Of a DNA stretch of 64,000 bases, positions 1-64,000 are shown piece by piece. Where the stretch lies: NCBI RefSeq assembly GCF_900104655.1, contig NZ_FNWD01000002.1:744001-808000 (forward strand), given 5' to 3'. The DNA is from Millionella massiliensis. Lineage in GTDB: Bacteria > Bacteroidota > Bacteroidia > Bacteroidales > Rikenellaceae. Within the stretch, counting starts at the first letter, position 1; each line of letters begins with the position of its first letter. The notes beneath the pieces are model-generated. The model searched no databases and had not been told where the DNA came from. It worked only from the letters and a program-made list of their open reading frames with translations. A program made the translations under genes and the position numbers.

Positions 1-563
1 TCGACGAAATAGCCACGTTTATAATGGTACGAGGCCCCCTCGTCACGATTTTCGACCCCCAGGCCGCACACTTCGTGGCGTCGCGAACGTTGCTGAATTT
101 CCCAGCGTGCCATATCGACATAGAGGATCAGATCGGCGTCCGGAGCCACATAAGCGGCACCGTGACCATACACGATCGAGACCCCGGAGGCCTCCCGCAA
201 CTGACTGCGCAGCGCCTCGACCCGCTCGCCCACCAGAAAATCGGCATAGGTGAAACGGGCCCGGAAGCCGAACAACCGGTCGTCCGTAACGTATGGATAG
301 GTCATCCGTTCGATCTCTTCGACCGGTTTGAAAAGCTCGGCGGTGTTGAACCAACGGATCGGTTCCAGCGCTTTCAGCTCCGGTTCGAGCTCCTCGTGGT
401 ACACCCCCTGATAACATTCGATCGCCACCACACAGCGCTCCCTGTGGAGACTCTGAATTTTGCGGGAGATCTCGTCTCGGATGGCTGCCCATCCTTTCCA
501 AAGCGTTGCATCGAGCCGTGTGGCCGGATATTTATCGTAATTCGATTCTCGATTCGTTTGCAT
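1..563 (-). CDS. Class I mannose-6-phosphate isomerase-like protein, N-terminal part (partial)
   Basis: Minus-strand frame open from an ATG at 563 to the window edge, giving about 187 residues with no stop; the 3' end lies outside. The product has no signal peptide and begins MQTNRESNYDKYPATRLD, followed by a Trp-rich stretch (LWKGWAAI) and a hydrophobic strand with an ECYQGVYHEEL segment near residues 50-60. In Bacteroidetes this type of N-terminus, with NYDKYP then a VVAIECY strand, belongs to long proteins of about 590 residues annotated as class I mannose-6-phosphate isomerases, whose cupin-type catalytic domain comes later and so is not visible here. That family assignment comes from memory of the N-terminus, so the function is tentative. 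An overlapping frame at 43-501 has the Arg/Gly-rich look of a shadow and was discarded. Confidence 0.6.
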   Translation of the reverse strand, partial: MQTNRESNYDKYPATRLDATLWKGWAAIRDEISRKIQSLHRERCVVAIECYQGVYHEELEPELKALEPIRWFNTAELFKPVEEIERMTYPYVTDDRLFGFRARFTYADFLVGERVEALRSQLREASGVSIVYGHGAAYVAPDADLILYVDMARWEIQQRSRRHEVCGLGVENRDEGASYHYKRGYFV

Positions 564-772
564 GGTTTTCAAGCAATTTTTGTCAGGCTGATTATATCAT
601 TACAGGCCAGAGACATTCCCTTCGGACAGTCCGGAGACGCTCCGAAGGGCTTTCTCTGACTGGGTTTTACGTTCGATTTTTCATTCGGGCACCCGCACGA
701 TTCAAACCTTCGACGGACCACCACTGGCCGATTTCCAAACTCCAGGAAACACAGGCCACCGGACAAACGGAA

Positions 773-3400
773 TTAGAGGCGCACGCGCATCGCACGACCG
801 GAATAGGTCACCGTGCGATCGACCGTACCCTGCTCCATTCCGACACCTTTTCCGGTGCCGACCTTAACCAGGTTCAGTTTGCGCTTGGCCACCATTCCGT
901 CGAACGAACCGCTGCGGTCACTGATCGTCAGCACCTGTTTGTCGTCGTCCCACGAAAGGTCATAGGTCGCATAATGACCCTCTTCATAGTTGTAGTTGGT
1001 ACCTTCGTCCTCATAAATGGTGTAGTGTGCGTCGGCTCCGGGATAGATACGGATCTCCCACGCGTCGTCCGGACGTTCTGCGGTGCTCTGCTTCGGTTCG
1101 CCAAGCGGCAGGATCGAACCGGCCTTGACAAAGATCGGGATTTTCGCTTCCGTAACCGGAACTTCAACCGTTTGGCCTGCACCAAGCCGTTCGCCCGTCC
1201 AGAAATCGTACCACCCGGCCGCAGGCTTCGGCAGATAGACCGCCCACTGCGTCACGTTCGGTTCGACCACCGGAGCCACCAGCAGCGCCGGTCCGAACAT
1301 ATAGGAATAGCGGCAGCGCAACGCCTGTTCATCCTCGGCAAAGTCCATCACAAAGGGGCGCATGAGGGTCGAGCCGCGGAACGTAATGGCGGCCGCCTCG
1401 GAATAGGTGTACGGAAGCATCCGGTAACGGAAATCGAGATAGCGGTTGGCCACTTGCGTCACCGTGTCGCCGAAATTCCAGAATTCGGTGTCCGTACCGA
1501 ACCCGTGGACACGTTGCAACGGCAGGAAGGTGGCCGTCTGGAACCAGCGCAGGAAACATTCGTGGTAAGCCGGATCGTCATACTGTCCACCGGGACGGAA
1601 GAAACCTCCCGCATCATAGGTCCACCAGGGAAGCCCCGATGCCATATAATTGAGTCCTCCGGCAATTTGTCGACGCAATGTTTCCCAATCGTAGCCCACG
1701 TCGCCCGACCAGGTGGCCGCGGCATAACGCTGCATGCCGGAGAATCCGCTGCGGGTCAGAATCATCGTCCGTTTTTCTGGCGTATCGCGACGCGACCCCT
1801 CGTAAACGGTCCGGCAAACAAACAGCGGATAGACATTGCGCACCTTTTCACCGGGCCAACGACCGCCATTGACCCGCCGCCCCATCAAGTCGTCGTTTTC
1901 GGGTTCCGTGGCATCCTGCCACCAGGCGTCGATCCCGAGTTTCAACAGGTTTTGACTGAAATTGCGCCAGTAATAACCGGCCGCATCGGAGTTGAAAAAG
2001 TCAATCCAGTCGGTGCCGGGAATATAGAAACTGCTGTCGGCTGCACCTTTTCCGACCTCGGAGGTACGGTCGATCTTCGACCATACGGAGAGCATCAGCC
2101 GCATATCCATGTCGTGCAGTTCACGCACCATGGCGGCCGGATCGGGATAGTTCTGTTCGTCGAACTTCATCGCGTTCCAACCGTAGCGTCCCCAATACAT
2201 CCAGTCCTGCACCATCAGGTCGACGGGCAGCTCGCGTTTGCGGAATTCACGGGCCACGCCGAGCAGTTCGTCCTGCGTTTTGAACCGTTCACGACAGTGG
2301 ACATAGCCCAATGCCCAACGGGGCATCATCGGCGCATCACCGGTCAGGTGGCGATAGGTGGCAATCGCCTCGTCACCCCGACCGCTGAAGACCGTATAGT
2401 CGATTCCGTCGGCCACAGGCGAACGGAATACCGTCTCATCGGTCACTTTCCGGAAAAATACCTCCGGTTTGTCACCCGCCTCGGATTCAACCAGTATATC
2501 GTGCGATCCTGCCTCCAAATCGATCAAAAACGAGGTCGTCCGCGGCAACCAAATGTTATTGACCTCCACAATCGGCTGACCATCGACACGGACCTGATGT
2601 TTGCGAGCCATTGACTGCCCCACATCCATCAGCAACGAATAGGTTCCAGCTTCGTCGACCTGAAGGGTCCCCTGAAACAGATTGGCCCGACGCACTTCGC
2701 GTTTGGTCCCCTCCGTGGTGGTCACTTCGACTGTTTCCGACTCTCCGGCCTGCTGCATGTTTCGCAAAATCACTTTGTTATCCGCCGGATTGAAGTAAGT
2801 CAACCCGTAATTGTGCCACAACAGACCGTACCCTTTGCTCGAGAGAATGAACGGGATGGAAATCTGGGTGTTCAGCTGGGTCAGCCGCCGGGTCAGACCG
2901 CGAATATTCAGGTAACCGTCCTGAAACTGGCCGGTACCGAAAATGTATTCGTCGGCCGGCGATTCGAACCGCTGTTCGATGCCGTAACCATACTCGCCCT
3001 GCACATCGACAGACTGCACCCGCCGCCCGTCGACCTGCTCGGCCAACAGAACACGGCCCGTGCTGTCCCGAAAGACGATATGCCCCTCTTCACGGTTGAT
3101 ACAGGCCCGCAGTGCCGGCGTAGCAACCTCCAGCACCGCCCCGTTTTCCGCAACCCGATACGGGACACTGTCCTGCCGCGAGAGGAAGATGAACTCGGGC
3201 AGCGTTGCGGCGGCATTGCTGCGCAGATACTGGATCCGAATGGCATTACGCGCCATGGGGGTCACAAGCAGTTTACCGTCGGTCATTGTCACTTCGACAA
3301 CCCGACCCCGTTGTTTCCACGAGCGGACCTGTTCCGCCGTCGCCATCAGGCTGCCACCACAGATAAAGGCGGCAACACATACCATCCATTTTATTTTCAT
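773..3400 (-). CDS. GH31 alpha-xylosidase/alpha-glucosidase, secreted, with PA14-like insert
   Basis: 875-residue retaining alpha-glycosidase of family GH31, probably an alpha-xylosidase acting on xylosylated oligosaccharides in the periplasm or outside the cell. Residues 1-22 form a signal peptide with an Ala-rich end (MATA). A beta-sandwich N-domain follows, then a PA14-like insertion at about 240-320 (ending in VFFRK), as in many alpha-xylosidases. The catalytic barrel starts near 350; the nucleophile should be Asp496 in WWQDATEPE and the acid/base Asp567 in WSGDVGYDW. C-terminal beta-domains run to the end, with YEDEG near the C-terminus. Length fits PA14-bearing GH31 enzymes. It is the last gene of the leftward set, 147 bp after the 745-residue protein. 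GH31 also contains alpha-glucosidases and transglycosidases, so the substrate is inferred. Confidence 0.93.
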   Translation of the reverse strand: MKIKWMVCVAAFICGGSLMATAEQVRSWKQRGRVVEVTMTDGKLLVTPMARNAIRIQYLRSNAAATLPEFIFLSRQDSVPYRVAENGAVLEVATPALRACINREEGHIVFRDSTGRVLLAEQVDGRRVQSVDVQGEYGYGIEQRFESPADEYIFGTGQFQDGYLNIRGLTRRLTQLNTQISIPFILSSKGYGLLWHNYGLTYFNPADNKVILRNMQQAGESETVEVTTTEGTKREVRRANLFQGTLQVDEAGTYSLLMDVGQSMARKHQVRVDGQPIVEVNNIWLPRTTSFLIDLEAGSHDILVESEAGDKPEVFFRKVTDETVFRSPVADGIDYTVFSGRGDEAIATYRHLTGDAPMMPRWALGYVHCRERFKTQDELLGVAREFRKRELPVDLMVQDWMYWGRYGWNAMKFDEQNYPDPAAMVRELHDMDMRLMLSVWSKIDRTSEVGKGAADSSFYIPGTDWIDFFNSDAAGYYWRNFSQNLLKLGIDAWWQDATEPENDDLMGRRVNGGRWPGEKVRNVYPLFVCRTVYEGSRRDTPEKRTMILTRSGFSGMQRYAAATWSGDVGYDWETLRRQIAGGLNYMASGLPWWTYDAGGFFRPGGQYDDPAYHECFLRWFQTATFLPLQRVHGFGTDTEFWNFGDTVTQVANRYLDFRYRMLPYTYSEAAAITFRGSTLMRPFVMDFAEDEQALRCRYSYMFGPALLVAPVVEPNVTQWAVYLPKPAAGWYDFWTGERLGAGQTVEVPVTEAKIPIFVKAGSILPLGEPKQSTAERPDDAWEIRIYPGADAHYTIYEDEGTNYNYEEGHYATYDLSWDDDKQVLTISDRSGSFDGMVAKRKLNLVKVGTGKGVGMEQGTVDRTVTYSGRAMRVRL

Positions 3401-3547
3401 GCTGTACTACCGTTTTGGAGCGGACGACAATCGCCCCTAAGTCCCTGCTGACGCTCCGTCACATACATTTCGATCGGAACTTCTGGCAGCATACGACCGG
3501 AGATGAGCTGCTCGTCCCCGGTCGTTGTCCTCACTTTTTGATTCGTA

Positions 3548-5785
3548 CTAAATTTCAACTTCCTGTGATTCGCCAGCACCCAACTGAATAGTTTTCAGGT
3601 TGGCAAACGGAGCCTTCATCAGGGTTTTACGAGCCTCTTTCGAAGTTTCGGCACAGATGGTCACTTCGGCCGGATAGTCGGTCGGGTTGGTGATCGTGAG
3701 CACCATCCGTCCGTTTTCGCTCTTCCGGTGTTCGACCTTCATCTGGTCGAATACGGCCACTACCTGACGGTCGGTCTGCACGTAAATACTCGGCAACTGG
3801 GTCACGGTCAGCATCGTAGCCACTTCGCACCAGGAGCAGGACCCGAAGATGCTGCCGCCAACGCCGCCTTTACCTTCCCAGTCACTCAGGTTGACGCGCT
3901 CGCAAATTCCACCCGGAGGCATGCTTCCGATCTGACACTCTTCGCGGCTGACATACTGAGGCAGATTGTGGGCAATATCGGTCAGCAGTTCCAGCGCACG
4001 GCTGTCACCAGAGGCACGATAATAACGGAGCAGACAGTCGCCCGACCAGGTACAGATACCCGGAGCTCCATGTTTGTTGGCCACGCTGGCCCACACGGCT
4101 CCACACGAGCGGGCACCGATCCGCCCCATACTCGATTCTGCCGGGAAGTTGAAATCGTAGGATACGGTCCAGCTGGCGCAGATAGGCAGCAGCTCCGAAG
4201 CGTAGGTGAGCCACTCCTTATCGCCGGTGGCCTCGTACAACACGGTGTAGGCTTCGAAGAGCGCAAAGGCCGACTCACTGTCCGGAGCCGACAGGATTTC
4301 GCCCGGACCGCCGGTCGTGTATCCTTTCGACACATAGTCGCGATAATATTTACGTCCGGCTTCGCAGGCCACTTCCAGGTAGCGCGGTTCGTCATAGGCG
4401 GCAGCAGCCAGTGCAAGACCTGCCGGAACGATGGCACCGGCCGTCGAGTTACCGACCTGAAGTTCACCGGTTTCGACATTCACGAACTGACCAAACTGAC
4501 CGTACCGATCCCACAGCCCCACAAACGCATCGGCCAGTTTTCGGCTGCCTTCCTTCCAGCTCTCCTTGACCTTTTCTCCGCGAGATTCGAGCAGGTTGAG
4601 CTGTTGCAGCGACATATAGAGCCAGTCGCCCTGCGAGCGAACCATCGTCACATTGTTTTCCAGGGGTTTGAAATAACCGAAGCCATAGAACTCTTTTCCG
4701 TCGCCGTAGGCATAAAAGAAGCCGGCCGGAGTTTGCGTACGGCTGTAGATAGCCTCCAAATTGCGCATGGCACGCTGACGGTCGCTATCGTTTCCTTTCA
4801 GTAGGATGGGAAGCGTACTTTGTCCGCCTCCGCACCAACCCAACTGCCATACAAAGTTCCAGGAAGCACTCTCGCGTACGTCGCTCAACCAGTACATATC
4901 GATACGATCGTCCCAGCGACGGGTCTGGTAAAGGTTGTTCATCAGTTTCCACACGTGGCTGTAGGGAACGACCTCGTGCGACTGGCTCTCGTTGAACGTC
5001 TTGCGAACGTCCACAAAGCGGCTCATCATATCGTTCAGCCGTTTGGCCTTGAAATCGTACATGCGGCAACGAATCGTCACCTGCTGCCCCTGTTTGACGT
5101 TGGCCGGCAGGTCGGACATGTTGCCGGTACGAGTCACGGGCGCCAGAATCGAGAAGACGGCCTGCGAACGGTCGTCATTCTCCGCAATTGAGAGTCCATA
5201 GTCGCCCAGCTGGTTCCCCTGATTGGTCTGCACCATCCAGGCACGACGATCGCGGGCCGAGAAGAAGGCCATCAGCGGAGTCGAGGCATTACCCGAGGTC
5301 AGTTCGATCCGCGAAGGTGCGGCATCCTTCTTACCCAGCGTGGGTTGTACGGTCGTGGTGGTGGGCATATCGAGCCGCCACTCGCTCGGCTCGTACCAGA
5401 AAGGAGGATAACCGATATTTTTCACATCGAATCGGTTCCCATCATATACGATGGCGGGCACGAAGACATAATTGTCCGGGGTCCAACCGTCGAACTGGAA
5501 ATCGACGGCGAACGAAACATCTTTGGCTTCACCGCTCTTGAGTTCCCAGGTGAAGGTATAATCCTGCGCCGAGGCGTCGCCGGGCACAGGCTGCTGATCG
5601 ACGGTCAACTGCCATTGACAACCGTTCGCGTCGGTTTTCGTCGGATTCTGGAGGTCAAAATCGGTACGCGAGACAACCTGTCCCTCCCGATGGTAACGGA
5701 CTGCCGGGACGATCCGGCTGGCGGCCGTCGCTTCGCACCACAGGGCCGAAGCGGCAAGCAACCATATCATCTGTTTGATTTTCAT
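3548..5785 (-). CDS. Secreted (alpha/alpha)6-toroid-like protein of unknown family, possible glycosidase
   Basis: 745 residues, signal peptide 1-22 (ends EATAAS). Not assigned to a known family. Residues 25-250 look like a beta-sandwich (YTFTWELKSGEAKDVSFAVDF). From about 260 to 670 the protein is helix-rich with Trp, Tyr and acidic residues between hairpins (GWCGGGQSTLP, PAGFFYAYGDGKEFYG, GAPGICTWSGDCLLRYYRA), the pattern of six-hairpin glycosidases. Near the end, GGICER (Cys628, Glu629) is followed by FGSCSWCE (Cys650, Cys653, Glu654) and then LPSIYVQ. This recalls the GH127/GH146 pattern of Cys-rich motif, helix and YIY strand, where cysteines bind zinc and one is the nucleophile. A small beta-domain closes the protein. 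It sits 19 bp after the DUF5703 gene, so they are cotranscribed. Function is inferred only. Confidence 0.85.
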   Translation of the reverse strand: MKIKQMIWLLAASALWCEATAASRIVPAVRYHREGQVVSRTDFDLQNPTKTDANGCQWQLTVDQQPVPGDASAQDYTFTWELKSGEAKDVSFAVDFQFDGWTPDNYVFVPAIVYDGNRFDVKNIGYPPFWYEPSEWRLDMPTTTTVQPTLGKKDAAPSRIELTSGNASTPLMAFFSARDRRAWMVQTNQGNQLGDYGLSIAENDDRSQAVFSILAPVTRTGNMSDLPANVKQGQQVTIRCRMYDFKAKRLNDMMSRFVDVRKTFNESQSHEVVPYSHVWKLMNNLYQTRRWDDRIDMYWLSDVRESASWNFVWQLGWCGGGQSTLPILLKGNDSDRQRAMRNLEAIYSRTQTPAGFFYAYGDGKEFYGFGYFKPLENNVTMVRSQGDWLYMSLQQLNLLESRGEKVKESWKEGSRKLADAFVGLWDRYGQFGQFVNVETGELQVGNSTAGAIVPAGLALAAAAYDEPRYLEVACEAGRKYYRDYVSKGYTTGGPGEILSAPDSESAFALFEAYTVLYEATGDKEWLTYASELLPICASWTVSYDFNFPAESSMGRIGARSCGAVWASVANKHGAPGICTWSGDCLLRYYRASGDSRALELLTDIAHNLPQYVSREECQIGSMPPGGICERVNLSDWEGKGGVGGSIFGSCSWCEVATMLTVTQLPSIYVQTDRQVVAVFDQMKVEHRKSENGRMVLTITNPTDYPAEVTICAETSKEARKTLMKAPFANLKTIQLGAGESQEVEI

Positions 5786-5804
5786 TGATATATTTTGGTT
5801 TGGA

Positions 5805-8048
5805 TTAGTGATTCAAACGAATTTTCTGTTTCGATTTGTGGCCCAGCGTCGGTTTTTCGACCCATTTGCCGTTTTCGTACACTCCGGTAACGGTATTATT
5901 CCCCAGTGTATAGAGTTTGAAACGCACGTTCCAATCCTTGGGGAAGGCCGGCAGTACGTAGATCGATTCACCGTAACTCTGCAGAATCATATCCTGAAGG
6001 GTGGTCAGCAGGTTGCCACCGTGGTCTTCGTCGGGCGTCCAGTCGTTGTTCGGCCCCCACGATACGGGGAAGCGATGGTTCGGATGGCTGTTCTGCAGTT
6101 TGGCCAGCACATTGTCGCGAGCCTCGTCGGTCAGCCCCAAACGGGCGGCCAACTGTCCATCCTGCCACCAGCAGGTCGTGTTGTGGAGAATACGTCGATT
6201 GTAGCTCTCGATGCCGACCTTCAGGTCCGGTGTGCCGACGTGGCAAAGCGGGAACGGGAAAATGGCATAGAGTTCGGGAGCCTCCATATTGGTACGGTTA
6301 GTCCCGAACTTTTCGGCCGGGACAAAAACGGTCTGGCCTTCCACCTCGCGGGTAGGCACGGACGGCAGGATCTGCTGCATGGCGCTCCATCGCTGACGGT
6401 CTTCGGCCGAAGTCAGCTCTTCAGGCAGGCTCATCAGCCCGTCGAGCACATAGTGCAGCCCCGCTACGTTGGGCAGGTCGTTTTCCACATTGTCCCAATA
6501 GGTTTCGAGCGAATGGGTCGGGGTGATACGGAGAAGCCCCTGATCGTCGCGCGGGAAGAAGGAGTCGTAGAATTTCAGCACTTCGCGTGCCATGGGCACC
6601 AGCGTGTCGGCAGCAAAGGCACGGTCTTCGGTGTACAGATAATAATCGTACATCAGCGCCGCAATTTCCAAACCGGAACTCCAGTAGTAGCGAACGTAGG
6701 AATTTTCGATCTCTCCGGTTTTGAGTTCCGAGCGATCCCAGCCGTAGTCACGATTGGTGAAGGTTCCGTAGATGGTCGAAGTCTCGGGATTCACGGCACC
6801 CTCGGCTCCAAAGAAGACCTCGGCGTTTCGTTTGAGCATCGGCAGGTTCGAGAAATAGTGGCGGAACAAAACGCGCATCATGTCGAAATCGCCGCTTTTC
6901 AGCATCGGATGGTACATCAGGCGGGTATTCTGCCACCAGTATTCGGCTCCCCAGGCCCGGTAATCGGGATTATAGGCTTTCCCGTTGGTATAGACCGGAT
7001 CAACCGTAAAGATCGAACCGTTGAACTTGATCGGATAGTTGCCGCGACCGCCGCAAGCGTTTTTCCAGTTTTGCAGAATATAGGCCTGGGTCAACCGATC
7101 GCCGGTCTTGCCGTCGGGGGTTGTGACCGTGACGTAGCTTTTGTCCCAAAAGGCACGCCACCACGAGGCGGTACGGTCGGCCGATGCTTCGAACGAAGCG
7201 GCATTGCCCAGGGTCTGCTCAATGCGATCGACCCACTGCTGCTCGGTATCGGTCTGAGCCGTCAGCACGGCAATCTTCAACCCGAAACTTTCGACAGGCG
7301 CACTGCTGCCGAGCAGGGTCGGGGTTAATTTGACAAATCCTTCACCGGCCACGTCATATCCCATCGTGCGGTGCATCAACGGGTCGTGTTTCAGGTTCTC
7401 TTCGGTGGCCAACTCCTGATGACGCAGCGTGAAGGGGTAAATCGAGTGTTCGTTGCGATGATAGACGATCAACCGGTCCCCGCGGTCAGCGATTCGGTCG
7501 GGATATTCAGTAAGCAGGGAGTCGTGCGGACAACGCTGCACGGCAAAAGCCCGCTCGTCGACCTGCGGCAGACGGGCCTGCGTGCGCCAGATTTCGGACG
7601 ACACGGTGACCTGAACCGGACGGGTCGACTCGCCCTGAAGGTACACCACGGGCGACTGACTGTCGACCCAGAAGTCAAGATCGACCTTTTGCTGCTGGTT
7701 GCCGACTTCGATTTCGATTTTCCCCTCCTCGAGGTTCAGAAACTGACGGAACGACACGTCGCCTCCTTCGGGGAACGGATAGAGCGATACGCGCAGCCGC
7801 CCAACCTTGTACAGGGCGCTGTTTTCGGCCCAGGAATCGGTCCGGGAGAGGTAAAACACCAGATTTCCATTGGGTTCCATCCATACGTTGGCCCCGACTT
7901 CACCGTTGCCGATCGGCATGGAGCCGGAGGCGTTTTCGGAAGGAGTCTCCCAATTCACCGTATAACGGTTGACCACGTCCGATTGGGCGCAAACCGATGC
8001 CGGGAGCATCGCGGCACATAGCGCGGCAAGCCACAGATTATGTTTCAT
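5805..8048 (-). CDS. DUF5703 domain-containing secreted protein, probable glycosidase
   Basis: 747 residues with signal peptide 1-21 (ends ASVCAQ). The N-terminal part carries the DUF5703 signature: WETPSENASGSMPIGNGEVG at about 34-53, then EPNGNLVFYLSRTDSW and a Lys/Gly/Arg strand. The rest is a helical toroid rich in aromatic and acidic residues (TYWDNVENDLPNVAGLHYVLDG, HNTTCWWQDGQLAARLGL, FPVSWGPNNDW). That architecture resembles GH95-type fucosidases and galactosidases: beta-sandwich, helical linker, toroid, small C-terminal beta-domain. No activity is firmly known to me for DUF5703 proteins, so 'glycosidase' is an inference from fold pattern and context. It is the first gene of the leftward operon, 19 bp before the 745-residue protein. 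Confidence 0.88.
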   Translation of the reverse strand: MKHNLWLAALCAAMLPASVCAQSDVVNRYTVNWETPSENASGSMPIGNGEVGANVWMEPNGNLVFYLSRTDSWAENSALYKVGRLRVSLYPFPEGGDVSFRQFLNLEEGKIEIEVGNQQQKVDLDFWVDSQSPVVYLQGESTRPVQVTVSSEIWRTQARLPQVDERAFAVQRCPHDSLLTEYPDRIADRGDRLIVYHRNEHSIYPFTLRHQELATEENLKHDPLMHRTMGYDVAGEGFVKLTPTLLGSSAPVESFGLKIAVLTAQTDTEQQWVDRIEQTLGNAASFEASADRTASWWRAFWDKSYVTVTTPDGKTGDRLTQAYILQNWKNACGGRGNYPIKFNGSIFTVDPVYTNGKAYNPDYRAWGAEYWWQNTRLMYHPMLKSGDFDMMRVLFRHYFSNLPMLKRNAEVFFGAEGAVNPETSTIYGTFTNRDYGWDRSELKTGEIENSYVRYYWSSGLEIAALMYDYYLYTEDRAFAADTLVPMAREVLKFYDSFFPRDDQGLLRITPTHSLETYWDNVENDLPNVAGLHYVLDGLMSLPEELTSAEDRQRWSAMQQILPSVPTREVEGQTVFVPAEKFGTNRTNMEAPELYAIFPFPLCHVGTPDLKVGIESYNRRILHNTTCWWQDGQLAARLGLTDEARDNVLAKLQNSHPNHRFPVSWGPNNDWTPDEDHGGNLLTTLQDMILQSYGESIYVLPAFPKDWNVRFKLYTLGNNTVTGVYENGKWVEKPTLGHKSKQKIRLNH

Positions 8049-8825
8049 GAGTCAAAAAATTTTATCTAAAGGGTTACAACTCTTTGTCGTTTTCAGTCTG
8101 TCTTCCCTCCGTACTCTCCGCGCTGTTTTTGCGTACCTGATGATGTGTGACTCGCCCTCTCCACGCCATTCTAGCACCTACACAACACAAAGTACGTTCG
8201 GTTTACACACAAAGCACACTAAGTTTTCCTGCCATCCGTCGATTTACACGCGCCCCGTTTGTTTTCATGTTTTCGCTTCACTGAAGCCCTGTCATAACTT
8301 TCCGCAGGAACCCATTACTGTGTTATGTACACTGTCGGATCGGAACCGGAAACGCATCCCTTTCATCTCGCAACTCACTCACCCTTAGCCGCCACAATCA
8401 CTTTTCCAATCACATTCCGACAGACGATCTTATTGTAGTTTGATACAAATCCTTATCATAATGTGGTTCAGCAAGTTAAAAATTTGGAACCAAATTTCCA
8501 AATTCTTTTGCCTCCAAAAAGCCAAACCGATCATCCTTCGAAAAACCCCTCAAAAGACAACAACCCTTCACACTCATTCCCTGCACTGATTTTACTCTCC
8601 CCCGTTCACCGCTCCCTGCCGCTTTTAGATCGCCCCTCCCCACCGCATACACAACAGATACGTTTTCTCCAAGCCTGCCCCTACTTTCCCGGTTAAACAA
8701 CGCTCCCATGTTCCCATTCGACTTTATTACTACCGAACCTACAGCCCGCACCCATTGCCTACTTTTCCTAGCTCTCCAAACCTCTTCGTCCGGACTTTCA
8801 CCTCTCCATCCACTCTCGCGAAGAG
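8049..8825. other. 777-bp intergenic region, no gene; leader of the leftward GH operon
   Basis: No convincing coding frame on either strand. The + strand is unusually pyrimidine-rich in its distal half (about 8500-8820), so a leftward RNA would be purine-rich. An inverted repeat AAATTTGG-AA-CCAAATTT lies at 8480-8497 and could bind a regulator. No clean TAnnTTTG promoter was found upstream of 8048, although one must be expected here, because the 8826-10145 gene ends at the far side. Confidence 0.5.
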
Positions 8826-10145
8826 TTATTGATTGTCGGCCACCTGCTTTTCGGCCCACTGCCGCATCATCTCGATCGCCTTGGCCAGCACACCGGCCGA
8901 ACCTTTGAACTGACCGCTACCGCTAGGCACACCTCCCATCCCGTACCATTCGTAAAAACCACCGTTGGCCAGCACACGGTCGATCATGGGACGCACCTCG
9001 GCATAGGCCTCCTCCACCATTCCGTTGGCCACCAACTGCTGAATCATGCGGCCGCCGAACCAGGTCCAGTCTCCGCCATTCTGATAGACATACGGTTGCG
9101 CCATGCCGCCGTGGAAAAACCCTTCGGGATAGGGCGGATAGAGCGTCAGCCCGATACTCGGCATCCCCGAGAGACGTACGTTTTCGAGCATCTGTGCATT
9201 GACCGTCCGAATCTCCTCCTCGGAGAGCAATCCGGCCTCAATGGCCACCGCCGTACCGCCGTGATAATGTACCTGCCGTTCGTCAAACTCCTCGGGCACG
9301 GGCGACGGATCAATATAGACATGGGGGCGGAATTTGCGTAACTCCGTATCCCACAGATGGGTTCGCACGTTTTTCGCGATCCGGTCATGCAACTCGGCAT
9401 AGCGGTTCCGGACGTAGGGATCGTCCGTGAGGGCCTGTAAATGGTCCAACGCAATCAGAAACATCGCATTGTCGTACACATCGATGGCCCGCACCGAAAG
9501 TTCGTTCATGTCACACCCGAAATCATCGTTGGGCTGCACATCGCCCCAGTCGGCCGTCATCGCCCCGAAGAGCAGACCGTGCGACTCGTCGAAACGCTCC
9601 CGCAACAGGTACTCCACCATCTCGTCCATCCGTTCGAGCACAGTGCGTCCGGCAACCGATTCATACAGAATGGTACTGTCTCCCGTCCTGTCCACATACT
9701 TGCCGACAATCTGTATCAACGAAGATTCCTGGTCCGTTTCGACCGTATTTTTAAAAGCGACATGGTCGGGCGCGGCATCGGAATAGTATGGCGTATCGTC
9801 GTGCCACGTAAAGTCGGGTTTGAGCACATACCCGTCGATCATCTCACCGTTCGGCTGCTGAAGGGCAAAGAAGAGCAGAATGGCCTGTCGCAGCTGCGCG
9901 GGGTCGTTCTCCTCACAAGCCGTTTCGATAAAGGTATTCATATCCCGGGCCCAGATCTGAGAATATCCACTGCCGGCATTGAATCCTTGACGGATGACAC
10001 TTCGGGCCATGCTGTCGACCCGTATCAGCGTCGAATCGCCGAGAATCGTTTCGGCCAGTTGCATTTCAGGAGTTTGCGTAGCACAGGCACAGCAGATACA
10101 CCCCGCCATTCCGGCAAAAAACAGACGGTTCCACTTAATTTTCAT
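8826..10145 (-). CDS. Six-hairpin glycosidase-like lipoprotein
   Basis: 439 residues. The N-terminus MKIKWNRLFFAGMAGC has a lipobox-like MAGC with lipidation expected at Cys16. The mature part is one helical domain with hairpin-loop motifs typical of (alpha/alpha)6-toroid glycosidases: SGYSQIWARDMNTFIE near 60-75, PNGEMIDGYVLKPDFTWHDDTPYY near 99-122, KNTVETDQESSLIQI, and YVYQNGGDWTWFGGRMI near 365. The WARD plus TDQESS pattern recalls glycogen-debranching-type and GH63/GH37-like toroids, but I cannot assign a CAZy family. Acidic pairs in WHDD and GDWTW are plausible catalytic positions. It is transcribed divergently from the AraC regulator with 95 bp between starts, which suggests control by that regulator. 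An exo-acting alpha-glycosidase is the best guess. Confidence 0.85.
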   Translation of the reverse strand: MKIKWNRLFFAGMAGCICCACATQTPEMQLAETILGDSTLIRVDSMARSVIRQGFNAGSGYSQIWARDMNTFIETACEENDPAQLRQAILLFFALQQPNGEMIDGYVLKPDFTWHDDTPYYSDAAPDHVAFKNTVETDQESSLIQIVGKYVDRTGDSTILYESVAGRTVLERMDEMVEYLLRERFDESHGLLFGAMTADWGDVQPNDDFGCDMNELSVRAIDVYDNAMFLIALDHLQALTDDPYVRNRYAELHDRIAKNVRTHLWDTELRKFRPHVYIDPSPVPEEFDERQVHYHGGTAVAIEAGLLSEEEIRTVNAQMLENVRLSGMPSIGLTLYPPYPEGFFHGGMAQPYVYQNGGDWTWFGGRMIQQLVANGMVEEAYAEVRPMIDRVLANGGFYEWYGMGGVPSGSGQFKGSAGVLAKAIEMMRQWAEKQVADNQ

Positions 10146-10240
10146 ACAAAATTTCTTTGATTCACGAAAATAGTGTATCTTAGTTAGACTAGAGTGTATT
10201 TATGTTTTGATTTACTTATACAATCTTACGATTTCATACG

Positions 10241-11134
10241 ATGGTCAGAATTAAAGAAGGTTTCAAAAATGAGCGATTCGTATCCCTGTCCGACAGCCTG
10301 CTCGAAACGTACAGCCAGGATCCGCTGATCGGGAACCTTTACCCCCGGAAAATCGGCTATTTTCCCCGCGTAAAATACCATTATGTACGCAAGGAACAGG
10401 GTTGTGACTACATGATGCTGATCTATTGCACCGAGGGAAAAGGGTGGTACCAAATCGAAGGCCACACCTACCCCGTCCACCAGGACGAATACCTGCTGAT
10501 CCCGAGCGACACCCCCTACGCCTTCGGCGCAGACGAGACAGATCCTTGGACTATCTACTGGTTGCATTTCAAGGGCCACACCAGCCGTCAATTCCTGCCG
10601 GCATCGCCCAATCCACGCGAAATCACCCCCGGCGAACACTCCCGGCTACAGGACCGCCTGCAACTCTTCGAAGAGATCTATCACGCCTTTTCGCAAGCCC
10701 ATCACCGGGAATACATGCTTTACGCCTCTTTGTGCCTCTATCAGTTTCTGGGTTCGTTCATCTGTCTGGAGCCCTACCGATCGATTCTGACGGCCAATGC
10801 CGGACAGGACACGACCTTCTCCGAAAAAGTCATCCGATACATGCACGAAAACGTCCAGCACCGCCTGACCCTCGAACAGCTCGCCTCGTACTTCAAATAC
10901 TCCCCGTCACACTTTTCGACCCTTTTCCAACGCGAAACCGGCGTCTCGCCGATCAACTATTTTCTGCGCCTGAAGATCCAGAAGGCTTGCCGATACCTGG
11001 AGATGACCAACCTGAAACTGAACGAGATCGCCCCCCTGCTCGGATTCGACGAACCAGCCTACTTTTCACGCTCCTTCTCGAAAATCATGGGCGTCTCGCC
11101 GTCCCACTACCGCCGCAAGGAGATCGGACGCTAA
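10241..11134 (+). CDS. AraC-family transcriptional regulator
   Basis: 297 residues, cytoplasmic. Residues 30-130 form a cupin-like effector-binding arm (DYMMLIYCTEGKGWYQIEG, then DEYLLIPSDTPY), as in XylR/RhaR-type AraC regulators that sense a sugar directly. Residues 195-293 hold the double helix-turn-helix: first helices in LTLEQLASYFKYSPSHFSTLFQ, second in LKLNEIAPLLGFDEPAYFSRSFSKIMGVSPSHYRR, the usual C-terminal signature. It lies between the divergent lipoprotein glycosidase and the GH35-GH43-GH2 operon, so it is the likely activator of this locus. Finding a one-component regulator here, rather than a hybrid two-component sensor or SusR-like protein, is a little unusual for Bacteroidales glycan loci. 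The sensed sugar is unknown. Confidence 0.95.
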   Translation: MVRIKEGFKNERFVSLSDSLLETYSQDPLIGNLYPRKIGYFPRVKYHYVRKEQGCDYMMLIYCTEGKGWYQIEGHTYPVHQDEYLLIPSDTPYAFGADETDPWTIYWLHFKGHTSRQFLPASPNPREITPGEHSRLQDRLQLFEEIYHAFSQAHHREYMLYASLCLYQFLGSFICLEPYRSILTANAGQDTTFSEKVIRYMHENVQHRLTLEQLASYFKYSPSHFSTLFQRETGVSPINYFLRLKIQKACRYLEMTNLKLNEIAPLLGFDEPAYFSRSFSKIMGVSPSHYRRKEIGR

Positions 11135-11191
11135 CCCTGTCGCCACGTCCGTATCACCCCTTCGCTATTCCAAAATTTCTCCTTTCGTTTT

Positions 11192-11222
11192 TTTGACGAA
11201 TTCACATTTCTATATACATTTG
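11192..11222 (+). promoter_or_regulatory. Bacteroidetes-type promoter of the GH35-GH43-GH2 operon
   Basis: TTTG at 11192-11195, 19 bp spacer, TACATTTG at 11215-11222: an exact match to the Bacteroidetes -33/-7 consensus. The predicted start of transcription is about 11228, leaving a leader of roughly 72 nt before the ATG at 11301. Confidence 0.85.
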
Positions 11223-11227
11223 TGCTC

Positions 11228-11252
11228 TATCTTGTTGTAAACTAACAAGATA
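11228..11252 (+). promoter_or_regulatory. Inverted repeat at the predicted transcription start of the GH35 operon
   Basis: TATCTTGTT, a 7-nt spacer, then AACAAGATA: two perfect 9-bp arms beginning at about +1. It could be an operator overlapping the start site, or an RNA hairpin at the 5' end of the transcript. No Shine-Dalgarno sequence is occluded. Confidence 0.6.
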
Positions 11253-11300
11253 AACTACCCAGTCTTACTGTATTCAGAATATCATTTTAATTCCTGCACA

Positions 11301-13796
11301 ATGATACGCCCAAACCGAATTTTAACCATTTTCTTATTGTTTTTACCTCTGTTTAATCTTCCGGCAGTTCGGGCCGCCGAGACGCCGACAGAGGCATCCG
11401 GAAAAAACATCGAAAAACAATTCGCCCATCCGGAACGAATCCGCTATGACGGCTCATGTATGACCATCGAAGGAGAAGATGTCTTTATATATAGTGCCGC
11501 ATTCCACTATTTCCGTTGTCCCGAAGCGTTGTGGCGCGACCGTTTCCGCCGCATCAAAGAGGCCGGTTTCAACACCGTGGAGACCTACGTCCCGTGGAAC
11601 TGGCACGAACGGACCATGCCCAGCAGCCCGGAAGACACCACCCACTTCGACTTTTCCGACCTGCGTCGCTGGCTGACCATGGCTCAGGACGAATTCGGCT
11701 TCTATACCATCGTCCGCCCCGGTCCCTTCATTTGCGCCGAATTTTCGGGCGGTGCCTATCCGCGCTGGCTGGCCAAATTCCGCCCCGAACAGCATCAGGG
11801 ACTGTGGCTACGCAGCGCCGACCCCACACACATCCGCTGGTGCGTCCACTGGTTCGACGCCGTGTGCAAAGAGCTGGCCGACGAACAGATCACCCGTAAA
11901 CCTAAAGGGTCCAAAGGGATCATCATGATCCAAATCGAAAACGAATACAACGCCCACGGATGCGAAGGCAAGGATCGTTTCCTGAAAGAGCTCTACCGCT
12001 CCGTGCGCCGCAACGGGTTCGACGTCCCGGTTTTCACCTGTCTGACCGGTGAATGCCGCGGCAGTCAGGATCCCGAGTTATCCCAGGTGTTCGACTGCGA
12101 CAACTATTACGTCGGTCTGTCCGACGCCCCCAGCTGCGCCCACCGCATGTCCGACCTGCGCCGCAGCCAGCCCGACGCCCCCGGATTCGTCACCGAACTT
12201 CAGGGCGGCTGGTTCTCGCTCGTGACCGGCACCCTCAGCGAAGACCACTATTCCGACGAACGCCACTTCAAAGCCATTGGCCTGATGTCCATTTTGGGCG
12301 GCGCCACCGGTATCAACTACTACATGTTCTTTGGCGGTACCCACTTTGCCGGATGGGGAGCACGCGGTATGACCACTAGCTACGACTACAACGCCGCCAT
12401 CCGCGAAAGCGGAGCCGTCGGCCCCAAATACTACGAAGCGCAGGCTCTGGGCGATTTCATTCACACCTTCGCCCCGCAACTGACCCGCTCGACCGGTGGC
12501 CCCTGCGAACTGGAAGGAGCCCCGAAAGAGTTGTTCGGCGGCCTTCGGATCGCCGTCGACGGCACCCGCTTCGTCTTCCTGCACAACACCGATCCCGACC
12601 ATCCGCTCAAGGGTCGTGTGACGCTGAACCCCGGCCGCATGAGCCGGCCGACCGCCCCGATGTACAACATCGACCAGAACGGCCGCAAAGTGCTGATCAC
12701 CTCGTCAGCCACCGCCCCAAGCGACTCGACCTCCATTCCTGCGTTCGAAGTGGAATACGACCTGCCCGCACTGGGGTGCCAGGTGCTGGTCATCCCCGCC
12801 GGCAAACGCCCCTCGCAAGGCGAGTGGTGGCCCCGAGAGCCCCAACCCAAAGTACGTCCCGCCCACCTTCCGGCCCCCGTTCGCATCACCTCCGTGCTGA
12901 GGAAAGAGGATGCCTACGACCAGGCCCGCTGGCAGTTGCTGCCCCGTCTGGTATCGCTTTCCGATTTGGACGTCAATGATTTCCGTTACAACCTCTACCG
13001 GGCGCAGTTCGACCTCACAGCACAGCAGGCCAAGGATGAAAGATACCTGCTCTTCAACATGTTCACCCGTGACATCGTGTCGGTACTGGTCAACGGACAT
13101 CCCGCTCCGCGGCTCTATCCCGACAAGGCCGACGCGCAGACCTGGACGACCCGCCAATGCTTCGAACGCATCCGTCCCGACGAATATGACAACCGATTCG
13201 ACGTCAACGGATTGCTGAAATCGGGCAACAACGAAATCCTCGTCGTTTACGAAAATCTGGGACACGCCCACGGCTACGTGCCGATGGAAGAGCTGGCCGG
13301 CATCCGCGAAGGCGGCCTCTCGGTGACCGAAAGCGCCATGACCCATCCGTTGGAGTGGTCGTGTGCCAAAGATGCCGCCGGCATCACCCTGGGCTGGCAC
13401 CAACCGCAATTCGTACCGACCGACTGGCAGACCGTGACGCTGGACAGCACCGGCGACATTCCCCGCAAAGGCAACAACGTGCAACCCCACGCCACGCCGG
13501 ATGGACTCTTCACCTGGTACCGGGTGGAATTCGCATTGCCCGCAAACGATCCATCGGTCTGGATTCCGTGGCTGCTTCGCATCCAGGCCTCAGGTAACGG
13601 CTACATGTGGCTCAACGGCCACAACATCGGCCGCCACTGGGAAGCCGGTCCGCAGCGTGAATTCTACCTGCCCGAATGCTGGCTCAATTTCGGCAAGAAT
13701 GTACTGGTGCTGGGACTGCGCCAAACCGCCAACGGAGCCAAAATCCAGGCCATGGAGATCGCCCCATATGCCGACGCGGCCGAAGTACGAAAATAA
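11301..13796 (+). CDS. GH35 beta-galactosidase, secreted
   Basis: 831-residue retaining exo-beta-galactosidase of family GH35, probably removing terminal beta-galactose from oligosaccharide side chains in the periplasm or at the surface. Signal peptide 1-26 (ends VRAAE). The TIM barrel starts near residue 50 (FHYFRCPEALWRDR) with the family strand motifs ETYVPWNWHE and RPGPFICAEFSGGAYPRW. The acid/base is Glu215 in IENEY and the nucleophile Glu299 in VTELQGGWF. Later YYMFFGGTHFAGWG matches the conserved GGTNFG region. Beta-sandwich domains fill 400-820, with the WLNGHNIGRHW motif seen in GH35 C-terminal domains. First gene of a three-gene operon, ending 14 bp before the GH43 gene. Confidence 0.96.
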   Translation: MIRPNRILTIFLLFLPLFNLPAVRAAETPTEASGKNIEKQFAHPERIRYDGSCMTIEGEDVFIYSAAFHYFRCPEALWRDRFRRIKEAGFNTVETYVPWNWHERTMPSSPEDTTHFDFSDLRRWLTMAQDEFGFYTIVRPGPFICAEFSGGAYPRWLAKFRPEQHQGLWLRSADPTHIRWCVHWFDAVCKELADEQITRKPKGSKGIIMIQIENEYNAHGCEGKDRFLKELYRSVRRNGFDVPVFTCLTGECRGSQDPELSQVFDCDNYYVGLSDAPSCAHRMSDLRRSQPDAPGFVTELQGGWFSLVTGTLSEDHYSDERHFKAIGLMSILGGATGINYYMFFGGTHFAGWGARGMTTSYDYNAAIRESGAVGPKYYEAQALGDFIHTFAPQLTRSTGGPCELEGAPKELFGGLRIAVDGTRFVFLHNTDPDHPLKGRVTLNPGRMSRPTAPMYNIDQNGRKVLITSSATAPSDSTSIPAFEVEYDLPALGCQVLVIPAGKRPSQGEWWPREPQPKVRPAHLPAPVRITSVLRKEDAYDQARWQLLPRLVSLSDLDVNDFRYNLYRAQFDLTAQQAKDERYLLFNMFTRDIVSVLVNGHPAPRLYPDKADAQTWTTRQCFERIRPDEYDNRFDVNGLLKSGNNEILVVYENLGHAHGYVPMEELAGIREGGLSVTESAMTHPLEWSCAKDAAGITLGWHQPQFVPTDWQTVTLDSTGDIPRKGNNVQPHATPDGLFTWYRVEFALPANDPSVWIPWLLRIQASGNGYMWLNGHNIGRHWEAGPQREFYLPECWLNFGKNVLVLGLRQTANGAKIQAMEIAPYADAAEVRK

Positions 13797-13810
13797 ATAC
13801 CCCGGGAACT

Positions 13811-15400
13811 ATGAAAATCAGAAGCATTGGTATCCGAATAGCAGCCCTGATGGCGCTATTCGGACCGGCCGCATACGGCCAAAGCGGATGGACAGCCGAT
13901 AACGAAAACGGCACCTTCACCAATCCGATTCTGTGGAGCGACTGGCCCGACCCGGACATCATTCGGGTGGGCGACGACTTCTACCTCGTCTCGACCAGCA
14001 TGCACTACGTTCCGGGGTGCCCGATCGCCAAATCGAAAGACCTGGTCAACTGGCAGATGGCCGGTTACGCCGTCGATCGCTACGACGAAGACCCCCGCTA
14101 CGACATGCAGGGCGGCACCCTCTATCTCAACGGCGCATGGGCCACATCGATCCGCCACCACAACAACAAATTCTACGTTGCCTTCTGCACCCCCTACGGC
14201 TGGGGCACCGAGAAAGGGCATTTTTCGGTCTGCGAAGCCGAACGGCCCGAAGGCCCGTGGCGACGCACCATCTTTCCGGAATACCTCTACGATCCCGGCC
14301 TCTTTTTCGACGACGACGGCAAAGTCTACGTCGTACACGGTCAGGGCAAACTCTACATCACCGAGCTCACTTCGGACGTCCGTGCCGTCAAGGGAAAACC
14401 CGTCGAGATCTGGAACAAATCCTTCCGCGACAGCCACACCTGGGGGCCCAACTTCGGCATGGAAGGCTCCCACATGTACAAGATCAACGGCAAATATTAC
14501 ATCACCTGTCCGGCAGGCGGAACGACCGGCTGGCAGGTCTGCCTCCGCTCCGACAACATCTACGGCCCGTATGAGCACAAAATCATCGTCGAAGACAGCA
14601 GTTCCTATCCGCCCAACGGACTGCACCAGGGCGGTATGGTCCAGCTTCGGAATGGCGACTGGTGGTTCGTCATCATGCAGGACCGCGGCCCCATCGGGCG
14701 CGTACCCTGTCTGCTTCCCGTCACCTGGGTCGACGGCTGGCCGATGCTCGGCGACAACGGCAAAGACCTGATCACCTACCCCAAACCCGACGTCGGCAAA
14801 CGCCCCCAGCGTCCTTCGACGCCTGCCACCTCGGACGAATTCAACGGCCGCACCCTCGGTCTGCAGTGGCAGTGGAACCACAATCCCGACCCCGCCCGGT
14901 GGTCGCTCACCGAGCGTCCCGGCCATCTCCGTCTGAAAGCCGCCCAGGCCACAGACCTGAAAAACGCCCGTAACACCCTCACCCAGCGTGTACAGGGTCC
15001 CAGCAGCGAAGGTAGCGTCGAGATCGACCTCAGCGGACTGAAAGACGGCAATACTGCCGGTTTCGGTGTTTTCCAATTCCCCTACGCCTACGTCGCCGTA
15101 CAACAGGAGGGAGGTACGCGCCGCATCGTGATGTGCAACGACGGTACGATCGTGGAGAGCGTCCCCGACCTGCAGAGCGACCGCATCTGGATCCGCAGCC
15201 GCGTGACCGATAAAAACTTCACCGCGCGCTTCTACTACAGCCTGGACGGAGAGGACTTCCACCCGATCGGTAACGAATTGAAAATGGGTCTGGGGCTGGC
15301 ATGGACCGCCAACCGCTTTGCCCTCTTCAACTTCAGCACCCAAAGCGAAGGAGTCGACGGATATGCCGACTTCAACTGGTTCCACTTCACCAACAAATAA
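13811..15400 (+). CDS. GH43 beta-xylosidase/alpha-L-arabinofuranosidase, secreted
   Basis: 529 residues from the ATG at 13811. An upstream in-frame extension overlaps the GH35 gene and lacks a signal peptide, so the later start, which gives signal peptide MKIRSIGIRIAALMALFGPA, is preferred. Inverting GH43 hydrolase with a five-bladed propeller at about 35-320: base Asp47 in WPDPDI, pKa-modulating Asp161 in DPGLFFDDDG, proton donor Glu218 in GMEGSHMY. Residues 335-525 form a beta-sandwich of the GH43_C2 type (DEFNGRTLGLQWQWNHNP then GFGVFQF) seen in beta-xylosidases. Likely releases xylose or arabinose from side chains. Lies between GH35 and GH2 with 14-bp and 8-bp gaps, hence cotranscribed. 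Confidence 0.95.
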   Translation: MKIRSIGIRIAALMALFGPAAYGQSGWTADNENGTFTNPILWSDWPDPDIIRVGDDFYLVSTSMHYVPGCPIAKSKDLVNWQMAGYAVDRYDEDPRYDMQGGTLYLNGAWATSIRHHNNKFYVAFCTPYGWGTEKGHFSVCEAERPEGPWRRTIFPEYLYDPGLFFDDDGKVYVVHGQGKLYITELTSDVRAVKGKPVEIWNKSFRDSHTWGPNFGMEGSHMYKINGKYYITCPAGGTTGWQVCLRSDNIYGPYEHKIIVEDSSSYPPNGLHQGGMVQLRNGDWWFVIMQDRGPIGRVPCLLPVTWVDGWPMLGDNGKDLITYPKPDVGKRPQRPSTPATSDEFNGRTLGLQWQWNHNPDPARWSLTERPGHLRLKAAQATDLKNARNTLTQRVQGPSSEGSVEIDLSGLKDGNTAGFGVFQFPYAYVAVQQEGGTRRIVMCNDGTIVESVPDLQSDRIWIRSRVTDKNFTARFYYSLDGEDFHPIGNELKMGLGLAWTANRFALFNFSTQSEGVDGYADFNWFHFTNK

Positions 15401-15408
15401 TCTCCGCC

Positions 15409-18330
15409 ATGCATCGCATCAACCATTTCACCAAATACCTGGCGTTCATCGGCGGGTTAATCCTGCTGAGCGCCTGCCAATCGCAACACTCGCCCCGCAT
15501 CCGGCTCGACATGAACACCGACTGGGCCTTTTATCGCGGCGACCTGTCCCACGGCGAAGACCCCGCCGTCAGCGACACCGCATGGATGCCCATTGCACTA
15601 CCCCACATCATGCAGCTCGAAAAGAAACACTGCGGCGGCAACACCATCTATGACGGTGTCGGCTGGTACCGACGCTACTTCAAGCTGCCCGACGCCTACC
15701 GGGACAAACGGATCAGCATCCACTTCGAAGGGGTCATGAACGCCTGCGAACTCTATCTCAACAACCGTAAAATCACCGAACACCGCGGCGGATACGTCGG
15801 TTTCACCGCCGACATCACCGATGCCGTCAACTGGGGTGGCAACAACCTGTTGGCCCTGCGCGTATCGGCCGAATACGACTCCCTTACTCCTCCCGGCAAG
15901 CCGCAGGACCGTCTCGACTTCTACTATTACAGCGGCATCTACCGTGACGTCACGATGATCGTCACCGACCGACTCCACATCACCGACGAACTGGCCTCCA
16001 ACCAGGTCGCCGGCGGCGGGCTGTTCGTCACCTACCCCCGGGTCACCGACCAGGAAGCCCTCGTACAAGTCCAGACCGAACTACTCAACGAACACCCTGC
16101 AGCCCGCACCGGCGAAGTGGTAACCCTGCTGAAAGATCCGCAAGGCCAAACGGTAGCCCGCCACAGCACCCCGTTCACCTTGGAATCCGGCAAACGCCTT
16201 ACCCTCACCGACACCCTCAGCGTCACCCAACCCGCTCTGTGGCACCCCTACACTCCGAACCTCTATCAACTTGAAAGCCAGGTTTGGAGCGACGGGACCT
16301 GTGTCGACAGCCGTACCGAAGCGATCGGCATCCGTACGATCCGATACACCCGTGACGGCGGCTTCGAAATCAACGGCCAGCGGCTCTACCTGGTCGGAGC
16401 AAACCGCCACCAGGCATTCCCATACGTAGGCGACGCCGCTTCGAACTCCATGCAGGAACGGGACGTAATCGACCTCAAACGGGGCGGTTTCAATGCCGTC
16501 CGCGCCGCCCACTATCCGCAAGACCCCGCCTTTCTGGCCGCCTGTGACAAGTACGGCCTGGTGGTGATCGAGTGTATTCCCGGCTGGCAGTACTTCAACG
16601 ACTCGCCCGTCTTCACCGAACGTCTCCAGCAGGTCGCCCGCGAAATGATCCGCCGCGACCGCAACCACCCCTCCGTGGTGCTGTGGGAGACCGCCCTGAA
16701 CGAGACCCACTATCCGCTCGAGGTGGTGCGGTCGATCTACGAGATCGCCCACAGCGAATATCCCGGCGACCAGATGTACACCTCGGCCGACTACTTCAGC
16801 CACGAAGAGACCGAGCCGTACTACGACGTCTTTTACAAACAGGTGGGCCGCTTCCCGAAGGACGGAAACGTGATGAGCAACTACCTCGAAGATCAAATCG
16901 CCATCAAACCGCTCCTGACCCGCGAATGGGGCGACGGAGTGGGTGAAAAGCCGCGCGTTCGGTTCGACGAAGACGAGCAGGAGCAGATGCGCCAGTGCCG
17001 CGGACGCTACCAGCAGCTGCTCGGCCACGGCTACTTCGACTGGTGCATGCTCGACGCCAATCCCCGCATGGGAGGCCATTTTCTCTGGAGCTATAACGAC
17101 TACAACCGCGGCGCCGAAGAGTACACCATGTTTTGCGGCGTGGTCGATGTCAACCGTTACCCGAAACCGAGCTACTACATGATGCAGAGCATGCGCCCGC
17201 GTACAGTCTCCCAACCGGGACTCTACAACGGCCCGATGGTCTATATTGCTTCGCGCAACAGCTCCGCCACGTTTGCCACCTCGACCACCGCTATCCCCGT
17301 CTTCTCGAACTGTGACGCTGTACGCCTCTACCGCAACGGTCGGCTGATCGGCGAGCAGAGCCGTCAGGAGCGGGGCAAACTCTTCGGTCCCATTATCGAA
17401 AAGGGAGGCAGCCCCTATTATGAATTCGACGCAGGCGGCTATGAAGCCGGCGAACTTCGTGCCGAAGGGTTGATCGGCGACAGTGTCGTCGTAACCCACA
17501 CCGTCCGCACCCCCGGTACTCCGCACCACGTCGAAGTGTTCGTTCCCGACCACCCGATTCGCCCGGTTGCCGACGGCAGCGACATGATTCCCGTCTATTT
17601 TGTGATTTGCGACGAAAACGGCACCCGTATCAATACGTCCGACACAGAGATCGAGATCACCGTATCGGGCGAAGGAACATTGATCGGCGACGGCATCCGT
17701 CGCGTCGGGATCAACCCGCAACGGGTCGAAGGAGGCGTTGGTTTCGCCTTTATCCGCACCACATGTCAGGCAGGTACCATCCAGGTTACGGCCCGCTCAA
17801 ACGGCCTGAAAGAGGGGCATACCACGATCCGTACCGAGGAGTTCCAAGGGCAGCGACTTCCGGACGGCGACCACGGCACGTTCGGCGGCCACGAAGAAGA
17901 CGGTGTAGTCGTCAAACCGACCCGCTGGGACAGCTACATTCTCTCAAAGCCCCAGATACCGATCGCTTCAGTCGAAGTCACCTCCTCGCAAACCGACTAC
18001 CCGAAATCAAACATCACAGACGGCGACGATTTCAGCTGGTGGATCGCCAGTTCCGACGCCTTCCCGCAAACGATCACGTTAACGCTGGACAAACCGACCC
18101 GCGTTGTCGCCTGCCGCATCCGCTTTCAGAAAGACAGCTCCTCGTACAGGCACCGTATCGAAGGATCGACAGACGGAGAACACTGGGAAGAGCTCTACGA
18201 TCGCGAATGCACCGGATGGGACTTCAAGCCGCTCTCCATCGGCAAGGAGCTCCGCTACCTACGAATCACAATCGATTCGGCCACGGAAGGTCACGCAGGA
18301 CTGGCCGAAGTCACGCTCTACGCCGATTAG
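15409..18330 (+). CDS. GH2 beta-glycosidase (beta-galactosidase-like) lipoprotein with C-terminal discoidin domain
   Basis: 973 residues from the ATG at 15409, which gives a lipoprotein signal (LILLSAC, lipidated Cys23); the frame is open upstream but runs into the GH43 gene. Domains: sugar-binding beta-sandwich about 35-190 (GVGWYRRYFKLP), immunoglobulin-like 195-315, TIM barrel 320-600, then beta-domains including a DUF4982-like one, and an F5/8-type C (discoidin) domain at about 850-970 beginning SVEVTSSQTDYP. Acid/base Glu432 in ALNETH, nucleophile Glu506 in LLTREWGD. Most such Bacteroidetes enzymes are exo-beta-galactosidases; other GH2 activities are possible. The discoidin module suggests carbohydrate binding. 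A strong terminator follows 40 bp after the stop. Confidence 0.95.
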   Translation: MHRINHFTKYLAFIGGLILLSACQSQHSPRIRLDMNTDWAFYRGDLSHGEDPAVSDTAWMPIALPHIMQLEKKHCGGNTIYDGVGWYRRYFKLPDAYRDKRISIHFEGVMNACELYLNNRKITEHRGGYVGFTADITDAVNWGGNNLLALRVSAEYDSLTPPGKPQDRLDFYYYSGIYRDVTMIVTDRLHITDELASNQVAGGGLFVTYPRVTDQEALVQVQTELLNEHPAARTGEVVTLLKDPQGQTVARHSTPFTLESGKRLTLTDTLSVTQPALWHPYTPNLYQLESQVWSDGTCVDSRTEAIGIRTIRYTRDGGFEINGQRLYLVGANRHQAFPYVGDAASNSMQERDVIDLKRGGFNAVRAAHYPQDPAFLAACDKYGLVVIECIPGWQYFNDSPVFTERLQQVAREMIRRDRNHPSVVLWETALNETHYPLEVVRSIYEIAHSEYPGDQMYTSADYFSHEETEPYYDVFYKQVGRFPKDGNVMSNYLEDQIAIKPLLTREWGDGVGEKPRVRFDEDEQEQMRQCRGRYQQLLGHGYFDWCMLDANPRMGGHFLWSYNDYNRGAEEYTMFCGVVDVNRYPKPSYYMMQSMRPRTVSQPGLYNGPMVYIASRNSSATFATSTTAIPVFSNCDAVRLYRNGRLIGEQSRQERGKLFGPIIEKGGSPYYEFDAGGYEAGELRAEGLIGDSVVVTHTVRTPGTPHHVEVFVPDHPIRPVADGSDMIPVYFVICDENGTRINTSDTEIEITVSGEGTLIGDGIRRVGINPQRVEGGVGFAFIRTTCQAGTIQVTARSNGLKEGHTTIRTEEFQGQRLPDGDHGTFGGHEEDGVVVKPTRWDSYILSKPQIPIASVEVTSSQTDYPKSNITDGDDFSWWIASSDAFPQTITLTLDKPTRVVACRIRFQKDSSSYRHRIEGSTDGEHWEELYDRECTGWDFKPLSIGKELRYLRITIDSATEGHAGLAEVTLYAD

Positions 18331-18370
18331 CTCCCTGCGGCTCACGCAATATCTATTTCCACCCACTCAA

Positions 18371-18409
18371 AAAATCCCCGAGTGTTTTTACATGCACTCG
18401 GGGATTTTT
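18371..18409 (+). terminator. Rho-independent terminator after the GH35-GH43-GH2 operon
   Basis: Stem AATCCCCGAGTG at 18373-18384 pairs perfectly with CACTCGGGGATT at 18395-18406 around a 10-nt loop, followed by a T run. Confidence 0.9.
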
Positions 18410-18785
18410 GTATCGATCCTTGAAAGGGGGATGCTGACGACAAAACTCCGCACCGCCAACAACCCGCATTTTGACTTCTCGCTAAGCGACGGAAGAAGAA
18501 CTGAAGAAAGTAAACGCCACAACCGAACAGTCGAAAACCGAACAGGCCACCCAAAGATTTTTGTACATGATTCTAAAACTTCGCTCCATCATTACGCATT
18601 CATCATAAAAAGTCCTTTTATATTTAACATAATTAAATATCCATAAAATAATTAAACAGAACTCACACGAAAGGAAATACGACAAATAGATTTTAGACGT
18701 GTAAACAGATCAACGAGAAAAAGCAGACTTTTGAGCCCAGGAAAAATGCCCTTACGGTTACGCAAAAATTTTTTTAAACCCGCGC
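18410..18785. other. AT-rich intergenic region with no recognised gene
   Basis: About 375 bp between the GH2 terminator and the end of the XRE gene. Composition drops sharply to AT-rich from about 18590. Short open frames here lack family features, codon bias or promoters. Nothing else recognised. Confidence 0.5.
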
Positions 18786-19301
18786 TCAGCGATTATGGTA
18801 CTCCTCGAACGAACCATTATCGAAAAATAGGATAACCCTTATAACTCGCTTGTCCTCAGCAGCTACTGGTATTGAATTAGAAATAGGGGCTGATTGGCTT
18901 TGCGAGTCGTTTACACCTGTAACATCATTAATTTCCGCCTTGTCATCACTTGTATCTAATTGAAGATCAACTATATTTACATCGTTTGCATCCGTAATCA
19001 GCTTCTCATTCGTCGATTTTGGCTCTTCATTTACATTTGTAATTGTTTCCTGGTTTACTTCGCGTGTCTTCTGCTCTACCTGCTTTGGTTTACTTTTGTA
19101 AATTTCGCCAATTCCATTAATCATCCAATCTGGATTCAGATCCGGAAAACGTAGTAACAACCGTGAAATAAAGTCAAAATTCGGCTTATTACGCCCAGAG
19201 AGCAAATGAGATATACTGGAGGGCTGAACCTCCATGATTTCTGCGAATTTTACAGCTGTAAGACCCTCGGATTGTAAAAACTGGGCGAGTCGCTCTTTCA
19301 T
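18786..19301 (-). CDS. XRE-type helix-turn-helix regulator, AT-rich gene
   Basis: 171 residues from the ATG at 19301. Earlier GTG/ATG codons at 19322 and 19319 are rejected because they overlap or precede the predicted start of transcription (about 19315) from a perfect promoter at 19322-19352. Residues 1-65 are a Cro/C1-type HTH (LTAVKFAEIMEVQPSSISHLLSGRNKP), followed by DWMINGIGEIYK, common in Bacteroidetes XRE proteins. Residues 70-140 are polar and low-complexity; the C-terminus (KRVIRVILFFDNGSFEEY) is a short strand motif also seen in these regulators. The gene is far more AT-rich than its neighbours, which may indicate acquisition or relaxed composition. It stands alone with about 650 bp of noncoding DNA upstream. 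Target unknown; autoregulation is plausible. Confidence 0.85.
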   Translation of the reverse strand: MKERLAQFLQSEGLTAVKFAEIMEVQPSSISHLLSGRNKPNFDFISRLLLRFPDLNPDWMINGIGEIYKSKPKQVEQKTREVNQETITNVNEEPKSTNEKLITDANDVNIVDLQLDTSDDKAEINDVTGVNDSQSQSAPISNSIPVAAEDKRVIRVILFFDNGSFEEYHNR

Positions 19302-19321
19302 AGTTGTAACAATTAACATCA

Positions 19322-19352
19322 CAAAGATAAACTATTCATCGTGATTTACAAA
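19322..19352 (-). promoter_or_regulatory. Bacteroidetes-type promoter of the XRE regulator
   Basis: On the minus strand TTTG (19352-19349), 19 bp, TATCTTTG (19329-19322), an exact consensus match. It sets the start codon at 19301, with a very short leader of about 14 nt. Confidence 0.85.
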
Positions 19353-19660
19353 AGTATGACAACGATTCTTTTTTCGTTCCATATTAATGAACCTCTAAAA
19401 CATGTGTAATTATAAAATCATATAAAATGCATAAAATTATGATTGACATACTTTTAAGCATTTAGCTTATATTCATTTGCTGATACATATAATCTTGGTG
19501 ATTATATAATTACATATATCAGGAAAGTTATAGCTTATATAAAAATACGTAAAACACTGGGATACATAGTATTGTATATTTACACATTAAGTAATACAAG
19601 CGATTGAAGCCACACTTACATACCTTAAAATTACAATTGTAATCTCTATCTTAACTAAAA
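19353..19660. other. Very AT-rich noncoding region upstream of the XRE gene
   Basis: About 300 bp, among the most AT-rich DNA in the window. It contains TAGCTTATAT twice (about 19467 and 19531) and a 12-bp palindrome TTACAATTGTAA (19631-19642). No coding frame, tRNA or clear plus-strand promoter seen. Confidence 0.4.
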
Positions 19661-19696
19661 AAGCAGGGCAAACTCATCACTGAGCCTACCCTGCCC
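19656..19696 (-). terminator. Terminator-like hairpin (distal of two)
   Basis: Read on the minus strand, GCAGGG (19694-19689) pairs with CCCTGC (19668-19663), and a T run follows. It is the second terminator downstream of the HIT gene; a transcript ending here would start between the two hairpins or read through the first. Confidence 0.6.
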
Positions 19697-19810
19697 CACA
19701 GAAAATTCAAAAAAAAATCAAAATCACTGCACTTCGGTAACTCCCTGCCTCAGCCCCCTTCATAGATCAAACAGGGAAGCCTTCCGCTCAAGACCAAAGT
19801 GTAAAAGACG

Positions 19811-19855
19811 AAAAAAGGGCTTCGCTGACCCAACGGTCACGCAAAGCCCTAAAAA
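19811..19855 (-). terminator. Terminator of the rsh-membrane protein-HIT operon
   Basis: On the minus strand AGGGCTTTGCGTGAC pairs imperfectly with GTCAGCGAAGCCCT around a short loop, followed by six T residues. It lies about 115 bp after the HIT stop codon. Confidence 0.8.
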
Positions 19856-19969
19856 GATTCTCCCGAGGCGCGCTCGTCCGACTAAACGCTATTCATCACC
19901 TTTCTATCGAACAAGCTCACTTTGGCCGCCCCAGAACTCGAGCGATCAAATAACAAAAGCGCGATATCC

Positions 19970-20356
19970 TCAGAATTGAATCTTCGCCTGGATCGCTTTA
20001 AATTCATCCGGCGTCAGTTTCAATTTCGGACGGCTGAAGTCCAGGTCGCCTCCTTCGCTGATCGGAACCAGGTGGATATGCGCATGCGGCACGTCCAATC
20101 CGATCACTGCCATCCCGATCCGTTTGCACGGCACAGCAGCACGGATATGTGCGGCAACCTTTTTCGCAAAAGCCATCATCCCGGCCAGTTCCTCGTCGTT
20201 CAGATCGAAGATGTAATCGACCTCACGCTTCGGAACCACCAGCGTATGTCCCTCAGCCAGAGGATTAATATCCAGAAATGCGTAAAAATGCTCGTCTTCT
20301 GCGATCTTGTAACTGGGGATCTCCCCATTGATGATCTTCGTGAAAATCGTAGCCAT
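19970..20356 (-). CDS. HIT family nucleotide-binding/hydrolase protein
   Basis: 128-residue histidine-triad protein of the HinT/HIT branch, hydrolysing nucleoside phosphoramidates or related adenylated compounds in the cytosol. The family start IFTKIINGEIPSYKI is at 4-18, followed by AFLDINPLAEGHTLVVPK. The triad is His91-x-His93-x-His95 in HAHIHL. Length is normal for the family. It is the third gene of a minus-strand operon behind RelA/SpoT and a small membrane protein, 30 bp after the latter, and is followed by a terminator. The exact substrate cannot be read from sequence. Confidence 0.95.
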   Translation of the reverse strand: MATIFTKIINGEIPSYKIAEDEHFYAFLDINPLAEGHTLVVPKREVDYIFDLNDEELAGMMAFAKKVAAHIRAAVPCKRIGMAVIGLDVPHAHIHLVPISEGGDLDFSRPKLKLTPDEFKAIQAKIQF

Positions 20357-20386
20357 GCTCTGTTGTCTGTTAATTATGTTAAACGT

Positions 20387-20878
20387 TTAATACTCCAGAT
20401 ATTTCGGTTTCAACAGCTCGCTGGAGATAATGATCGTCCGCAGATCGGTCACCACCTTCGGACGTTCCGCTTGCCGTTCCACAACATCAGGCGGCGCCTC
20501 TTCGGGCCTCTGCTCGGGAATCGTCAACCACTCCTCCTCACGTCCGACGTAACTGTCCAGGAATGACACCGCAGGCTCCCGCTCCGGAGGCCGGTCGATC
20601 GGCAACGGCTCGACAGCCAAAGATTCCACGGAATCCAAAGCCTGACTTCTCGCAGGCTCCACCACCTCCTCCTCAACCATCATCCCTTGCTCATCCGGCT
20701 CATTTCGCGATTCGGGCACGGGCACTGATGCGGAACTCGGGAAAGGAAAATTCTCGCCATTGGGCGACTGATCCGGCGAAGCGGACTTGCCTTTCGCCGT
20801 CTTTTGCACGGTACTCCAAATACCGAATACCGATATGGCGATAACGATCAACAGTTGCAGCAATACTCCATTATCCAT
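20387..20878 (-). CDS. Hypothetical single-pass membrane protein
   Basis: 163 residues, not recognised. Residues 5-22 (VLLQLLIVIAISVFGIWS) are a single N-terminal transmembrane segment; the rest is hydrophilic, Pro/Glu-rich and probably disordered (QSPNGENFPFPSS, PIDRPPEREP), ending in a short conserved-looking tail (TDLRTIIISSELLKPKYLEY) that could be an interaction motif. It starts 14 bp after the RelA/SpoT stop and precedes the HIT gene, so all three are likely one transcript. The ending resembles small Bacteroidetes membrane proteins of unknown role found beside rsh genes, but I cannot name a family. Confidence 0.8.
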   Translation of the reverse strand: MDNGVLLQLLIVIAISVFGIWSTVQKTAKGKSASPDQSPNGENFPFPSSASVPVPESRNEPDEQGMMVEEEVVEPARSQALDSVESLAVEPLPIDRPPEREPAVSFLDSYVGREEEWLTIPEQRPEEAPPDVVERQAERPKVVTDLRTIIISSELLKPKYLEY

Positions 20879-20892
20879 AACAAGCTATGCGA

Positions 20893-23199
20893 TTAATCGA
20901 CCATCGAGGCCTCCGTACGATTGACTTTTTCCACCCCTTTGACCGATTTGACCTTGTCCATAATCACCTTCAGATCCTCGCTGCTGCGCACATAGAGGCT
21001 CAAGGTGCCTTCGAAAATTCCGTCGTGGCTGTGTATATGGAGTTCGCGGATATTGACATTCAATTCACCGCTGATAATCTTGGCCAGGTCATAAAGGATG
21101 CCCACGCGGTCGATGCCGCGCACCTCGATAATCGCCAGGTATGACATCACCTTCTCGCTCGACCACTTGGCCGGAACGATACGGTCGCCATGCTGGGCCG
21201 AGAGTTTAACGGCCTGATGGCAGTTCTTTTTGTGCACTTCGACCCGCCCGTCGTCCATCTTGAATCCGACCACCTCGTCACCCGGAATGGGGTTACAGCA
21301 TTCGGCCATAACATACTGGTAATCGGTGTGTTCTTCTTCGTTATCCTCTTTTTTCCGGTCGCCGGAACCGAGGAAACGGAACGGGTTGGCAAACTGCAGG
21401 GTCCAATATTTCATCAACTTGCTGGCCGAGTTCTGTTTCAGAATCTTGTCCAGCCCGTCGAGTTGAATGATGCCTGCCCCCAGTTTGCTGTAAAATTCAT
21501 CTTTACTGGTCGAATGGTAGGCCGGCAGCACCTTGCGGAATACGCGGGCCTGAAGAGGTACTCCGCGCTTTTTCATCTCGGCTTCAAAAAGTTCCTGCCC
21601 CTTCACAATGTTATTTTCACCCTCGCGTTTGAGGAACTGTTTGATGTGCGTACGCGCCTTGGCGGTTGTGATATGGTCGAGCCACTCGACCTGAGGCCGG
21701 GCGTTCTGCGAAGTGAGAATTTCGATCTGGTCGCCGGTATGAATTTCGGCGTACAGGGGGGTGATTTTATAGTTGACTTTCGCACCGATGGCCCGATTCC
21801 CAATCTTCGAGTGAATCTCGTAGGCAAAGTCGAGCACGGTGGAACCTTTGGGCATGGTCCGCGACTCTCCGGTGGGGGTGAAGACCACGATTTCGGAGAC
21901 CTGTAGGTTCATTTTGAAATTGTCCATGAACTCCACAGCATCCTCCGAAGGGCTGTTCAGCGCTTCGCGAAGTTGTGCCAGCCAGTGGTCCAGGTCCTTA
22001 TCCTTGCCGGGTTCGCCTGTCTCTTTGCCGTCCATCTTGTATTTCCAGTGGGCAGCGAATCCGCGTTCGGCGATTTCGTCCATGCGCTGCGAACGAATCT
22101 GCACTTCGGCCCAGATGCCTTCGGGCCCCATCACGGTGCAATGGAGCGCCTCGTAACCGTTGGCCTTGGGGATATTGACCCAGTCGCGAATCCGGTCGGG
22201 TTTGGGCTTGTAAATATCCGTAATCAGGGAGTAGATGTGCCAGCACTGCGACTTTTCGGGAATCAGCGGCGAAGGCTTGAAAACGATACGAATGGCGAAC
22301 AGGTCGTAAATCTCTTCGAAGGTGACCTGTTTGCGTTTCATCTTCTTCCAGATGGAATAGACCGACTTGACGCGCCCCGAGATTTCGAACTCAATGTTGT
22401 TTTCCTTGAGTTTCTCGATGATGGGCGGATTGAATTTCTCGATAAACTGGAGGCGCTGAGGCTCCGTATCGGCCAGTTTCTGTTTGATCTGGTTGTATTC
22501 GTCGGGGAATCGGTACTTGAGGCTGAGATCTTCGAATTCGGTTTTGATGGCGTAGAGCCCAAGACGGTGTGCCAGCGGAGCGAACAGATAGATCGTCTCG
22601 GAGGCGATCTTCATCTGTTTGTGTTTGGGCATGGAGCCGAGTGTCCGCATATTGTGGAGGCGGTCGGCGATCTTGATAAGGCAGACCCGGATGTCGTCCG
22701 AGAGGGTCAGCAGCATCTTTTTGAAGTTCTCTGCCTGTTTGGAGCTATCCTGAGCGAATGCCCCTTCGAGTTTGGTGAGCCCGTCGACCATCGAGGCGAC
22801 TTTGGCGCCGAATCGGTGTTCGATATCCTCAACGGTATAGTCCGTATCCTCGACCACGTCATGCAGCAGCGCCGCCATGACCGACTTGACACCCAGTCCA
22901 ATCTCGACCACCACAATACGGGCCACGGCCAGCGGATGGGTGATATAGGGTTCTCCGGAGTGGCGTTTGACGCCGCGGTGAGCTTCATTGGCAAAGTAGA
23001 ATGCCGCCCGGATACGGTTATAATCTTCTTCGTTTTTGCAGATGGGCGCACACCGCTCCAACAGTTCGTCGAACTGCTGTTGGACCATCTGTTCATCCTT
23101 GTCAGCGCTGCTTTTCTGAGGGGCTGAACCGGGCATCGGTTCGGTCTTCGCCGCTGACGACGTTTGCATGGAGCCGGAAGGGAGGATAGAGTCAGCCAT
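20893..23199 (-). CDS. Bifunctional (p)ppGpp synthetase/hydrolase RelA/SpoT (RSH)
   Basis: 768 residues from the ATG at 23199. A longer in-frame start at 23262 is unlikely because a TATCTTAG promoter box lies at 23226-23219. Domains: HD hydrolase about 70-220, with an intact HDVVED at 113-118 and RIADRLHNMRTL; synthetase about 260-390 (NIPKANGYEALHCTVMGPEG, then EVQIRS and AAHWKYK); TGS about 420-480 (VFTPTGESRTMPKGSTVLDF); helical and zinc-finger-like region with ECCNPIPGDEV; C-terminal ACT (IIEVRGIDRVGILYDLAKIIS). Both catalytic halves look intact, so it should make and degrade (p)ppGpp in the stringent response. The N-terminal 45 residues are Ser/Ala-rich and probably disordered. Confidence 0.95.
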   Translation of the reverse strand: MADSILPSGSMQTSSAAKTEPMPGSAPQKSSADKDEQMVQQQFDELLERCAPICKNEEDYNRIRAAFYFANEAHRGVKRHSGEPYITHPLAVARIVVVEIGLGVKSVMAALLHDVVEDTDYTVEDIEHRFGAKVASMVDGLTKLEGAFAQDSSKQAENFKKMLLTLSDDIRVCLIKIADRLHNMRTLGSMPKHKQMKIASETIYLFAPLAHRLGLYAIKTEFEDLSLKYRFPDEYNQIKQKLADTEPQRLQFIEKFNPPIIEKLKENNIEFEISGRVKSVYSIWKKMKRKQVTFEEIYDLFAIRIVFKPSPLIPEKSQCWHIYSLITDIYKPKPDRIRDWVNIPKANGYEALHCTVMGPEGIWAEVQIRSQRMDEIAERGFAAHWKYKMDGKETGEPGKDKDLDHWLAQLREALNSPSEDAVEFMDNFKMNLQVSEIVVFTPTGESRTMPKGSTVLDFAYEIHSKIGNRAIGAKVNYKITPLYAEIHTGDQIEILTSQNARPQVEWLDHITTAKARTHIKQFLKREGENNIVKGQELFEAEMKKRGVPLQARVFRKVLPAYHSTSKDEFYSKLGAGIIQLDGLDKILKQNSASKLMKYWTLQFANPFRFLGSGDRKKEDNEEEHTDYQYVMAECCNPIPGDEVVGFKMDDGRVEVHKKNCHQAVKLSAQHGDRIVPAKWSSEKVMSYLAIIEVRGIDRVGILYDLAKIISGELNVNIRELHIHSHDGIFEGTLSLYVRSSEDLKVIMDKVKSVKGVEKVNRTEASMVD

Positions 23200-23218
23200 A
23201 GTCTGCAATTTTCGAAAA

Positions 23219-23226
23219 CTAAGATA
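23219..23226 (-). promoter_or_regulatory. Probable -7 promoter box of the RSH gene
   Basis: Minus strand TATCTTAG, one mismatch to TAnnTTTG, 20 nt before the preferred start codon at 23199. No good -33 element was found. Confidence 0.5.
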
Positions 23227-23260
23227 CAATTTTTCCTCCAATATTCCGTTCCTTTCCCAC

Positions 23261-23298
23261 AAAAAAAGCGGGTATTCGTCAGCAAAACGAATACCCGC
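23261..23298 (-). terminator. recA terminator
   Basis: GCGGGTATTCGT (23268-23279) and ACGAATACCCGC (23287-23298) form a perfect 12-bp stem with a 7-nt loop; on the minus strand it is followed by seven T residues. Confidence 0.9.
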
Positions 23299-23324
23299 CG
23301 GACTTTCGCTCTATTCTGCGTCGC

Positions 23325-24407
23325 CTACTCGTTCACCTGAGCGAGTGCTTCACGAACTTTGGCTTCGAGTTCGTCGGCCAGTTCGAGATCCTGCAACAAC
23401 AGGGTTTTCACAGCATCGCGTCCCTGACCAAGTTTGCGGTCACCGTACGAGAACCAGGAACCGCTCTTCTTGATGATATTGAACTCGACACCCAGGTCGA
23501 TGATCTCGCCGACTTTGGAGATCCCCTCGCCGAAGACAATATCGAATTCGGTTTTGCGGAAGGGGGGCGCCATCTTGTTCTTCACGATCTTCACTTTGGT
23601 GCGGTTACCGGTCGCCTCGTCGCCGTCTTTCAGGGCGGTTCCCTTGCGGACATCGACACGCACCGATGCATAGAACTTCAGCGCGTTACCGCCGGTGGTG
23701 GTTTCGGGGTTGCCGAACATCACGCCGATCTTCTCACGCAGCTGGTTGATGAAGATACAGAGGGTATTGGTTTTGCTGATCGTGGCGGTCAGTTTGCGCA
23801 GGGCCTGCGACATCAGACGGGCCTGGAGTCCGACTTTGGAATCCCCCATATCGCCTTCGATTTCGGCCTTCGGGGTCAGGGCGGCCACGGAGTCGATCAC
23901 GATAATATCAATGGCGCTCGAACGAATCAGATGGTCGGCGATTTCAAGGGCCTGCTCGCCGTTGTCGGGCTGCGAAATCAGCAGGTTATCGACATCGACG
24001 CCCAGTTTTTCGGCATAAAAGCGGTCGAAAGCGTGTTCGGCATCGATAAAGGCGGCGATACCGCCGTTTTTCTGAGCTTCGGCGATGGCATGGATAGCCA
24101 ATGTGGTCTTACCGGAGGATTCGGGACCGTAAATTTCCACGATACGGCCGCGCGGATAGCCGCCGATACCAAGGGCGTGGTCGAGCCCGATCGAGCCGGA
24201 CGAAATAACGGGAACGTCGGCCACGACACGGTCGCTCATACGCATGATGGTTCCCTTGCCGAAGTCTTTTTCGAGTTTATCCATTGCAGCCTGAAGCACT
24301 TTGAGCTTTTCGGCCGGAATTTCGGGGCGTTTCTTGACGGCGGGCGCCTCGGCAGCCGCGGGGGTCGCCGGGGCTTTGTCCTGGGTCTTTTCTTTTTCTT
24401 CTGCCAT
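23325..24407 (-). CDS. recA: Recombinase A
   Basis: 360 residues from the ATG at 24407. A start at 24455 would overlap the upstream bcp gene and add a non-RecA tail. RecA forms ATP-dependent filaments on single-stranded DNA for homologous recombination and SOS induction. Walker A GPESSGKT is at 94-101, followed by [11 protein letters not shown] and the DNA-binding loop regions ([20 protein letters not shown], then [30 protein letters not shown]). Residues 1-30 form an Ala/Pro/Lys-rich extension typical of Bacteroidetes RecA. The gene follows bcp by 19 bp and ends at a strong terminator. No SOS box was identified. Confidence 0.98.
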
Positions 24408-24426
24408 GTGTATTTTGTTATGTTGT

Positions 24427-24900
24427 TTACCGATTCTGACCGCGATACCACTCAAGGATCTGTCCGAAGTGGTCCTTGGTATTGACCTTCTGGAACAGGT
24501 GCTCGATGGTACCGTCGGGAGCGATGATGTAGGTCGTACGGATCATCCCCATATAGGTGCGTCCCATCATCTTTTTTTCGCCCCACGTCCCGTAAGCCTG
24601 GGCAAGCGCATGGTCGGCATCGACCAGCAGAGTGAAGGGGAGCTGGTGTTTGGCGATGAACCGCTGATGCGAGGCCGCGCTGTCGCCACTCACCCCGACC
24701 ACCATGAACCCCTCCTGCAGCAACTCCGCATACCCGTCGCGGAGCGAGCAGGCTTCGGCCGTACAGCCGGGGGTATTGTCTTTCGGGTAAAAATAAAGAA
24801 TGATCCGCTTCCCCTGACTCAGCAGGTCGGCCAGCGTGATCGTATTTCCGTTTTGGTCCAGCGCCTCAAATGCGGGCGCCTGATCTCCTGTTTTTAACAT
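24427..24900 (-). CDS. bcp: Thioredoxin-dependent thiol peroxidase, Bcp/PrxQ type
   Basis: 157-residue atypical peroxiredoxin reducing hydroperoxides in the cytosol. The active-site motif [18 protein letters not shown] holds the peroxidatic Cys46 and likely resolving Cys51, the spacing of the Bcp subgroup. GVSGDS and the [14 protein letters not shown] strand are typical. Length is normal. Located upstream of recA in the same direction with 19 bp between them, so the two may be cotranscribed. Confidence 0.95.
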
Positions 24901-25270
24901 ATTCTCTGATGCGTTTTTATGATGAACGCGATTCTGTCCATTATCGTATTTTCCCGACAGGTACTTTTCAGCAGGTAATTCTGCGACGGGCTATTTCCGG
25001 CAAGCAAATTCCCGGCAAGCGCTTTTCATCCGCTTCAATCCCGGCCACACGCAACACACTCCCATACCGGATAGTCTCCATTCCTCCGCTCACTCTTGTC
25101 CCTTGCACTCGCTGCCCACTCTCTTTGGCAGACTCTTCTCCAACTCTCGGTGCTCTCCTGCCACTCCCCCCCTCTCTACACACCTTTCATACCCAATCCG
25201 ATCGTCTCGACAGAGGCAACCAACAGACCTCGGGTCACAATCAAATACGGCCCCTGTCCGGGAATAGCCG
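24901..25270. other. 370-bp intergenic region, pyrimidine-rich on the + strand, no gene
   Basis: From about 25030 to 25200 the + strand is dominated by C and T, like the region at 8500-8820. Open frames here are short and featureless. The promoter of bcp must lie here, but no good TAnnTTTG match was found. Confidence 0.45.
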
Positions 25271-26074
25271 CTATTTGAACGGTGAATCGGGTTCCTTAGC
25301 CATGTGGCTGTAATAGAGTTTGTCGAGCAGACCGGGAGCAAAGAATTTCAGAATACGGGTAGCTTTCCCGTCGAAATCCATCAGCAGGGTCCTTTTGCGT
25401 TTGGCAACGGCTCGAACGATACGCCGTGCGGCTTCGTCGGCAGTCATCATTTTCCCCTCTTCGCGGGGCGAGGCTCCCTGTTGCGACCCGTCGGCCGTAA
25501 GGGCGGCGAAACGCACATTGGAGGCCGTGAATCCGGGCGCCACGATCAGCACATGCACTTTTTTCTTGAGGTTTTCGATGCGGACGGTCTCCAGCAGGCC
25601 GTGCATGGCGTATTTCGAGGAGGAGTAACCGGTCCGTCCGGGCAGGCCGTGGAAGCCGGCTACGGACGAGATGCCGACGATGCTGCCGCGGCTTTGCTGG
25701 ATATGGGGAAGCGCATATTTGGTACAGTAGACGCACCCCCAGAAGTTGGTATCCATCAGCCGGCGAAGCACGTCCAGATCGACGTCGTCGAACAGGGCAC
25801 GCATCGAGATCCCGGCATTGTTGACCAGAATATCGACACGCCCGAATTTCTCTACGGTTCGTTCGATCAGCCGTTTACAGTCCTCCTCGCGGGAGACGTC
25901 GCAGGCAACGGCGAGTCCTTCGACGGGTAATTGGGCGACTACTTTTTCCAATTTGTCGAGGCTCCGGGCCCCGGCGGCAACGTGTGCGCCGAGCGATGCG
26001 AAGCGTTTGGCCAGTGCCTCTCCGATTCCGGACGAGGCTCCTGTCACGATAACTACCTTATCTTTAAAATCCAT
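25271..26074 (-). CDS. Short-chain dehydrogenase/reductase
   Basis: 267-residue NAD(P)-dependent SDR. Rossmann motif TGASSGIG at 11-18, NNAGIS near 85-90, catalytic Ser137 with Tyr150 and Lys154 in YSSSK. The C-terminal region ends with a basic segment (KRKRTLLMDFDGKATRILKFFAPGLLDKLYY) like that of the DHRS7/YqjQ-like membrane-associated branch. Substrate unknown. It follows the MBL-fold gene by 3 bp and closes the three-gene operon that starts with the phosphohexomutase. Confidence 0.93.
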   Translation of the reverse strand: MDFKDKVVIVTGASSGIGEALAKRFASLGAHVAAGARSLDKLEKVVAQLPVEGLAVACDVSREEDCKRLIERTVEKFGRVDILVNNAGISMRALFDDVDLDVLRRLMDTNFWGCVYCTKYALPHIQQSRGSIVGISSVAGFHGLPGRTGYSSSKYAMHGLLETVRIENLKKKVHVLIVAPGFTASNVRFAALTADGSQQGASPREEGKMMTADEAARRIVRAVAKRKRTLLMDFDGKATRILKFFAPGLLDKLYYSHMAKEPDSPFK

Positions 26075-26077
26075 TCG

Positions 26078-26854
26078 TTAAGCTTTGATCTTCAATCCGT
26101 CGTATGCGGGATAGACGTTTTCGGGCAACTCGCCACAGAGGTCGCGATGCAGCCCCAGTTGGTGTGACATGTGGGTCAAATAGGCCCGTCCGGGGCGTGC
26201 CCGACCGATGATGTCGAGAGCCTGGGTGAGCGTAAAGTGCGAGAGATGTTCTTTCCGACGCAGTGCATTGATTACCAACACATCTACCCCTCTGAACTTA
26301 TCGATCTCGTGCTCTTCGATCGCGTTCATGTCGGTCAGGTAACAGATGTTCCCGATCCGATAGCCGAGCACGGGGAGTTTATAGTGCCGCCCCCGAATGG
26401 GAACGACCTGAACACCGCAGACATCGAAGGGTGTCTGATCCGAGAGGATGGGATGCAGCACAACGTCGGGCACTCCGGGATACTTCGGCTCGGCAAAGGC
26501 GTAGTCGAAGATGCGTCGGAGGGTCTTTTCGACGCGGGGCTCGCAATAGAGATCGATGGCCCGCTGCATGACGTAGTTGAATGCGCGCACGTCGTCCATT
26601 CCTCCTACGTGGTCCATGTGCTCGTGGGTGTAGAGGATCGCATCGATTTCGGAGATGTGCTCGCGCAGCATCTGATAACGAAAATCGGGACCCGAATCAA
26701 TAACGATGCGCACGCCGTTCTGTTCCACCAGCACGGACGAGCGCAGCCGTTTGTCACGAGGGTCGGTCGAGCTGCAGACTGCGCAGCCGCAACCAATAAT
26801 CGGCACCCCTTGCGAGGTGCCGGTTCCCAGAAATGTCAGTTCAGTCTCAGGCAA
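26078..26854 (-). CDS. MBL-fold metallo-hydrolase, PhnP-like
   Basis: 258 residues. N-terminal LGTGTSQGVPIIGCGCAVC is characteristic of the PhnP-like/phosphoribosyl cyclic phosphodiesterase branch; the metal-binding HxHxDH motif is His77-Glu-His79-Met-Asp81-His82, and GHYKLPVLGYRIGNICYLTDMN and HLSHFTLTQAL supply further ligands. Likely a cytosolic phosphodiesterase, but the substrate in Bacteroidetes is unclear and no phn genes are nearby. It overlaps the phosphohexomutase gene by 8 bp and precedes the SDR by 3 bp, indicating a translationally coupled operon. Confidence 0.93.
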   Translation of the reverse strand: MPETELTFLGTGTSQGVPIIGCGCAVCSSTDPRDKRLRSSVLVEQNGVRIVIDSGPDFRYQMLREHISEIDAILYTHEHMDHVGGMDDVRAFNYVMQRAIDLYCEPRVEKTLRRIFDYAFAEPKYPGVPDVVLHPILSDQTPFDVCGVQVVPIRGRHYKLPVLGYRIGNICYLTDMNAIEEHEIDKFRGVDVLVINALRRKEHLSHFTLTQALDIIGRARPGRAYLTHMSHQLGLHRDLCGELPENVYPAYDGLKIKA

Positions 26855-28604
26855 GGTTCAACTCTTTTTTGATCCGTTCGATTTTCTCGCCGAGCTGTGC
26901 GTTCACCTGATCGTAGTGTGCCTTGTCGGCCAACGGTTCGCGTACACCGAAATAGAACTTGATCTTCGGTTCGGTACCGCTGGGGCGCACCGATACGATG
27001 GTCGAATCTTCGGTCACAAATTGCAGTACGTCGGACTTGGGCAGGTGATCCATCGTCTCTTTCACACCGTTCACGATCTTATACTGTTCTTTGTAGTCGC
27101 GCACTTCGACAACTTTCGAGCCGGCCAGCTCCTTGGGAGGCTGGTTGCGGAAATCGACCATCATCTGTTTGATCTCGGCCTGTCCGTCTTTGCCTTTGCG
27201 CACTACCGAAACAAGCCCTTCCTTAAAGAAGCCGTACTTCACGTAGATCTCCTTGAGCAGGTCGAGCAGCGAGCCCTTGCCGGTCGATTTGGCCCAGGCG
27301 GCACACTCGGCCACCATCGAAGCACTGGCCACGGCATCCTTGTCGCGCACGGAGTCACCAACCAGATAACCGTAACTTTCTTCGCCACCGCCGATGAACT
27401 GTTTTTTACCTTCGTTTTCACGAATCACGGCCGCAATGAATTTGAAGCCAGTGAGCACGTCGTAGCATTCCACGCCGAACGAGGCGGCAATACGGGCAAT
27501 CAGTTCGGTCGTCACGATGGTTTTGACCATGAATTCCTGGCCTTCATTGGGATGAAGTTTGCCGAGTTCTTTCCAGCGTTCGAGCAGATAATAGGTCAAC
27601 AGCGTGCCGGTCTGATTGCCGTTCAGCAGCAACATTTCACCACCCTCGGCTGCAGACTGCCGCACGGCGATTCCGATACGGTCGGCATCGGGGTCGGTGG
27701 CGATCACCAGGTCGGCTCCGGTTTCGTCGGCTTTGGCCAGGGCCAGTTTCAGCGCCGAAGGCTCTTCAGGGTTGGGCGACACCACGGTCGGGAAGTTCCC
27801 GTCGTTGACATCCTGTTCGGGCACGTGGATCACGTTTTCAAAGCCGTACCGTTTCAGCGAAGCGGGCACAAGCCGCACGCCGGTCCCGTGAATCGGGGTG
27901 TAAACGATCTTCATATCCTTTTCGGCCTTCACGGATTCGGGCGAGAGCGACAGGGCGGCGATCATATCGAGATAAGCCTTGTCGACCTCCTCGCCGACGG
28001 TGATGATCTTACCGTCGCCGCCAGAGAATTTCACCTGCGAGATGTCGGAGATTTTGTTGACCTCGTCAATGATATTGGTATCGTGCGGTGCGATCACCTG
28101 CGCCCCGTCGTTCCAGTAGGCTTTATAACCGTTGTACTCCTTGGGGTTGTGCGAAGCGGTCACCACCACTCCGCTCATGCAACCCAGGTGACGGATCGCA
28201 AAGCTCAGTTCCGGGGTCGGACGCAGCGCGTCGAACAGATATACGGTAAAACCGTTGGCTGCAAAAACATCGGCGGTGGTTTTGGCAAACAGGTCGCTGT
28301 TGTTGCGGCAGTCGTGCGCTACGGCCACTTTGATTTCCTGTCCGGGGAACGACTTTTTCAGGTAGTTGGCCAACCCCTGAGTCGCCATCCCGACAGTGTA
28401 GATATTCATTCGGTTGGTTCCGACCCCCATGATACCGCGCAAACCGCCGGTACCGAACTCCAGCGTCTGATAAAACGACTCGGTCAGTTCTTTGGGATCT
28501 TCGGCCATCATTTTGCGGACAGCCGCTTTGGTTTGCTCGTCGTATTCCCCATCGAGCCACTGCTGAGCGCGTTGGGCAACGATTTTGTCCACTTGATTTT
28601 CCAT
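26847..28604 (-). CDS. Phosphoglucomutase/phosphomannomutase (alpha-D-phosphohexomutase)
   Basis: 585 residues, cytosolic. Interconverts hexose 1- and 6-phosphates via a phosphoserine: Ser151 in TASHNPKEYNGYKAYW. The metal loop is DPDADRIG and the sugar-binding loop GGGEESYGYL. C-terminal phosphate-binding domain ends SVRPSGTEPKIKFYFGV. The length fits the long PgcA/ManB-type family typical of Bacteroidetes. First gene of an operon with the MBL-fold and SDR genes, overlapping the former by 8 bp. A TATTTTTG promoter box lies 28 bp upstream. Confidence 0.95.
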   Translation of the reverse strand: MENQVDKIVAQRAQQWLDGEYDEQTKAAVRKMMAEDPKELTESFYQTLEFGTGGLRGIMGVGTNRMNIYTVGMATQGLANYLKKSFPGQEIKVAVAHDCRNNSDLFAKTTADVFAANGFTVYLFDALRPTPELSFAIRHLGCMSGVVVTASHNPKEYNGYKAYWNDGAQVIAPHDTNIIDEVNKISDISQVKFSGGDGKIITVGEEVDKAYLDMIAALSLSPESVKAEKDMKIVYTPIHGTGVRLVPASLKRYGFENVIHVPEQDVNDGNFPTVVSPNPEEPSALKLALAKADETGADLVIATDPDADRIGIAVRQSAAEGGEMLLLNGNQTGTLLTYYLLERWKELGKLHPNEGQEFMVKTIVTTELIARIAASFGVECYDVLTGFKFIAAVIRENEGKKQFIGGGEESYGYLVGDSVRDKDAVASASMVAECAAWAKSTGKGSLLDLLKEIYVKYGFFKEGLVSVVRKGKDGQAEIKQMMVDFRNQPPKELAGSKVVEVRDYKEQYKIVNGVKETMDHLPKSDVLQFVTEDSTIVSVRPSGTEPKIKFYFGVREPLADKAHYDQVNAQLGEKIERIKKELNLA

Positions 28605-29025
28605 AGTATGCTGATGTATTTAGTTTCGACTCAAAAATACACACCTTATCTTTTACAAATTTAATACCTTTTCCCGGGATTCACAACCCCAAAAATTCAA
28701 GATCCGGACGGCCCAACAACCCCATGCCGGAGACTGATTTCTTAACCTTCTGATCTACAATACCGATCGCAATACAAGAAGATATAATTAATTGATTTTG
28801 TGAGTCTTAAAATTTTCATCAGTACCAAAAATTCATAAAAATCGCCGTAAATCTTATATTACCAAAACATTACCGCTACCCGTCCGGGACCTATAATGAA
28901 ACAATCTGAAAAAACAATCCCGAGACGTTTTTTTTATTCCAATTTATTCCACACTTTTGTACGGAAAATCAGCCCCCAAAAGGCACTTTCCAAGACCGTA
29001 AACTATCGAGAAATCTTTACATTAA
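28605..29025. other. AT-rich divergent promoter region between pgm and dnaA
   Basis: 421 bp. A TATTTTTG box on the minus strand at 28639-28632 should drive the phosphohexomutase. On the plus strand CACTTTTG at 28952-28959, one mismatch from TAnnTTTG, preceded by a T tract, is the best dnaA promoter. Searching for TTATCCACA-type DnaA boxes gave no exact match, so this is not supported as oriC. Confidence 0.55.
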
Positions 29026-30426
29026 ATGGCCTCCGGCGAGTTTTTAGAAGAGCAATGCAATGCCATTTGGCAGAATTGTCTGAATCTGATAAAAAGTCAG
29101 ACTTCGGACGATGAGTTCGTCAAATGGTTCAAACCCATGGTACCGCTGAGTTTCGATGGGGAGAATCTTCGTATCCGGGTGCCGAACCAGAGCCACGTCC
29201 AGTACATCGAGCAAAACTACATCTCGATGCTGCGACCCATCATCCGCGAAGAATTCGGTCTGAAAACCCGGCTCCACTACGCTATCCCGAATGCAGCCCC
29301 CGCCTCCCCGCAACACGCCGGGAACCAGGCCGCACTCTATAGCCAGACCGACACCTCGACCATCAAGAACCCCTTTATTATCCCCGGGATCAAGAAGGTC
29401 GCCTTCGACTCGCAACTCAATCCGGAACTGACCTTCGAAAACCATATCGAAGGCGACTGCAACCGCTTGGCCCGCTCGGCGGGGATTTCCATCAGCGTGG
29501 CACCCGGTAAAACCTCGTTCAACCCGCTGTTCATCTACGGCAACTCCGGATTGGGCAAAACCCACATCGCGCAAGCCATCGGCCTCGCCATCAAAGAGCG
29601 CGATCCTGAGTGCAAAGTACTTTACGTCAGCTCGAACCGTTTCCAGAACCAATTCCAGACGGCAGCCTGGCGCGGCGAACTGAACGACTTCATCCAATTC
29701 TACCAGATGATCGACGTACTGATCATCGACGATATTCAGGAACTGGCCGGGAAACCCGGAACCCAAAATATCTTCTTCAACATCTTCAGCCACCTGCGGA
29801 TGCTCGGCAAACAGTTGATTCTGACCTCCGACCGACCGCCCGTGGAGCTGACCGATATCGAAGAGCGACTCATCACCCGTTTCAAATGGGGCCTCTCCGC
29901 ACAGCTGACCCCTCCCGATCTGCCTACGAAGATCGAGATTCTGCGTCACAAGTGCCGGAAAATGGGACTCGAAGTCGGCGATGACGTGATCCACTTCCTC
30001 GCCCAGAACATCAAAGCCAACGTCCGGGAGATCGAAGGAGCGCTGACCTCACTTGAGGCACACTCGCGACTGCTCGGCAAACGCATCACGCTGGAGTTGA
30101 CGCGCAACGTCATGCGCGACATCGTGAAGATCGAGACCCGCGAAATCACCGTCGAATCGATCATCGACCTGACTTGCGCCACCCTTAAGATCGACAAGTC
30201 CGTTCTGCTTTCGTCCAAACGGACCCGCGAAGTGGCACAGGCCCGACAGATCGCCATGTATCTGTGCAAACAGCACACCAAGACCCCGCTGGCCGGGATC
30301 GGAGCGGCACTCGGCGGTAAAAACCACGCCACCGTACTGCACGCCTGCAAAACGATTCCGAACCTGATCGAGACCGACAAGATCATTCGCCAACAGGTTG
30401 AAGAGATCGAGCGGCAACTTCAATAA
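29026..30426 (+). CDS. dnaA: Chromosomal replication initiator DnaA
   Basis: 466 residues. Domain I about 1-80 (FVKWFKPMVPLSFDGENLRI), a short variable domain II 85-120, AAA+ domain III with Walker A GNSGLGKT at 172-179 and Walker B LIIDDIQ near 232-238, sensor motif TSDRPP, arginine-finger region EERLITRFKWGL, and domain IV with the DnaA-box-binding signature LGGKNHATVLHACKTI near 430-446. It initiates chromosome replication. A terminator follows 41 bp after the stop. Upstream is a 421-bp AT-rich region shared with the divergent phosphohexomutase operon. Confidence 0.98.
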   Translation: MASGEFLEEQCNAIWQNCLNLIKSQTSDDEFVKWFKPMVPLSFDGENLRIRVPNQSHVQYIEQNYISMLRPIIREEFGLKTRLHYAIPNAAPASPQHAGNQAALYSQTDTSTIKNPFIIPGIKKVAFDSQLNPELTFENHIEGDCNRLARSAGISISVAPGKTSFNPLFIYGNSGLGKTHIAQAIGLAIKERDPECKVLYVSSNRFQNQFQTAAWRGELNDFIQFYQMIDVLIIDDIQELAGKPGTQNIFFNIFSHLRMLGKQLILTSDRPPVELTDIEERLITRFKWGLSAQLTPPDLPTKIEILRHKCRKMGLEVGDDVIHFLAQNIKANVREIEGALTSLEAHSRLLGKRITLELTRNVMRDIVKIETREITVESIIDLTCATLKIDKSVLLSSKRTREVAQARQIAMYLCKQHTKTPLAGIGAALGGKNHATVLHACKTIPNLIETDKIIRQQVEEIERQLQ

Positions 30427-30466
30427 GACCCCGCCTGTAGAAGTCTCCCCAACACAAAAATATCCA

Positions 30467-30499
30467 GCCCGAGAGCCACACGACTCCCGGGCCTTTTTT
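30467..30499 (+). terminator. dnaA terminator
   Basis: GCCCGAGAG (30467-30475) pairs with CTCCCGGGC (30484-30492), with one internal mismatch and an 8-nt loop, then TTTTTT. Confidence 0.85.
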
Positions 30500-30504
30500 G
30501 TTTA

Positions 30505-30559
30505 GGATGCGTAGCATCCTCGAAAAGTTCTTTGGGTCCCTTTCTTACAAGAAAGGGAC
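30505..30559. repeat. Pair of perfect hairpins, candidate dispersed repeat
   Basis: GGATGC-GTA-GCATCC at 30505-30519 and GTCCCTTTCT-TACA-AGAAAGGGAC at 30536-30559, 16 bp apart, in the dnaA/GH13 convergent gap. Neither is followed by a T run, so they are not simple terminators. The layout looks like a short interspersed element but only one copy was noticed in the window. Confidence 0.5.
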
Positions 30560-30581
30560 AGTCCCCTGCCTGCACGCTCCC

Positions 30582-30620
30582 CAAAAAAACAAGAATATCC
30601 GAACGGCGAAAACCGTTCGG
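30582..30620 (-). terminator. Terminator of the pgmB-GH65-GH13 operon
   Basis: CCGAACGG (30599-30606) and CCGTTCGG (30613-30620) pair around a 6-nt loop; on the minus strand a run of seven T follows within 10 nt. Confidence 0.8.
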
Positions 30621-30685
30621 ATTATTCTCCTCCCCCAAATTCCTCTTTCATACAATCAATAAATCCCCTCCCAAGGAGAGAGAGG

Positions 30686-32017
30686 CTACTTATAATACAC
30701 AAACCATCCCCACGGCGGGAGGTAGAAATTTGCATCGCGATGCAACGTCGCCATCTCCGGCGACCCGACCTGTGCGAACACCCCTTCAAAATCCTCATCC
30801 CCGACCGAGAAATCGACATGCTCGCCCGAGAGGTTGAAAAGCCCCATCACCACGTCGTCGCCAATTTTTCGTTTCAACGTCAACACCTTATCCGACAACG
30901 AATTATCCATTGCATAGAGATCTCCCCCATCCGTTCCTCCCCACAAAGCCGGATGCGCATGTTTCAGGCTGATTAACTCTCCGTACAACGCCGTCCACTC
31001 ACCGTTCAGCCCCTGCCAATCCACACAATCCTTCTCGAAAAACAGCAGTTGACGGTTCGACCCAGCCTCCTGCCCGTTGTAAATCAACGGTACACCCGGC
31101 AGCAGGAACGTGAGCGCCGCCATTTGACGCACCGCAGCACCATAACGCTCGAATTCAGAGCCATTCCACGAATTTTCGTCATGGTTCGACGTGAAACGCA
31201 TCCGCAATGCTGCGGGAGCGTACTCCCATGCCTCGTGTGAGAGCCTGTCGCGCAACGCCGCCGCCGGCGACACTACCCGCCCCTGTGCGATGTCCACCGT
31301 CAGGTGGTGCATCTCCCAGGAGTAGGTCGCATCGAACGCCACCGTGTGGAACTCCGGCCCCTCGGCCTCGGCCAGCATGAACAGGTCGCGCGATTTTTTC
31401 GACATGAAGGCCTCCAGCTCCGGCACACAGGCGTTCCAAAACTCCAGCGGTTCGAGCATCGCCATATCGACCCGGAATCCGTCGATTCGTGTCTCACGCA
31501 GCCAGAAGAGCATCGCATCGATCATTCCCCGCCGCATCGCCGGATTGTCATAATCCAGTTGCGCCGCATCCGTCCAGTCATACGGCGTCGCGATTTCGCC
31601 CGACGCAGGATCGTGCTTGTACCAATCGGGATGCTCCACCGTCCACACCGCATCGCGCGAGGTGTGGTTCGGAACCCAATCCAGAATCACCCGCATCCCC
31701 AAACGATGAATCCGATTAATCAGCAGTTTCAACTCCTTGAACGTACCGAATTCGGGATTCACCGCACAGTAGTCGCGCACCGCATAATAGCTGCCGAGCG
31801 ACCCTTTTCTGCGCTCCTCACCGATCGGAAAGATCGGCATCATCCAGATCACATCCACCCCCAGCGCCTTCAATCGCGGCAACTGTTCCGCCACACCGGC
31901 AAAAGTTCCCTCGGGCGAAAACTGGCGGACGTTCAACTCGTAAATAACGGCCTGTGAGGCCCATTGCGGATGCCGCTTGGAGAGTTGCGGCTGACAACGA
32001 TATAACAATTGTGCCAT
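30686..32017 (-). CDS. GH13 alpha-amylase-family hydrolase, cytoplasmic
   Basis: 443 residues without signal peptide, so it acts inside the cell. Retaining GH13 enzyme: conserved region I DWVPNHTS at 113-120, nucleophile Asp184 in DGFRVDM, acid/base probably Glu217 in LAEAEGP, transition-state stabiliser Asp in TSNHDENSW. The C-terminal beta-domain is short. Probably cleaves malto-oligosaccharides or related alpha-glucosides and feeds the GH65 phosphorylase encoded one base upstream in the same operon. Small cytosolic GH13 proteins of this sort include cyclomaltodextrinase-like and trehalose-acting enzymes; the substrate is not decided by sequence. Ends at a hairpin terminator. Confidence 0.93.
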   Translation of the reverse strand: MAQLLYRCQPQLSKRHPQWASQAVIYELNVRQFSPEGTFAGVAEQLPRLKALGVDVIWMMPIFPIGEERRKGSLGSYYAVRDYCAVNPEFGTFKELKLLINRIHRLGMRVILDWVPNHTSRDAVWTVEHPDWYKHDPASGEIATPYDWTDAAQLDYDNPAMRRGMIDAMLFWLRETRIDGFRVDMAMLEPLEFWNACVPELEAFMSKKSRDLFMLAEAEGPEFHTVAFDATYSWEMHHLTVDIAQGRVVSPAAALRDRLSHEAWEYAPAALRMRFTSNHDENSWNGSEFERYGAAVRQMAALTFLLPGVPLIYNGQEAGSNRQLLFFEKDCVDWQGLNGEWTALYGELISLKHAHPALWGGTDGGDLYAMDNSLSDKVLTLKRKIGDDVVMGLFNLSGEHVDFSVGDEDFEGVFAQVGSPEMATLHRDANFYLPPWGWFVYYK

Positions 32018-32018
32018 A

Positions 32019-34346
32019 CTATGCTTCTATTTTGACATGAACGGGACGGTCATTGACCAGACATTCCACCTGGCCGATCACCACCTCGACAGCAACCCCG
32101 TTGGTCGACGCGACGCAGACCTCATCACGTCCGATCTCGAAGCGCAGAATCGCCCCGCGGTAGTGGATTTCGAAGGTCAGCGCACGCCACTGACGCGGCA
32201 AACGCGGCCGCACGTGGAGCCGTCCGTCGGCCCCGACACGCACACCGCCAAACCCTTCGATCACCGAGAGCCACGAGCCGGCCATACTGGTGATGTGCAG
32301 CCCTTCGTGTACCTCGTTGTTGTAATCGTCCAGATCGAGCCGCGCCGTACGCAGATAGAGTTCATAGGCTTTTTCGGTACGTCCCGTGAGCGATGCCAGG
32401 ATCGAATGCACGCAGGGCGAAAGCGACGATTCGTGGACGGTGCGGGGCTCGTAGAAATCGAAGTTCCGCGCGATCGTCTCGAGGTCAAACATCTCCTGGA
32501 AAAAGTAGAGCCCCTGCAACACGTCGGCCTGTTTGATGAAACAACTTCGCAGAATCCGGTCCCACGACCAGTGCTGATTGATGGGGCGCTGTTCGGCCGG
32601 AATATCCTTGGCAAGGCGTTGCTCCTTATCCATATAGCCCTCCTGCTGCAGGAAAATCGGCCCGGCCGGGGTCGACCATTCGGGCAGGAACAGTCCGTCG
32701 GCCACGCGCCGCCACCGGGCAAACTCATCCTGCCCGGCATTCAGATGCGTCACTTCGACAATACGGCGATAGTGTTCCGGATGGTGTTTAGCCACATATC
32801 CGGCCGCCAGCAGGGCGTACTGCAGACACCAGCCGGCCAGAAAATTGGTGTACCAGTTATTGTTTACGTTATTTTCGTACTCATTGGGGCCCGTCACACC
32901 CAAAATCACGTATTGATCCTTGGGTTCCGAATAGGTGGCCCGCTGGGCCCAGAAGCGCGCGATACCGATCAGTACCTCCAGACCGCCTTCGAGCAGATAG
33001 TCGCGCGTACCGGTGTAACGGCAATAGTTGTAGATCGCATAGGCGATGGCTCCGTTTCGGTGGATCTCCTCGAAGGTAATTTCCCACTCGTTGTGGCACT
33101 CTTCGCCAGTCATCGTCACCATCGGATAGAGCGCCGCCCCATCCCGGAAACCCAGTTTCGCAGCATTCTCGATTGCCTGCGGCAACTGGCGATAACGGTA
33201 CCGCAACAACTGTCGAGCCACCTCTTCGCCGCTAGTACAGAGGTAGAAGGGCAGACAATAGGCCTCCGTGTCCCAATAGGTGCTGCCGCCGTATTTTTCG
33301 CCTGTGAAGCCCTTGGGCCCCACGTTCAACCGGCTGTCGCGCCCGGTGTAGGTCTGCAAAAGCTGGAAGATACAGAACCGTATTCCCTGTTGAGCGGCAT
33401 CGTCACCGTCGATGGCCACGTCACACCCGCTCCACTTCTCCTCCCATGCGGCTTCGTGTGCCCCGAGTTCCTGTTCGAATCCTTGTGCAGCAGCCTTTTC
33501 TGCTACTGCGCAGGCTGCCTGCGTCAGCTCCTCTGCAGCGTGGTTCATCGAGGTCGCAACCCCAACAAATTTATCGATCCGCAGACTCTCGCCCGGCTGA
33601 AGCGTGCACACAAACCGTTCGGCCACCCGTTCGGCCTGCGCAAACCGTTCTCCGGCCACCGGATTTCCGGCCGCTACAACCGCAACGCGCTGTGCCCAGG
33701 ACACTTCGAATCCTGTTTTCCGGGTCCGCATCGTGAGCGTCGCACGCTCCCGATCTACGCCGCAGAGTTCCCAGAATTTCTCGTCGTAGTTGGCATCCTC
33801 GTTGCGCACATCCCCTTCGACAAAGGGGGTTGCGACCACTTCGACCGCCTCTTCCGACAACAGTTTCAACTCATAAGCGAGCGCCCCGAGTTCGGGATCG
33901 GCCATCGAGACGAAGCGCCGCACGCAAACTTCGACCCGCACGCGGTCGGACACCCGGGCAACGAAAGTGCGCGACAGAAGCCCCCGCCGCATATCGAGTT
34001 CACGGCGAAAAGCCTCGACCGGACAGACGGCCAAATCGAGTCGCTGCCCGCCGATACAAATATCGACGCCGGGCCAGAAAGCCGAATTGAGCACTTTGGC
34101 GAAATATTCGGGATAGCCGTTTTTCCACCACCCCACGCGGGTTTTATCGGGGTAGTATATGCCTCCGAGGTAGTTGCCGGGGAGGGTCTGTCCGCTGAAA
34201 TGCTCTTCGAAATTGGCCCGTCCGCCCATCGCACCGTTACCGATGCTGAACAGGCTCTCCGAAGCCATGCAGGTACGCCCGTTCCGGGGGTCGAAACCGG
34301 TTTCGACAATCTTCCAGGGGTCGATTTCCAACTTACGCTGTTCCAT
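32019..34346 (-). CDS. GH65 disaccharide phosphorylase (maltose phosphorylase-like)
   Basis: 775 residues from the ATG at 34346, which forms TAATG with the pgmB stop codon; a longer start would overlap pgmB. Cytosolic inverting phosphorylase of family GH65: N-terminal beta-sandwich with ESLFSIGNGAMGGRANFEE near 30-48, then an (alpha/alpha)6 barrel with the substrate motif GSTYWDTEAYCLPF near 354-367 and the proton donor Glu489 in GVTGPNEYENNVNNNWY. C-terminal ITSMAGSWL (about 700) and beta-strands close the protein. With pgmB it would convert maltose or a related alpha-glucobiose plus phosphate to glucose and beta-glucose 1-phosphate. Kojibiose or trehalose phosphorylase remain possible. Confidence 0.94.
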   Translation of the reverse strand: MEQRKLEIDPWKIVETGFDPRNGRTCMASESLFSIGNGAMGGRANFEEHFSGQTLPGNYLGGIYYPDKTRVGWWKNGYPEYFAKVLNSAFWPGVDICIGGQRLDLAVCPVEAFRRELDMRRGLLSRTFVARVSDRVRVEVCVRRFVSMADPELGALAYELKLLSEEAVEVVATPFVEGDVRNEDANYDEKFWELCGVDRERATLTMRTRKTGFEVSWAQRVAVVAAGNPVAGERFAQAERVAERFVCTLQPGESLRIDKFVGVATSMNHAAEELTQAACAVAEKAAAQGFEQELGAHEAAWEEKWSGCDVAIDGDDAAQQGIRFCIFQLLQTYTGRDSRLNVGPKGFTGEKYGGSTYWDTEAYCLPFYLCTSGEEVARQLLRYRYRQLPQAIENAAKLGFRDGAALYPMVTMTGEECHNEWEITFEEIHRNGAIAYAIYNYCRYTGTRDYLLEGGLEVLIGIARFWAQRATYSEPKDQYVILGVTGPNEYENNVNNNWYTNFLAGWCLQYALLAAGYVAKHHPEHYRRIVEVTHLNAGQDEFARWRRVADGLFLPEWSTPAGPIFLQQEGYMDKEQRLAKDIPAEQRPINQHWSWDRILRSCFIKQADVLQGLYFFQEMFDLETIARNFDFYEPRTVHESSLSPCVHSILASLTGRTEKAYELYLRTARLDLDDYNNEVHEGLHITSMAGSWLSVIEGFGGVRVGADGRLHVRPRLPRQWRALTFEIHYRGAILRFEIGRDEVCVASTNGVAVEVVIGQVECLVNDRPVHVKIEA

Positions 34347-35011
34347 TATCTGATCGTACAAAGTTGCGTTTTGATCTGCGACCACGATACGCCGGCGAAT
34401 CCGGGGATTACCCGGTCAGCCTGCCCCAGCCGTTCGGGACTGCCGATGCCGACGCTGTACATACCGGCAGCGCGGGCCGCTTCGATACCGGCTTCGGCAT
34501 CCTCGAAGACCACGCAGGCAGCCGGCTCGATACCGACCATCCCGGCACATCGGAGAAAGACCTCGGGATCGGGTTTGGTGCGGGTCACCATCGTGCCGTC
34601 CACCACCGCGTCAAAATATCGGTCAATCCCCAATCGCCCGAGAATCAACGCCGTATTGCGGCTGGCGGAGCCCAGTGCCGTACGAATGCCGTCGGCCCGC
34701 ACCTCATCCAGGAAGGAGAGTACACCGGGCAGAATCTCGTCCGGGGTCATCTGCGAAATATACGCGACATACCACTCATTCTTTTGAGCGGCAAGGCGTT
34801 CCTTCTCTTCGGGGGTAAAACGGTCGCTCATTCCGCCGACTTCGAGCAGAATATCGAGCGAACGCATGCGACTGACCCCCTTGAGGCGTTCGTTGTCGGT
34901 CTCCGCAAAACGGAATCCCAGCCTGTCGGCCAGCCGCCGCCAGGCAAGGTAGTGATATTTGGCCGTATCGACGATCACGCCGTCGAGGTCGAAAAGTGCA
35001 GCACGAATCAT
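34346..35011 (-). CDS. pgmB: Beta-phosphoglucomutase (HAD superfamily)
   Basis: 221-residue HAD phosphatase-fold mutase converting beta-glucose 1-phosphate to glucose 6-phosphate. Nucleophile Asp8 and acid/base Asp10 in FDLDGVIVDT; cap domain contacts KGVSRMRSL; motif II GSASRN; motif III/IV FEDAEAGIEAA. Length and motifs match PgmB. It is the first gene of the operon with the GH65 phosphorylase (stop and start overlap in TAATG) and GH13, a layout well known from maltose phosphorolysis. A promoter must lie in the 186 bp before the trxA terminator, but no clear TAnnTTTG box was seen. Confidence 0.95.
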   Translation of the reverse strand: MIRAALFDLDGVIVDTAKYHYLAWRRLADRLGFRFAETDNERLKGVSRMRSLDILLEVGGMSDRFTPEEKERLAAQKNEWYVAYISQMTPDEILPGVLSFLDEVRADGIRTALGSASRNTALILGRLGIDRYFDAVVDGTMVTRTKPDPEVFLRCAGMVGIEPAACVVFEDAEAGIEAARAAGMYSVGIGSPERLGQADRVIPGFAGVSWSQIKTQLCTIR

Positions 35012-35197
35012 AGCATGCCAGGTTATTTATCTGTCGGGAACTGCTTCACCTGCACCCCATCTTCCCCTCCCCATCCGGTGAACTTCCCACGCATTATTAT
35101 ACCGCATTCCGGACCTCCGTCCCGGCTTTCGCTGCTCCTCTTCGTCCACCACTCGCCGGCACCCGGTTCGGTCCATGAATATATTGTGTAAAAATAC

Positions 35198-35238
35198 AAA
35201 AAAGGCTCACCGATACCAAATATCCCGGCGAGCCTTTC
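35198..35238 (-). terminator. trxA terminator
   Basis: On the minus strand AAAGGCTCGCCG and CGGTGAGCCTTT form a 12-bp stem with one G-T wobble, followed by a T-rich stretch. It separates trxA from the downstream pgmB operon. Confidence 0.85.
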
Positions 35239-35266
35239 GAGAGTAATTTTACCTCCGGAGGGTCTT

Positions 35267-35581
35267 TTACAACAGTTTGTTGAGCTTTTCGGCCAGAGCA
35301 GCCTTGGTGGTGGCACCGACCTGTTTGTCTACGACCTGTCCACCCTTAACGAAGATGATCGTCGGGATGTTGCGGATCGAGAATTGTGCGGCGATTTCGT
35401 CGTTCGAATCGACATCGCATTTACCGATAACGGCCTTATCGGCGTAGTCGTTGGCCAGTTCTTCGATGATGGGCCCCACCATGCGGCACGGACCGCACCA
35501 CTCTGCCCAGAAATCGATCACTACCGGTTTGTCCGAGGCCATGATTTCGCTGAAATTGGCCGAATTGATTTCCAATGCCAT
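35267..35581 (-). CDS. trxA: Thioredoxin
   Basis: 104 residues from the ATG at 35581. An earlier in-frame start at 35644 would begin before the predicted transcription start (about 35639). Cytosolic disulfide reductase with active site WCGPC at 28-32 (Cys29, Cys32), cis-Pro loop IRNIPTIIF, and a normal thioredoxin length. It lies downstream of dnaE on the same strand with its own promoter inside the 3' end of dnaE, and ends at a hairpin terminator. Confidence 0.97.
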   Translation of the reverse strand: MALEINSANFSEIMASDKPVVIDFWAEWCGPCRMVGPIIEELANDYADKAVIGKCDVDSNDEIAAQFSIRNIPTIIFVKGGQVVDKQVGATTKAALAEKLNKLL

Positions 35582-35645
35582 AATGTTTTTGATTTTTAAT
35601 GTGTTATCTAAATAAAACGGTCTTTCGCGTTGTATGAAAAGCATA

Positions 35646-35676
35646 CAAATCTAATCAATTTATCCGGTATTTGAAA
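35646..35676 (-). promoter_or_regulatory. trxA promoter overlapping the dnaE 3' end
   Basis: Minus strand TTTC (35676-35673), 19 bp, TAGATTTG (35653-35646). The -7 box is a perfect TAnnTTTG match; the -33 box has one mismatch. The -33 element lies within the last codons of dnaE. Confidence 0.75.
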
Positions 35677-38600
35677 CCGTAATCGTCGAGCAGCCCCACC
35701 ACCTGTGCATTCAGTTCGACTTTCGGGGTGCGGGTGCGCAGAGCCACCTTGACGCCGCTGTCCGGATCGAAGATGTGGAACAGCAGCGAGACGGGGCCTC
35801 CGGACGAAGCGGCCGTACTCGACAGGTCGGCAATGAATCCGGTCGAGAGGTCGTTGACGGGGATCGTAACGACCAGTTCCCGAATGTCGTTCTCCATCAC
35901 TTCGGAGAGGCTTTTCATGCTTTTGATAACGATCTCCAGCTCGCCGGGGCGGAAACGGCTCATCTGCACACGCCCTTTGACCAGAATCGAGTTCTGCTCG
36001 AAACAGAACGAGTGGAACGTTTCCCAATCCTTGCTCCAGAGGGTGAAGGTATGGCTTCCGCTGAAGTCCTCGATGGTGAAGCGGCCGTAAGGCTTGCCGG
36101 TCTTGGTAGTGAGGTACTGGGCCGAAGTGACCATGCCGGCCACCGTGAAGTCACGTTCGCGCAGAGCCTGCAGGTCATCCAACTCGCTGACGGTGTTGGA
36201 ACAGTACTTTTCGATCAGAATCCGGTAGTCGTCGAGCGGGTGCGACGAGAGGTAGATGCCGACCACGGCCTTCTCCTTTTCGAGGGTTTCGAGTTTGCCC
36301 CAGGTTTCTGCATTCGGAATTTCGGGTTTCTGCACCATCACGCCGGACATCATCTCGCCAAAGAGGCTGTTCTGCTGCTGGGCCCGCTCGGCCTGCACCA
36401 AGCCGCCGTAACGAACCAGCGACTCGATAAAGGTCCCACCCTTGCCGTCCTGCGCAAAGAACTGGCTGCGGTGGAACGGCGAGATGGAGTCCAGAGCGCC
36501 GGCCAGCGCCAGACACTCGATATTTTTGCGGTTGACGGTTTGCAGGTTAACTCGCTCCACGAAGTCGAAAATGTCCTTGAAGTCGCCGTTCGCGTTCCGT
36601 TCGTCGAGGATAGCCTGCACAGCATTCTCGCCGAGCCCCTTGATGCCGCCCATCCCGAAACGGATGTTCTGCTCGCTGTCAACCGAGAAGTGATGGCGGC
36701 TCTTGTTCACGTCCGGCCCTTTGACCGGGGTCCCCATCCGTTTGCACTCGTCCATAAAGAAGCTGATCTTCTTGATGTCAGACAGGTTACGGCTCAAAAG
36801 GGCCGCCATGAATTCGGCCGGATAGTGGGCCTTGAGGTAGGCGGTCTGGTAGGAGACGTAGGCGTAGCACGTGGAGTGCGACTTGTTGAAGGCATACGAG
36901 GCGAAGGCTTCCCAGTCGCCCCAGATTTTTTCGCATATCGCGCGGTCGTGGCCGTGGGCAACGGCTCCGTCCAGAAAATCGCCCTTCATCTTATCCAGCA
37001 CATCCTTTTTCTTTTTCCCCATCGCCTTACGCAGCGTATCGGCCTGCCCTTTGGTGAAACCGGCCAACTTCTGCGAAAGCAGCATCACCTGCTCCTGGTA
37101 GACCGTAATGCCGTACGTATCCTCCAGATACTCGGCCATGTCGGGCAGGTCATAGGTGATCGGTTCCCGGCCGTGCTTGCGGGCGATGAAGTTCGGAATA
37201 TACTCCATGGGGCCGGGCCGATAGAGGGCGTTCATGGCGATCAGGTCCTCGAAACGGTTGGGCTGCAGGGCGCGCAGGTGTTTCTTCATACCGGGCGATT
37301 CGAACTGGAACAACCCGGTGGTTTCGCCGTTGGAGTAGAGTTCAAAGGTCTTTTTATCGTCGAGCGGAATGGAGTCGATATCGAGGTCGATCCCCTTCGA
37401 CTCCTTGATGTTCTGCACGGCGTCCTTGATGATGGAGAGGGTTTTGAGCCCCAAGAAGTCCATCTTGATCAGCCCGGCATCCTCAACGAGACTCCCTTCG
37501 TACTGGACGACAAAGAGTTCGGCATCCTTGGCAGTCGAGATGGGGGCAAATTTTTCGAGGTCGTCCTGCCCGATGATGATCCCGCAGGCGTGGACGCCGG
37601 TCTGGCGCACGGAGCCTTCGAGCTTTTCGGCATAACGGAGCGTATCGCGAATCAACGGGTTTTCGGATTCGCGTTCGGCAGCCAGTTCGGGCACCTCCTT
37701 ATAGGCTTTTTCGAGGGTCGTACCGGGTTTGTCGGGCACCATTTTCGACAGGCGGTCGCTCTCGGCCAGCGGGAGTTTCTGCACACGCGCCACATCCTTG
37801 ATCGACGACTTTGCGGCCATCGTACCGAAGGTGATGATGTGCGCCACCCGTTTCTGACCGTATTTCTGCACCACGTAGTGCATCACGTCTTCGCGTCCGT
37901 CTTCGTCGAAGTCGATATCGATATCGGGCAGCGAAATACGCTCCGGATTGAGGAAACGCTCGAACAGCAGGTCGTAGGCAATCGGGTCGATATTGGTGAT
38001 TTTCAGACAGTATGCCACTACCGAACCGGCCGCCGAACCACGTCCGGGCCCGACCGAGACGCCGATTTCACGCGCTGCGCGGATAAAGTCCCACACAATC
38101 AAGAAGTAACCCGGGAACCCCATCCATTCGATCGTTTTGAGTTCGAAGTCGATGCGTTCACGGATGGCCGGAGTCAGTTTGTCGCCGGGATAGCGTTTCG
38201 CGGCTCCCTGCCACACGATATGGCTGAGATACAAGAACTGACGGGCGGTCAGCAGGAAATCGGAGACGGGGGCGCCGAGCGCGCGGATCTCCTCTTCGGA
38301 GGCGCAGGCATTGACCTTCTCCTTCACGGCAGCCAGTTCGTCGGGTTTGTCCTTGTAGATTTTGCCGAGCCCCACCTCAATCGACTTTTTGAGCGGTTCG
38401 AGCTCGACGACAAAATCGTCGGGCAGCAGGAAGTTCGGCATATAGGGTTTGTGGCTGAGCGAATAGTCCTCGATCTTGGCCACAATCTCCTGGGTGGTTT
38501 CGAGCGCTTCGAGATGATCCGGAAAGAGGGCGGCCATCTCGTCATAGTTCTTCAGGTACTCCTGTCCGGTGTAGCGCATGCGCTGGGGGTCGTCCAGGTC

Positions 38601-39311
38601 ACGGCCCGTACTGAGGCAGATCAGCCGGTCGTGGGCCGCCGCATCCTCGGCCAAAATATAGTGGACGTCGTTCGTGGCGATATACTTGATGCCGTACTTG
38701 GCAGCCAGTTTCAGCAGTTCGCGGTTGACCGTCACCTGATGGTCATAGACTTTGGCGTCGCGCTGCGGATCGCCCGTGCGATGCGCCTGCAACTCCAGGT
38801 AGTAGTCCTCGCCGAACAGGTCGCGATACCACTTCACGGCCGCATCGGCCCCCTCAAGATCGCCGTGCATGATGCGCTGCGGAATCTCGCCCCCGAGACA
38901 GGCCGAACAGCAGACGATCCCTTCGTGATACTTTTCGAGCAGCTCCTTGTCGATACGGGGGTTGTAGTAGAACCCTTCGGTCCAGGCATAGGAGACCAGT
39001 TTGATGAGGTTGTGGTACCCGTCAAGGTTTTTGGCCAGCAGGATCAGGTGATCGCCGCTGCGGTCCTCCTTTTCGGTCTTGTCGAAACGGCTGCGGGCGG
39101 CGACATAGACTTCGCACCCGAGGATCGGTTTGATGCCGGCAGCATGGGCGGCATTGTGAAACTCTTTTACGCCGAACATATTGCCGTGGTCGGTGATGGC
39201 CAGCGAGGTCATCCCGAGCTCTTTGGCGCGCGCGAGCAGTTTTTTGATAGCCGCCGCTCCGTCGAGGATAGAATATTGTGTATGTACGTGTAAATGAGTA
39301 AATTCAGGCAT
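35655..39311 (-). CDS. dnaE: DNA polymerase III alpha subunit
   Basis: 1218 residues from the ATG at 39311. An upstream start at 39350 lies inside the promoter box. The replicative polymerase: PHP domain from residue 1 (HLHVHTQYS metal motif and AITDHGNMFG), polymerase palm with VGPGRGSAAGSVVAYCL and the catalytic aspartates in PDIDIDFDEDGREDV, fingers with RQTGVHACGIII, then tandem HhH near 850-950 (GGIKGLGENAV), OB-fold near 1020-1100 (AGMVTSAQYLTTKTGKPYGRFTIEDF) and a C-terminal domain. Length fits Bacteroidetes DnaE. Followed by trxA. Confidence 0.98.
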   Translation of the reverse strand: MPEFTHLHVHTQYSILDGAAAIKKLLARAKELGMTSLAITDHGNMFGVKEFHNAAHAAGIKPILGCEVYVAARSRFDKTEKEDRSGDHLILLAKNLDGYHNLIKLVSYAWTEGFYYNPRIDKELLEKYHEGIVCCSACLGGEIPQRIMHGDLEGADAAVKWYRDLFGEDYYLELQAHRTGDPQRDAKVYDHQVTVNRELLKLAAKYGIKYIATNDVHYILAEDAAAHDRLICLSTGRDLDDPQRMRYTGQEYLKNYDEMAALFPDHLEALETTQEIVAKIEDYSLSHKPYMPNFLLPDDFVVELEPLKKSIEVGLGKIYKDKPDELAAVKEKVNACASEEEIRALGAPVSDFLLTARQFLYLSHIVWQGAAKRYPGDKLTPAIRERIDFELKTIEWMGFPGYFLIVWDFIRAAREIGVSVGPGRGSAAGSVVAYCLKITNIDPIAYDLLFERFLNPERISLPDIDIDFDEDGREDVMHYVVQKYGQKRVAHIITFGTMAAKSSIKDVARVQKLPLAESDRLSKMVPDKPGTTLEKAYKEVPELAAERESENPLIRDTLRYAEKLEGSVRQTGVHACGIIIGQDDLEKFAPISTAKDAELFVVQYEGSLVEDAGLIKMDFLGLKTLSIIKDAVQNIKESKGIDLDIDSIPLDDKKTFELYSNGETTGLFQFESPGMKKHLRALQPNRFEDLIAMNALYRPGPMEYIPNFIARKHGREPITYDLPDMAEYLEDTYGITVYQEQVMLLSQKLAGFTKGQADTLRKAMGKKKKDVLDKMKGDFLDGAVAHGHDRAICEKIWGDWEAFASYAFNKSHSTCYAYVSYQTAYLKAHYPAEFMAALLSRNLSDIKKISFFMDECKRMGTPVKGPDVNKSRHHFSVDSEQNIRFGMGGIKGLGENAVQAILDERNANGDFKDIFDFVERVNLQTVNRKNIECLALAGALDSISPFHRSQFFAQDGKGGTFIESLVRYGGLVQAERAQQQNSLFGEMMSGVMVQKPEIPNAETWGKLETLEKEKAVVGIYLSSHPLDDYRILIEKYCSNTVSELDDLQALRERDFTVAGMVTSAQYLTTKTGKPYGRFTIEDFSGSHTFTLWSKDWETFHSFCFEQNSILVKGRVQMSRFRPGELEIVIKSMKSLSEVMENDIRELVVTIPVNDLSTGFIADLSSTAASSGGPVSLLFHIFDPDSGVKVALRTRTPKVELNAQVVGLLDDYGFKYRIN

Positions 39312-39347
39312 AACGATCGTTCTTTTCCTACGCAGTTGGATTCCTGA

Positions 39348-39355
39348 CAAAGATA
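39348..39355 (-). promoter_or_regulatory. dnaE promoter -7 box
   Basis: Minus strand TATCTTTG, exact TAnnTTTG, 37 nt before the start codon at 39311. The -33 region (CTTC, 20 bp upstream) is weak. Confidence 0.65.
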
Positions 39356-39393
39356 GATTTTTCCTACCGCACGACGAAGGGAAAAACGAGAAA

Positions 39394-39436
39394 AAAACGG
39401 TATATGCTGAGGGTCAGCATATACCGTTTTTCACAA
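39394..39436 (-). terminator. Terminator downstream of ddh, bidirectional in form
   Basis: AACGGTATATGCTGA, GGG loop, TCAGCATATACCGTT: a perfect stem of about 15 bp flanked by A and T runs on both sides. On the minus strand it ends the ddh transcript before dnaE. Confidence 0.9.
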
Positions 39437-39610
39437 TCCGTTTCCACCCACGAACACCCCAGTTGAGAGGGTAACGACGGGCAGTCCTGTTTTCGAACGA
39501 CAGGGAGCAGAAAAGGGCACAAAGTTTCTCTCTGACAAAAGAGACCTACCGGTCCTTCAATCGAGATTACACGTCGGCTCCACCTCCCGCTCCACTCAGC
39601 AGGCCGTGGA

Positions 39611-40507
39611 TTATACCAGTCGGCGCACCAGATCTTCGCGTTCGCCGTAGAGGTAATCGATCAGCGGAATCTCGATCATGGTGTAGGCACCCGGTTTCTG
39701 GAGCAGCGAGGCACGAGCCGAGCCGACCATGATCTGAGCCGTCAGAGCCGGGTTGTTGATGCTCATGTTGAACTCAAAGCGCTGGTTCGGCGTTTTGCCC
39801 GACACCCCTTTACGGGTAAGGTTCACCCCGTGACCCATGTCGAGGAGGCTGTCCACCGATTCGACCTGCATCACGTGGGTTTCGTCATGTACGAAGTAGG
39901 GATCGGCTTTGATTTTGGCCGCAACCGTCGCGAAATCGTAACCCTCCTTCACTTCGATATAGACCATTCGGCGATGGATACCGGTACCGGTGGGGATGGT
40001 CATCGACAAAGCAGCCTTGACCCCTTCGATCGCTTTGACGGCAACGGTATGTCCCATGCTCATGCCAGGACCGAAGTTAGTGTAGGTCAAGCCTTTCGGA
40101 GCGCATACCTCCAGCAGGGCACGCACCATCGAGTCCGTACCGGGGTCCCAGCCGGCTGACAGCACGGCCACAGCGGTATGTTTGCGCGCCACGGCATCGA
40201 GCGCCCGACGGGTCTCAACGATATCGGTATGGATATCGAAACTGTCCACGGTGTTGATTCCCAGTGCAAGGGCCTTTTCGGCATACTCCTGAGCGCTGCG
40301 ACTGGGGGTGCAGAGGATGGCCACCTGCACATCGCTGAGCGCTTCCAGCGAGTTCACCACCTGATATTTGGCCAGTTCGGCGGGGACGTTCGACGCATCG
40401 CGCCGCACGATACCGGCAATCTCGAAGTCAGGCGCCGTTTCCAGCGCATCCAGCACGTAGTGGCCAATATTTCCATAGCCGACGATAGCTGCACGTATCT
40501 TTTTCAT
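39611..40507 (-). CDS. ddh: meso-Diaminopimelate dehydrogenase
   Basis: 298 residues from the ATG at 40507; the frame stays open upstream but that part lies opposite other genes. Catalyses NADPH-dependent formation of meso-2,6-diaminopimelate from tetrahydrodipicolinate, the one-step route to lysine and peptidoglycan DAP found in many Bacteroidetes. Rossmann motif [14 protein letters not shown] at 9-22, then VVNSLEAL and [15 protein letters not shown]; substrate region [17 protein letters not shown] and [15 protein letters not shown], both hallmarks of Ddh. Length is normal. It stands alone, divergent from the gene at 40619, and ends at a strong terminator about 175 bp downstream. Confidence 0.95.
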
Positions 40508-40588
40508 TTTCCTGTAAGTTTTGATTTTTCCAAACACAAAGAAAACGAATTCGCCGCTTATCACCATAAGCAGAACGGGAAAAAAAGT

Positions 40589-40596
40589 TACCTTTG
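40589..40596 (+). promoter_or_regulatory. Promoter -7 box for the 40619-42603 gene set
   Basis: TACCTTTG, exact TAnnTTTG, 22 bp before the ATG at 40619. No -33 TTTG at the expected distance. Confidence 0.55.
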
Positions 40597-40618
40597 GAGG
40601 AATCAAAACCGCGACAGC

Positions 40619-41137
40619 ATGTCTATGATCTTCAAATTCAGGATGCTCAGCGACGAGGCCGAAGATTTCGTCCGCGACTACGAAGTCCCGTACGACATGA
40701 ATCTGGCCGATTTTCACGTCTACCTGCGTGAATCGATCGGCTACAGTCCCGCCGAGATGGCATCGATCTTCACCTCGGACTCCGAGTGGGAAAAGATACG
40801 CGAGTTCACCTCCGAGGATATGGGTTTCGACAACGACGAGGATGAGTTCAGCCCCGTCCACATGGCCCGCGTCACGTTGGGACAGCTCATGCACGAGAAA
40901 TTCGGCCGCCTGATCTACGTTTTCGATATCTTCAACGAGCGTCAGTTCTTCATCGAGCTGCTCGAAGCCAAATTCGCCGAAGAGGGCGTCAGCTACCCGC
41001 GCATCGTCACCGAAGCGGGCGAGCCGCCGCTGCAACGGCGTGCCGACGACGGCGACGACGACCAGCGGTCGATGTTCGACGAGGCGATGGACGAATTCGG
41101 AGACTTCACCGGCGATGACAACTACGACGACGAATAA
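40619..41137 (+). CDS. pRiA4b ORF-3-like (IS1096 TnpR passenger-type) protein
   Basis: 172 residues from the ATG at 40619. Begins [21 protein letters not shown], a strand pattern typical of the PRiA4_ORF3 fold, with WEKIREF and a long acidic tail ([23 protein letters not shown]). Despite the database label there is no transposon here; in Bacteroidetes this small cytosolic protein commonly sits just before miaA. Function unknown. Its last 23 bp overlap the miaA start, so translation is probably coupled. The acidic tail suggests a binding role, but that is a guess. Confidence 0.88.
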
Positions 41138-42023
41138 CCGACGCCTGATTGTCGTCCAGGGTCCCACCGGCGTGGGCAAAACCGCCGCCGGCATCGTCCT
41201 GGCACAGCACTACGGCATCCCCGTGCTGTCGGCCGATTCGCGGCAGCTCTACCGCGAGATGACCGTCGGCACCGCCGTCCCCACACCCGCCGAGCAGGCG
41301 GGTGTCCCCCACTATTTCATCCAGAACAAAAGCATCCACGAGCCCTTCACGGCCGGCGATTACGAACGCGAAGCACTGGCTCTGCTCGACGGAACGCTCT
41401 TTCCGCAAACACCCGACGTACTGCTCGTGGGCGGGTCGGGACTCTACGTCGATGCGCTGCTCAACGGATTCGACGACCTGCCCGAATCCGACCCCGCACT
41501 GCGTGCCACCCTGGCCGCCACTCCGCTGGAGCAGCTGGTCGAAGAGTTGCGGCGTCTTGATCCGGACTACTACGAAACCGTCGACCGGCAGAACCCGCAA
41601 CGCGTGATCCGCGCCGTCGAGGTATGCCGACTGAGCGGCCGCCCCTACTCCGACCAGCGCAGCGGCTCGGCCAAACCGCGCCGTTTCGCCGTCCTCAAGA
41701 TCGGCATCACGCTGCCCCGCGAGGAACTCTACAAGCGGATCAACCGGCGCGTCGATCAGATGATGGAGAGCGGCCTGCTTGACGAAGCCCGCGCCCTCTA
41801 CCCGCAGCGTGCCCTTCCCGCCCTGCAAACGGTCGGCTACCGGGAGTTGTTCGACCACTTCGACGGCACGACGTCACTGGATGAAGCCGTAGCGCTCATC
41901 AAACGCAACACCCGGCGCTACGCCAAACGTCAAATGACCTGGCTCCGGCGCGACCCCTCGATCCGGTGGTTCGCACCGACCGAAACAGACCAAATGATCG
42001 GTTATATCGATGGGAATCATTAA
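41115..42023 (+). CDS. miaA: tRNA dimethylallyltransferase
   Basis: 302 residues from the ATG at 41115; upstream codons in this frame belong to an overlap with the preceding gene. Adds the dimethylallyl group to A37 of tRNAs reading UNN codons. P-loop GPTGVGKT at 16-23, [30 protein letters not shown], the [11 protein letters not shown] tRNA-contact region and C-terminal [11 protein letters not shown] and [18 protein letters not shown] are family signatures. It overlaps the acidic-tailed gene upstream by 23 bp and the metallopeptidase downstream by 14 bp. The start begins with an odd run of five Thr ([10 protein letters not shown]). Confidence 0.96.
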
Positions 42024-42603
42024 GATATTGTTCCACGGCCGGCCGCCGCTCGTGCGGCGTGCCCCCGTCGATGCCGCCCGCAAGAGGGCGACACCGATCC
42101 ACTCGGTGCGCCGCAAATTTCTGTTGCGCGGCACCGAATATTCCGTCACGCTGAAACCCGCCGCCCTGCGCAACGGACTGACCCTTCAGGAGCAGACGAT
42201 GGTCGTCGCACTCCATCCGCCCACGCGTGAGAACTTCGAACAGTTCATGACCGGCTGGTACCGCCGTCAGGCACGACAGGCCTACGAAGAGGCCATATCG
42301 CGCTGGCTGCCGCAATTCCACGCCGCCGGCTATCCGCTTCCCCCGCCGCGGCTGAAGATTTTTGCCATGCGACGCGCCTGGGGTCGTTGTTACTACACGA
42401 AAGGGCTGATTACCATGAACCTGCACCTGGTCAAAGCCCCCGATCCGTGCATCGACTACATCATCCTGCACGAACTGTGCCACTTCGTCGTAAACAACCA
42501 CTCCCGCGAATTCTACCGGTTGGTCGAACAGTTCATGCCCTCGTGGCGAGAGGCCGACCTGCTGCTCAAGAACTTCGCCCGCGAAAAACGCATCATCCGC
42601 TGA
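42010..42603 (+). CDS. YgjP-like zinc metallopeptidase (DUF45/SprT-like)
   Basis: 197 residues. Zinc motif HELCH: His154, Glu155, His158, with a third ligand probably His164 in VVNNHSREFY. Upstream helices RQARQAYEEAISRW and the strand RAWGRCYYTKGLITMNLHLVKAP are the YgjP family pattern. Predicted cytosolic metallopeptidase-fold protein; substrate unknown. The gene starts inside miaA (14-bp overlap), so it is cotranscribed. The N-terminal 40 residues are Arg-rich. Confidence 0.9.
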   Translation: MGIIKILFHGRPPLVRRAPVDAARKRATPIHSVRRKFLLRGTEYSVTLKPAALRNGLTLQEQTMVVALHPPTRENFEQFMTGWYRRQARQAYEEAISRWLPQFHAAGYPLPPPRLKIFAMRRAWGRCYYTKGLITMNLHLVKAPDPCIDYIILHELCHFVVNNHSREFYRLVEQFMPSWREADLLLKNFAREKRIIR

Positions 42604-42843
42604 TCCGTCCGGAGCTATTGCCCCTGCCTCGAACCCCGGCAAACCGGTTGGCATTCGCGCAATACCCACAAAGCAACTCATCCGCAAAAGGGAGCAACCT
42701 CAACCGAAAAACCATTAACCGTTTCAATCAAAACCCACCCGTCTGCCAACGCCCGGCGACCCACAACACCTGCAAACCTTCATCCCTCGCAGCACGTACG
42801 GCCCCCCAACCGCCATCCGCAGGCAGACTCCTTACGAAAAACC

Positions 42844-43794
42844 ATGCAAAACATCTGTTGGAAAGGCCACGGCGCCATGTTTCTGGCCAATGTTTCGTGG
42901 GGGCTGATGTCCCCGCTGGCCAAAATCGTCCTGACCGGCGGCATCGTCACCCCGCTGGTACTGACCGACCTGCGAATCATCGGTGCGATGATCCTCTTCT
43001 GGATCGGCTCGCTGTTCCAAAAGCCCGAACGCGTCGCCCCGCGCGACCTGGCCAAACTGTTCGGCGCCTCGCTGCTGGCCATCGTCTTCAACCAGGGCTG
43101 TTTCATCTTCGGCGTGGGGCTGACCTCGCCTGCCGACGCCTCGATCATCACCACCAGCATGCCGCTTTGGGCCATGATCCTCGCCGCCTTCTTTCTGAAA
43201 GAGCCGATCACCGGCAAAAAGGTCGGCGGTATCGCCTTCGGAGCCTGCGGCGCACTGCTGCTGATCCTGGGCAGCAGCCAAACCCAGGCCGCCACCGCCA
43301 GCGGCGATAGTCCCGTGTGGGGCGACCTGCTGGTCCTCACCGCCCAGCTGAGCTACGCCTTCTACCTGGTGCTGTTCAAGAATTTCGTGGGTAAATATTC
43401 GCTCTTCACCATCATGAAATGGATGTTCACCTACGCCTTTATCTGCACCCTTCCCTTCTCGTACGACGACCTGATCGCCACGCAGTGGAGCGCACTCGAC
43501 GCCCGTGCTCTCGGTTCCATCGCTTTTGTGGTGGTGAGCGGCACCTTCCTCAGCTATATGCTGATCGTCATCGGACAGAAGAACCTGCGTCCGACGGTGG
43601 CCGGGATGTACAACTACCTCCAGCCGATCGTGGCCTGCATCGTATCGGTATGTCTGGGGCTGGATACCTTCAACCTCAGCAAACTGGCCGCAGTACTGTT
43701 GATTTTCGGCGGAGTCTATCTGGTGACCACCAGCAAGAGCCGCCAGCAGATGGACGACGAAGAGAAACGCTCGACGGATCCGCAGGCAGCCTAA
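42844..43794 (+). CDS. EamA/DMT-family transporter
   Basis: 316 residues with about ten transmembrane segments in two EamA repeats: first repeat from MFLANVSWGLMSPLAKIVLTG, including LTSPADASIITTSMPLWAMILAAFFLKEPITGKK, second from about 155 (GDLLVLTAQLSYAFYLVLFK) with GTFLSYMLIVIGQKNLRPTVAGMYNYLQPIVA. Inner-membrane metabolite exporter or permease; substrate not predictable. The C-terminal tail is short and charged. It stands alone in a monocistronic-looking unit after a 240-bp gap and is convergent with the helical-repeat gene at 43957. Confidence 0.94.
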   Translation: MQNICWKGHGAMFLANVSWGLMSPLAKIVLTGGIVTPLVLTDLRIIGAMILFWIGSLFQKPERVAPRDLAKLFGASLLAIVFNQGCFIFGVGLTSPADASIITTSMPLWAMILAAFFLKEPITGKKVGGIAFGACGALLLILGSSQTQAATASGDSPVWGDLLVLTAQLSYAFYLVLFKNFVGKYSLFTIMKWMFTYAFICTLPFSYDDLIATQWSALDARALGSIAFVVVSGTFLSYMLIVIGQKNLRPTVAGMYNYLQPIVACIVSVCLGLDTFNLSKLAAVLLIFGGVYLVTTSKSRQQMDDEEKRSTDPQAA

Positions 43795-43824
43795 GCCTCA
43801 CCTCGACCCTCACACTTAAAATAC

Positions 43825-43862
43825 CGTCCCCGGCAAACGGTTCGAACCGTTTGCCGGGGACG
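43825..43862. terminator. Perfect 38-bp palindrome between convergent genes, probable bidirectional terminator
   Basis: Two 19-bp arms with no spacer, centred on TTCGAA, GC-rich at the base. It lies between the stop codons at 43794 and 43957 of convergent genes. T runs are absent on both sides, so termination would be weak or depend on another factor. Confidence 0.65.
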
Positions 43863-43956
43863 ATGTCTATGATAGGAATGACAACCTGTACTACCCTTCT
43901 CCACTCCGCCCATAACCCACACACAATATTTCGCTGCCGTGCCAAAATTGCAGGCA

Positions 43957-45510
43957 CTACCCTCTCCGACGTCGGCTGTCGCGGTATTTCCGCTGGATAA
44001 TCTCGGCGATAGGGATATTCTTGATTTTGCTTTCCAACCACGAAATAATGTCGAGGTAAAAGAAGGGACGCCGCTCGTAAGGATGGGTCTCGAACGGTTT
44101 CAGATGCTCATACAGACGAATCAGCTCGCCCTTGAAGTTCGAAGCATAGGTGTGCGGAATGCGTTTGAGGAAGGTGATAATCTCGTGCTGCACGGAGTGC
44201 ATATCGTTGACCTTGACCACAAAAGCATAGACGTTTTTGATCTGATACTCCAGCGAATAGTCTTCGCCCGCCTCGTATGAGGCAATCAGGTGGAGGATAC
44301 GCGCAAACACCTGCAGGTCACGTCGGAACTCGGGATTCGGCATCGAGATGATGGTGTGCAGATAACTCATGCACTTCTTGTACTCGCCGTTACCGAAGTA
44401 GAGACAGGCAATTTTGTAGTGGAGCAACATCCGGTAATGTTCGTCCACACTGCGTCCGTACTCTTTGAGGAAGGCGTCCACATCGGCCGCCAGCGAAACC
44501 CCTTCGGCAAAGGTTCCCTCCATGAAATGGATGTTGATTTTGGCCTGCAGCAGACAAAGGTTCGAGACGATAATCAGGTTATCGGTCATCGGTTTGATTT
44601 TCGGCAGTTCACGTTCAAACTTTTCGACCACCTGGATCATTTGATCGTGACGACGTGTCATAAAGAGCACGTCGAGCAAACGGGCCACAGCCCGCACATA
44701 GTGGTCGTAATAGACCGAGATCAAATCGGGTTTTTCGTCGAAAAGGCCCACCCACCGACGGGCATAACGGTAGCACATCACAAAGTCGTGCCGGATGTAG
44801 CTGTACCAGACACGGGCCTGATAGAGGTACAGCCGCTCGTGAAAGCTCATGCCGCGATCGGAGTATCCGTCCAGACGCGCCTTGAAGAAATCGGTGACCA
44901 GTTTTCGGTCTTTTTCGCTGCGGACGTAACCCAACTGGAGATTCAGGCTGTACAGTTGCACCGAAAGGTTCGAGAGGGCATTGATGTTGGCGATCCGTTT
45001 GGAGAGCATCTCGGCCTGTTCGCTGAGCCTCTCGGCACGGTCCGAAGCACTGCGGTTCATGTGCAGCGACTCGACCCGCTTCTCAAACTCCACGATTTCC
45101 AGCGCCAGGGTGAAGTTCTGCAGTTCGAGGGCCATGGTTTTGGCCCGGTCCAGCATCTGCAACACCTGCCGGAACATGCTCTTGTCGTAGAGGATGCGGG
45201 CGAAGTCGATCATCTGACGGATCTCCATCACCCCAATGTGCTGCACGTTGAGCAGGCGCACACTGACCAGAATCTGCCGATAGAGATAGGATTTCATGTT
45301 GGGGAGCTGTTCCTTTTTGATCCCCGACTTTTTAAGCACCTTTTCCTCGTCATATTCGTCCAGAGCATCGAGAGCGTCGAACAGGGCAATGAATTTGGCC
45401 CCCTGGTTGGCCGAATGACGCGCGGCGAAGAGTTTGAAATTTCGTTTTTCCGCCTTGCTCATGGCATGGACCAGTTCGAACACGGCCTCCTGTTTCTGAT
45501 TCGAATTCAT
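43957..45510 (-). CDS. Bacteroidetes helical-repeat protein of unknown function
   Basis: 517 residues, no signal peptide or membrane segment. Not recognised beyond general type. Starts with a helix rich in Lys and Glu (VHAMSKAEKRNFKLFAAR), then helix pairs resembling TPR/SEL-like repeats from about 60 to 480 (RQVLQMLDRAKTMALELQNFTLALEIVEFEKRV, YLYQARVWYSYIRHDFVMCYRYARRW, KIACLYFGNGEYKKCMSYLHTII). The C-terminus is very basic (KYRDSRRRRG). Such a scaffold usually binds other proteins. It is single, convergent with the EamA gene and divergent from purM. Confidence 0.88.
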   Translation of the reverse strand: MNSNQKQEAVFELVHAMSKAEKRNFKLFAARHSANQGAKFIALFDALDALDEYDEEKVLKKSGIKKEQLPNMKSYLYRQILVSVRLLNVQHIGVMEIRQMIDFARILYDKSMFRQVLQMLDRAKTMALELQNFTLALEIVEFEKRVESLHMNRSASDRAERLSEQAEMLSKRIANINALSNLSVQLYSLNLQLGYVRSEKDRKLVTDFFKARLDGYSDRGMSFHERLYLYQARVWYSYIRHDFVMCYRYARRWVGLFDEKPDLISVYYDHYVRAVARLLDVLFMTRRHDQMIQVVEKFERELPKIKPMTDNLIIVSNLCLLQAKINIHFMEGTFAEGVSLAADVDAFLKEYGRSVDEHYRMLLHYKIACLYFGNGEYKKCMSYLHTIISMPNPEFRRDLQVFARILHLIASYEAGEDYSLEYQIKNVYAFVVKVNDMHSVQHEIITFLKRIPHTYASNFKGELIRLYEHLKPFETHPYERRPFFYLDIISWLESKIKNIPIAEIIQRKYRDSRRRRG

Positions 45511-45646
45511 GACGCAACAAACTTCCGGTTAGTATTGAGCTAACAAAGATACCCAAATTCCGCGCACTCCGTTCGCCACGGCCCATAGAAATCAGAAAAC
45601 GACAAATAACTGTTAAAACATTCACACGAAAAACAAAAAAATTAAA

Positions 45647-45654
45647 TAACTTTG
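45647..45654 (+). promoter_or_regulatory. purM promoter -7 box
   Basis: TAACTTTG, exact TAnnTTTG, 25 bp before the ATG at 45680. No good -33 element at the usual distance. Confidence 0.6.
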
Positions 45655-45679
45655 CGGACGTCAAAAAAAGGTATACCAA

Positions 45680-46897
45680 ATGGCAGACCATTCACGTTAC
45701 GCAGGCCGCGGCGTATCGTCCGGCAAAGAAGACGTCCACAAGGCGATCAAGAACATCGATAAAGGCTTGTACGACAAAGCCTTCTGTAAAGTAATCCCGG
45801 ACTATTTCACCGGCAGCGAAGACCACTGTCTGGTCATGCACGCCGACGGTGCCGGCACCAAATCATCGCTCGCCTACATGTACTGGCGCGAAACCGGCAA
45901 CCTCGACGTCTGGAAAGGCGTGGCACAGGACGCCGTGGTGATGAACACCGACGACCTGCTCTGCATCGGCGCCACCGACAACATCATCCTCTCTTCGACC
46001 ATCGGCCGCAACAAACGGCTCGTCCCGGGCGAGGTCATCTCAGCCATCATCAACGGCACCGAAGAGTTCCTCCAGACCATGCGCGACTACGGCGTCAACA
46101 TCCGCTCCACGGGCGGTGAGACCGCTGACGTGGGCGACCTGGTGCGCACCATCATCGTCGATTCGACCGTCACGGCCCGCATGCGCCGCGACGAAGTCAT
46201 CACCAACGACCACATCGTTCCCGGTTCGGTGATCGTGGGCCTCGCCTCCTACGGACAGGCCAAATACGAAACCGGCTACAACGGCGGCATGGGCAGCAAC
46301 GGACTCACCTCCGCCCGCCACGACGTCTTCGGCAAACGCATGGCCGAACAATATCCCGAATCCTACGACGGCGGTATCCCCGACGAACTGGTCTACACCG
46401 GCTCGTACGGTTTGACCGATCCCGTTCCGGCCAAATACGGCGCCGGCGTCCCGGCCTATATGGACATGGGCCGTCTGGTCCTCTCCCCGACCCGGACCTA
46501 CGCCCCCGTCATCACCCGCATTCTGAACGAAGTGGGCCGCCAGCATATCCGCGGCATGATCCACTGCACCGGCGGCGCGCAAACCAAGATCCTACACTTC
46601 GCCAACGCCGGCCTGCACATCGTAAAAGATAACCTGCTGCCCGTACCGCCGCTCTTCGCCGCCATCCAGGAACAATCCGGAACCCCGTGGGAAGAGATGT
46701 ACAAGGTCTTCAACATGGGCCACCGTATGGAACTCTACGTCGCCCCCGAAACGGCCGCCGACATCATCGGCATCTCCGAATCGCTGGGCATCGCCGCCCA
46801 AATCGTGGGCCGCGTGGAGGCACTGGCCGACCCGACCGCTCCGGCCCAACTCGACGTGACCGGCGCCGACGGCAACACCTATCACTACACCCGCTAA
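45680..46897 (+). CDS. purM: Phosphoribosylformylglycinamidine cyclo-ligase (AIR synthase)
   Basis: 405 residues. ATP-dependent ring closure of FGAM to aminoimidazole ribonucleotide in purine synthesis. Glycine-rich N-terminal ATP-binding region (MHADGAGTKSSLAYMYW), then KGVAQDAVVMNTDDLLCIGATD near 80-100, RSTGGETADVGDLVRTIIVDST and the C-terminal GMIHCTGGAQTKI. Length is longer than the classic PurM of about 345 residues but matches the long Bacteroidetes form. It lies 55 bp before nqrA; no terminator lies between, so readthrough is possible, although the functions differ. Confidence 0.92.
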   Translation: MADHSRYAGRGVSSGKEDVHKAIKNIDKGLYDKAFCKVIPDYFTGSEDHCLVMHADGAGTKSSLAYMYWRETGNLDVWKGVAQDAVVMNTDDLLCIGATDNIILSSTIGRNKRLVPGEVISAIINGTEEFLQTMRDYGVNIRSTGGETADVGDLVRTIIVDSTVTARMRRDEVITNDHIVPGSVIVGLASYGQAKYETGYNGGMGSNGLTSARHDVFGKRMAEQYPESYDGGIPDELVYTGSYGLTDPVPAKYGAGVPAYMDMGRLVLSPTRTYAPVITRILNEVGRQHIRGMIHCTGGAQTKILHFANAGLHIVKDNLLPVPPLFAAIQEQSGTPWEEMYKVFNMGHRMELYVAPETAADIIGISESLGIAAQIVGRVEALADPTAPAQLDVTGADGNTYHYTR

Positions 46898-46952
46898 GGG
46901 CGGGGTCACTCACAAGCGAGAGACAATCCAAAACAACAACTCAATAACCAAT

Positions 46953-48329
46953 ATGTCGAAAGTAATCAAACTACGCAAAGGTCTCGACATTAACCTGGTC
47001 GGCGCAGCCGAACGGGTGCTCACCAAAAGTGCTGCGGCCTCCAGCTACGCGCTGGTACCGGACCACTATCGCGGTGTGACCCCGAAGATGCTGGTCAAGG
47101 TTGGTGACAAGGTCAAAGCCGGCAGCCCGCTGTTCTTCTCGAAGGAGAACCCCGAGGTGCTCTTCACCTCACCGGTGAGCGGCGAGGTCAGCGCAGTCAA
47201 CCGCGGCGAGAAACGCAAAATCCTGAGTGTCGTGGTGATCCCCGACGGACAGAATCAGAGCGAAAACTTTGACGTATGCCCGCTCACGGAGCTCACCCGC
47301 GAACGCGTGAAAGAAACCATGCTCAAAGCCGGTTTCTGGCCGATGATCGTTCAACGTCCCTTCGGCGTGATCGCCCAGACCAACGTAACACCCAAAGCCA
47401 TTTTCGTATCGGGTCTGGACACCGCCCCGCTGGCTCCCGACATGAACTTCGTGGTACAGGACCAGGGCGAAAACATCATCGCCGGCCTGGAAGTGCTCAA
47501 GAAACTGACCGACGGCAAAGTCCACCTGACCGTGGGCACCGACACCACCGCCGGTGTGCTGAGCCGCATCAAACAAGCCGAAGTACACCACATCGAAGGT
47601 CCCCACCCGGCCGGTAACGTCGGCGTGCAGATCGCCCAGATCGACCCGATCAACAAAGGCGACATCGTCTGGACCCTCGACCTGCAGCACGTAGCCATGA
47701 TCGGCCACCTGTTCCTGACCGGTACCGTCGACATGAGCAAAGTGATCGCCCTGACCGGCTCGGAAGTGGCCAAACCGCGCTACTTCAAAGTCATCAGCGG
47801 CGCCCAGATCGGTTCGGTGATTGACGGCAACCTCCGCCCGCAGAACGACACCGACAAACACGACGTGCGCATCATCAGCGGCAACCCCCTGACCGGGATC
47901 AAGGTTACGCCGGACAACGTGAACGGCTACCTCGGCTTCTACCACAACCAGGTGACCGTCATCCCCGAAGGTAACACCTACGAATTCATGGGCTGGGCGA
48001 TGCCTCGACTGAACAAATTCTCCGTATCGCACAGCTACTTCTCGTGGCTCTTCCCCAAGAAGAAGTACAACCTCGACACCAATATGAACGGCGCGCACCG
48101 TGCCTTCGTCCAAACCGGGATTTACGACAACGTAGTACCGATGAACATCTACCCGCTCTACCTGATCAAAGCGATCCTGGCAGGCGACATCGACAAGATG
48201 GAAAACCTCGGTATCTACGAAATCCTCGAAGAAGACCTGGCCCTGTGCGAATTCATCGACCCCTCGAAAAACGAATGGCAGGCCATCGTCAGCAAAGGGA
48301 TCGAACAGATGATCAAAGAACTCAACTAA
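46953..48329 (+). CDS. nqrA: Na+-translocating NADH:quinone reductase subunit A
   Basis: 458 residues. Peripheral subunit of the sodium-pumping NADH dehydrogenase, on the cytoplasmic face, bearing the quinone-site contribution. Begins KVIKLRKGLDINLVGAAER, with the barrel-sandwich region VKVGDKVKAGSPLFFSKENP, as in NqrA; later PHPAGNVGVQIAQIDPINKGD is a family hallmark. Length is normal. First gene of nqrABCDEF; followed by nqrB after 9 bp. No separate promoter was found in the 55 bp behind purM. Confidence 0.97.
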   Translation: MSKVIKLRKGLDINLVGAAERVLTKSAAASSYALVPDHYRGVTPKMLVKVGDKVKAGSPLFFSKENPEVLFTSPVSGEVSAVNRGEKRKILSVVVIPDGQNQSENFDVCPLTELTRERVKETMLKAGFWPMIVQRPFGVIAQTNVTPKAIFVSGLDTAPLAPDMNFVVQDQGENIIAGLEVLKKLTDGKVHLTVGTDTTAGVLSRIKQAEVHHIEGPHPAGNVGVQIAQIDPINKGDIVWTLDLQHVAMIGHLFLTGTVDMSKVIALTGSEVAKPRYFKVISGAQIGSVIDGNLRPQNDTDKHDVRIISGNPLTGIKVTPDNVNGYLGFYHNQVTVIPEGNTYEFMGWAMPRLNKFSVSHSYFSWLFPKKKYNLDTNMNGAHRAFVQTGIYDNVVPMNIYPLYLIKAILAGDIDKMENLGIYEILEEDLALCEFIDPSKNEWQAIVSKGIEQMIKELN

Positions 48330-48338
48330 CGGCGCAGT

Positions 48339-49523
48339 ATGAAAGGATTAAGAAACTATCTGAACAAGATAAAGCCCAATTTTGAACGGGGCGGGAAGTA
48401 CGGCAAATTCGCCTCTACTTTCGAAGCCTTCGAATCGTTCCTCTACGTGCCGAACACCGTGACCCGAAAAGGTGCGCACATCCGCGACGCCATGGACCTC
48501 AAACGTACCATGACCGTGGTGATCGTGGCCCTGCTGCCCGCACTGCTCTTCGGCATGTTCAACGTGGGTTACCAGCACAACCTGGCCCAGGGCGTCGAAG
48601 CCACCGTGATGCAAAACTTCTGGTTCGGCTTCCTCAAAGTGCTCCCCATCATCATCGTCTCCTACGTAGTCGGCCTCGGCATCGAATTCATCTTCGCCGA
48701 AATCCGCAAGGAAGAAGTCAACGAAGGCTTCCTGGTCAGCGGTCTGCTGATCCCCATGATCATGCCCGTCGACTGCCCGCTGTGGATCATCGCCGTGGCT
48801 ACCGCCTTCGCCGTGATCGTCGGCAAAGAGATGTTCGGCGGCACCGGGATGAATATCTTCAACCCCGCACTGCTCGCCCGTGCCTTCATCTTCTTCGCCT
48901 ACCCGACCTCCATCTCCGGTAACGAAGTGTGGGTGGCCGGTCTGAAAAACGGTCTCCAGACCATCGACGGCTACTCGGGTGCCACGCCGCTCTCCGACGC
49001 CGCAGCAGCCCTCTCGAGCAACGCCCAGTCCATCGACTGGAGCATGGGTACCACCCCGCTCGACTGGTTCTTCGGCTTCATCCCCGGCTCGATCGGTGAA
49101 ACCTCGACCCTGGCCATCCTCATCGGTGCCTTCATTCTGATCTGGACCGGCGTAGGTTCGTGGCGCATCATGCTCTCGTGCGTACTGGGCGGTCTGGTGA
49201 TGGGCGGTCTGTTCAACCTGATCGGTTCGAACGTAATGATGGACATCCCGGCCTGGTACCACCTGATTATCGGCGGTTTCGCCTTCGGTACCGTCTTCAT
49301 GGCCACCGACCCCGTTACCGCAGCGCAGACCAACCGCGGCAAGTGGATCTACGGATTCCTGATCGGCGTACTGTGCGTGATGACCCGCGTGCTCAACCCC
49401 GGCTATCCGGAAGGCATGATGCTCGCCATCCTGTTCATGAACGCCATGGTACCGCTGATCGACTACTACGTCGTACAAGGCAACATCAAACGCCGTCTGA
49501 AACGGGCCAAAGCCAACGCATAA
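48339..49523 (+). CDS. nqrB: Na+-translocating NADH:quinone reductase subunit B
   Basis: 394 residues, about ten transmembrane helices. Integral membrane subunit carrying covalently bound FMN at a threonine and forming part of the Na+ path. The FMN site is Thr216 in GYSGATPLSD, matching the family S-G-A-T motif. Other segments: NIFNPALLARAFIFFAYP, MATDPVTAAQTNRGKWIYGF and a basic C-terminus. Normal family length. Starts 9 bp after nqrA. Confidence 0.97.
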   Translation: MKGLRNYLNKIKPNFERGGKYGKFASTFEAFESFLYVPNTVTRKGAHIRDAMDLKRTMTVVIVALLPALLFGMFNVGYQHNLAQGVEATVMQNFWFGFLKVLPIIIVSYVVGLGIEFIFAEIRKEEVNEGFLVSGLLIPMIMPVDCPLWIIAVATAFAVIVGKEMFGGTGMNIFNPALLARAFIFFAYPTSISGNEVWVAGLKNGLQTIDGYSGATPLSDAAAALSSNAQSIDWSMGTTPLDWFFGFIPGSIGETSTLAILIGAFILIWTGVGSWRIMLSCVLGGLVMGGLFNLIGSNVMMDIPAWYHLIIGGFAFGTVFMATDPVTAAQTNRGKWIYGFLIGVLCVMTRVLNPGYPEGMMLAILFMNAMVPLIDYYVVQGNIKRRLKRAKANA

Positions 49524-49541
49524 CCATTCATTACCGAAACG

Positions 49542-50366
49542 ATGAACAAGCAAAGCAACACCTATATAGTCACCTACGCGACCATCCTGGTGGTTCTCGT
49601 CGCCGCGGTGCTCTCCTTTGCCGCCATTAAGCTTCAGCCCATGCAGCAGGCCAACATCATGACCGAAAAGATGGGCGCCATCCTCAGCACCATCGGGGAA
49701 GGCAAAGAGGCCGACACGGCACCGGACAAAAACAAATACATCGAAGCCGAATTCGCGAAATATATCACCCGCGCATTCTTCGTCGACTCCACCGGCAAAA
49801 CCACCGATGCCACCTCGGAAGAGGTTCTGGAGTCGCTGAACGACCTGCCCGGCGTATTCGCAGCCCGCACCGCCATGCCGGTATTCGAAGCTACCGTCAC
49901 CAAAGACGGCGCATCGAAAACCGAGTACGTCATTCCGATGACCGGTAAAGGTCTGTGGGGCGCCATTTGGGGCTACATCGCCCTGAGCGACGACTGCAAC
50001 ACCGTACTGGGCGCCGTTTTCGACCACAAGGGCGAAACCCCGGGCCTCGGTGCCGAAATCGCCACCCCGGCATTCCAGCAACAATTCGTCGACAAACAGA
50101 TCTTCAACAACGAAGGACAATTCGTATCGATCAACCTGCTCAAAGGCAAAGGTGCGTCGGCAGGGAACCCCTCGGCCGTTGACGCCATCTCGGGCGGCAC
50201 GCTGACCTCGAACGGCGTGAAAGCCATGCTGAAAGATTGCCTGGGCGACTACGTCCCGTTCTTCGAACAAGTACAGTCCACCGCCAAGAGCGTCCCGATG
50301 ACTGACCTCGTCCCGGCCGCCGACAGCACCGCGACTGCCCAAAATACGGAAGGAGGAGCCAAATAA
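49542..50366 (+). CDS. nqrC: Na+-translocating NADH:quinone reductase subunit C
   Basis: 274 residues. One N-terminal transmembrane helix at about 10-29 ([17 protein letters not shown]) and a periplasmic domain carrying covalent FMN. The attachment site is Thr220 in [10 protein letters not shown], a Gly variant of the usual [16 protein letters not shown] and TPGLGAEI are conserved. Starts 18 bp after nqrB and overlaps nqrD by 1 bp (stop and start share an A). Confidence 0.96.
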
Positions 50367-51013
50367 TGAGTACCCAAGAAAAAGAGCCGCTCTTCTCGGC
50401 TAAAAACATGAACACGCTGCTGGGCCCCCTGGGACGCAACAACCCGATTCTGGTTCAGATTCTCGGTATCTGTTCGGCCCTGGCGGTGACCGCCAAAATG
50501 AAACCGGCCTTCGTGATGGCCCTCTCGGTGACCGTCGTGACCGCCTTCTCCAACCTGATCATCTCGCTGATCCGCAAAGGGATCCCCTCGCGTATCCGTA
50601 TCATCGTCCAACTGGTGGTGATCGCCGCGCTGGTAATCCTCGTCGACCAGGTGCTCAAAGCCTTCGTCTACGACATCAGCAAACAACTCTCCGTGTACGT
50701 CGGCCTGATCATCACCAACTGTATCCTGATGGGTCGTCTGGAAGCCTTCGCCATGGGTAACAAACCCTGGCCCTCGTTCCTGGACGGTATCGGCAACGGT
50801 CTGGGTTACGGTATGATCCTGCTGATCGTGGCCTTCTTCCGCGAACTGCTCGGTTCGGGTACCCTCTGGGGCTACCAGGTTATCCCGCAGTGGTGCTACG
50901 AACACGGCTACGTCAACAACGGTCTGATGATCCTGCCCCCGATGGCCCTGATCATTGTGGGTATCATCATCTGGATCCACCGCAGCCGCAACAAAGAACT
51001 GCAGGAGAAATAG
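50366..51013 (+). CDS. nqrD: Na+-translocating NADH:quinone reductase subunit D
   Basis: 215 residues with six predicted transmembrane helices. Integral Nqr subunit paralogous to NqrE, with an Fe or Fe-S ligand cysteine in the membrane core (conserved [13 protein letters not shown], Cys near residue 112). [17 protein letters not shown] and [12 protein letters not shown] are typical. It starts at the last base of nqrC, which couples their translation. Confidence 0.97.
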
Positions 51014-51042
51014 CACCCACCCTATCAACATAGAGATCAATT

Positions 51043-51660
51043 ATGGAAAACATACTGAACATCTTTGTCAAGTCGATCTTCATCGACAACATGGTCTTCG
51101 CCTTCTTCTTCGGGATGTGCTCCTACATCGCCGTGTCGAAGACCGTCAAGACCGCCATGGGTCTGGGGCTCGCCGTCATCTTCGTGATGACCGTCACCGT
51201 ACCGGTCAACTACCTGCTCAACGAATACGTCCTCAAAGCCGGCGCCCTGAGTTGGGTATCCCCGTCGATGGCCGACGTGGACCTGAGCTTCCTCAGCCTG
51301 ATCGTCTTCATCGCCGTGATCGCCTCGATCGTCCAACTGGTCGAAATGGTCGTTGAGAAATTCGCCCCCAGCCTCTACAGTTCGCTGGGTATCTTCCTGC
51401 CGCTGATCGCCGTGAACTGCGCCATCATGGGTGGTTCGCTCTTCATGCAGGAACGTGCCTACGCCAACATCGGCGAAGCTACCGCCTTCGCCCTGGGCTC
51501 GGGTATCGGCTGGTGGCTCGCCATCATCGGCATGGCCGCCATCCGCGAAAAACTCACCTACTCCAACATTCCCAAACCCCTCAAAGGAGTGGGCATCACG
51601 TTCATTATTACCGGCCTGATGGGGATCGCCTTCATGATCTTCCTCGGTATCCAACTCTAA
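51043..51660 (+). CDS. nqrE: Na+-translocating NADH:quinone reductase subunit E
   Basis: 205 residues, six transmembrane helices. Integral subunit that pairs with NqrD to hold the intramembrane iron centre; conserved Cys in AVNCAIMGGSLFMQER and in FFGMCSYIAVS. The length is normal. It starts 29 bp after nqrD and is followed by nqrF after 19 bp. Confidence 0.97.
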   Translation: MENILNIFVKSIFIDNMVFAFFFGMCSYIAVSKTVKTAMGLGLAVIFVMTVTVPVNYLLNEYVLKAGALSWVSPSMADVDLSFLSLIVFIAVIASIVQLVEMVVEKFAPSLYSSLGIFLPLIAVNCAIMGGSLFMQERAYANIGEATAFALGSGIGWWLAIIGMAAIREKLTYSNIPKPLKGVGITFIITGLMGIAFMIFLGIQL

Positions 51661-51679
51661 CGCATTACAGACAGACACG

Positions 51680-52978
51680 ATGATATCATCAACCATTCTT
51701 TCAGCAGCAGCCGCGAATCTGACGCCCACGCTCGTCGCGGCCATCATCGCCTTCGTGGTGATCACGCTGATCCTGGTGGCCGTGCTGCTCTTCGCCAAGA
51801 AGAAACTCACCCCCTCAGGCAACGTGACCATCACCATCAACGGCGAAAAAGAGATCACCGCCCCGACCGGATCGAGCCTGCTCTCGACCCTGAGCGAACA
51901 AGGTATCTACCTGCCCTCCGCCTGCGGTGGCGGTGGCTCGTGCGGGATGTGCAAATGCCAGGTGCTCGAAGGCGGCGGAGAGATCCTCCCCACCGAAGTC
52001 AACTTCTTCAGCCGTAAACAACAACAGGACCACTGGCGCCTCGGTTGCCAGGTCAAAGTCAAGAACGACCTGAAGATCCAGGTACCCGAATCGGTACTCG
52101 GCGTGAAGAAATGGGAATGCGAAGTGATTTCGAACCGCAACATCTCGACCTTCCTCAAAGAGTTCGTCGTGAAACTCCCCGAAGGCGAACAGCTCAAATT
52201 CCGCAGCGGCGGTTACATCCAGATCGACGTTCCGAAATACGACGAGATCAAATTCTCGGATATGGATGTCGATGAACAATACCGCGCCGACTGGGACAAA
52301 TTCAAGATGTGGGATCTGGTGACCAAGAACCCCGAGCCGACCTTCCGTGCCTACTCCATGGCCAACCACCCGGCCGAAGGGAACATCATCATGCTCAACA
52401 TCCGTATCGCCACTCCGCCCTTCGACAAGGTTAACGGCGGCTTCATGAAGGTGAACCCCGGTATCTGCTCGTCGTACATCTTCAGCCGCAAACCCGGCGA
52501 CAAGGTGACCATCTCCGGTCCTTACGGCGAATTCTTCCTGCCGGACAACCTGCCCGACACCCAGGAACTGATCTTCATCGGCGGTGGTGCCGGTATGGCT
52601 CCGATGCGCAGCCACATCATGCACCTGTTCAAGACCGAAAAGACAAAACGTCCGGTATCGTTCTGGTACGGTGCCCGCGCCCTGAAGGAAGCTCCGTACA
52701 TCCACGAGTTCCACGAAATCGAAGAGCAGTTCCCGAACTTCTCGTTCCACCTGGCTCTCGACCGTCCCGACCCGGATGCCGACGCAGCAGGCGTACCCTA
52801 CAAAGCAGGCTTCGTACACAACGTGCTCTACGAAAACTACCTCAAGAACCACGAAGATCCCGAAGGCTGCATCTACCTGATGTGCGGACCGCCCATGATG
52901 ATCTCCTCCGTAGTCAAAATGCTCGACTCGCTGGGAGTTCCGCCCGAAAACATCCTGTACGACAACTTCGGATCCTAA
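51680..52978 (+). CDS. nqrF: Na+-translocating NADH:quinone reductase subunit F
   Basis: 432 residues. Electron entry subunit: N-terminal transmembrane helix about 18-39; 2Fe-2S ferredoxin domain with Cys82, Cys88, Cys91 and Cys123 (ACGGGGSCGMC); FAD-binding motif RAYSMANHP; and NADH-binding GGGAGMAPMRSHI with C-terminal CGPPMM. All cofactor ligands are present. Last gene of the nqr operon, with a strong terminator 40 bp later. Confidence 0.97.
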   Translation: MISSTILSAAAANLTPTLVAAIIAFVVITLILVAVLLFAKKKLTPSGNVTITINGEKEITAPTGSSLLSTLSEQGIYLPSACGGGGSCGMCKCQVLEGGGEILPTEVNFFSRKQQQDHWRLGCQVKVKNDLKIQVPESVLGVKKWECEVISNRNISTFLKEFVVKLPEGEQLKFRSGGYIQIDVPKYDEIKFSDMDVDEQYRADWDKFKMWDLVTKNPEPTFRAYSMANHPAEGNIIMLNIRIATPPFDKVNGGFMKVNPGICSSYIFSRKPGDKVTISGPYGEFFLPDNLPDTQELIFIGGGAGMAPMRSHIMHLFKTEKTKRPVSFWYGARALKEAPYIHEFHEIEEQFPNFSFHLALDRPDPDADAAGVPYKAGFVHNVLYENYLKNHEDPEGCIYLMCGPPMMISSVVKMLDSLGVPPENILYDNFGS

Positions 52979-53017
52979 TCGATCCCACATATTCTCCCGA
53001 ATCAGAGAGAATTACAC

Positions 53018-53050
53018 GAAAAAACGCTTCGGTTTCGAAGCGTTTTTTTT
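53018..53050 (+). terminator. nqr operon terminator
   Basis: Stem AAAACGCTTCG with CGAAGCGTTTT around a 4-nt loop, followed by a long T run. Confidence 0.9.
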
Positions 53051-53051
53051 G

Positions 53052-53059
53052 TACATTTG
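53052..53059 (+). promoter_or_regulatory. Sulfatase promoter -7 box
   Basis: TACATTTG, exact TAnnTTTG, directly behind the nqr terminator T run and 20 bp before the ATG at 53080. The -33 position falls inside the terminator stem and is weak. Confidence 0.55.
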
Positions 53060-53079
53060 TTTGTTAATTCACACCATAA

Positions 53080-54600
53080 ATGATCGCCATGAAACGAGCC
53101 CTCTGCCCCATCCTGCTGAGCAGCCTGGTACCAACGCTGGCCGCAGCCCACTCCGCCAACAAAAACGACCGCCCGAACATCATTTACATTCTGGCGGACG
53201 ACATGGGGTACGGCGACGTGTCAGCCCTCAATCGCGACTGCAAAGTCCAGACACGGCACATCGACAGCCTCGTCGCACAAGGGATCACCTTCAGCGATGC
53301 CCACACCTCGTCCGCCGTCTCGACCCCGTCGCGCTATTCGATCCTCACCGGCCGTTACAACTGGCGCTCACGGCTTCAGTCCGGCGTGGGATGGTCCTAC
53401 ACCCCCGCCCTGATTGAACCCGAACGGATGACCGTGGCCACCCTGCTCGGTTCTGCCGGCTACCACACCGCCTGCATCGGAAAGTGGCACCTCGGCCTCG
53501 GCTGGCAGTACCGTTCCGATTCCCCCAAAGAGGTTGACTTCACCCAACCGCTGACCGCCTGTCCGAACGATAACGGCTTCGAATACTCCTACATCATGCC
53601 CGCCTCGCTCGACATACCGCCCTACGTGTACATCGAGAACGGACGCATCACCGCCCCCGTCACCGACACCATCGACGGCCACAATGGCTATGCCTTCTGG
53701 CGGAAAGGCCCCATCGCGCAGGATTTCGACATCGCCAAGACCCTCGACCACTTTACCGACAAAGCCGTCGAATACATTCGCCAGCAGGCCGCCGGAAACG
53801 AACCCTTCTTCCTCTACTTCCCGCTGACCGCTCCCCACACCCCGATCATCCCCTCCGGCCGGTTTGCCGGTAAGAGCGGAATCGGCCCCTACGGCGACTT
53901 CCTGCTCCATGTGGACGATGTCGTGGGACGCGTCATGGAAGCCGTACGTGAAGCCGGCATCGAGGAAAACACCCTCATCGTTTTCACTGCCGACAACGGT
54001 TGCTCCCCGTCGGCCAACTACAAAAACCTCAAAGCCCACGGCCACAACCCCAGCTACATCTTCCGCGGCACGAAAGCCGACATTTACGACGGCGGCCACC
54101 GCGTTCCCTACATTATGCGCTATCCGGCGCTGATCGCCCCCGGCAGCCAAAGCAACGCCCCGGTGTGCCAAACCGGCCTGATGGCCACTTGTGCCGAACT
54201 GCTCGGCCTTCGTCTACCCGATGACGCCGGCGAGGACAGCTTCAGCCAACTCTCCATCCTGCGCGGCCGGGAACGTGCTTCCGACCGCAAGCACATGCTG
54301 ATCCACCACTCGATCGAAGGCTTCTTCGCCATCCGTCAGGGCCAGTGGAAACTCTGCGTCTGCCCCGGATCGGGCGGTTGGAGCGCGCCGGTTCCCGGAG
54401 CCGAAGCCGCCGATGCCCCCCGGATGCAGCTCTTCGACATGGCTGCCACCCCGGGCGAACCAGCCGAAGCGAACCGCTACACCCCCGGCCAGAAACAGAG
54501 CAGCCGCATGCTTCGCGAGCTCGAAAAAGCCATCCAGCGCGGCCGCACCACCCCCGGCAAACCGCAGTCGAACGACGTTCCTGTGGTACTGTACAAATAG
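53080..54600 (+). CDS. Secreted sulfatase, S1 family, serine-type
   Basis: 506 residues; an alternative ATG at 53089 would give the tidier signal peptide MKRALCPILLSSLVPTLAAA. Alkaline-phosphatase-fold arylsulfatase (PF00884), acting on sulfated glycans in the periplasm. Metal-binding IIYILADDMGYGD near 34-46; the formylglycine motif is S-T-P-S-R with Ser81 as the residue to be oxidised, so an anaerobic maturase (anSME) is needed; none is seen in the window. GKWHLG and TADNGC supply further active-site residues. C-terminal GQWKLCVC is typical. The substrate class is not decided. It lies between nqr and gyrA. Confidence 0.95.
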   Translation: MIAMKRALCPILLSSLVPTLAAAHSANKNDRPNIIYILADDMGYGDVSALNRDCKVQTRHIDSLVAQGITFSDAHTSSAVSTPSRYSILTGRYNWRSRLQSGVGWSYTPALIEPERMTVATLLGSAGYHTACIGKWHLGLGWQYRSDSPKEVDFTQPLTACPNDNGFEYSYIMPASLDIPPYVYIENGRITAPVTDTIDGHNGYAFWRKGPIAQDFDIAKTLDHFTDKAVEYIRQQAAGNEPFFLYFPLTAPHTPIIPSGRFAGKSGIGPYGDFLLHVDDVVGRVMEAVREAGIEENTLIVFTADNGCSPSANYKNLKAHGHNPSYIFRGTKADIYDGGHRVPYIMRYPALIAPGSQSNAPVCQTGLMATCAELLGLRLPDDAGEDSFSQLSILRGRERASDRKHMLIHHSIEGFFAIRQGQWKLCVCPGSGGWSAPVPGAEAADAPRMQLFDMAATPGEPAEANRYTPGQKQSSRMLRELEKAIQRGRTTPGKPQSNDVPVVLYK

Positions 54601-54634
54601 CCCGGCCCTCCGAGTCCAGAAAGAGCGCACAGAA

Positions 54635-54666
54635 TTTGCGAGTGTCGGCGAAAAGCCGTATCTTAG
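54635..54666 (+). promoter_or_regulatory. gyrA promoter
   Basis: TTTG at 54635-54638, 20 bp, TATCTTAG at 54659-54666 (one mismatch). The start codon at 54704 leaves a short leader of about 32 nt. Confidence 0.75.
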
Positions 54667-54703
54667 TAGCTTAAAAAGCTAAGAAAGGAAACTCCAACAA
54701 CCC

Positions 54704-57223
54704 ATGGAAGAACAGCAAGCCAGAATCATCAAAATCAATATCGAGGAGGAGATGAAGAGCGCCTACATCGACTATTCGATGTCCGTGATCGTCTCTCGTG
54801 CCCTTCCCGACGTGCGCGACGGCCTCAAACCGGTCCATCGCCGCGTGCTCTACGGGATGAGCAACGAGCTCTCGCTCTACTCCGACAAGCCCTATAAAAA
54901 ATCCGCCCGTATCGTCGGCGAAGTGCTCGGTAAATTCCACCCCCACGGCGACTTGTCCGTCTACGACGCCATGGTCCGCATGGCCCAGGAGTGGTCGATG
55001 CGCTATCCGCTGGTCGACGGACAGGGTAACTTCGGTAGCGTCGACGGCGACTCCCCCGCTGCCATGCGTTACACCGAAGCCCGCATGCAGAAGATCACCG
55101 ACGAAGTGATGGCCGACATCGACAAAGAGACCGTCGATTTCACCCTCAACTTCGACGACACCATCTACGAACCCACCGTACTGCCCACCAAAATCCCGCT
55201 GCTGCTGGTCAACGGCAGTTCCGGTATCGCCGTGGGGATGGCCACCAACATGCCCCCCCACAACCTGAGCGACACCGTAGATGCCATCGACGCCTACATC
55301 GACAACCCCGACATCGAAATCTCGGAGCTCATCGACAAGATCAAAGCCCCCGACTTCCCCACCGGCGGTATCATCTACGGATACGAAGGAGTACGTCAGG
55401 CCTATGAAACCGGCCGCGGCCGCGTCGTGATCCGCTCCAAGACCGAAATCGAACACACCCCCTCGGGTCGCGAATGCATCGTCATTACCGAAATCCCCTA
55501 CCAGGTCAACAAGGCCGAAATGATCCAAAAGATCGCCAGCCTCATCAACGAAAAGAAGATCGAAGGGATCTCGTACATCAACGACGAAAGCGACCGCAAC
55601 GGGATGCGCATCGTGATTATCCTCAAACACGACGCCGTAGCCAGCGTGGTGCTCAACACCCTGTACAAATACACCCAGCTACAATCCACCTTCGCCGTCA
55701 ACAACATCGCCCTGGTGGACGGCCGTCCGCGCTCGCTGAACCTCAAACAGCTCATCAAATACTTCGTCCGTCACCGCCACGACGTGATCGTGCGCCGCAC
55801 GAAATACGACCTGCGCAAAGCCGAAGAACGTGCCCACATCCTCGAAGGGTTGCTCATCGCCCAGGACAACATCGACGAAGTGATCCGCATCATCCGCGCC
55901 GCCAAAAACGCCGACGAAGCCAAAGCAGGCCTCATCAGCCGCTTCAGCCTCAGCGACCTGCAGGCCCAGGCCATCGTCGACATGCGTCTGCGCGCCCTGA
56001 CCGGACTCGAACACGAGAAACTCCAGGAAGAGTACGACGAGCTGCGTAAAATGATCGCCTACTACAACGAGTTGCTCGCCAGCGAACCCATGCAGATGCA
56101 GGTCATCAAGGACGAGCTCAACGAAGTCCGCGAGAAATACGGCGACAAACGCCGCACCGAAATCGTCCTCAGCGCCGAAGAGTTCAACCCCGAAGACTTC
56201 TACGCAGACGAAGAGGTCGTGATCACCATCTCCCACATGGGGTACATCAAGCGCACCCCCCTGACCGAATATCGGACCCAGTCGCGCGGCGGCGTGGGCT
56301 CGAAAGGCTCCGCCACCCGCGATGCCGATTTCATCGAGCACATGTACGTGACCACGATGCACAACACCATGCTCTTTTTCACAGAAAAAGGGCGGTGCTA
56401 CTGGCTCAAGGTATACGAAATCCCCGAAGGAAGCCGTTCGTCTAAAGGGAGAGCCATACAGAACGTTATCCAGATCGAACCCGACGACAAGGTACGCGCC
56501 TACATCAACGTCCGTCGCCTGAACGATCCGGAATACGTCAACAACAACTACATCGTGATGTGTACCCGCGAAGGTATCATCAAGAAGACCCTGCTCGAAG
56601 CCTACTCCCGTCCGCGCCAGAACGGTGTGAACGCCATCACCATCAAGGAGGGTGACCAGCTGATCGACGCCGCCCTGACCAGCGGCAACGCCCAGATCGT
56701 GATCGCCGCCAAAGACGGTAAAGCCATCCGCTTCGAAGAGAACAAAGTACGCGCCATCGGTCGAACCGGCGCCGGCGTACGCGGCATCAGCCTCGACGAA
56801 GGCGACGAAGTAATCGGCATGCTGACCGTCGAACCCGGCCAGAAGCCCGAAATCCTGGTCGTATCCGAAAACGGCTACGGCAAACGCACCGACCTGGACG
56901 ACTACCGCATCACCGGCCGCTCCGGTAAGGGTGTCAAGACCATCCAGATCACCGAAAAGACCGGTAAACTGATCTCGATCCAGGCCGTCAGCGACGAAAA
57001 CGACCTGATGATTATCAACCGCTCGGGTCTGACGATCCGCACCCCCGTATCGGACATCCGCGTCACCGGCCGTGCCGCTCAGGGAGTCAAGATCATCAAC
57101 CTCCGCGGTAACGACGCCATCGCCTCGGTGATCGCCGTACCCAAAAGCGACGACGAGACCCCGGCCGAGACCGAAGGGGAAGGCACCGCAGCTACCCCCG
57201 CCGAAGAGCCCGGCAACGAATAG
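54704..57223 (+). CDS. gyrA: DNA gyrase subunit A, with Leu at the quinolone-resistance position
   Basis: 839 residues. Breakage-reunion subunit introducing negative supercoils with GyrB. Catalytic tyrosine is Tyr123 in [10 protein letters not shown]. The quinolone-resistance region reads [13 protein letters not shown]: Leu84 aligns with E. coli Ser83, and Asp88 aligns with Asp87. The codon is TTG (54953-54955), one transition away from TCG and atypical for this GC-rich gene. Tower and coiled-coil helices follow ([20 protein letters not shown]), then the six-bladed beta-pinwheel C-terminal domain with a GyrA-box-like [10 protein letters not shown] near 527-536. It ends in an acidic Glu/Ala/Pro tail. 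Followed by a TPR gene after 25 bp. Confidence 0.98.
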
Positions 57224-57248
57224 AAACAACTAACAACCAACAGATACC

Positions 57249-58556
57249 ATGAAAAAACTCTTTTTGATCCTTGCCGCAGCAGCCATCACGCTCAACGCAA
57301 GTTCCCAGACCAAAGAGCTGGACAACCTGAACAAACGGTTGACCAAAAGCGATGAAGCCATCGCCGATGCCAAGAAAGCCGGCCTGGCCGCTACTTGGAT
57401 CGACCGTGCCGATGCACTTCTTGCCGCCTCGAACGCCTACACCAAAGAGCTGATCGCCGGTTTCTCGATCGAACAATCGCTGAACCTGATCGGCGAAGAG
57501 CCCAAGGAAGTTGTCGACATGGAAGTGGGAGGCAAACCCCACAAAAAATATGTTTTCGAAAACTACGACATCTATGTTGACGAAAACGGTTCGGTAGCCT
57601 TCTGGAACACCAAGAACGAATTCCGTCCGAACGCCCTCAACGGCGCCTTCGAAGCCCTCCAGAAAGCATACGAACTCGACCCGAGCACCTTCAGCAGCAA
57701 AGGTTACATCGTCGCCTCGAACGTGCTGAACCAGTTCAACACCAACGGGATGAACCTTTACAGCCTCGACCAGAAAGGTGCAGCCGCCGACATGTTCGTC
57801 AAAGCAGCCGAAACCAACCAGATGCTCGGAACCGTTGACTCCGTAATGATCTACTACGCCGGTGTTGCCTACAACGAAGCCGGCAACTACGACAAAGCCC
57901 TCGAATACCTGAACAAAGCCCGCGAAATCGGCTACGACCAGGAAGGTACCGTAGATTCCTACATCGCCTACATCCAGCAGCAACAGGGCAAAAACGAAGA
58001 CGCTATCGCCACCCTCGAAGCAGCTACCCTGAAATATCCGGGCAGCAACCAGCTCATCACCCAACTGATCGACCTGTACGTTCAGACCAAACGCGATCCC
58101 GAGAAGGTAGTCGCCACGCTGGACAAAGCCAAAGCTCTCGATCCCAACAACGGTGCGCTTTACATGCTCGAAGGTACCCTGTGGGAACAAATGGGTAACT
58201 CTGAAAAAGCCGAAGCAGCCTTCCTCGAAGCAACCAAAGTAGATCCGAACAACTACATCGGTTATATGAACGCCGGTATCATGAAAGCCCGCAAAGGTGA
58301 CGCCCTCGTTCAGGAAGCCCAGAAACTCGACATCAACGACGTCAAAGGCTACAACGCTCTGATCGACCAGGCCATCCCGTTCTACGACAGCGCCATCGAA
58401 CTGCTCGAAAAAGCACACGAACTCAACCCGAAAGAGATCGGTGTAGTCGAAATGCTCAAAGGCCTCTACTATCAGAAACAGCAGGACGGCGGTCCCGAAA
58501 TGGAAGCCAAATTCAAAGAATACAACGACCTGCTCAAACAGATGCAAGGCGAATAA
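57249..58556 (+). CDS. Secreted TPR-repeat protein
   Basis: 435 residues with an N-terminal signal peptide (LFLILAAAAITLNASS, about 1-20). The body is made of TPR helix pairs from about 30 to 420, e.g. GVAYNEAGNYDKALEYLNKAREIGYD near 200-225, LYMLEGTLWEQMGNSEKAEAAFLEATKVDPNN near 295-326, and AIELLEKAHELNPKEIGVVEMLKGLYY near 380-406. TPR proteins act as protein-binding scaffolds, here in the periplasm; no partner can be named. In related Bacteroidales a similar TPR gene follows gyrA. It is 25 bp behind gyrA, likely cotranscribed, and a long hairpin terminator follows. Confidence 0.94.
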   Translation: MKKLFLILAAAAITLNASSQTKELDNLNKRLTKSDEAIADAKKAGLAATWIDRADALLAASNAYTKELIAGFSIEQSLNLIGEEPKEVVDMEVGGKPHKKYVFENYDIYVDENGSVAFWNTKNEFRPNALNGAFEALQKAYELDPSTFSSKGYIVASNVLNQFNTNGMNLYSLDQKGAAADMFVKAAETNQMLGTVDSVMIYYAGVAYNEAGNYDKALEYLNKAREIGYDQEGTVDSYIAYIQQQQGKNEDAIATLEAATLKYPGSNQLITQLIDLYVQTKRDPEKVVATLDKAKALDPNNGALYMLEGTLWEQMGNSEKAEAAFLEATKVDPNNYIGYMNAGIMKARKGDALVQEAQKLDINDVKGYNALIDQAIPFYDSAIELLEKAHELNPKEIGVVEMLKGLYYQKQQDGGPEMEAKFKEYNDLLKQMQGE

Positions 58557-58595
58557 GCGTCTCCTTTAGGAAATACAGACATTTGATTTAGAGAG

Positions 58596-58632
58596 TCGGG
58601 AACGGATGAACATCATCCGTTCCCGATTTTTT
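58596..58632 (+). terminator. gyrA-TPR operon terminator
   Basis: TCGGGAACGGATGA and TCATCCGTTCCCGA form a perfect 14-bp stem with a 3-nt loop, followed by TTTTTT. Confidence 0.95.
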
Positions 58633-58956
58633 ATACCATCCCGCGAGCTATTATCATTACACCCAATCCCCCATGAACCGCAATCCCATATAACTACTTT
58701 GCAATCCCCGAAAAAAACAAAGACCCTCAATCGAATACATGCCGTTTTTACCGCACCAATTCCCTGATTCCATTTTCCAGCCTTCGCAGTTTATCTCGCA
58801 AAATAACAATAACCACATCAAAATCAAATCTATTTATCTTATAAAATGATGCGAATTATTCGTATTAGCATAATTTTGTAAAGTACAGAGAGAGGCATGG
58901 TCACCGACCCTCTTTTCCACAAGTCATCCATCTGTTTAACCCATAAAACCAAGATT
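58633..58956. other. AT-rich leader region of the GH106-like gene
   Basis: No gene. TAATTTTG at 58871-58878 matches the -7 consensus exactly and would start a transcript near 58885, about 70 nt before the ATG at 58957. No -33 TTTG at the normal distance and no operator recognised. Confidence 0.55.
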
Positions 58957-61900
58957 ATGCAAAAGTATTTAACCCTGGTTTTCGTGCTTGTGCTCTGCTG
59001 CCATATGGCAGTCACTCCAAGTTCGGCACAAGTCGGATACCCCGATCGAGATTCACGTCAGGACGCACTGCCCGGATTCAGAAGTCCGCCAGCCGGTTAT
59101 GGCGAAGTTCCCTTTTACTGGTGGATGGGCGACACCCTGACACGGGAACACCTCACCGCCCATCTGGACCTGCTGAAAGGACGCGGCATCAGCAGTCTGC
59201 AGGTAAACTACGCCCACAGCGACAAAGGCGGGAAGCTATGGGGACTGACCTATAAGTCGAAGCCCGAAATCTTCACCGACGAGTGGTGGGAACTGTTCGG
59301 ATGGTTCATGCGCGAAGCCAGGAAACGCGGCATGACCGTCAGCCTGAGCGACTACACCTTAGGAGTGGGCCAGGAACAATACGTCGACCACATACTTGCC
59401 GACCATCCGGAAGTCACCGGATCCGAACTGCGATTTCTCAAACAGCGGGCCCAGGGTTCACTCCACTGGGAGCTACCGGCCGAACCGCTCACCGTACAGG
59501 CCTATCGGATAGACTCCGACAGTTCACTCATCGCCACATCGGTCATCGATCTTACCCCCCACTGCCAGGCCAAAACACTGAATTGGGACGTTCCCGAAGG
59601 CGACTGGATGATCACCGTCGTCTATGCGTCCCCCAAGATACCCTCCTATGACCCGATGCACCCTCAGTCCGGCCAGCTGTACATCCAATACTTCTTTCAG
59701 CAATTCGAAGACCGCTTTCCCGAAGACTCCAAAGGGGGTCTGAACTTTTTCTTTTCCGACGAATTGAACTTTCAACTGGGAAATCTGATCTGGAACTCCT
59801 ACTTTCAGGAGGAATTCAAGAAACGCAAAGGATACGACATCGTTCCCCATTTGGCCGCTTTGTTTGTGGACCTCGGCGACAAGACTGCCAAATACCGGCT
59901 GGATTACAACGACGTGATGGTATCCCTGAGCGAAGAGAACTTTTTCGAACCCGTCTACCGCTGGCATGACGAACGTGGTCTGATCTACGGTTGCGACCAC
60001 GGCGGTCGCGGACTGGACGTAGCCGAATTCGGCGACTACTTCCGCACCCAGCGCTGGAACCAGGGGCCCGGTTGCGACCAGCCAAAACTGGCAAAGGATA
60101 TTATTAAGAACAAGGTAGCCTCTTCGATCGCCCACATGTACGAACGTCCGCGAGTCTGGCTGGAAGGATTCCACAGCAGCGGCTGGAGCACCTCGTCCGG
60201 TCAACTGCTGGACGCCATTTTCGCCAACTTCGTACAGGGACAGAACCTGCTGAGTCTGCACGGTCTCTACTACTCGACCCCCGGCGGATGGTGGGAATGG
60301 GCTCCGCCCTGCAACCACTTCCGGATGCCGTACTGGGCCGAGATGGACAAACTGCTGGCCTGCACCGAGCGACTGAGCTATCTGCTATCGCAAGGGTATC
60401 ACCGTGCCGACGTAGCGATTCTCTACCCGGTGGAGCCCGTCATAGCCGGAGACGGCCGACACTCTGTTGACTGTGCATTCGCCATCGGTACCGAGCTTTA
60501 CCATCAGGGGATCGACTTCGACTTCATGGACTACGAATCGCTGGCACGTGCCGAAATTGACGGCAACCACCTGAAAGTCTCGGGCGAGACCTTCCGTATC
60601 CTGATCATCCCGGCCATGGAGACCATGCGAAGCAGCTCCATCCAAAAAGCCCTCGATTTTCAGCAAGCAGGCGGGACAGTACTCTGCATCGACCGCCGCC
60701 CTGAAGCTACGGAAGCCGGGAAAGCCGATACCGCGATGCTCGAACGGATCGGCCACCTCACCATTACGCCCCGTTCGCGCGTGCTCAACGCCGTTGAACG
60801 TGCGACCGTTCGGGATTTCCGCATCGTATCGGGCACGATAGACGAGCCGAACGTCATGCACCGCAAGATCGGTCCGCGCGATGTTTACGCCGTTTATCAC
60901 GTGGACAAAGATGCCCTATGTTACTTCCGCAGCACAGGCAGAGCCGAACTGTGGGACCCCTGGACCGGTGAAGTACGACCGCTCACCGTAAGCCGAACCG
61001 ACTCCGCAGGCAGCTATCTGCGGATGCCGCTCGAAAAGACGGAAATTCAGCTGATTGTTTTCAATCCGGACCAGCCCGCCATCATCGGAGACAGCGCACC
61101 GTCCAAGACACTGACCGCCCTCCCGCTGACCGGTGTCTGGGAGACCGAATTGATTCCCGTACTGGACAACCGTTGGGGCGATTTTCACTGGCCCGCCACC
61201 GCAGAGAAGATCGGTGCAGAGATTCGTAAAATGGAGCACACCAACCATGTCAGTGCCGGTTGGCAAGGCACACTCTGCCAAACGCAAGGCTGGGAGATGC
61301 AGAGTCTGGGATTCGGAGACTACATGCTACAACTGGCGGCACTGCCTGAAGCCCTCGACACCGCCGAACTGCTGCAACACATCGATCGCCAGCCGTGGCA
61401 GCCATACGCTTTTTCGTGGCGCTGGGGTGTAGAGAACGACTACGGCCATCAGGGATACCACGGGTTGAAAAGCGAGATGTACGCCGACTTCATCCGCTTG
61501 GGGCAGATCAAGGACGAATTTACGGAGCTGAAGCGTGTCGCCGATCCGAAAGGGTCGCATTACTACCTGCTGACCGACGTTATCGCACCCGCAGCCGGAA
61601 GCTATGAGATGCTTTGCGGCACCACTCGCCCGACCGACCTTTGGATCAATGGGCAAAAGGTTCCGACCTTTTCCAACGGCAACCGCATCACGTTGCAAGC
61701 CGGCGCCAACCGCCTCCTGCTTCACTACGACGGAGCCTGCACCACCTACTTTCTGATCCGCGATCCGGCCCAAACGGGTCAGATCGTTTCGGAGACCCTT
61801 GCGGAACGCCCTCTTTCGATGCCGTGGAACGGCGACCTGTCGCTGCTACCTTTCGTATCGCCCTCCCACACCGCCAAGCAGTACTTCCGTTTTCTCTCCG

Positions 61901-62490
61901 CTCCAGGCCTCGAAGCGCTCGATTTTTCAGCCTACGCCTCGCAAATCCAGGTCTGGATCGACGGTGAACCCGCCCACATAACTCGTGGAGCGATGCGCCC
62001 CGACAGTCTGGTATCCTACCGGGTCGAAACGCCTCGCAGGGAGAACCCTGCACTGGTAGCCATCGAACTGGAAAGCCCCTATCCCGGCGGCGCAGTCTTC
62101 CCCTATCCGATCCGTCAACAATGCGGTCGCGGCAAGTTGGAGCCGGGCGACTGGAGCCGGCAGCCGGGGCTGAACTGCTACTCCGGCGGCATGTGGTACC
62201 GCCAAGAGATCGACCTCGACGAGACGACCTGTCGGCAAGTCGTTGCACTTGATCTGGGCGAAGTGGTTTCGACCGCCGAAGTGTTTGTCAACGGTCAGTC
62301 GGCAGGGCTGCGCATGGCCGCCCCGTGGAAGTTCGACCTCACCGGACTGCTGAAACCCGGCAAAAATCGACTGGAAATCCGGGTCTATAATACCGCAGCG
62401 ACCCACTACATCTCCATACCGACCATGTATCGCGGCGACATCACTTCCGGTCTGTTGAAAACTCCCAGTTTACTTCTGCAAGAAGAGTAG
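58957..62490 (+). CDS. GH106-like secreted glycoside hydrolase (possible alpha-L-rhamnosidase)
   Basis: 1177 residues from the ATG at 58957, which gives the signal peptide MQKYLTLVFVLVLCCHMAVT. An in-frame upstream ATG at 58897 would put 20 extra residues ahead of the signal. The N-terminal YWWMGDTLTREHLTAHLDLLK near 54-74, then a barrel with FFSDELNF (Glu269) and WLEGFHSSGW (Glu403), resembles the GH106/PF17132 alpha-L-rhamnosidase family, which uses calcium-assisted acid catalysis. Beta-domains follow, and the end FVNGQSAGLRMAAPWKFDLTGLLKPGKNRLEIRVYN is a galactose-binding-like module. The family is remote, so the substrate is only a suggestion. It stands alone; no PUL partners adjoin it. 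Confidence 0.85.
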   Translation: MQKYLTLVFVLVLCCHMAVTPSSAQVGYPDRDSRQDALPGFRSPPAGYGEVPFYWWMGDTLTREHLTAHLDLLKGRGISSLQVNYAHSDKGGKLWGLTYKSKPEIFTDEWWELFGWFMREARKRGMTVSLSDYTLGVGQEQYVDHILADHPEVTGSELRFLKQRAQGSLHWELPAEPLTVQAYRIDSDSSLIATSVIDLTPHCQAKTLNWDVPEGDWMITVVYASPKIPSYDPMHPQSGQLYIQYFFQQFEDRFPEDSKGGLNFFFSDELNFQLGNLIWNSYFQEEFKKRKGYDIVPHLAALFVDLGDKTAKYRLDYNDVMVSLSEENFFEPVYRWHDERGLIYGCDHGGRGLDVAEFGDYFRTQRWNQGPGCDQPKLAKDIIKNKVASSIAHMYERPRVWLEGFHSSGWSTSSGQLLDAIFANFVQGQNLLSLHGLYYSTPGGWWEWAPPCNHFRMPYWAEMDKLLACTERLSYLLSQGYHRADVAILYPVEPVIAGDGRHSVDCAFAIGTELYHQGIDFDFMDYESLARAEIDGNHLKVSGETFRILIIPAMETMRSSSIQKALDFQQAGGTVLCIDRRPEATEAGKADTAMLERIGHLTITPRSRVLNAVERATVRDFRIVSGTIDEPNVMHRKIGPRDVYAVYHVDKDALCYFRSTGRAELWDPWTGEVRPLTVSRTDSAGSYLRMPLEKTEIQLIVFNPDQPAIIGDSAPSKTLTALPLTGVWETELIPVLDNRWGDFHWPATAEKIGAEIRKMEHTNHVSAGWQGTLCQTQGWEMQSLGFGDYMLQLAALPEALDTAELLQHIDRQPWQPYAFSWRWGVENDYGHQGYHGLKSEMYADFIRLGQIKDEFTELKRVADPKGSHYYLLTDVIAPAAGSYEMLCGTTRPTDLWINGQKVPTFSNGNRITLQAGANRLLLHYDGACTTYFLIRDPAQTGQIVSETLAERPLSMPWNGDLSLLPFVSPSHTAKQYFRFLSAPGLEALDFSAYASQIQVWIDGEPAHITRGAMRPDSLVSYRVETPRRENPALVAIELESPYPGGAVFPYPIRQQCGRGKLEPGDWSRQPGLNCYSGGMWYRQEIDLDETTCRQVVALDLGEVVSTAEVFVNGQSAGLRMAAPWKFDLTGLLKPGKNRLEIRVYNTAATHYISIPTMYRGDITSGLLKTPSLLLQEE

Positions 62491-62792
62491 ACCGTTTAAA
62501 CGCCAGCCGATCCGATCGGCCCGTTCGCCATACTGCTGCCGGACGCTCCGGACCGCCTTGTCCCGTTTTCCGGGAGACCCGACTGCGGCCCGACCGAGAA
62601 GTCCGACAGCAGTATGCTTTTCTTGCGGACATACCCCACACCGCCACCAATACCCCGCCGACCAGGTGTCCAAGGGAGCGCCACGCCGAAAAACTCCCGG
62701 ACGACATGCAGAAAATTCAGCCGTTCTCCGTACCTTTGTGAAATTTACAACCCCGGGATTCCGTTTATAGAAGGATACCGATACCACCGAAC
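62491..62792. other. 302-bp gap with a long imperfect hairpin and the sufB promoter
   Basis: CATACTGCTGCCGGAC (62529-62544) and GTCCGACAGCAGTATG (62601-62616) are complementary except for one base, closing a GC-rich 56-nt loop that can fold further. It may terminate the GH106-like transcript. TACCTTTG at 62731-62738 is an exact -7 box for sufB, 54 nt before its ATG. Confidence 0.55.
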
Positions 62793-64000
62793 ATGGAAGA
62801 AAAAGAGATCATTGCCAACGCCGCCCAAGGCGACTACAAATACGGCTTCACCTCCGACATCGACACCGAGACCATCGGCAAAGGACTCAGCGAGGAGATC
62901 ATCCGTAAAATCTCCGCCCTGAAAGGAGAGCCCGACTGGCTGCTCGAGTTCCGCCTCAAGGCCTACCGGAAATGGCAAACGATGACCATGCCCGACTGGG
63001 CCCATCTGGATATTCCGCCCATCGACTACCAGGACATCATCTACTACGCCGCCCCGCGCAAGGATAAAAAACTCAAAAGCAGCATGGACGAAGTCGACCC
63101 CGAGTTGCGAGCCACCTTCGAGAAGCTCGGCATTCCGCTCGACGAGCAGAAAGTACTCGCCGGAGTAGCCGTCGATGCCGTCATCGACTCCGTGTCCGTG
63201 AAGACCACCTTTCAAAGCACCCTCGCCGAGAAAGGAATCATCTTCTGCTCCTTTTCCGAGGCCGTGAAGAGCTATCCCGACCTGGTACGCAAATACATGG
63301 GCACCGTCGTTCCCTACACCGACAACTTCTTTGCAGCACTGAACTCCGCCGTCTTTTCCGACGGGTCGTTCTGCTATATTCCCAAAGGCGTTCGCTGTCC
63401 GATGGAGCTGTCGACCTACTTTCGGATCAACGCTGCCGGCACCGGACAGTTCGAACGGACCCTGATCGTCGCCGACGAAGGAGCCTACGTCAGCTACCTC
63501 GAAGGGTGTACGGCCCCCATCCGCGACGAGAACCAGCTCCATGCCGCCATCGTCGAGATCGTGGTCGAACGCGACGCCGAAGTGAAATACTCCACCGTCC
63601 AGAACTGGTACCCCGGCGACAAGGACGGCAAGGGAGGCGTCTTCAACTTCGTGACCAAACGCAGCATCTGCCGCGGCGATAACGCCAAGATCAGCTGGAC
63701 CCAGGTCGAAACCGGTTCGGCCATCACCTGGAAATACCCCTCCTGCATCCTGGCCGGCGACAACAGCGTCGGCGAGTTCTACTCCGTGGCCCTGACCGGC
63801 AACCGCCAGCAGGCCGACACCGGGACCAAGATGATCCACCTGGGGCGCAACAGCCGCAGCCGCATCGTCAGCAAAGGGATTTCCACCGGCTACTCGCAGA
63901 ACTCCTACCGCGGTCTGGTTCGCGTGGCCAAGAATGCCACCGGCTGCCGCAACTACTCGCAGTGCGACTCGCTGCTGATCGGCGACAAATGCGGCGCCCA
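62793..64000 (+). CDS. sufB: Fe-S cluster assembly scaffold protein SufB (3' end cut by window)
   Basis: The frame is open from the ATG at 62793 to the window edge, 402 residues, about 80% of a normal SufB of about 480. SufB forms the SufBC2D scaffold complex for iron-sulfur cluster assembly in the cytosol. N-terminal [23 protein letters not shown] is typical, as are [43 protein letters not shown] (with the conserved Cys) and [12 protein letters not shown]. sufC, sufD and others would be expected beyond the window. Confidence 0.95.

Follow-up and report, generated by a model that had tools for sequence, protein, structure and literature searches.

The window analysed here, a stretch of 64,000 nucleotides from Millionella massiliensis, carries on its minus strand an ORF at positions 3548-5785, which encodes a protein of 745 residues. 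The ORF is real and was correctly placed in the original prediction, which gave no strand. The same prediction described a secreted protein with a helical toroid, cotranscribed with DUF5703 and GH31 genes, and it likened a cysteine-rich region near the C-terminus to the zinc site of GH127/GH146 arabinofuranosidases. The genes at this end of the window are arranged as follows:

773..3400, minus strand: GH31 gene, downstream in the target's gene row (ORF and Pfam; gap of 147 bp)
3548-5785, minus strand: target ORF, 745 codons (745 aa), a secreted-looking (alpha/alpha)6 enzyme of an undescribed family
5805..8048, minus strand: upstream gene for a DUF5703_N protein with a GH95-like catalytic part (Pfam; gap of 19 bp)
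8826..10145, minus strand: next gene upstream of DUF5703_N, encoding a lipoprotein-like, GDE_C-related protein (20.7 bits, cut-off 21)
starting at 10241: AraC-type regulator-like gene, named from its sequence without a profile

The row GH31-target-DUF5703 thus exists as described, on one strand throughout, and from the shared strand and the gaps of 147 and 19 bp we infer that the three genes are probably co-transcribed. The N-terminus of the target, judged by eye, resembles a signal peptide. Past the regulator-like gene at 10241, the opposite strand carries GH35, GH43 and GH2 genes, and to the left of the window end there are genes for an unnamed protein (unkA), an esterase, a sugar transporter, GH38, GH92 and a ROK kinase. 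These surroundings look like a large glycan-degrading cluster. Among the genes scanned in the window part of the cluster, where GH31, GH35, GH43 and GH2 are found, there was no uronate gene. One open-licence literature library returned no paper on DUF5703 and, among the matches listed, nothing on the target family.

Relatives of the target were collected in several steps. One scan of genome contigs retrieved a single relative, from Parabacteroides faecis (74%). Whole-genome searches covered the target's own genome, 296 genomes of the phylum, 101 and then 268 genomes of the family, 149 genomes of the family of G182, and 247 and 393 genomes of the order, the last of these with the P. faecis protein as query. 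The family is sparsely distributed, with a member at E≤1e-60 in 7 out of 268 own-family genomes and in 14 out of 393 order genomes. Gene places fetched more than once were counted once and, after removal of repeats, the alignment comprised 29 full-length members, the target included. In the family tree these fell into clade I (12 members, among them the target) and clade II (17 members).

The statement that the protein matches no recognised family was borne out for Pfam and NCBIfam. Profile searches with Pfam and NCBIfam gave no model above its cut-off for the target, which rules out membership in the existing families of both collections. Its best Pfam match was PF07944 (GH127), which at 16 bits (E 0.0064) stayed below the cut-off of 24.9; neither PF07470 (GH88/GH105) nor PF03663 (GH76) matched it at E≤1. 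Across the family, PF07944 matched 15 of 19 members at E≤1 (best 2.9e-7), and PF07470 and PF03663 matched 8 and 10 of the 19 relatives, respectively (best 1.4e-6, among weak matches, and 8.4e-7). Cut-offs were exceeded at a few places: for GH76 by one relative, L030 (27.3 vs 25.9 bits), and, once adjoining stretches were included, by the clade II places L024 and L010 for PF07944 and L002, L003 and L034 for PF07470, the latter three only under that condition. Since relatives also match GH76 and GH88, the weak Pfam matches of the family appear to be a signal for the toroid in general. A single-sequence search of solved structures with the target returned no match at E≤10, and the corresponding profile search (A1) gave five weak matches, the best of them to GH76 (E 0.013).

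The toroid, which had been read from the sequence, was recovered in a predicted structure of the target (mean pLDDT 81.8, pTM 0.87). Three loops of this model, at residues 495-500, 566-571 and 633-638, have pLDDT values below 50. It is made up of two domains:

5003..5716, minus strand: N-terminal beta-sandwich, approximately residues 24-261, holding P110, Y114 and N117 (model)
3776..4963, minus strand: (alpha/alpha)6 toroid, approximately residues 275-670 (model; VIA matches approximately 268-712)

The top Foldseek match of this model was the PL27 enzyme BACCELL_00875 (5no8/5nok, E 5.4e-12), followed by GH116 as the next distinct protein (9.0e-9), and HypBA1 of GH127 (7dif) was retrieved at E 6.2e-7. 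In VIA, PL27 covered both domains (Z 22.1, rmsd 6.6, 463 residues), and the highest Z belonged to GH76 mannanases, which matched the toroid only (24.1, rmsd 3.7, 328 residues). A second model, built for the sister protein L004 from its own alignment (pLDDT 84.4), again had PL27 as its top Foldseek match (1.7e-13) and GH116 as the next (3.1e-10); its VIA alignment with PL27 (Z 22.9, rmsd 8.0, 493 residues) ranked 21 by Z. Neither model had HypBA1 or another GH127 entry among the 50 VIA matches listed. Because the TM-scores to PL27 were just 0.36-0.43, with a whole-chain rmsd of about 11 Å, the likeness is a distant one, of architecture. With inner and outer helices assigned by us, E504 opens an inner helix and E629 is placed in a long loop preceding the last inner helix, and the model suggests that C318, C578, C628, C650 and C653 are on the pocket side, either at the N-terminus of an inner helix or in the loop that leads into it.

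A more distant sister set, A2, was used alongside the family itself to gauge conservation. It comprises 22 proteins, including L004 of the target's own genome, and was aligned to the family by hhalign at 100%, with 16-18% identity. These came from 27 loci, of which L026, L037, L041, L044 and L047 were dropped as fragments or outliers; L008 had been dropped earlier. One of the 22 proteins, most likely L007, has a thioredoxin-DsbH domain, and L004 has no Pfam match at E≤1. The motifs GGICER, FGSCSWCE and LPSIYVQ are present in the target, and C628, E629, C650, C653 and E654 had been numbered correctly. The residues of interest map to the window as follows:

4832..4834, minus strand: C318, in GW(C)GG, found in the same 2 of 29 members as C653
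4274..4282, minus strand: D502-S503-E504 at an inner-helix start, candidate active-site acids (D502 in 29/29, E504 in 28/29)
4070..4072, minus strand: H572, candidate active-site residue (29/29; sister set 20/22)
4052..4054, minus strand: C578 (29/29), aligned with the Cys of the GH127 E-x-C pair, whose Glu is G576 here
3899..3904, minus strand: C628-E629 (E629 in 29/29 and in 20/22 of the sister set; C628 in 4/29)
3824..3838, minus strand: C650-S-W652-C653-E654 (W652 in 29/29, E654 in 28/29, C650 in 4/29, C653 in 2/29)

Twelve residues are invariant in all 29 members, namely R383, D387, D502, N570, H572, C578, S581, E629, R630, D635, W652 and Y668, and E504 and E654 are each present in 28. 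The pair C628 and C650 is confined to exactly four members (the target, L005, L009 and L117, the other three being 52-74% identical to the target) and absent from the other 25. C653 and C318 occur together in the target and L005, the two proteins that have all five cysteines (C318, C578, C628, C650 and C653). Given these distributions, the eye-catching cysteine cluster is, as judged from the alignment, a local trait of a small subclade and not the active site of the family. That C628 goes with C650, and C653 with C318, would be compatible with disulfides, four and two members of a single clade being too few to prove them. In A2, conservation extends to D502 (22/22), E504 (21/22), H572 and E629 (20/22 each) and, in the sandwich, to P110 (22/22), Y114 (20/22) and N117 (19/22); G625 is likewise common to the family and A2, where the shared residues are kept in 19-22 of the 22 proteins. 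Because they are conserved in both sets, P110, Y114, N117, D502, E504, H572, G625 and E629 are the strongest candidates for an active site common to both. A2 differs from the family at C578, which is not among the shared conserved positions; W652 is outside the aligned range (55-644).

The proposed resemblance to GH127 proved to have two sides: a distant kinship is supported, whereas the Cys/Glu zinc site as a catalytic centre is not. The kinship is seen in hhalign comparisons of the family with 17 GH127-type sequences (96.1%; 95.6% with the larger family, E 1.3e-8). This GH127 set (A3) was drawn from 30 loci, 19 of which had both the ETC-type and the CC motifs, L051 and L053 being dropped since their genera were already represented; its 17/17 conservation at the motif columns is by construction, because rows were chosen for both motifs. 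The alignment places G576-x-C578 on the zinc pair E-x-C and W652-C653 on the CC pair, and Y668 aligns with the GH127 IY strand, in keeping with the likeness seen in LPSIYVQ. As for the cysteines suggested as zinc ligands, C653 does line up with the second cysteine of the CC pair, whereas C628, like E629, falls on no ligand. The position of the GH127 nucleophile (the first Cys of CC) is occupied by Trp (W652) in 29 of 29 members, and that of the zinc-binding Glu (576) by Gly or Ala in all 29. From the four zinc ligands of GH127, three Cys and one Glu, the target keeps two and the family as a whole one (C578), short of the complete set. The (alpha/alpha)6 barrel of clan GH-P, to which GH127 and GH146 belong, is present in the predicted model, with HypBA1 among its Foldseek matches. 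For one GH146 enzyme, each of the three zinc-binding Cys, the Glu and the acid/base is reported to be essential (PMC10850190). Since Trp and Gly/Ala stand at key positions, C628 and E629 are off the ligands, and the corresponding GH146 residues are essential, a cysteine-glycosidase mechanism would not be expected in the target family. GH127-type catalysis was rejected on the conservation in 29 members combined with the profile-profile mapping.

Gene neighbourhoods differed between the two clades. In clade II, the target homologue adjoins a gene of the unnamed 750-aa family unkA (A4), or is one gene off, in 10 of 13 BLAST-labelled loci, the target position at L111 being taken from the family genome search. 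A4 had no match in Pfam (three members), in NCBIfam (one member) or in a PDB profile search. In clade I, DUF5703 is adjacent in the window, L027 and L084 and one gene away in L028. A GH105-type gene (PF07470) lies within one gene of 4 out of 12 clade I genes: it is adjacent in L087 and L088 (gaps of about 9 and 42 bp), separated by kduI in L006, and one gene away in L028. None was found in the target's own subclade. In Parabacteroides faecis, the locus of the relative has the order susC/susD-GH97-target. A strong PF07470 match within 5 kb occurred in 4 of 12 clade I and 0 of 17 clade II places (Fisher p 0.021, a test that is too kind because of relatedness). Random placement would give about 0.2 such neighbours in all, an expectation based on per-genome PF07470 counts at E<1e-30 and too low, as these genes cluster. 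For L005, neighbours were counted within the gene flanks alone. Several contigs are short, and missing neighbours there mean little; the L027 contig, for instance, stops about 300 bp past the gene, and that of L022 measures 5.6 kb.

At L082, one of the four clade I loci with a GH105-type gene, the order is target-kduI-GH105, with kduI scoring 380 bits against an NCBIfam cut-off of 250 and a gluconate 5-dehydrogenase gene (446 bits, cut-off 369) located upstream on the opposite strand. The GH105-type partners in L099 and L100 match YteR-type GH105 structures. That of L100 retains the Asp that the YteR entry 2gh4 has as Asn, a position that we take to be the catalytic D143 of YteR, and it also matches 5noa, a GH88 filed under the title of PL27. 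The partners in L082 and L099 match an NCBIfam beta-galactosidase model far below its cut-off (124 and 107 vs 420 bits), so their activity is uncertain. Other lyase-like genes, beta-helix and sub-threshold heparinase-like, are present near L081 and L099, and an unsaturated product at these two loci could come from them.

The genome of the window contains, elsewhere than at the target, a UGL-type GH88 gene about 1.4 kb from a KduI/IolB-family gene. Its 417-aa product (L121) scores only 29.3 bits with PF07470, yet it matches 3wiw at 3.6e-106, and the idea that this genome has no unsaturated-uronate hydrolase is accordingly wrong. PF07470 scores classical UGL-type GH88 proteins weakly, and the same caution applies to other genomes without a strong match. 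With a UGL-type GH88 near KduI/IolB, an unsaturated product would be usable in the window's genome; nothing ties either gene to the target. Owning a KduI/IolB-family gene is not telling, because 10 of 12 genomes have one.

Taken together, the toroid with its N-terminal sandwich, PL27 as the top match, and the GH105-type and kduI neighbours of relatives lead us to prefer, with modest confidence, the interpretation that the target represents an undescribed family of PL27-like lyases acting on uronate-containing glycans. PL27 is described as having the same sandwich and barrel architecture and as freeing rhamnose from glucuronate by beta-elimination (PMC8377490). Members of the target family would be secreted and would share the design of the PL27 rhamnose-glucuronate lyase, with a beta-sandwich at the N-terminus followed by an (alpha/alpha)6 toroid. 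They would act in exo mode, cleaving by beta-elimination beside a uronic acid and leaving an unsaturated uronate, which GH105/GH88 enzymes would remove in those relatives where their genes adjoin. D502, E504, H572, C578, E629, R630 and W652 would line the pocket, perhaps with Y114 contributed by the sandwich. C318, C628, C650 and C653 are lineage-specific, with C628-C650 as a putative loop-closing disulfide.

Several observations count against lyase chemistry and, in part, lend weight to an acid-type hydrolase, which we consider possible and almost as likely, because the acids are conserved and the clusters are rich in hydrolases. Such an enzyme, from an (alpha/alpha)6 family not yet described, would rely on two carboxylates, such as E504 and E629 (together with D502 or E654), and on no cysteine, and it would cut back a side chain on a plant or host glycan alongside the GH31, GH35, GH43, GH2 and DUF5703/GH95-like enzymes. 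D502 and E629 (29/29) and E504 and E654 (28/29) fit this proposal, as does the persistence of D502, E504, H572 and E629 in 20-22 of the 22 A2 proteins at 16-18% identity; D502, E504 and E629, the deepest-conserved acids, suit acid/base hydrolysis equally well. So do the places of E504 at the beginning of an inner helix and of E629 in the loop before the last one, and the many hydrolases in the window and in clade II clusters. The weak Pfam matches are mostly to hydrolases (GH127 in 15, GH76 in 10 and GH88 in 8 of 19), with L030 above the GH76 cut-off, and GH76 mannanases reach the top VIA Z (24) for the toroid alone. Also weighing against a lyase are the weak TM-scores to PL27 and the lack of a PL27 sequence match at E≤10 (5no8 was absent from the A1 and A2 profile searches and from single-sequence searches), the low pLDDT of the three loops, and the context of the target itself, whose subclade (4/29) has no adjoining GH105 and whose cluster in the window has no uronate gene among those scanned. 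The catalytic residues of PL27 were not found among the matches listed in the open-licence library. What tells against a hydrolase, and keeps the PL27-like lyase as our preferred reading, is that a lyase heads the full-length structural matches and that clade I has GH105-type and kduI partners.

Three further readings carry little weight. An epimerase- or isomerase-like enzyme, or a non-catalytic sugar-binding toroid, is unlikely: cellobiose 2-epimerases and AGE-type isomerases do have the same toroid (Z about 20-24), but the secreted-looking two-domain form and the glycan-degrading clusters suggest depolymerisation, the matches to PF07221 (5/19, best E 0.099) and PF06662 (2/19, best 0.062) are weak, and no epimerase model matches the target at E≤1. 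We rate as a shade less probable still a new lyase family on the scaffold shared with GH127, with the nucleophile position now an invariant Trp, in which one small lineage, comprising the window's genome and Parabacteroides faecis, would have regained a thiolate cluster (C318, C578, C628, C650 and C653) at the old zinc position, so that a metal- or thiol-based centre would have evolved twice. Least probable of all, in our estimate, is a cysteine glycosidase of GH127/GH146 type whose zinc site has been rearranged and is formed by C318, C578, C628, C650, C653 and E629 or E654. The hhalign mapping of C578 to the Cys of E-x-C and of C653 to the second Cys in the CC pair, the PF07944 matches of 15 out of 19 members at E≤1 and the presence of all five cysteines in the target and L005 would agree with it; the Trp and Gly/Ala found in 29 of 29 members at the nucleophile and zinc-Glu positions, the rarity of C653 (2/29) and C628/C650 (4/29) and the essential zinc Cys, Glu and acid/base reported for the GH146 enzyme (PMC10850190) do not. 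For the target, a cysteine-zinc arabinosidase is therefore less likely than either a lyase or an acid-type hydrolase. Of the role originally suggested, fold and gene context support an unnamed family predicted to cleave glycans. If the target is a lyase, it would add one more family that removes caps beside uronic acids on complex glycans from plants or hosts, give a function to a Bacteroidales gene group that has no Pfam or NCBIfam name, and show that a GH127-like barrel can lose its cysteine-zinc centre and work with other residues.

Among known systems, the L-rhamnose-alpha-1,4-D-glucuronate lyase PL27 (BACCELL_00875) shares with the target the combination of a beta-sandwich and an (alpha/alpha)6 barrel and comes first in Foldseek for both of the separately predicted models, whereas identity in the structural alignments is 8-12%, TM-scores are 0.36-0.43 and sequence searches do not connect the two. 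The GH76 alpha-1,6-mannanases resemble the target in the toroid, where they have the highest VIA Z, and L030 exceeds the GH76 cut-off; they differ in that the match is confined to the toroid (approximately 268-713), at 10-12% identity, and that the target has no Pfam GH76 match at E≤1. With the beta-L-arabinofuranosidases of GH127/GH146, the target family has in common the register of the C-terminal half, that is, the inner helix and the E-x-C, CC and IY strand positions, and it departs from them within that register, where the nucleophile Cys is Trp, the zinc Glu is Gly or Ala, and the second Cys of CC is found in 2 of 29 members.

Genes belonging to the target family, an undescribed group of secreted-looking toroid enzymes with two clades, or lying near its members were noted in the window and elsewhere in the M. 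massiliensis genome (contig coordinates prefixed C1; L078 is the stretch beyond the window's left end):

Window 5805-8048: gene joining DUF5703_N to a GH95-like catalytic part
L078:349-2604 (C1:725349-727604): a copy of unkA, an unnamed family, about 20 kb from the target
L078:4911-7898: 996-aa ORF in the cluster shared with the unkA copy
C1:2064795-2069131 (L002, L003, L083): tandem pair of target paralogues from clade II

The DUF5703_N/GH95-like gene was paired with the target family again at two loci, L080 and L102, and lay one gene away from it at L081. No mention of DUF5703 was found in the one open-licence literature library searched.

UnkA is a conserved 750-aa family, of which 12 copies were aligned, the own-genome copy sharing 34-71% identity with the others. 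It adjoins clade II relatives of the target, or sits one gene off, at 10 of 13 labelled loci. Searches of Pfam with three members, of NCBIfam with one and of the PDB with a profile returned no match, and the 996-aa ORF likewise matched nothing in Pfam (E<=0.001) or NCBIfam (E<=0.01). At the tandem paralogues, an ORF whose sequence looks like that of a GH3 gene directly precedes the pair on the same strand.

Three further features were recorded:

Window 26706-28661, plus strand: 652-aa ORF between the recA and dnaA genes
Window 58897-62487: 1197-aa protein
C1:214000-226000: locus L121

The 652-aa ORF had no Pfam hit at E<=0.001. In the 1197-aa protein, a GH106-type alpha-L-rhamnosidase domain is joined to a sugar-binding domain of the GH2 type. 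L121 is likely a uronate-glycan locus: its KduI/IolB-family gene lies near others encoding a PfkB-type sugar kinase, a UGL-type GH88 that matches the structure 3wiw at 3.6e-106, and a heparinase II/III-like protein.
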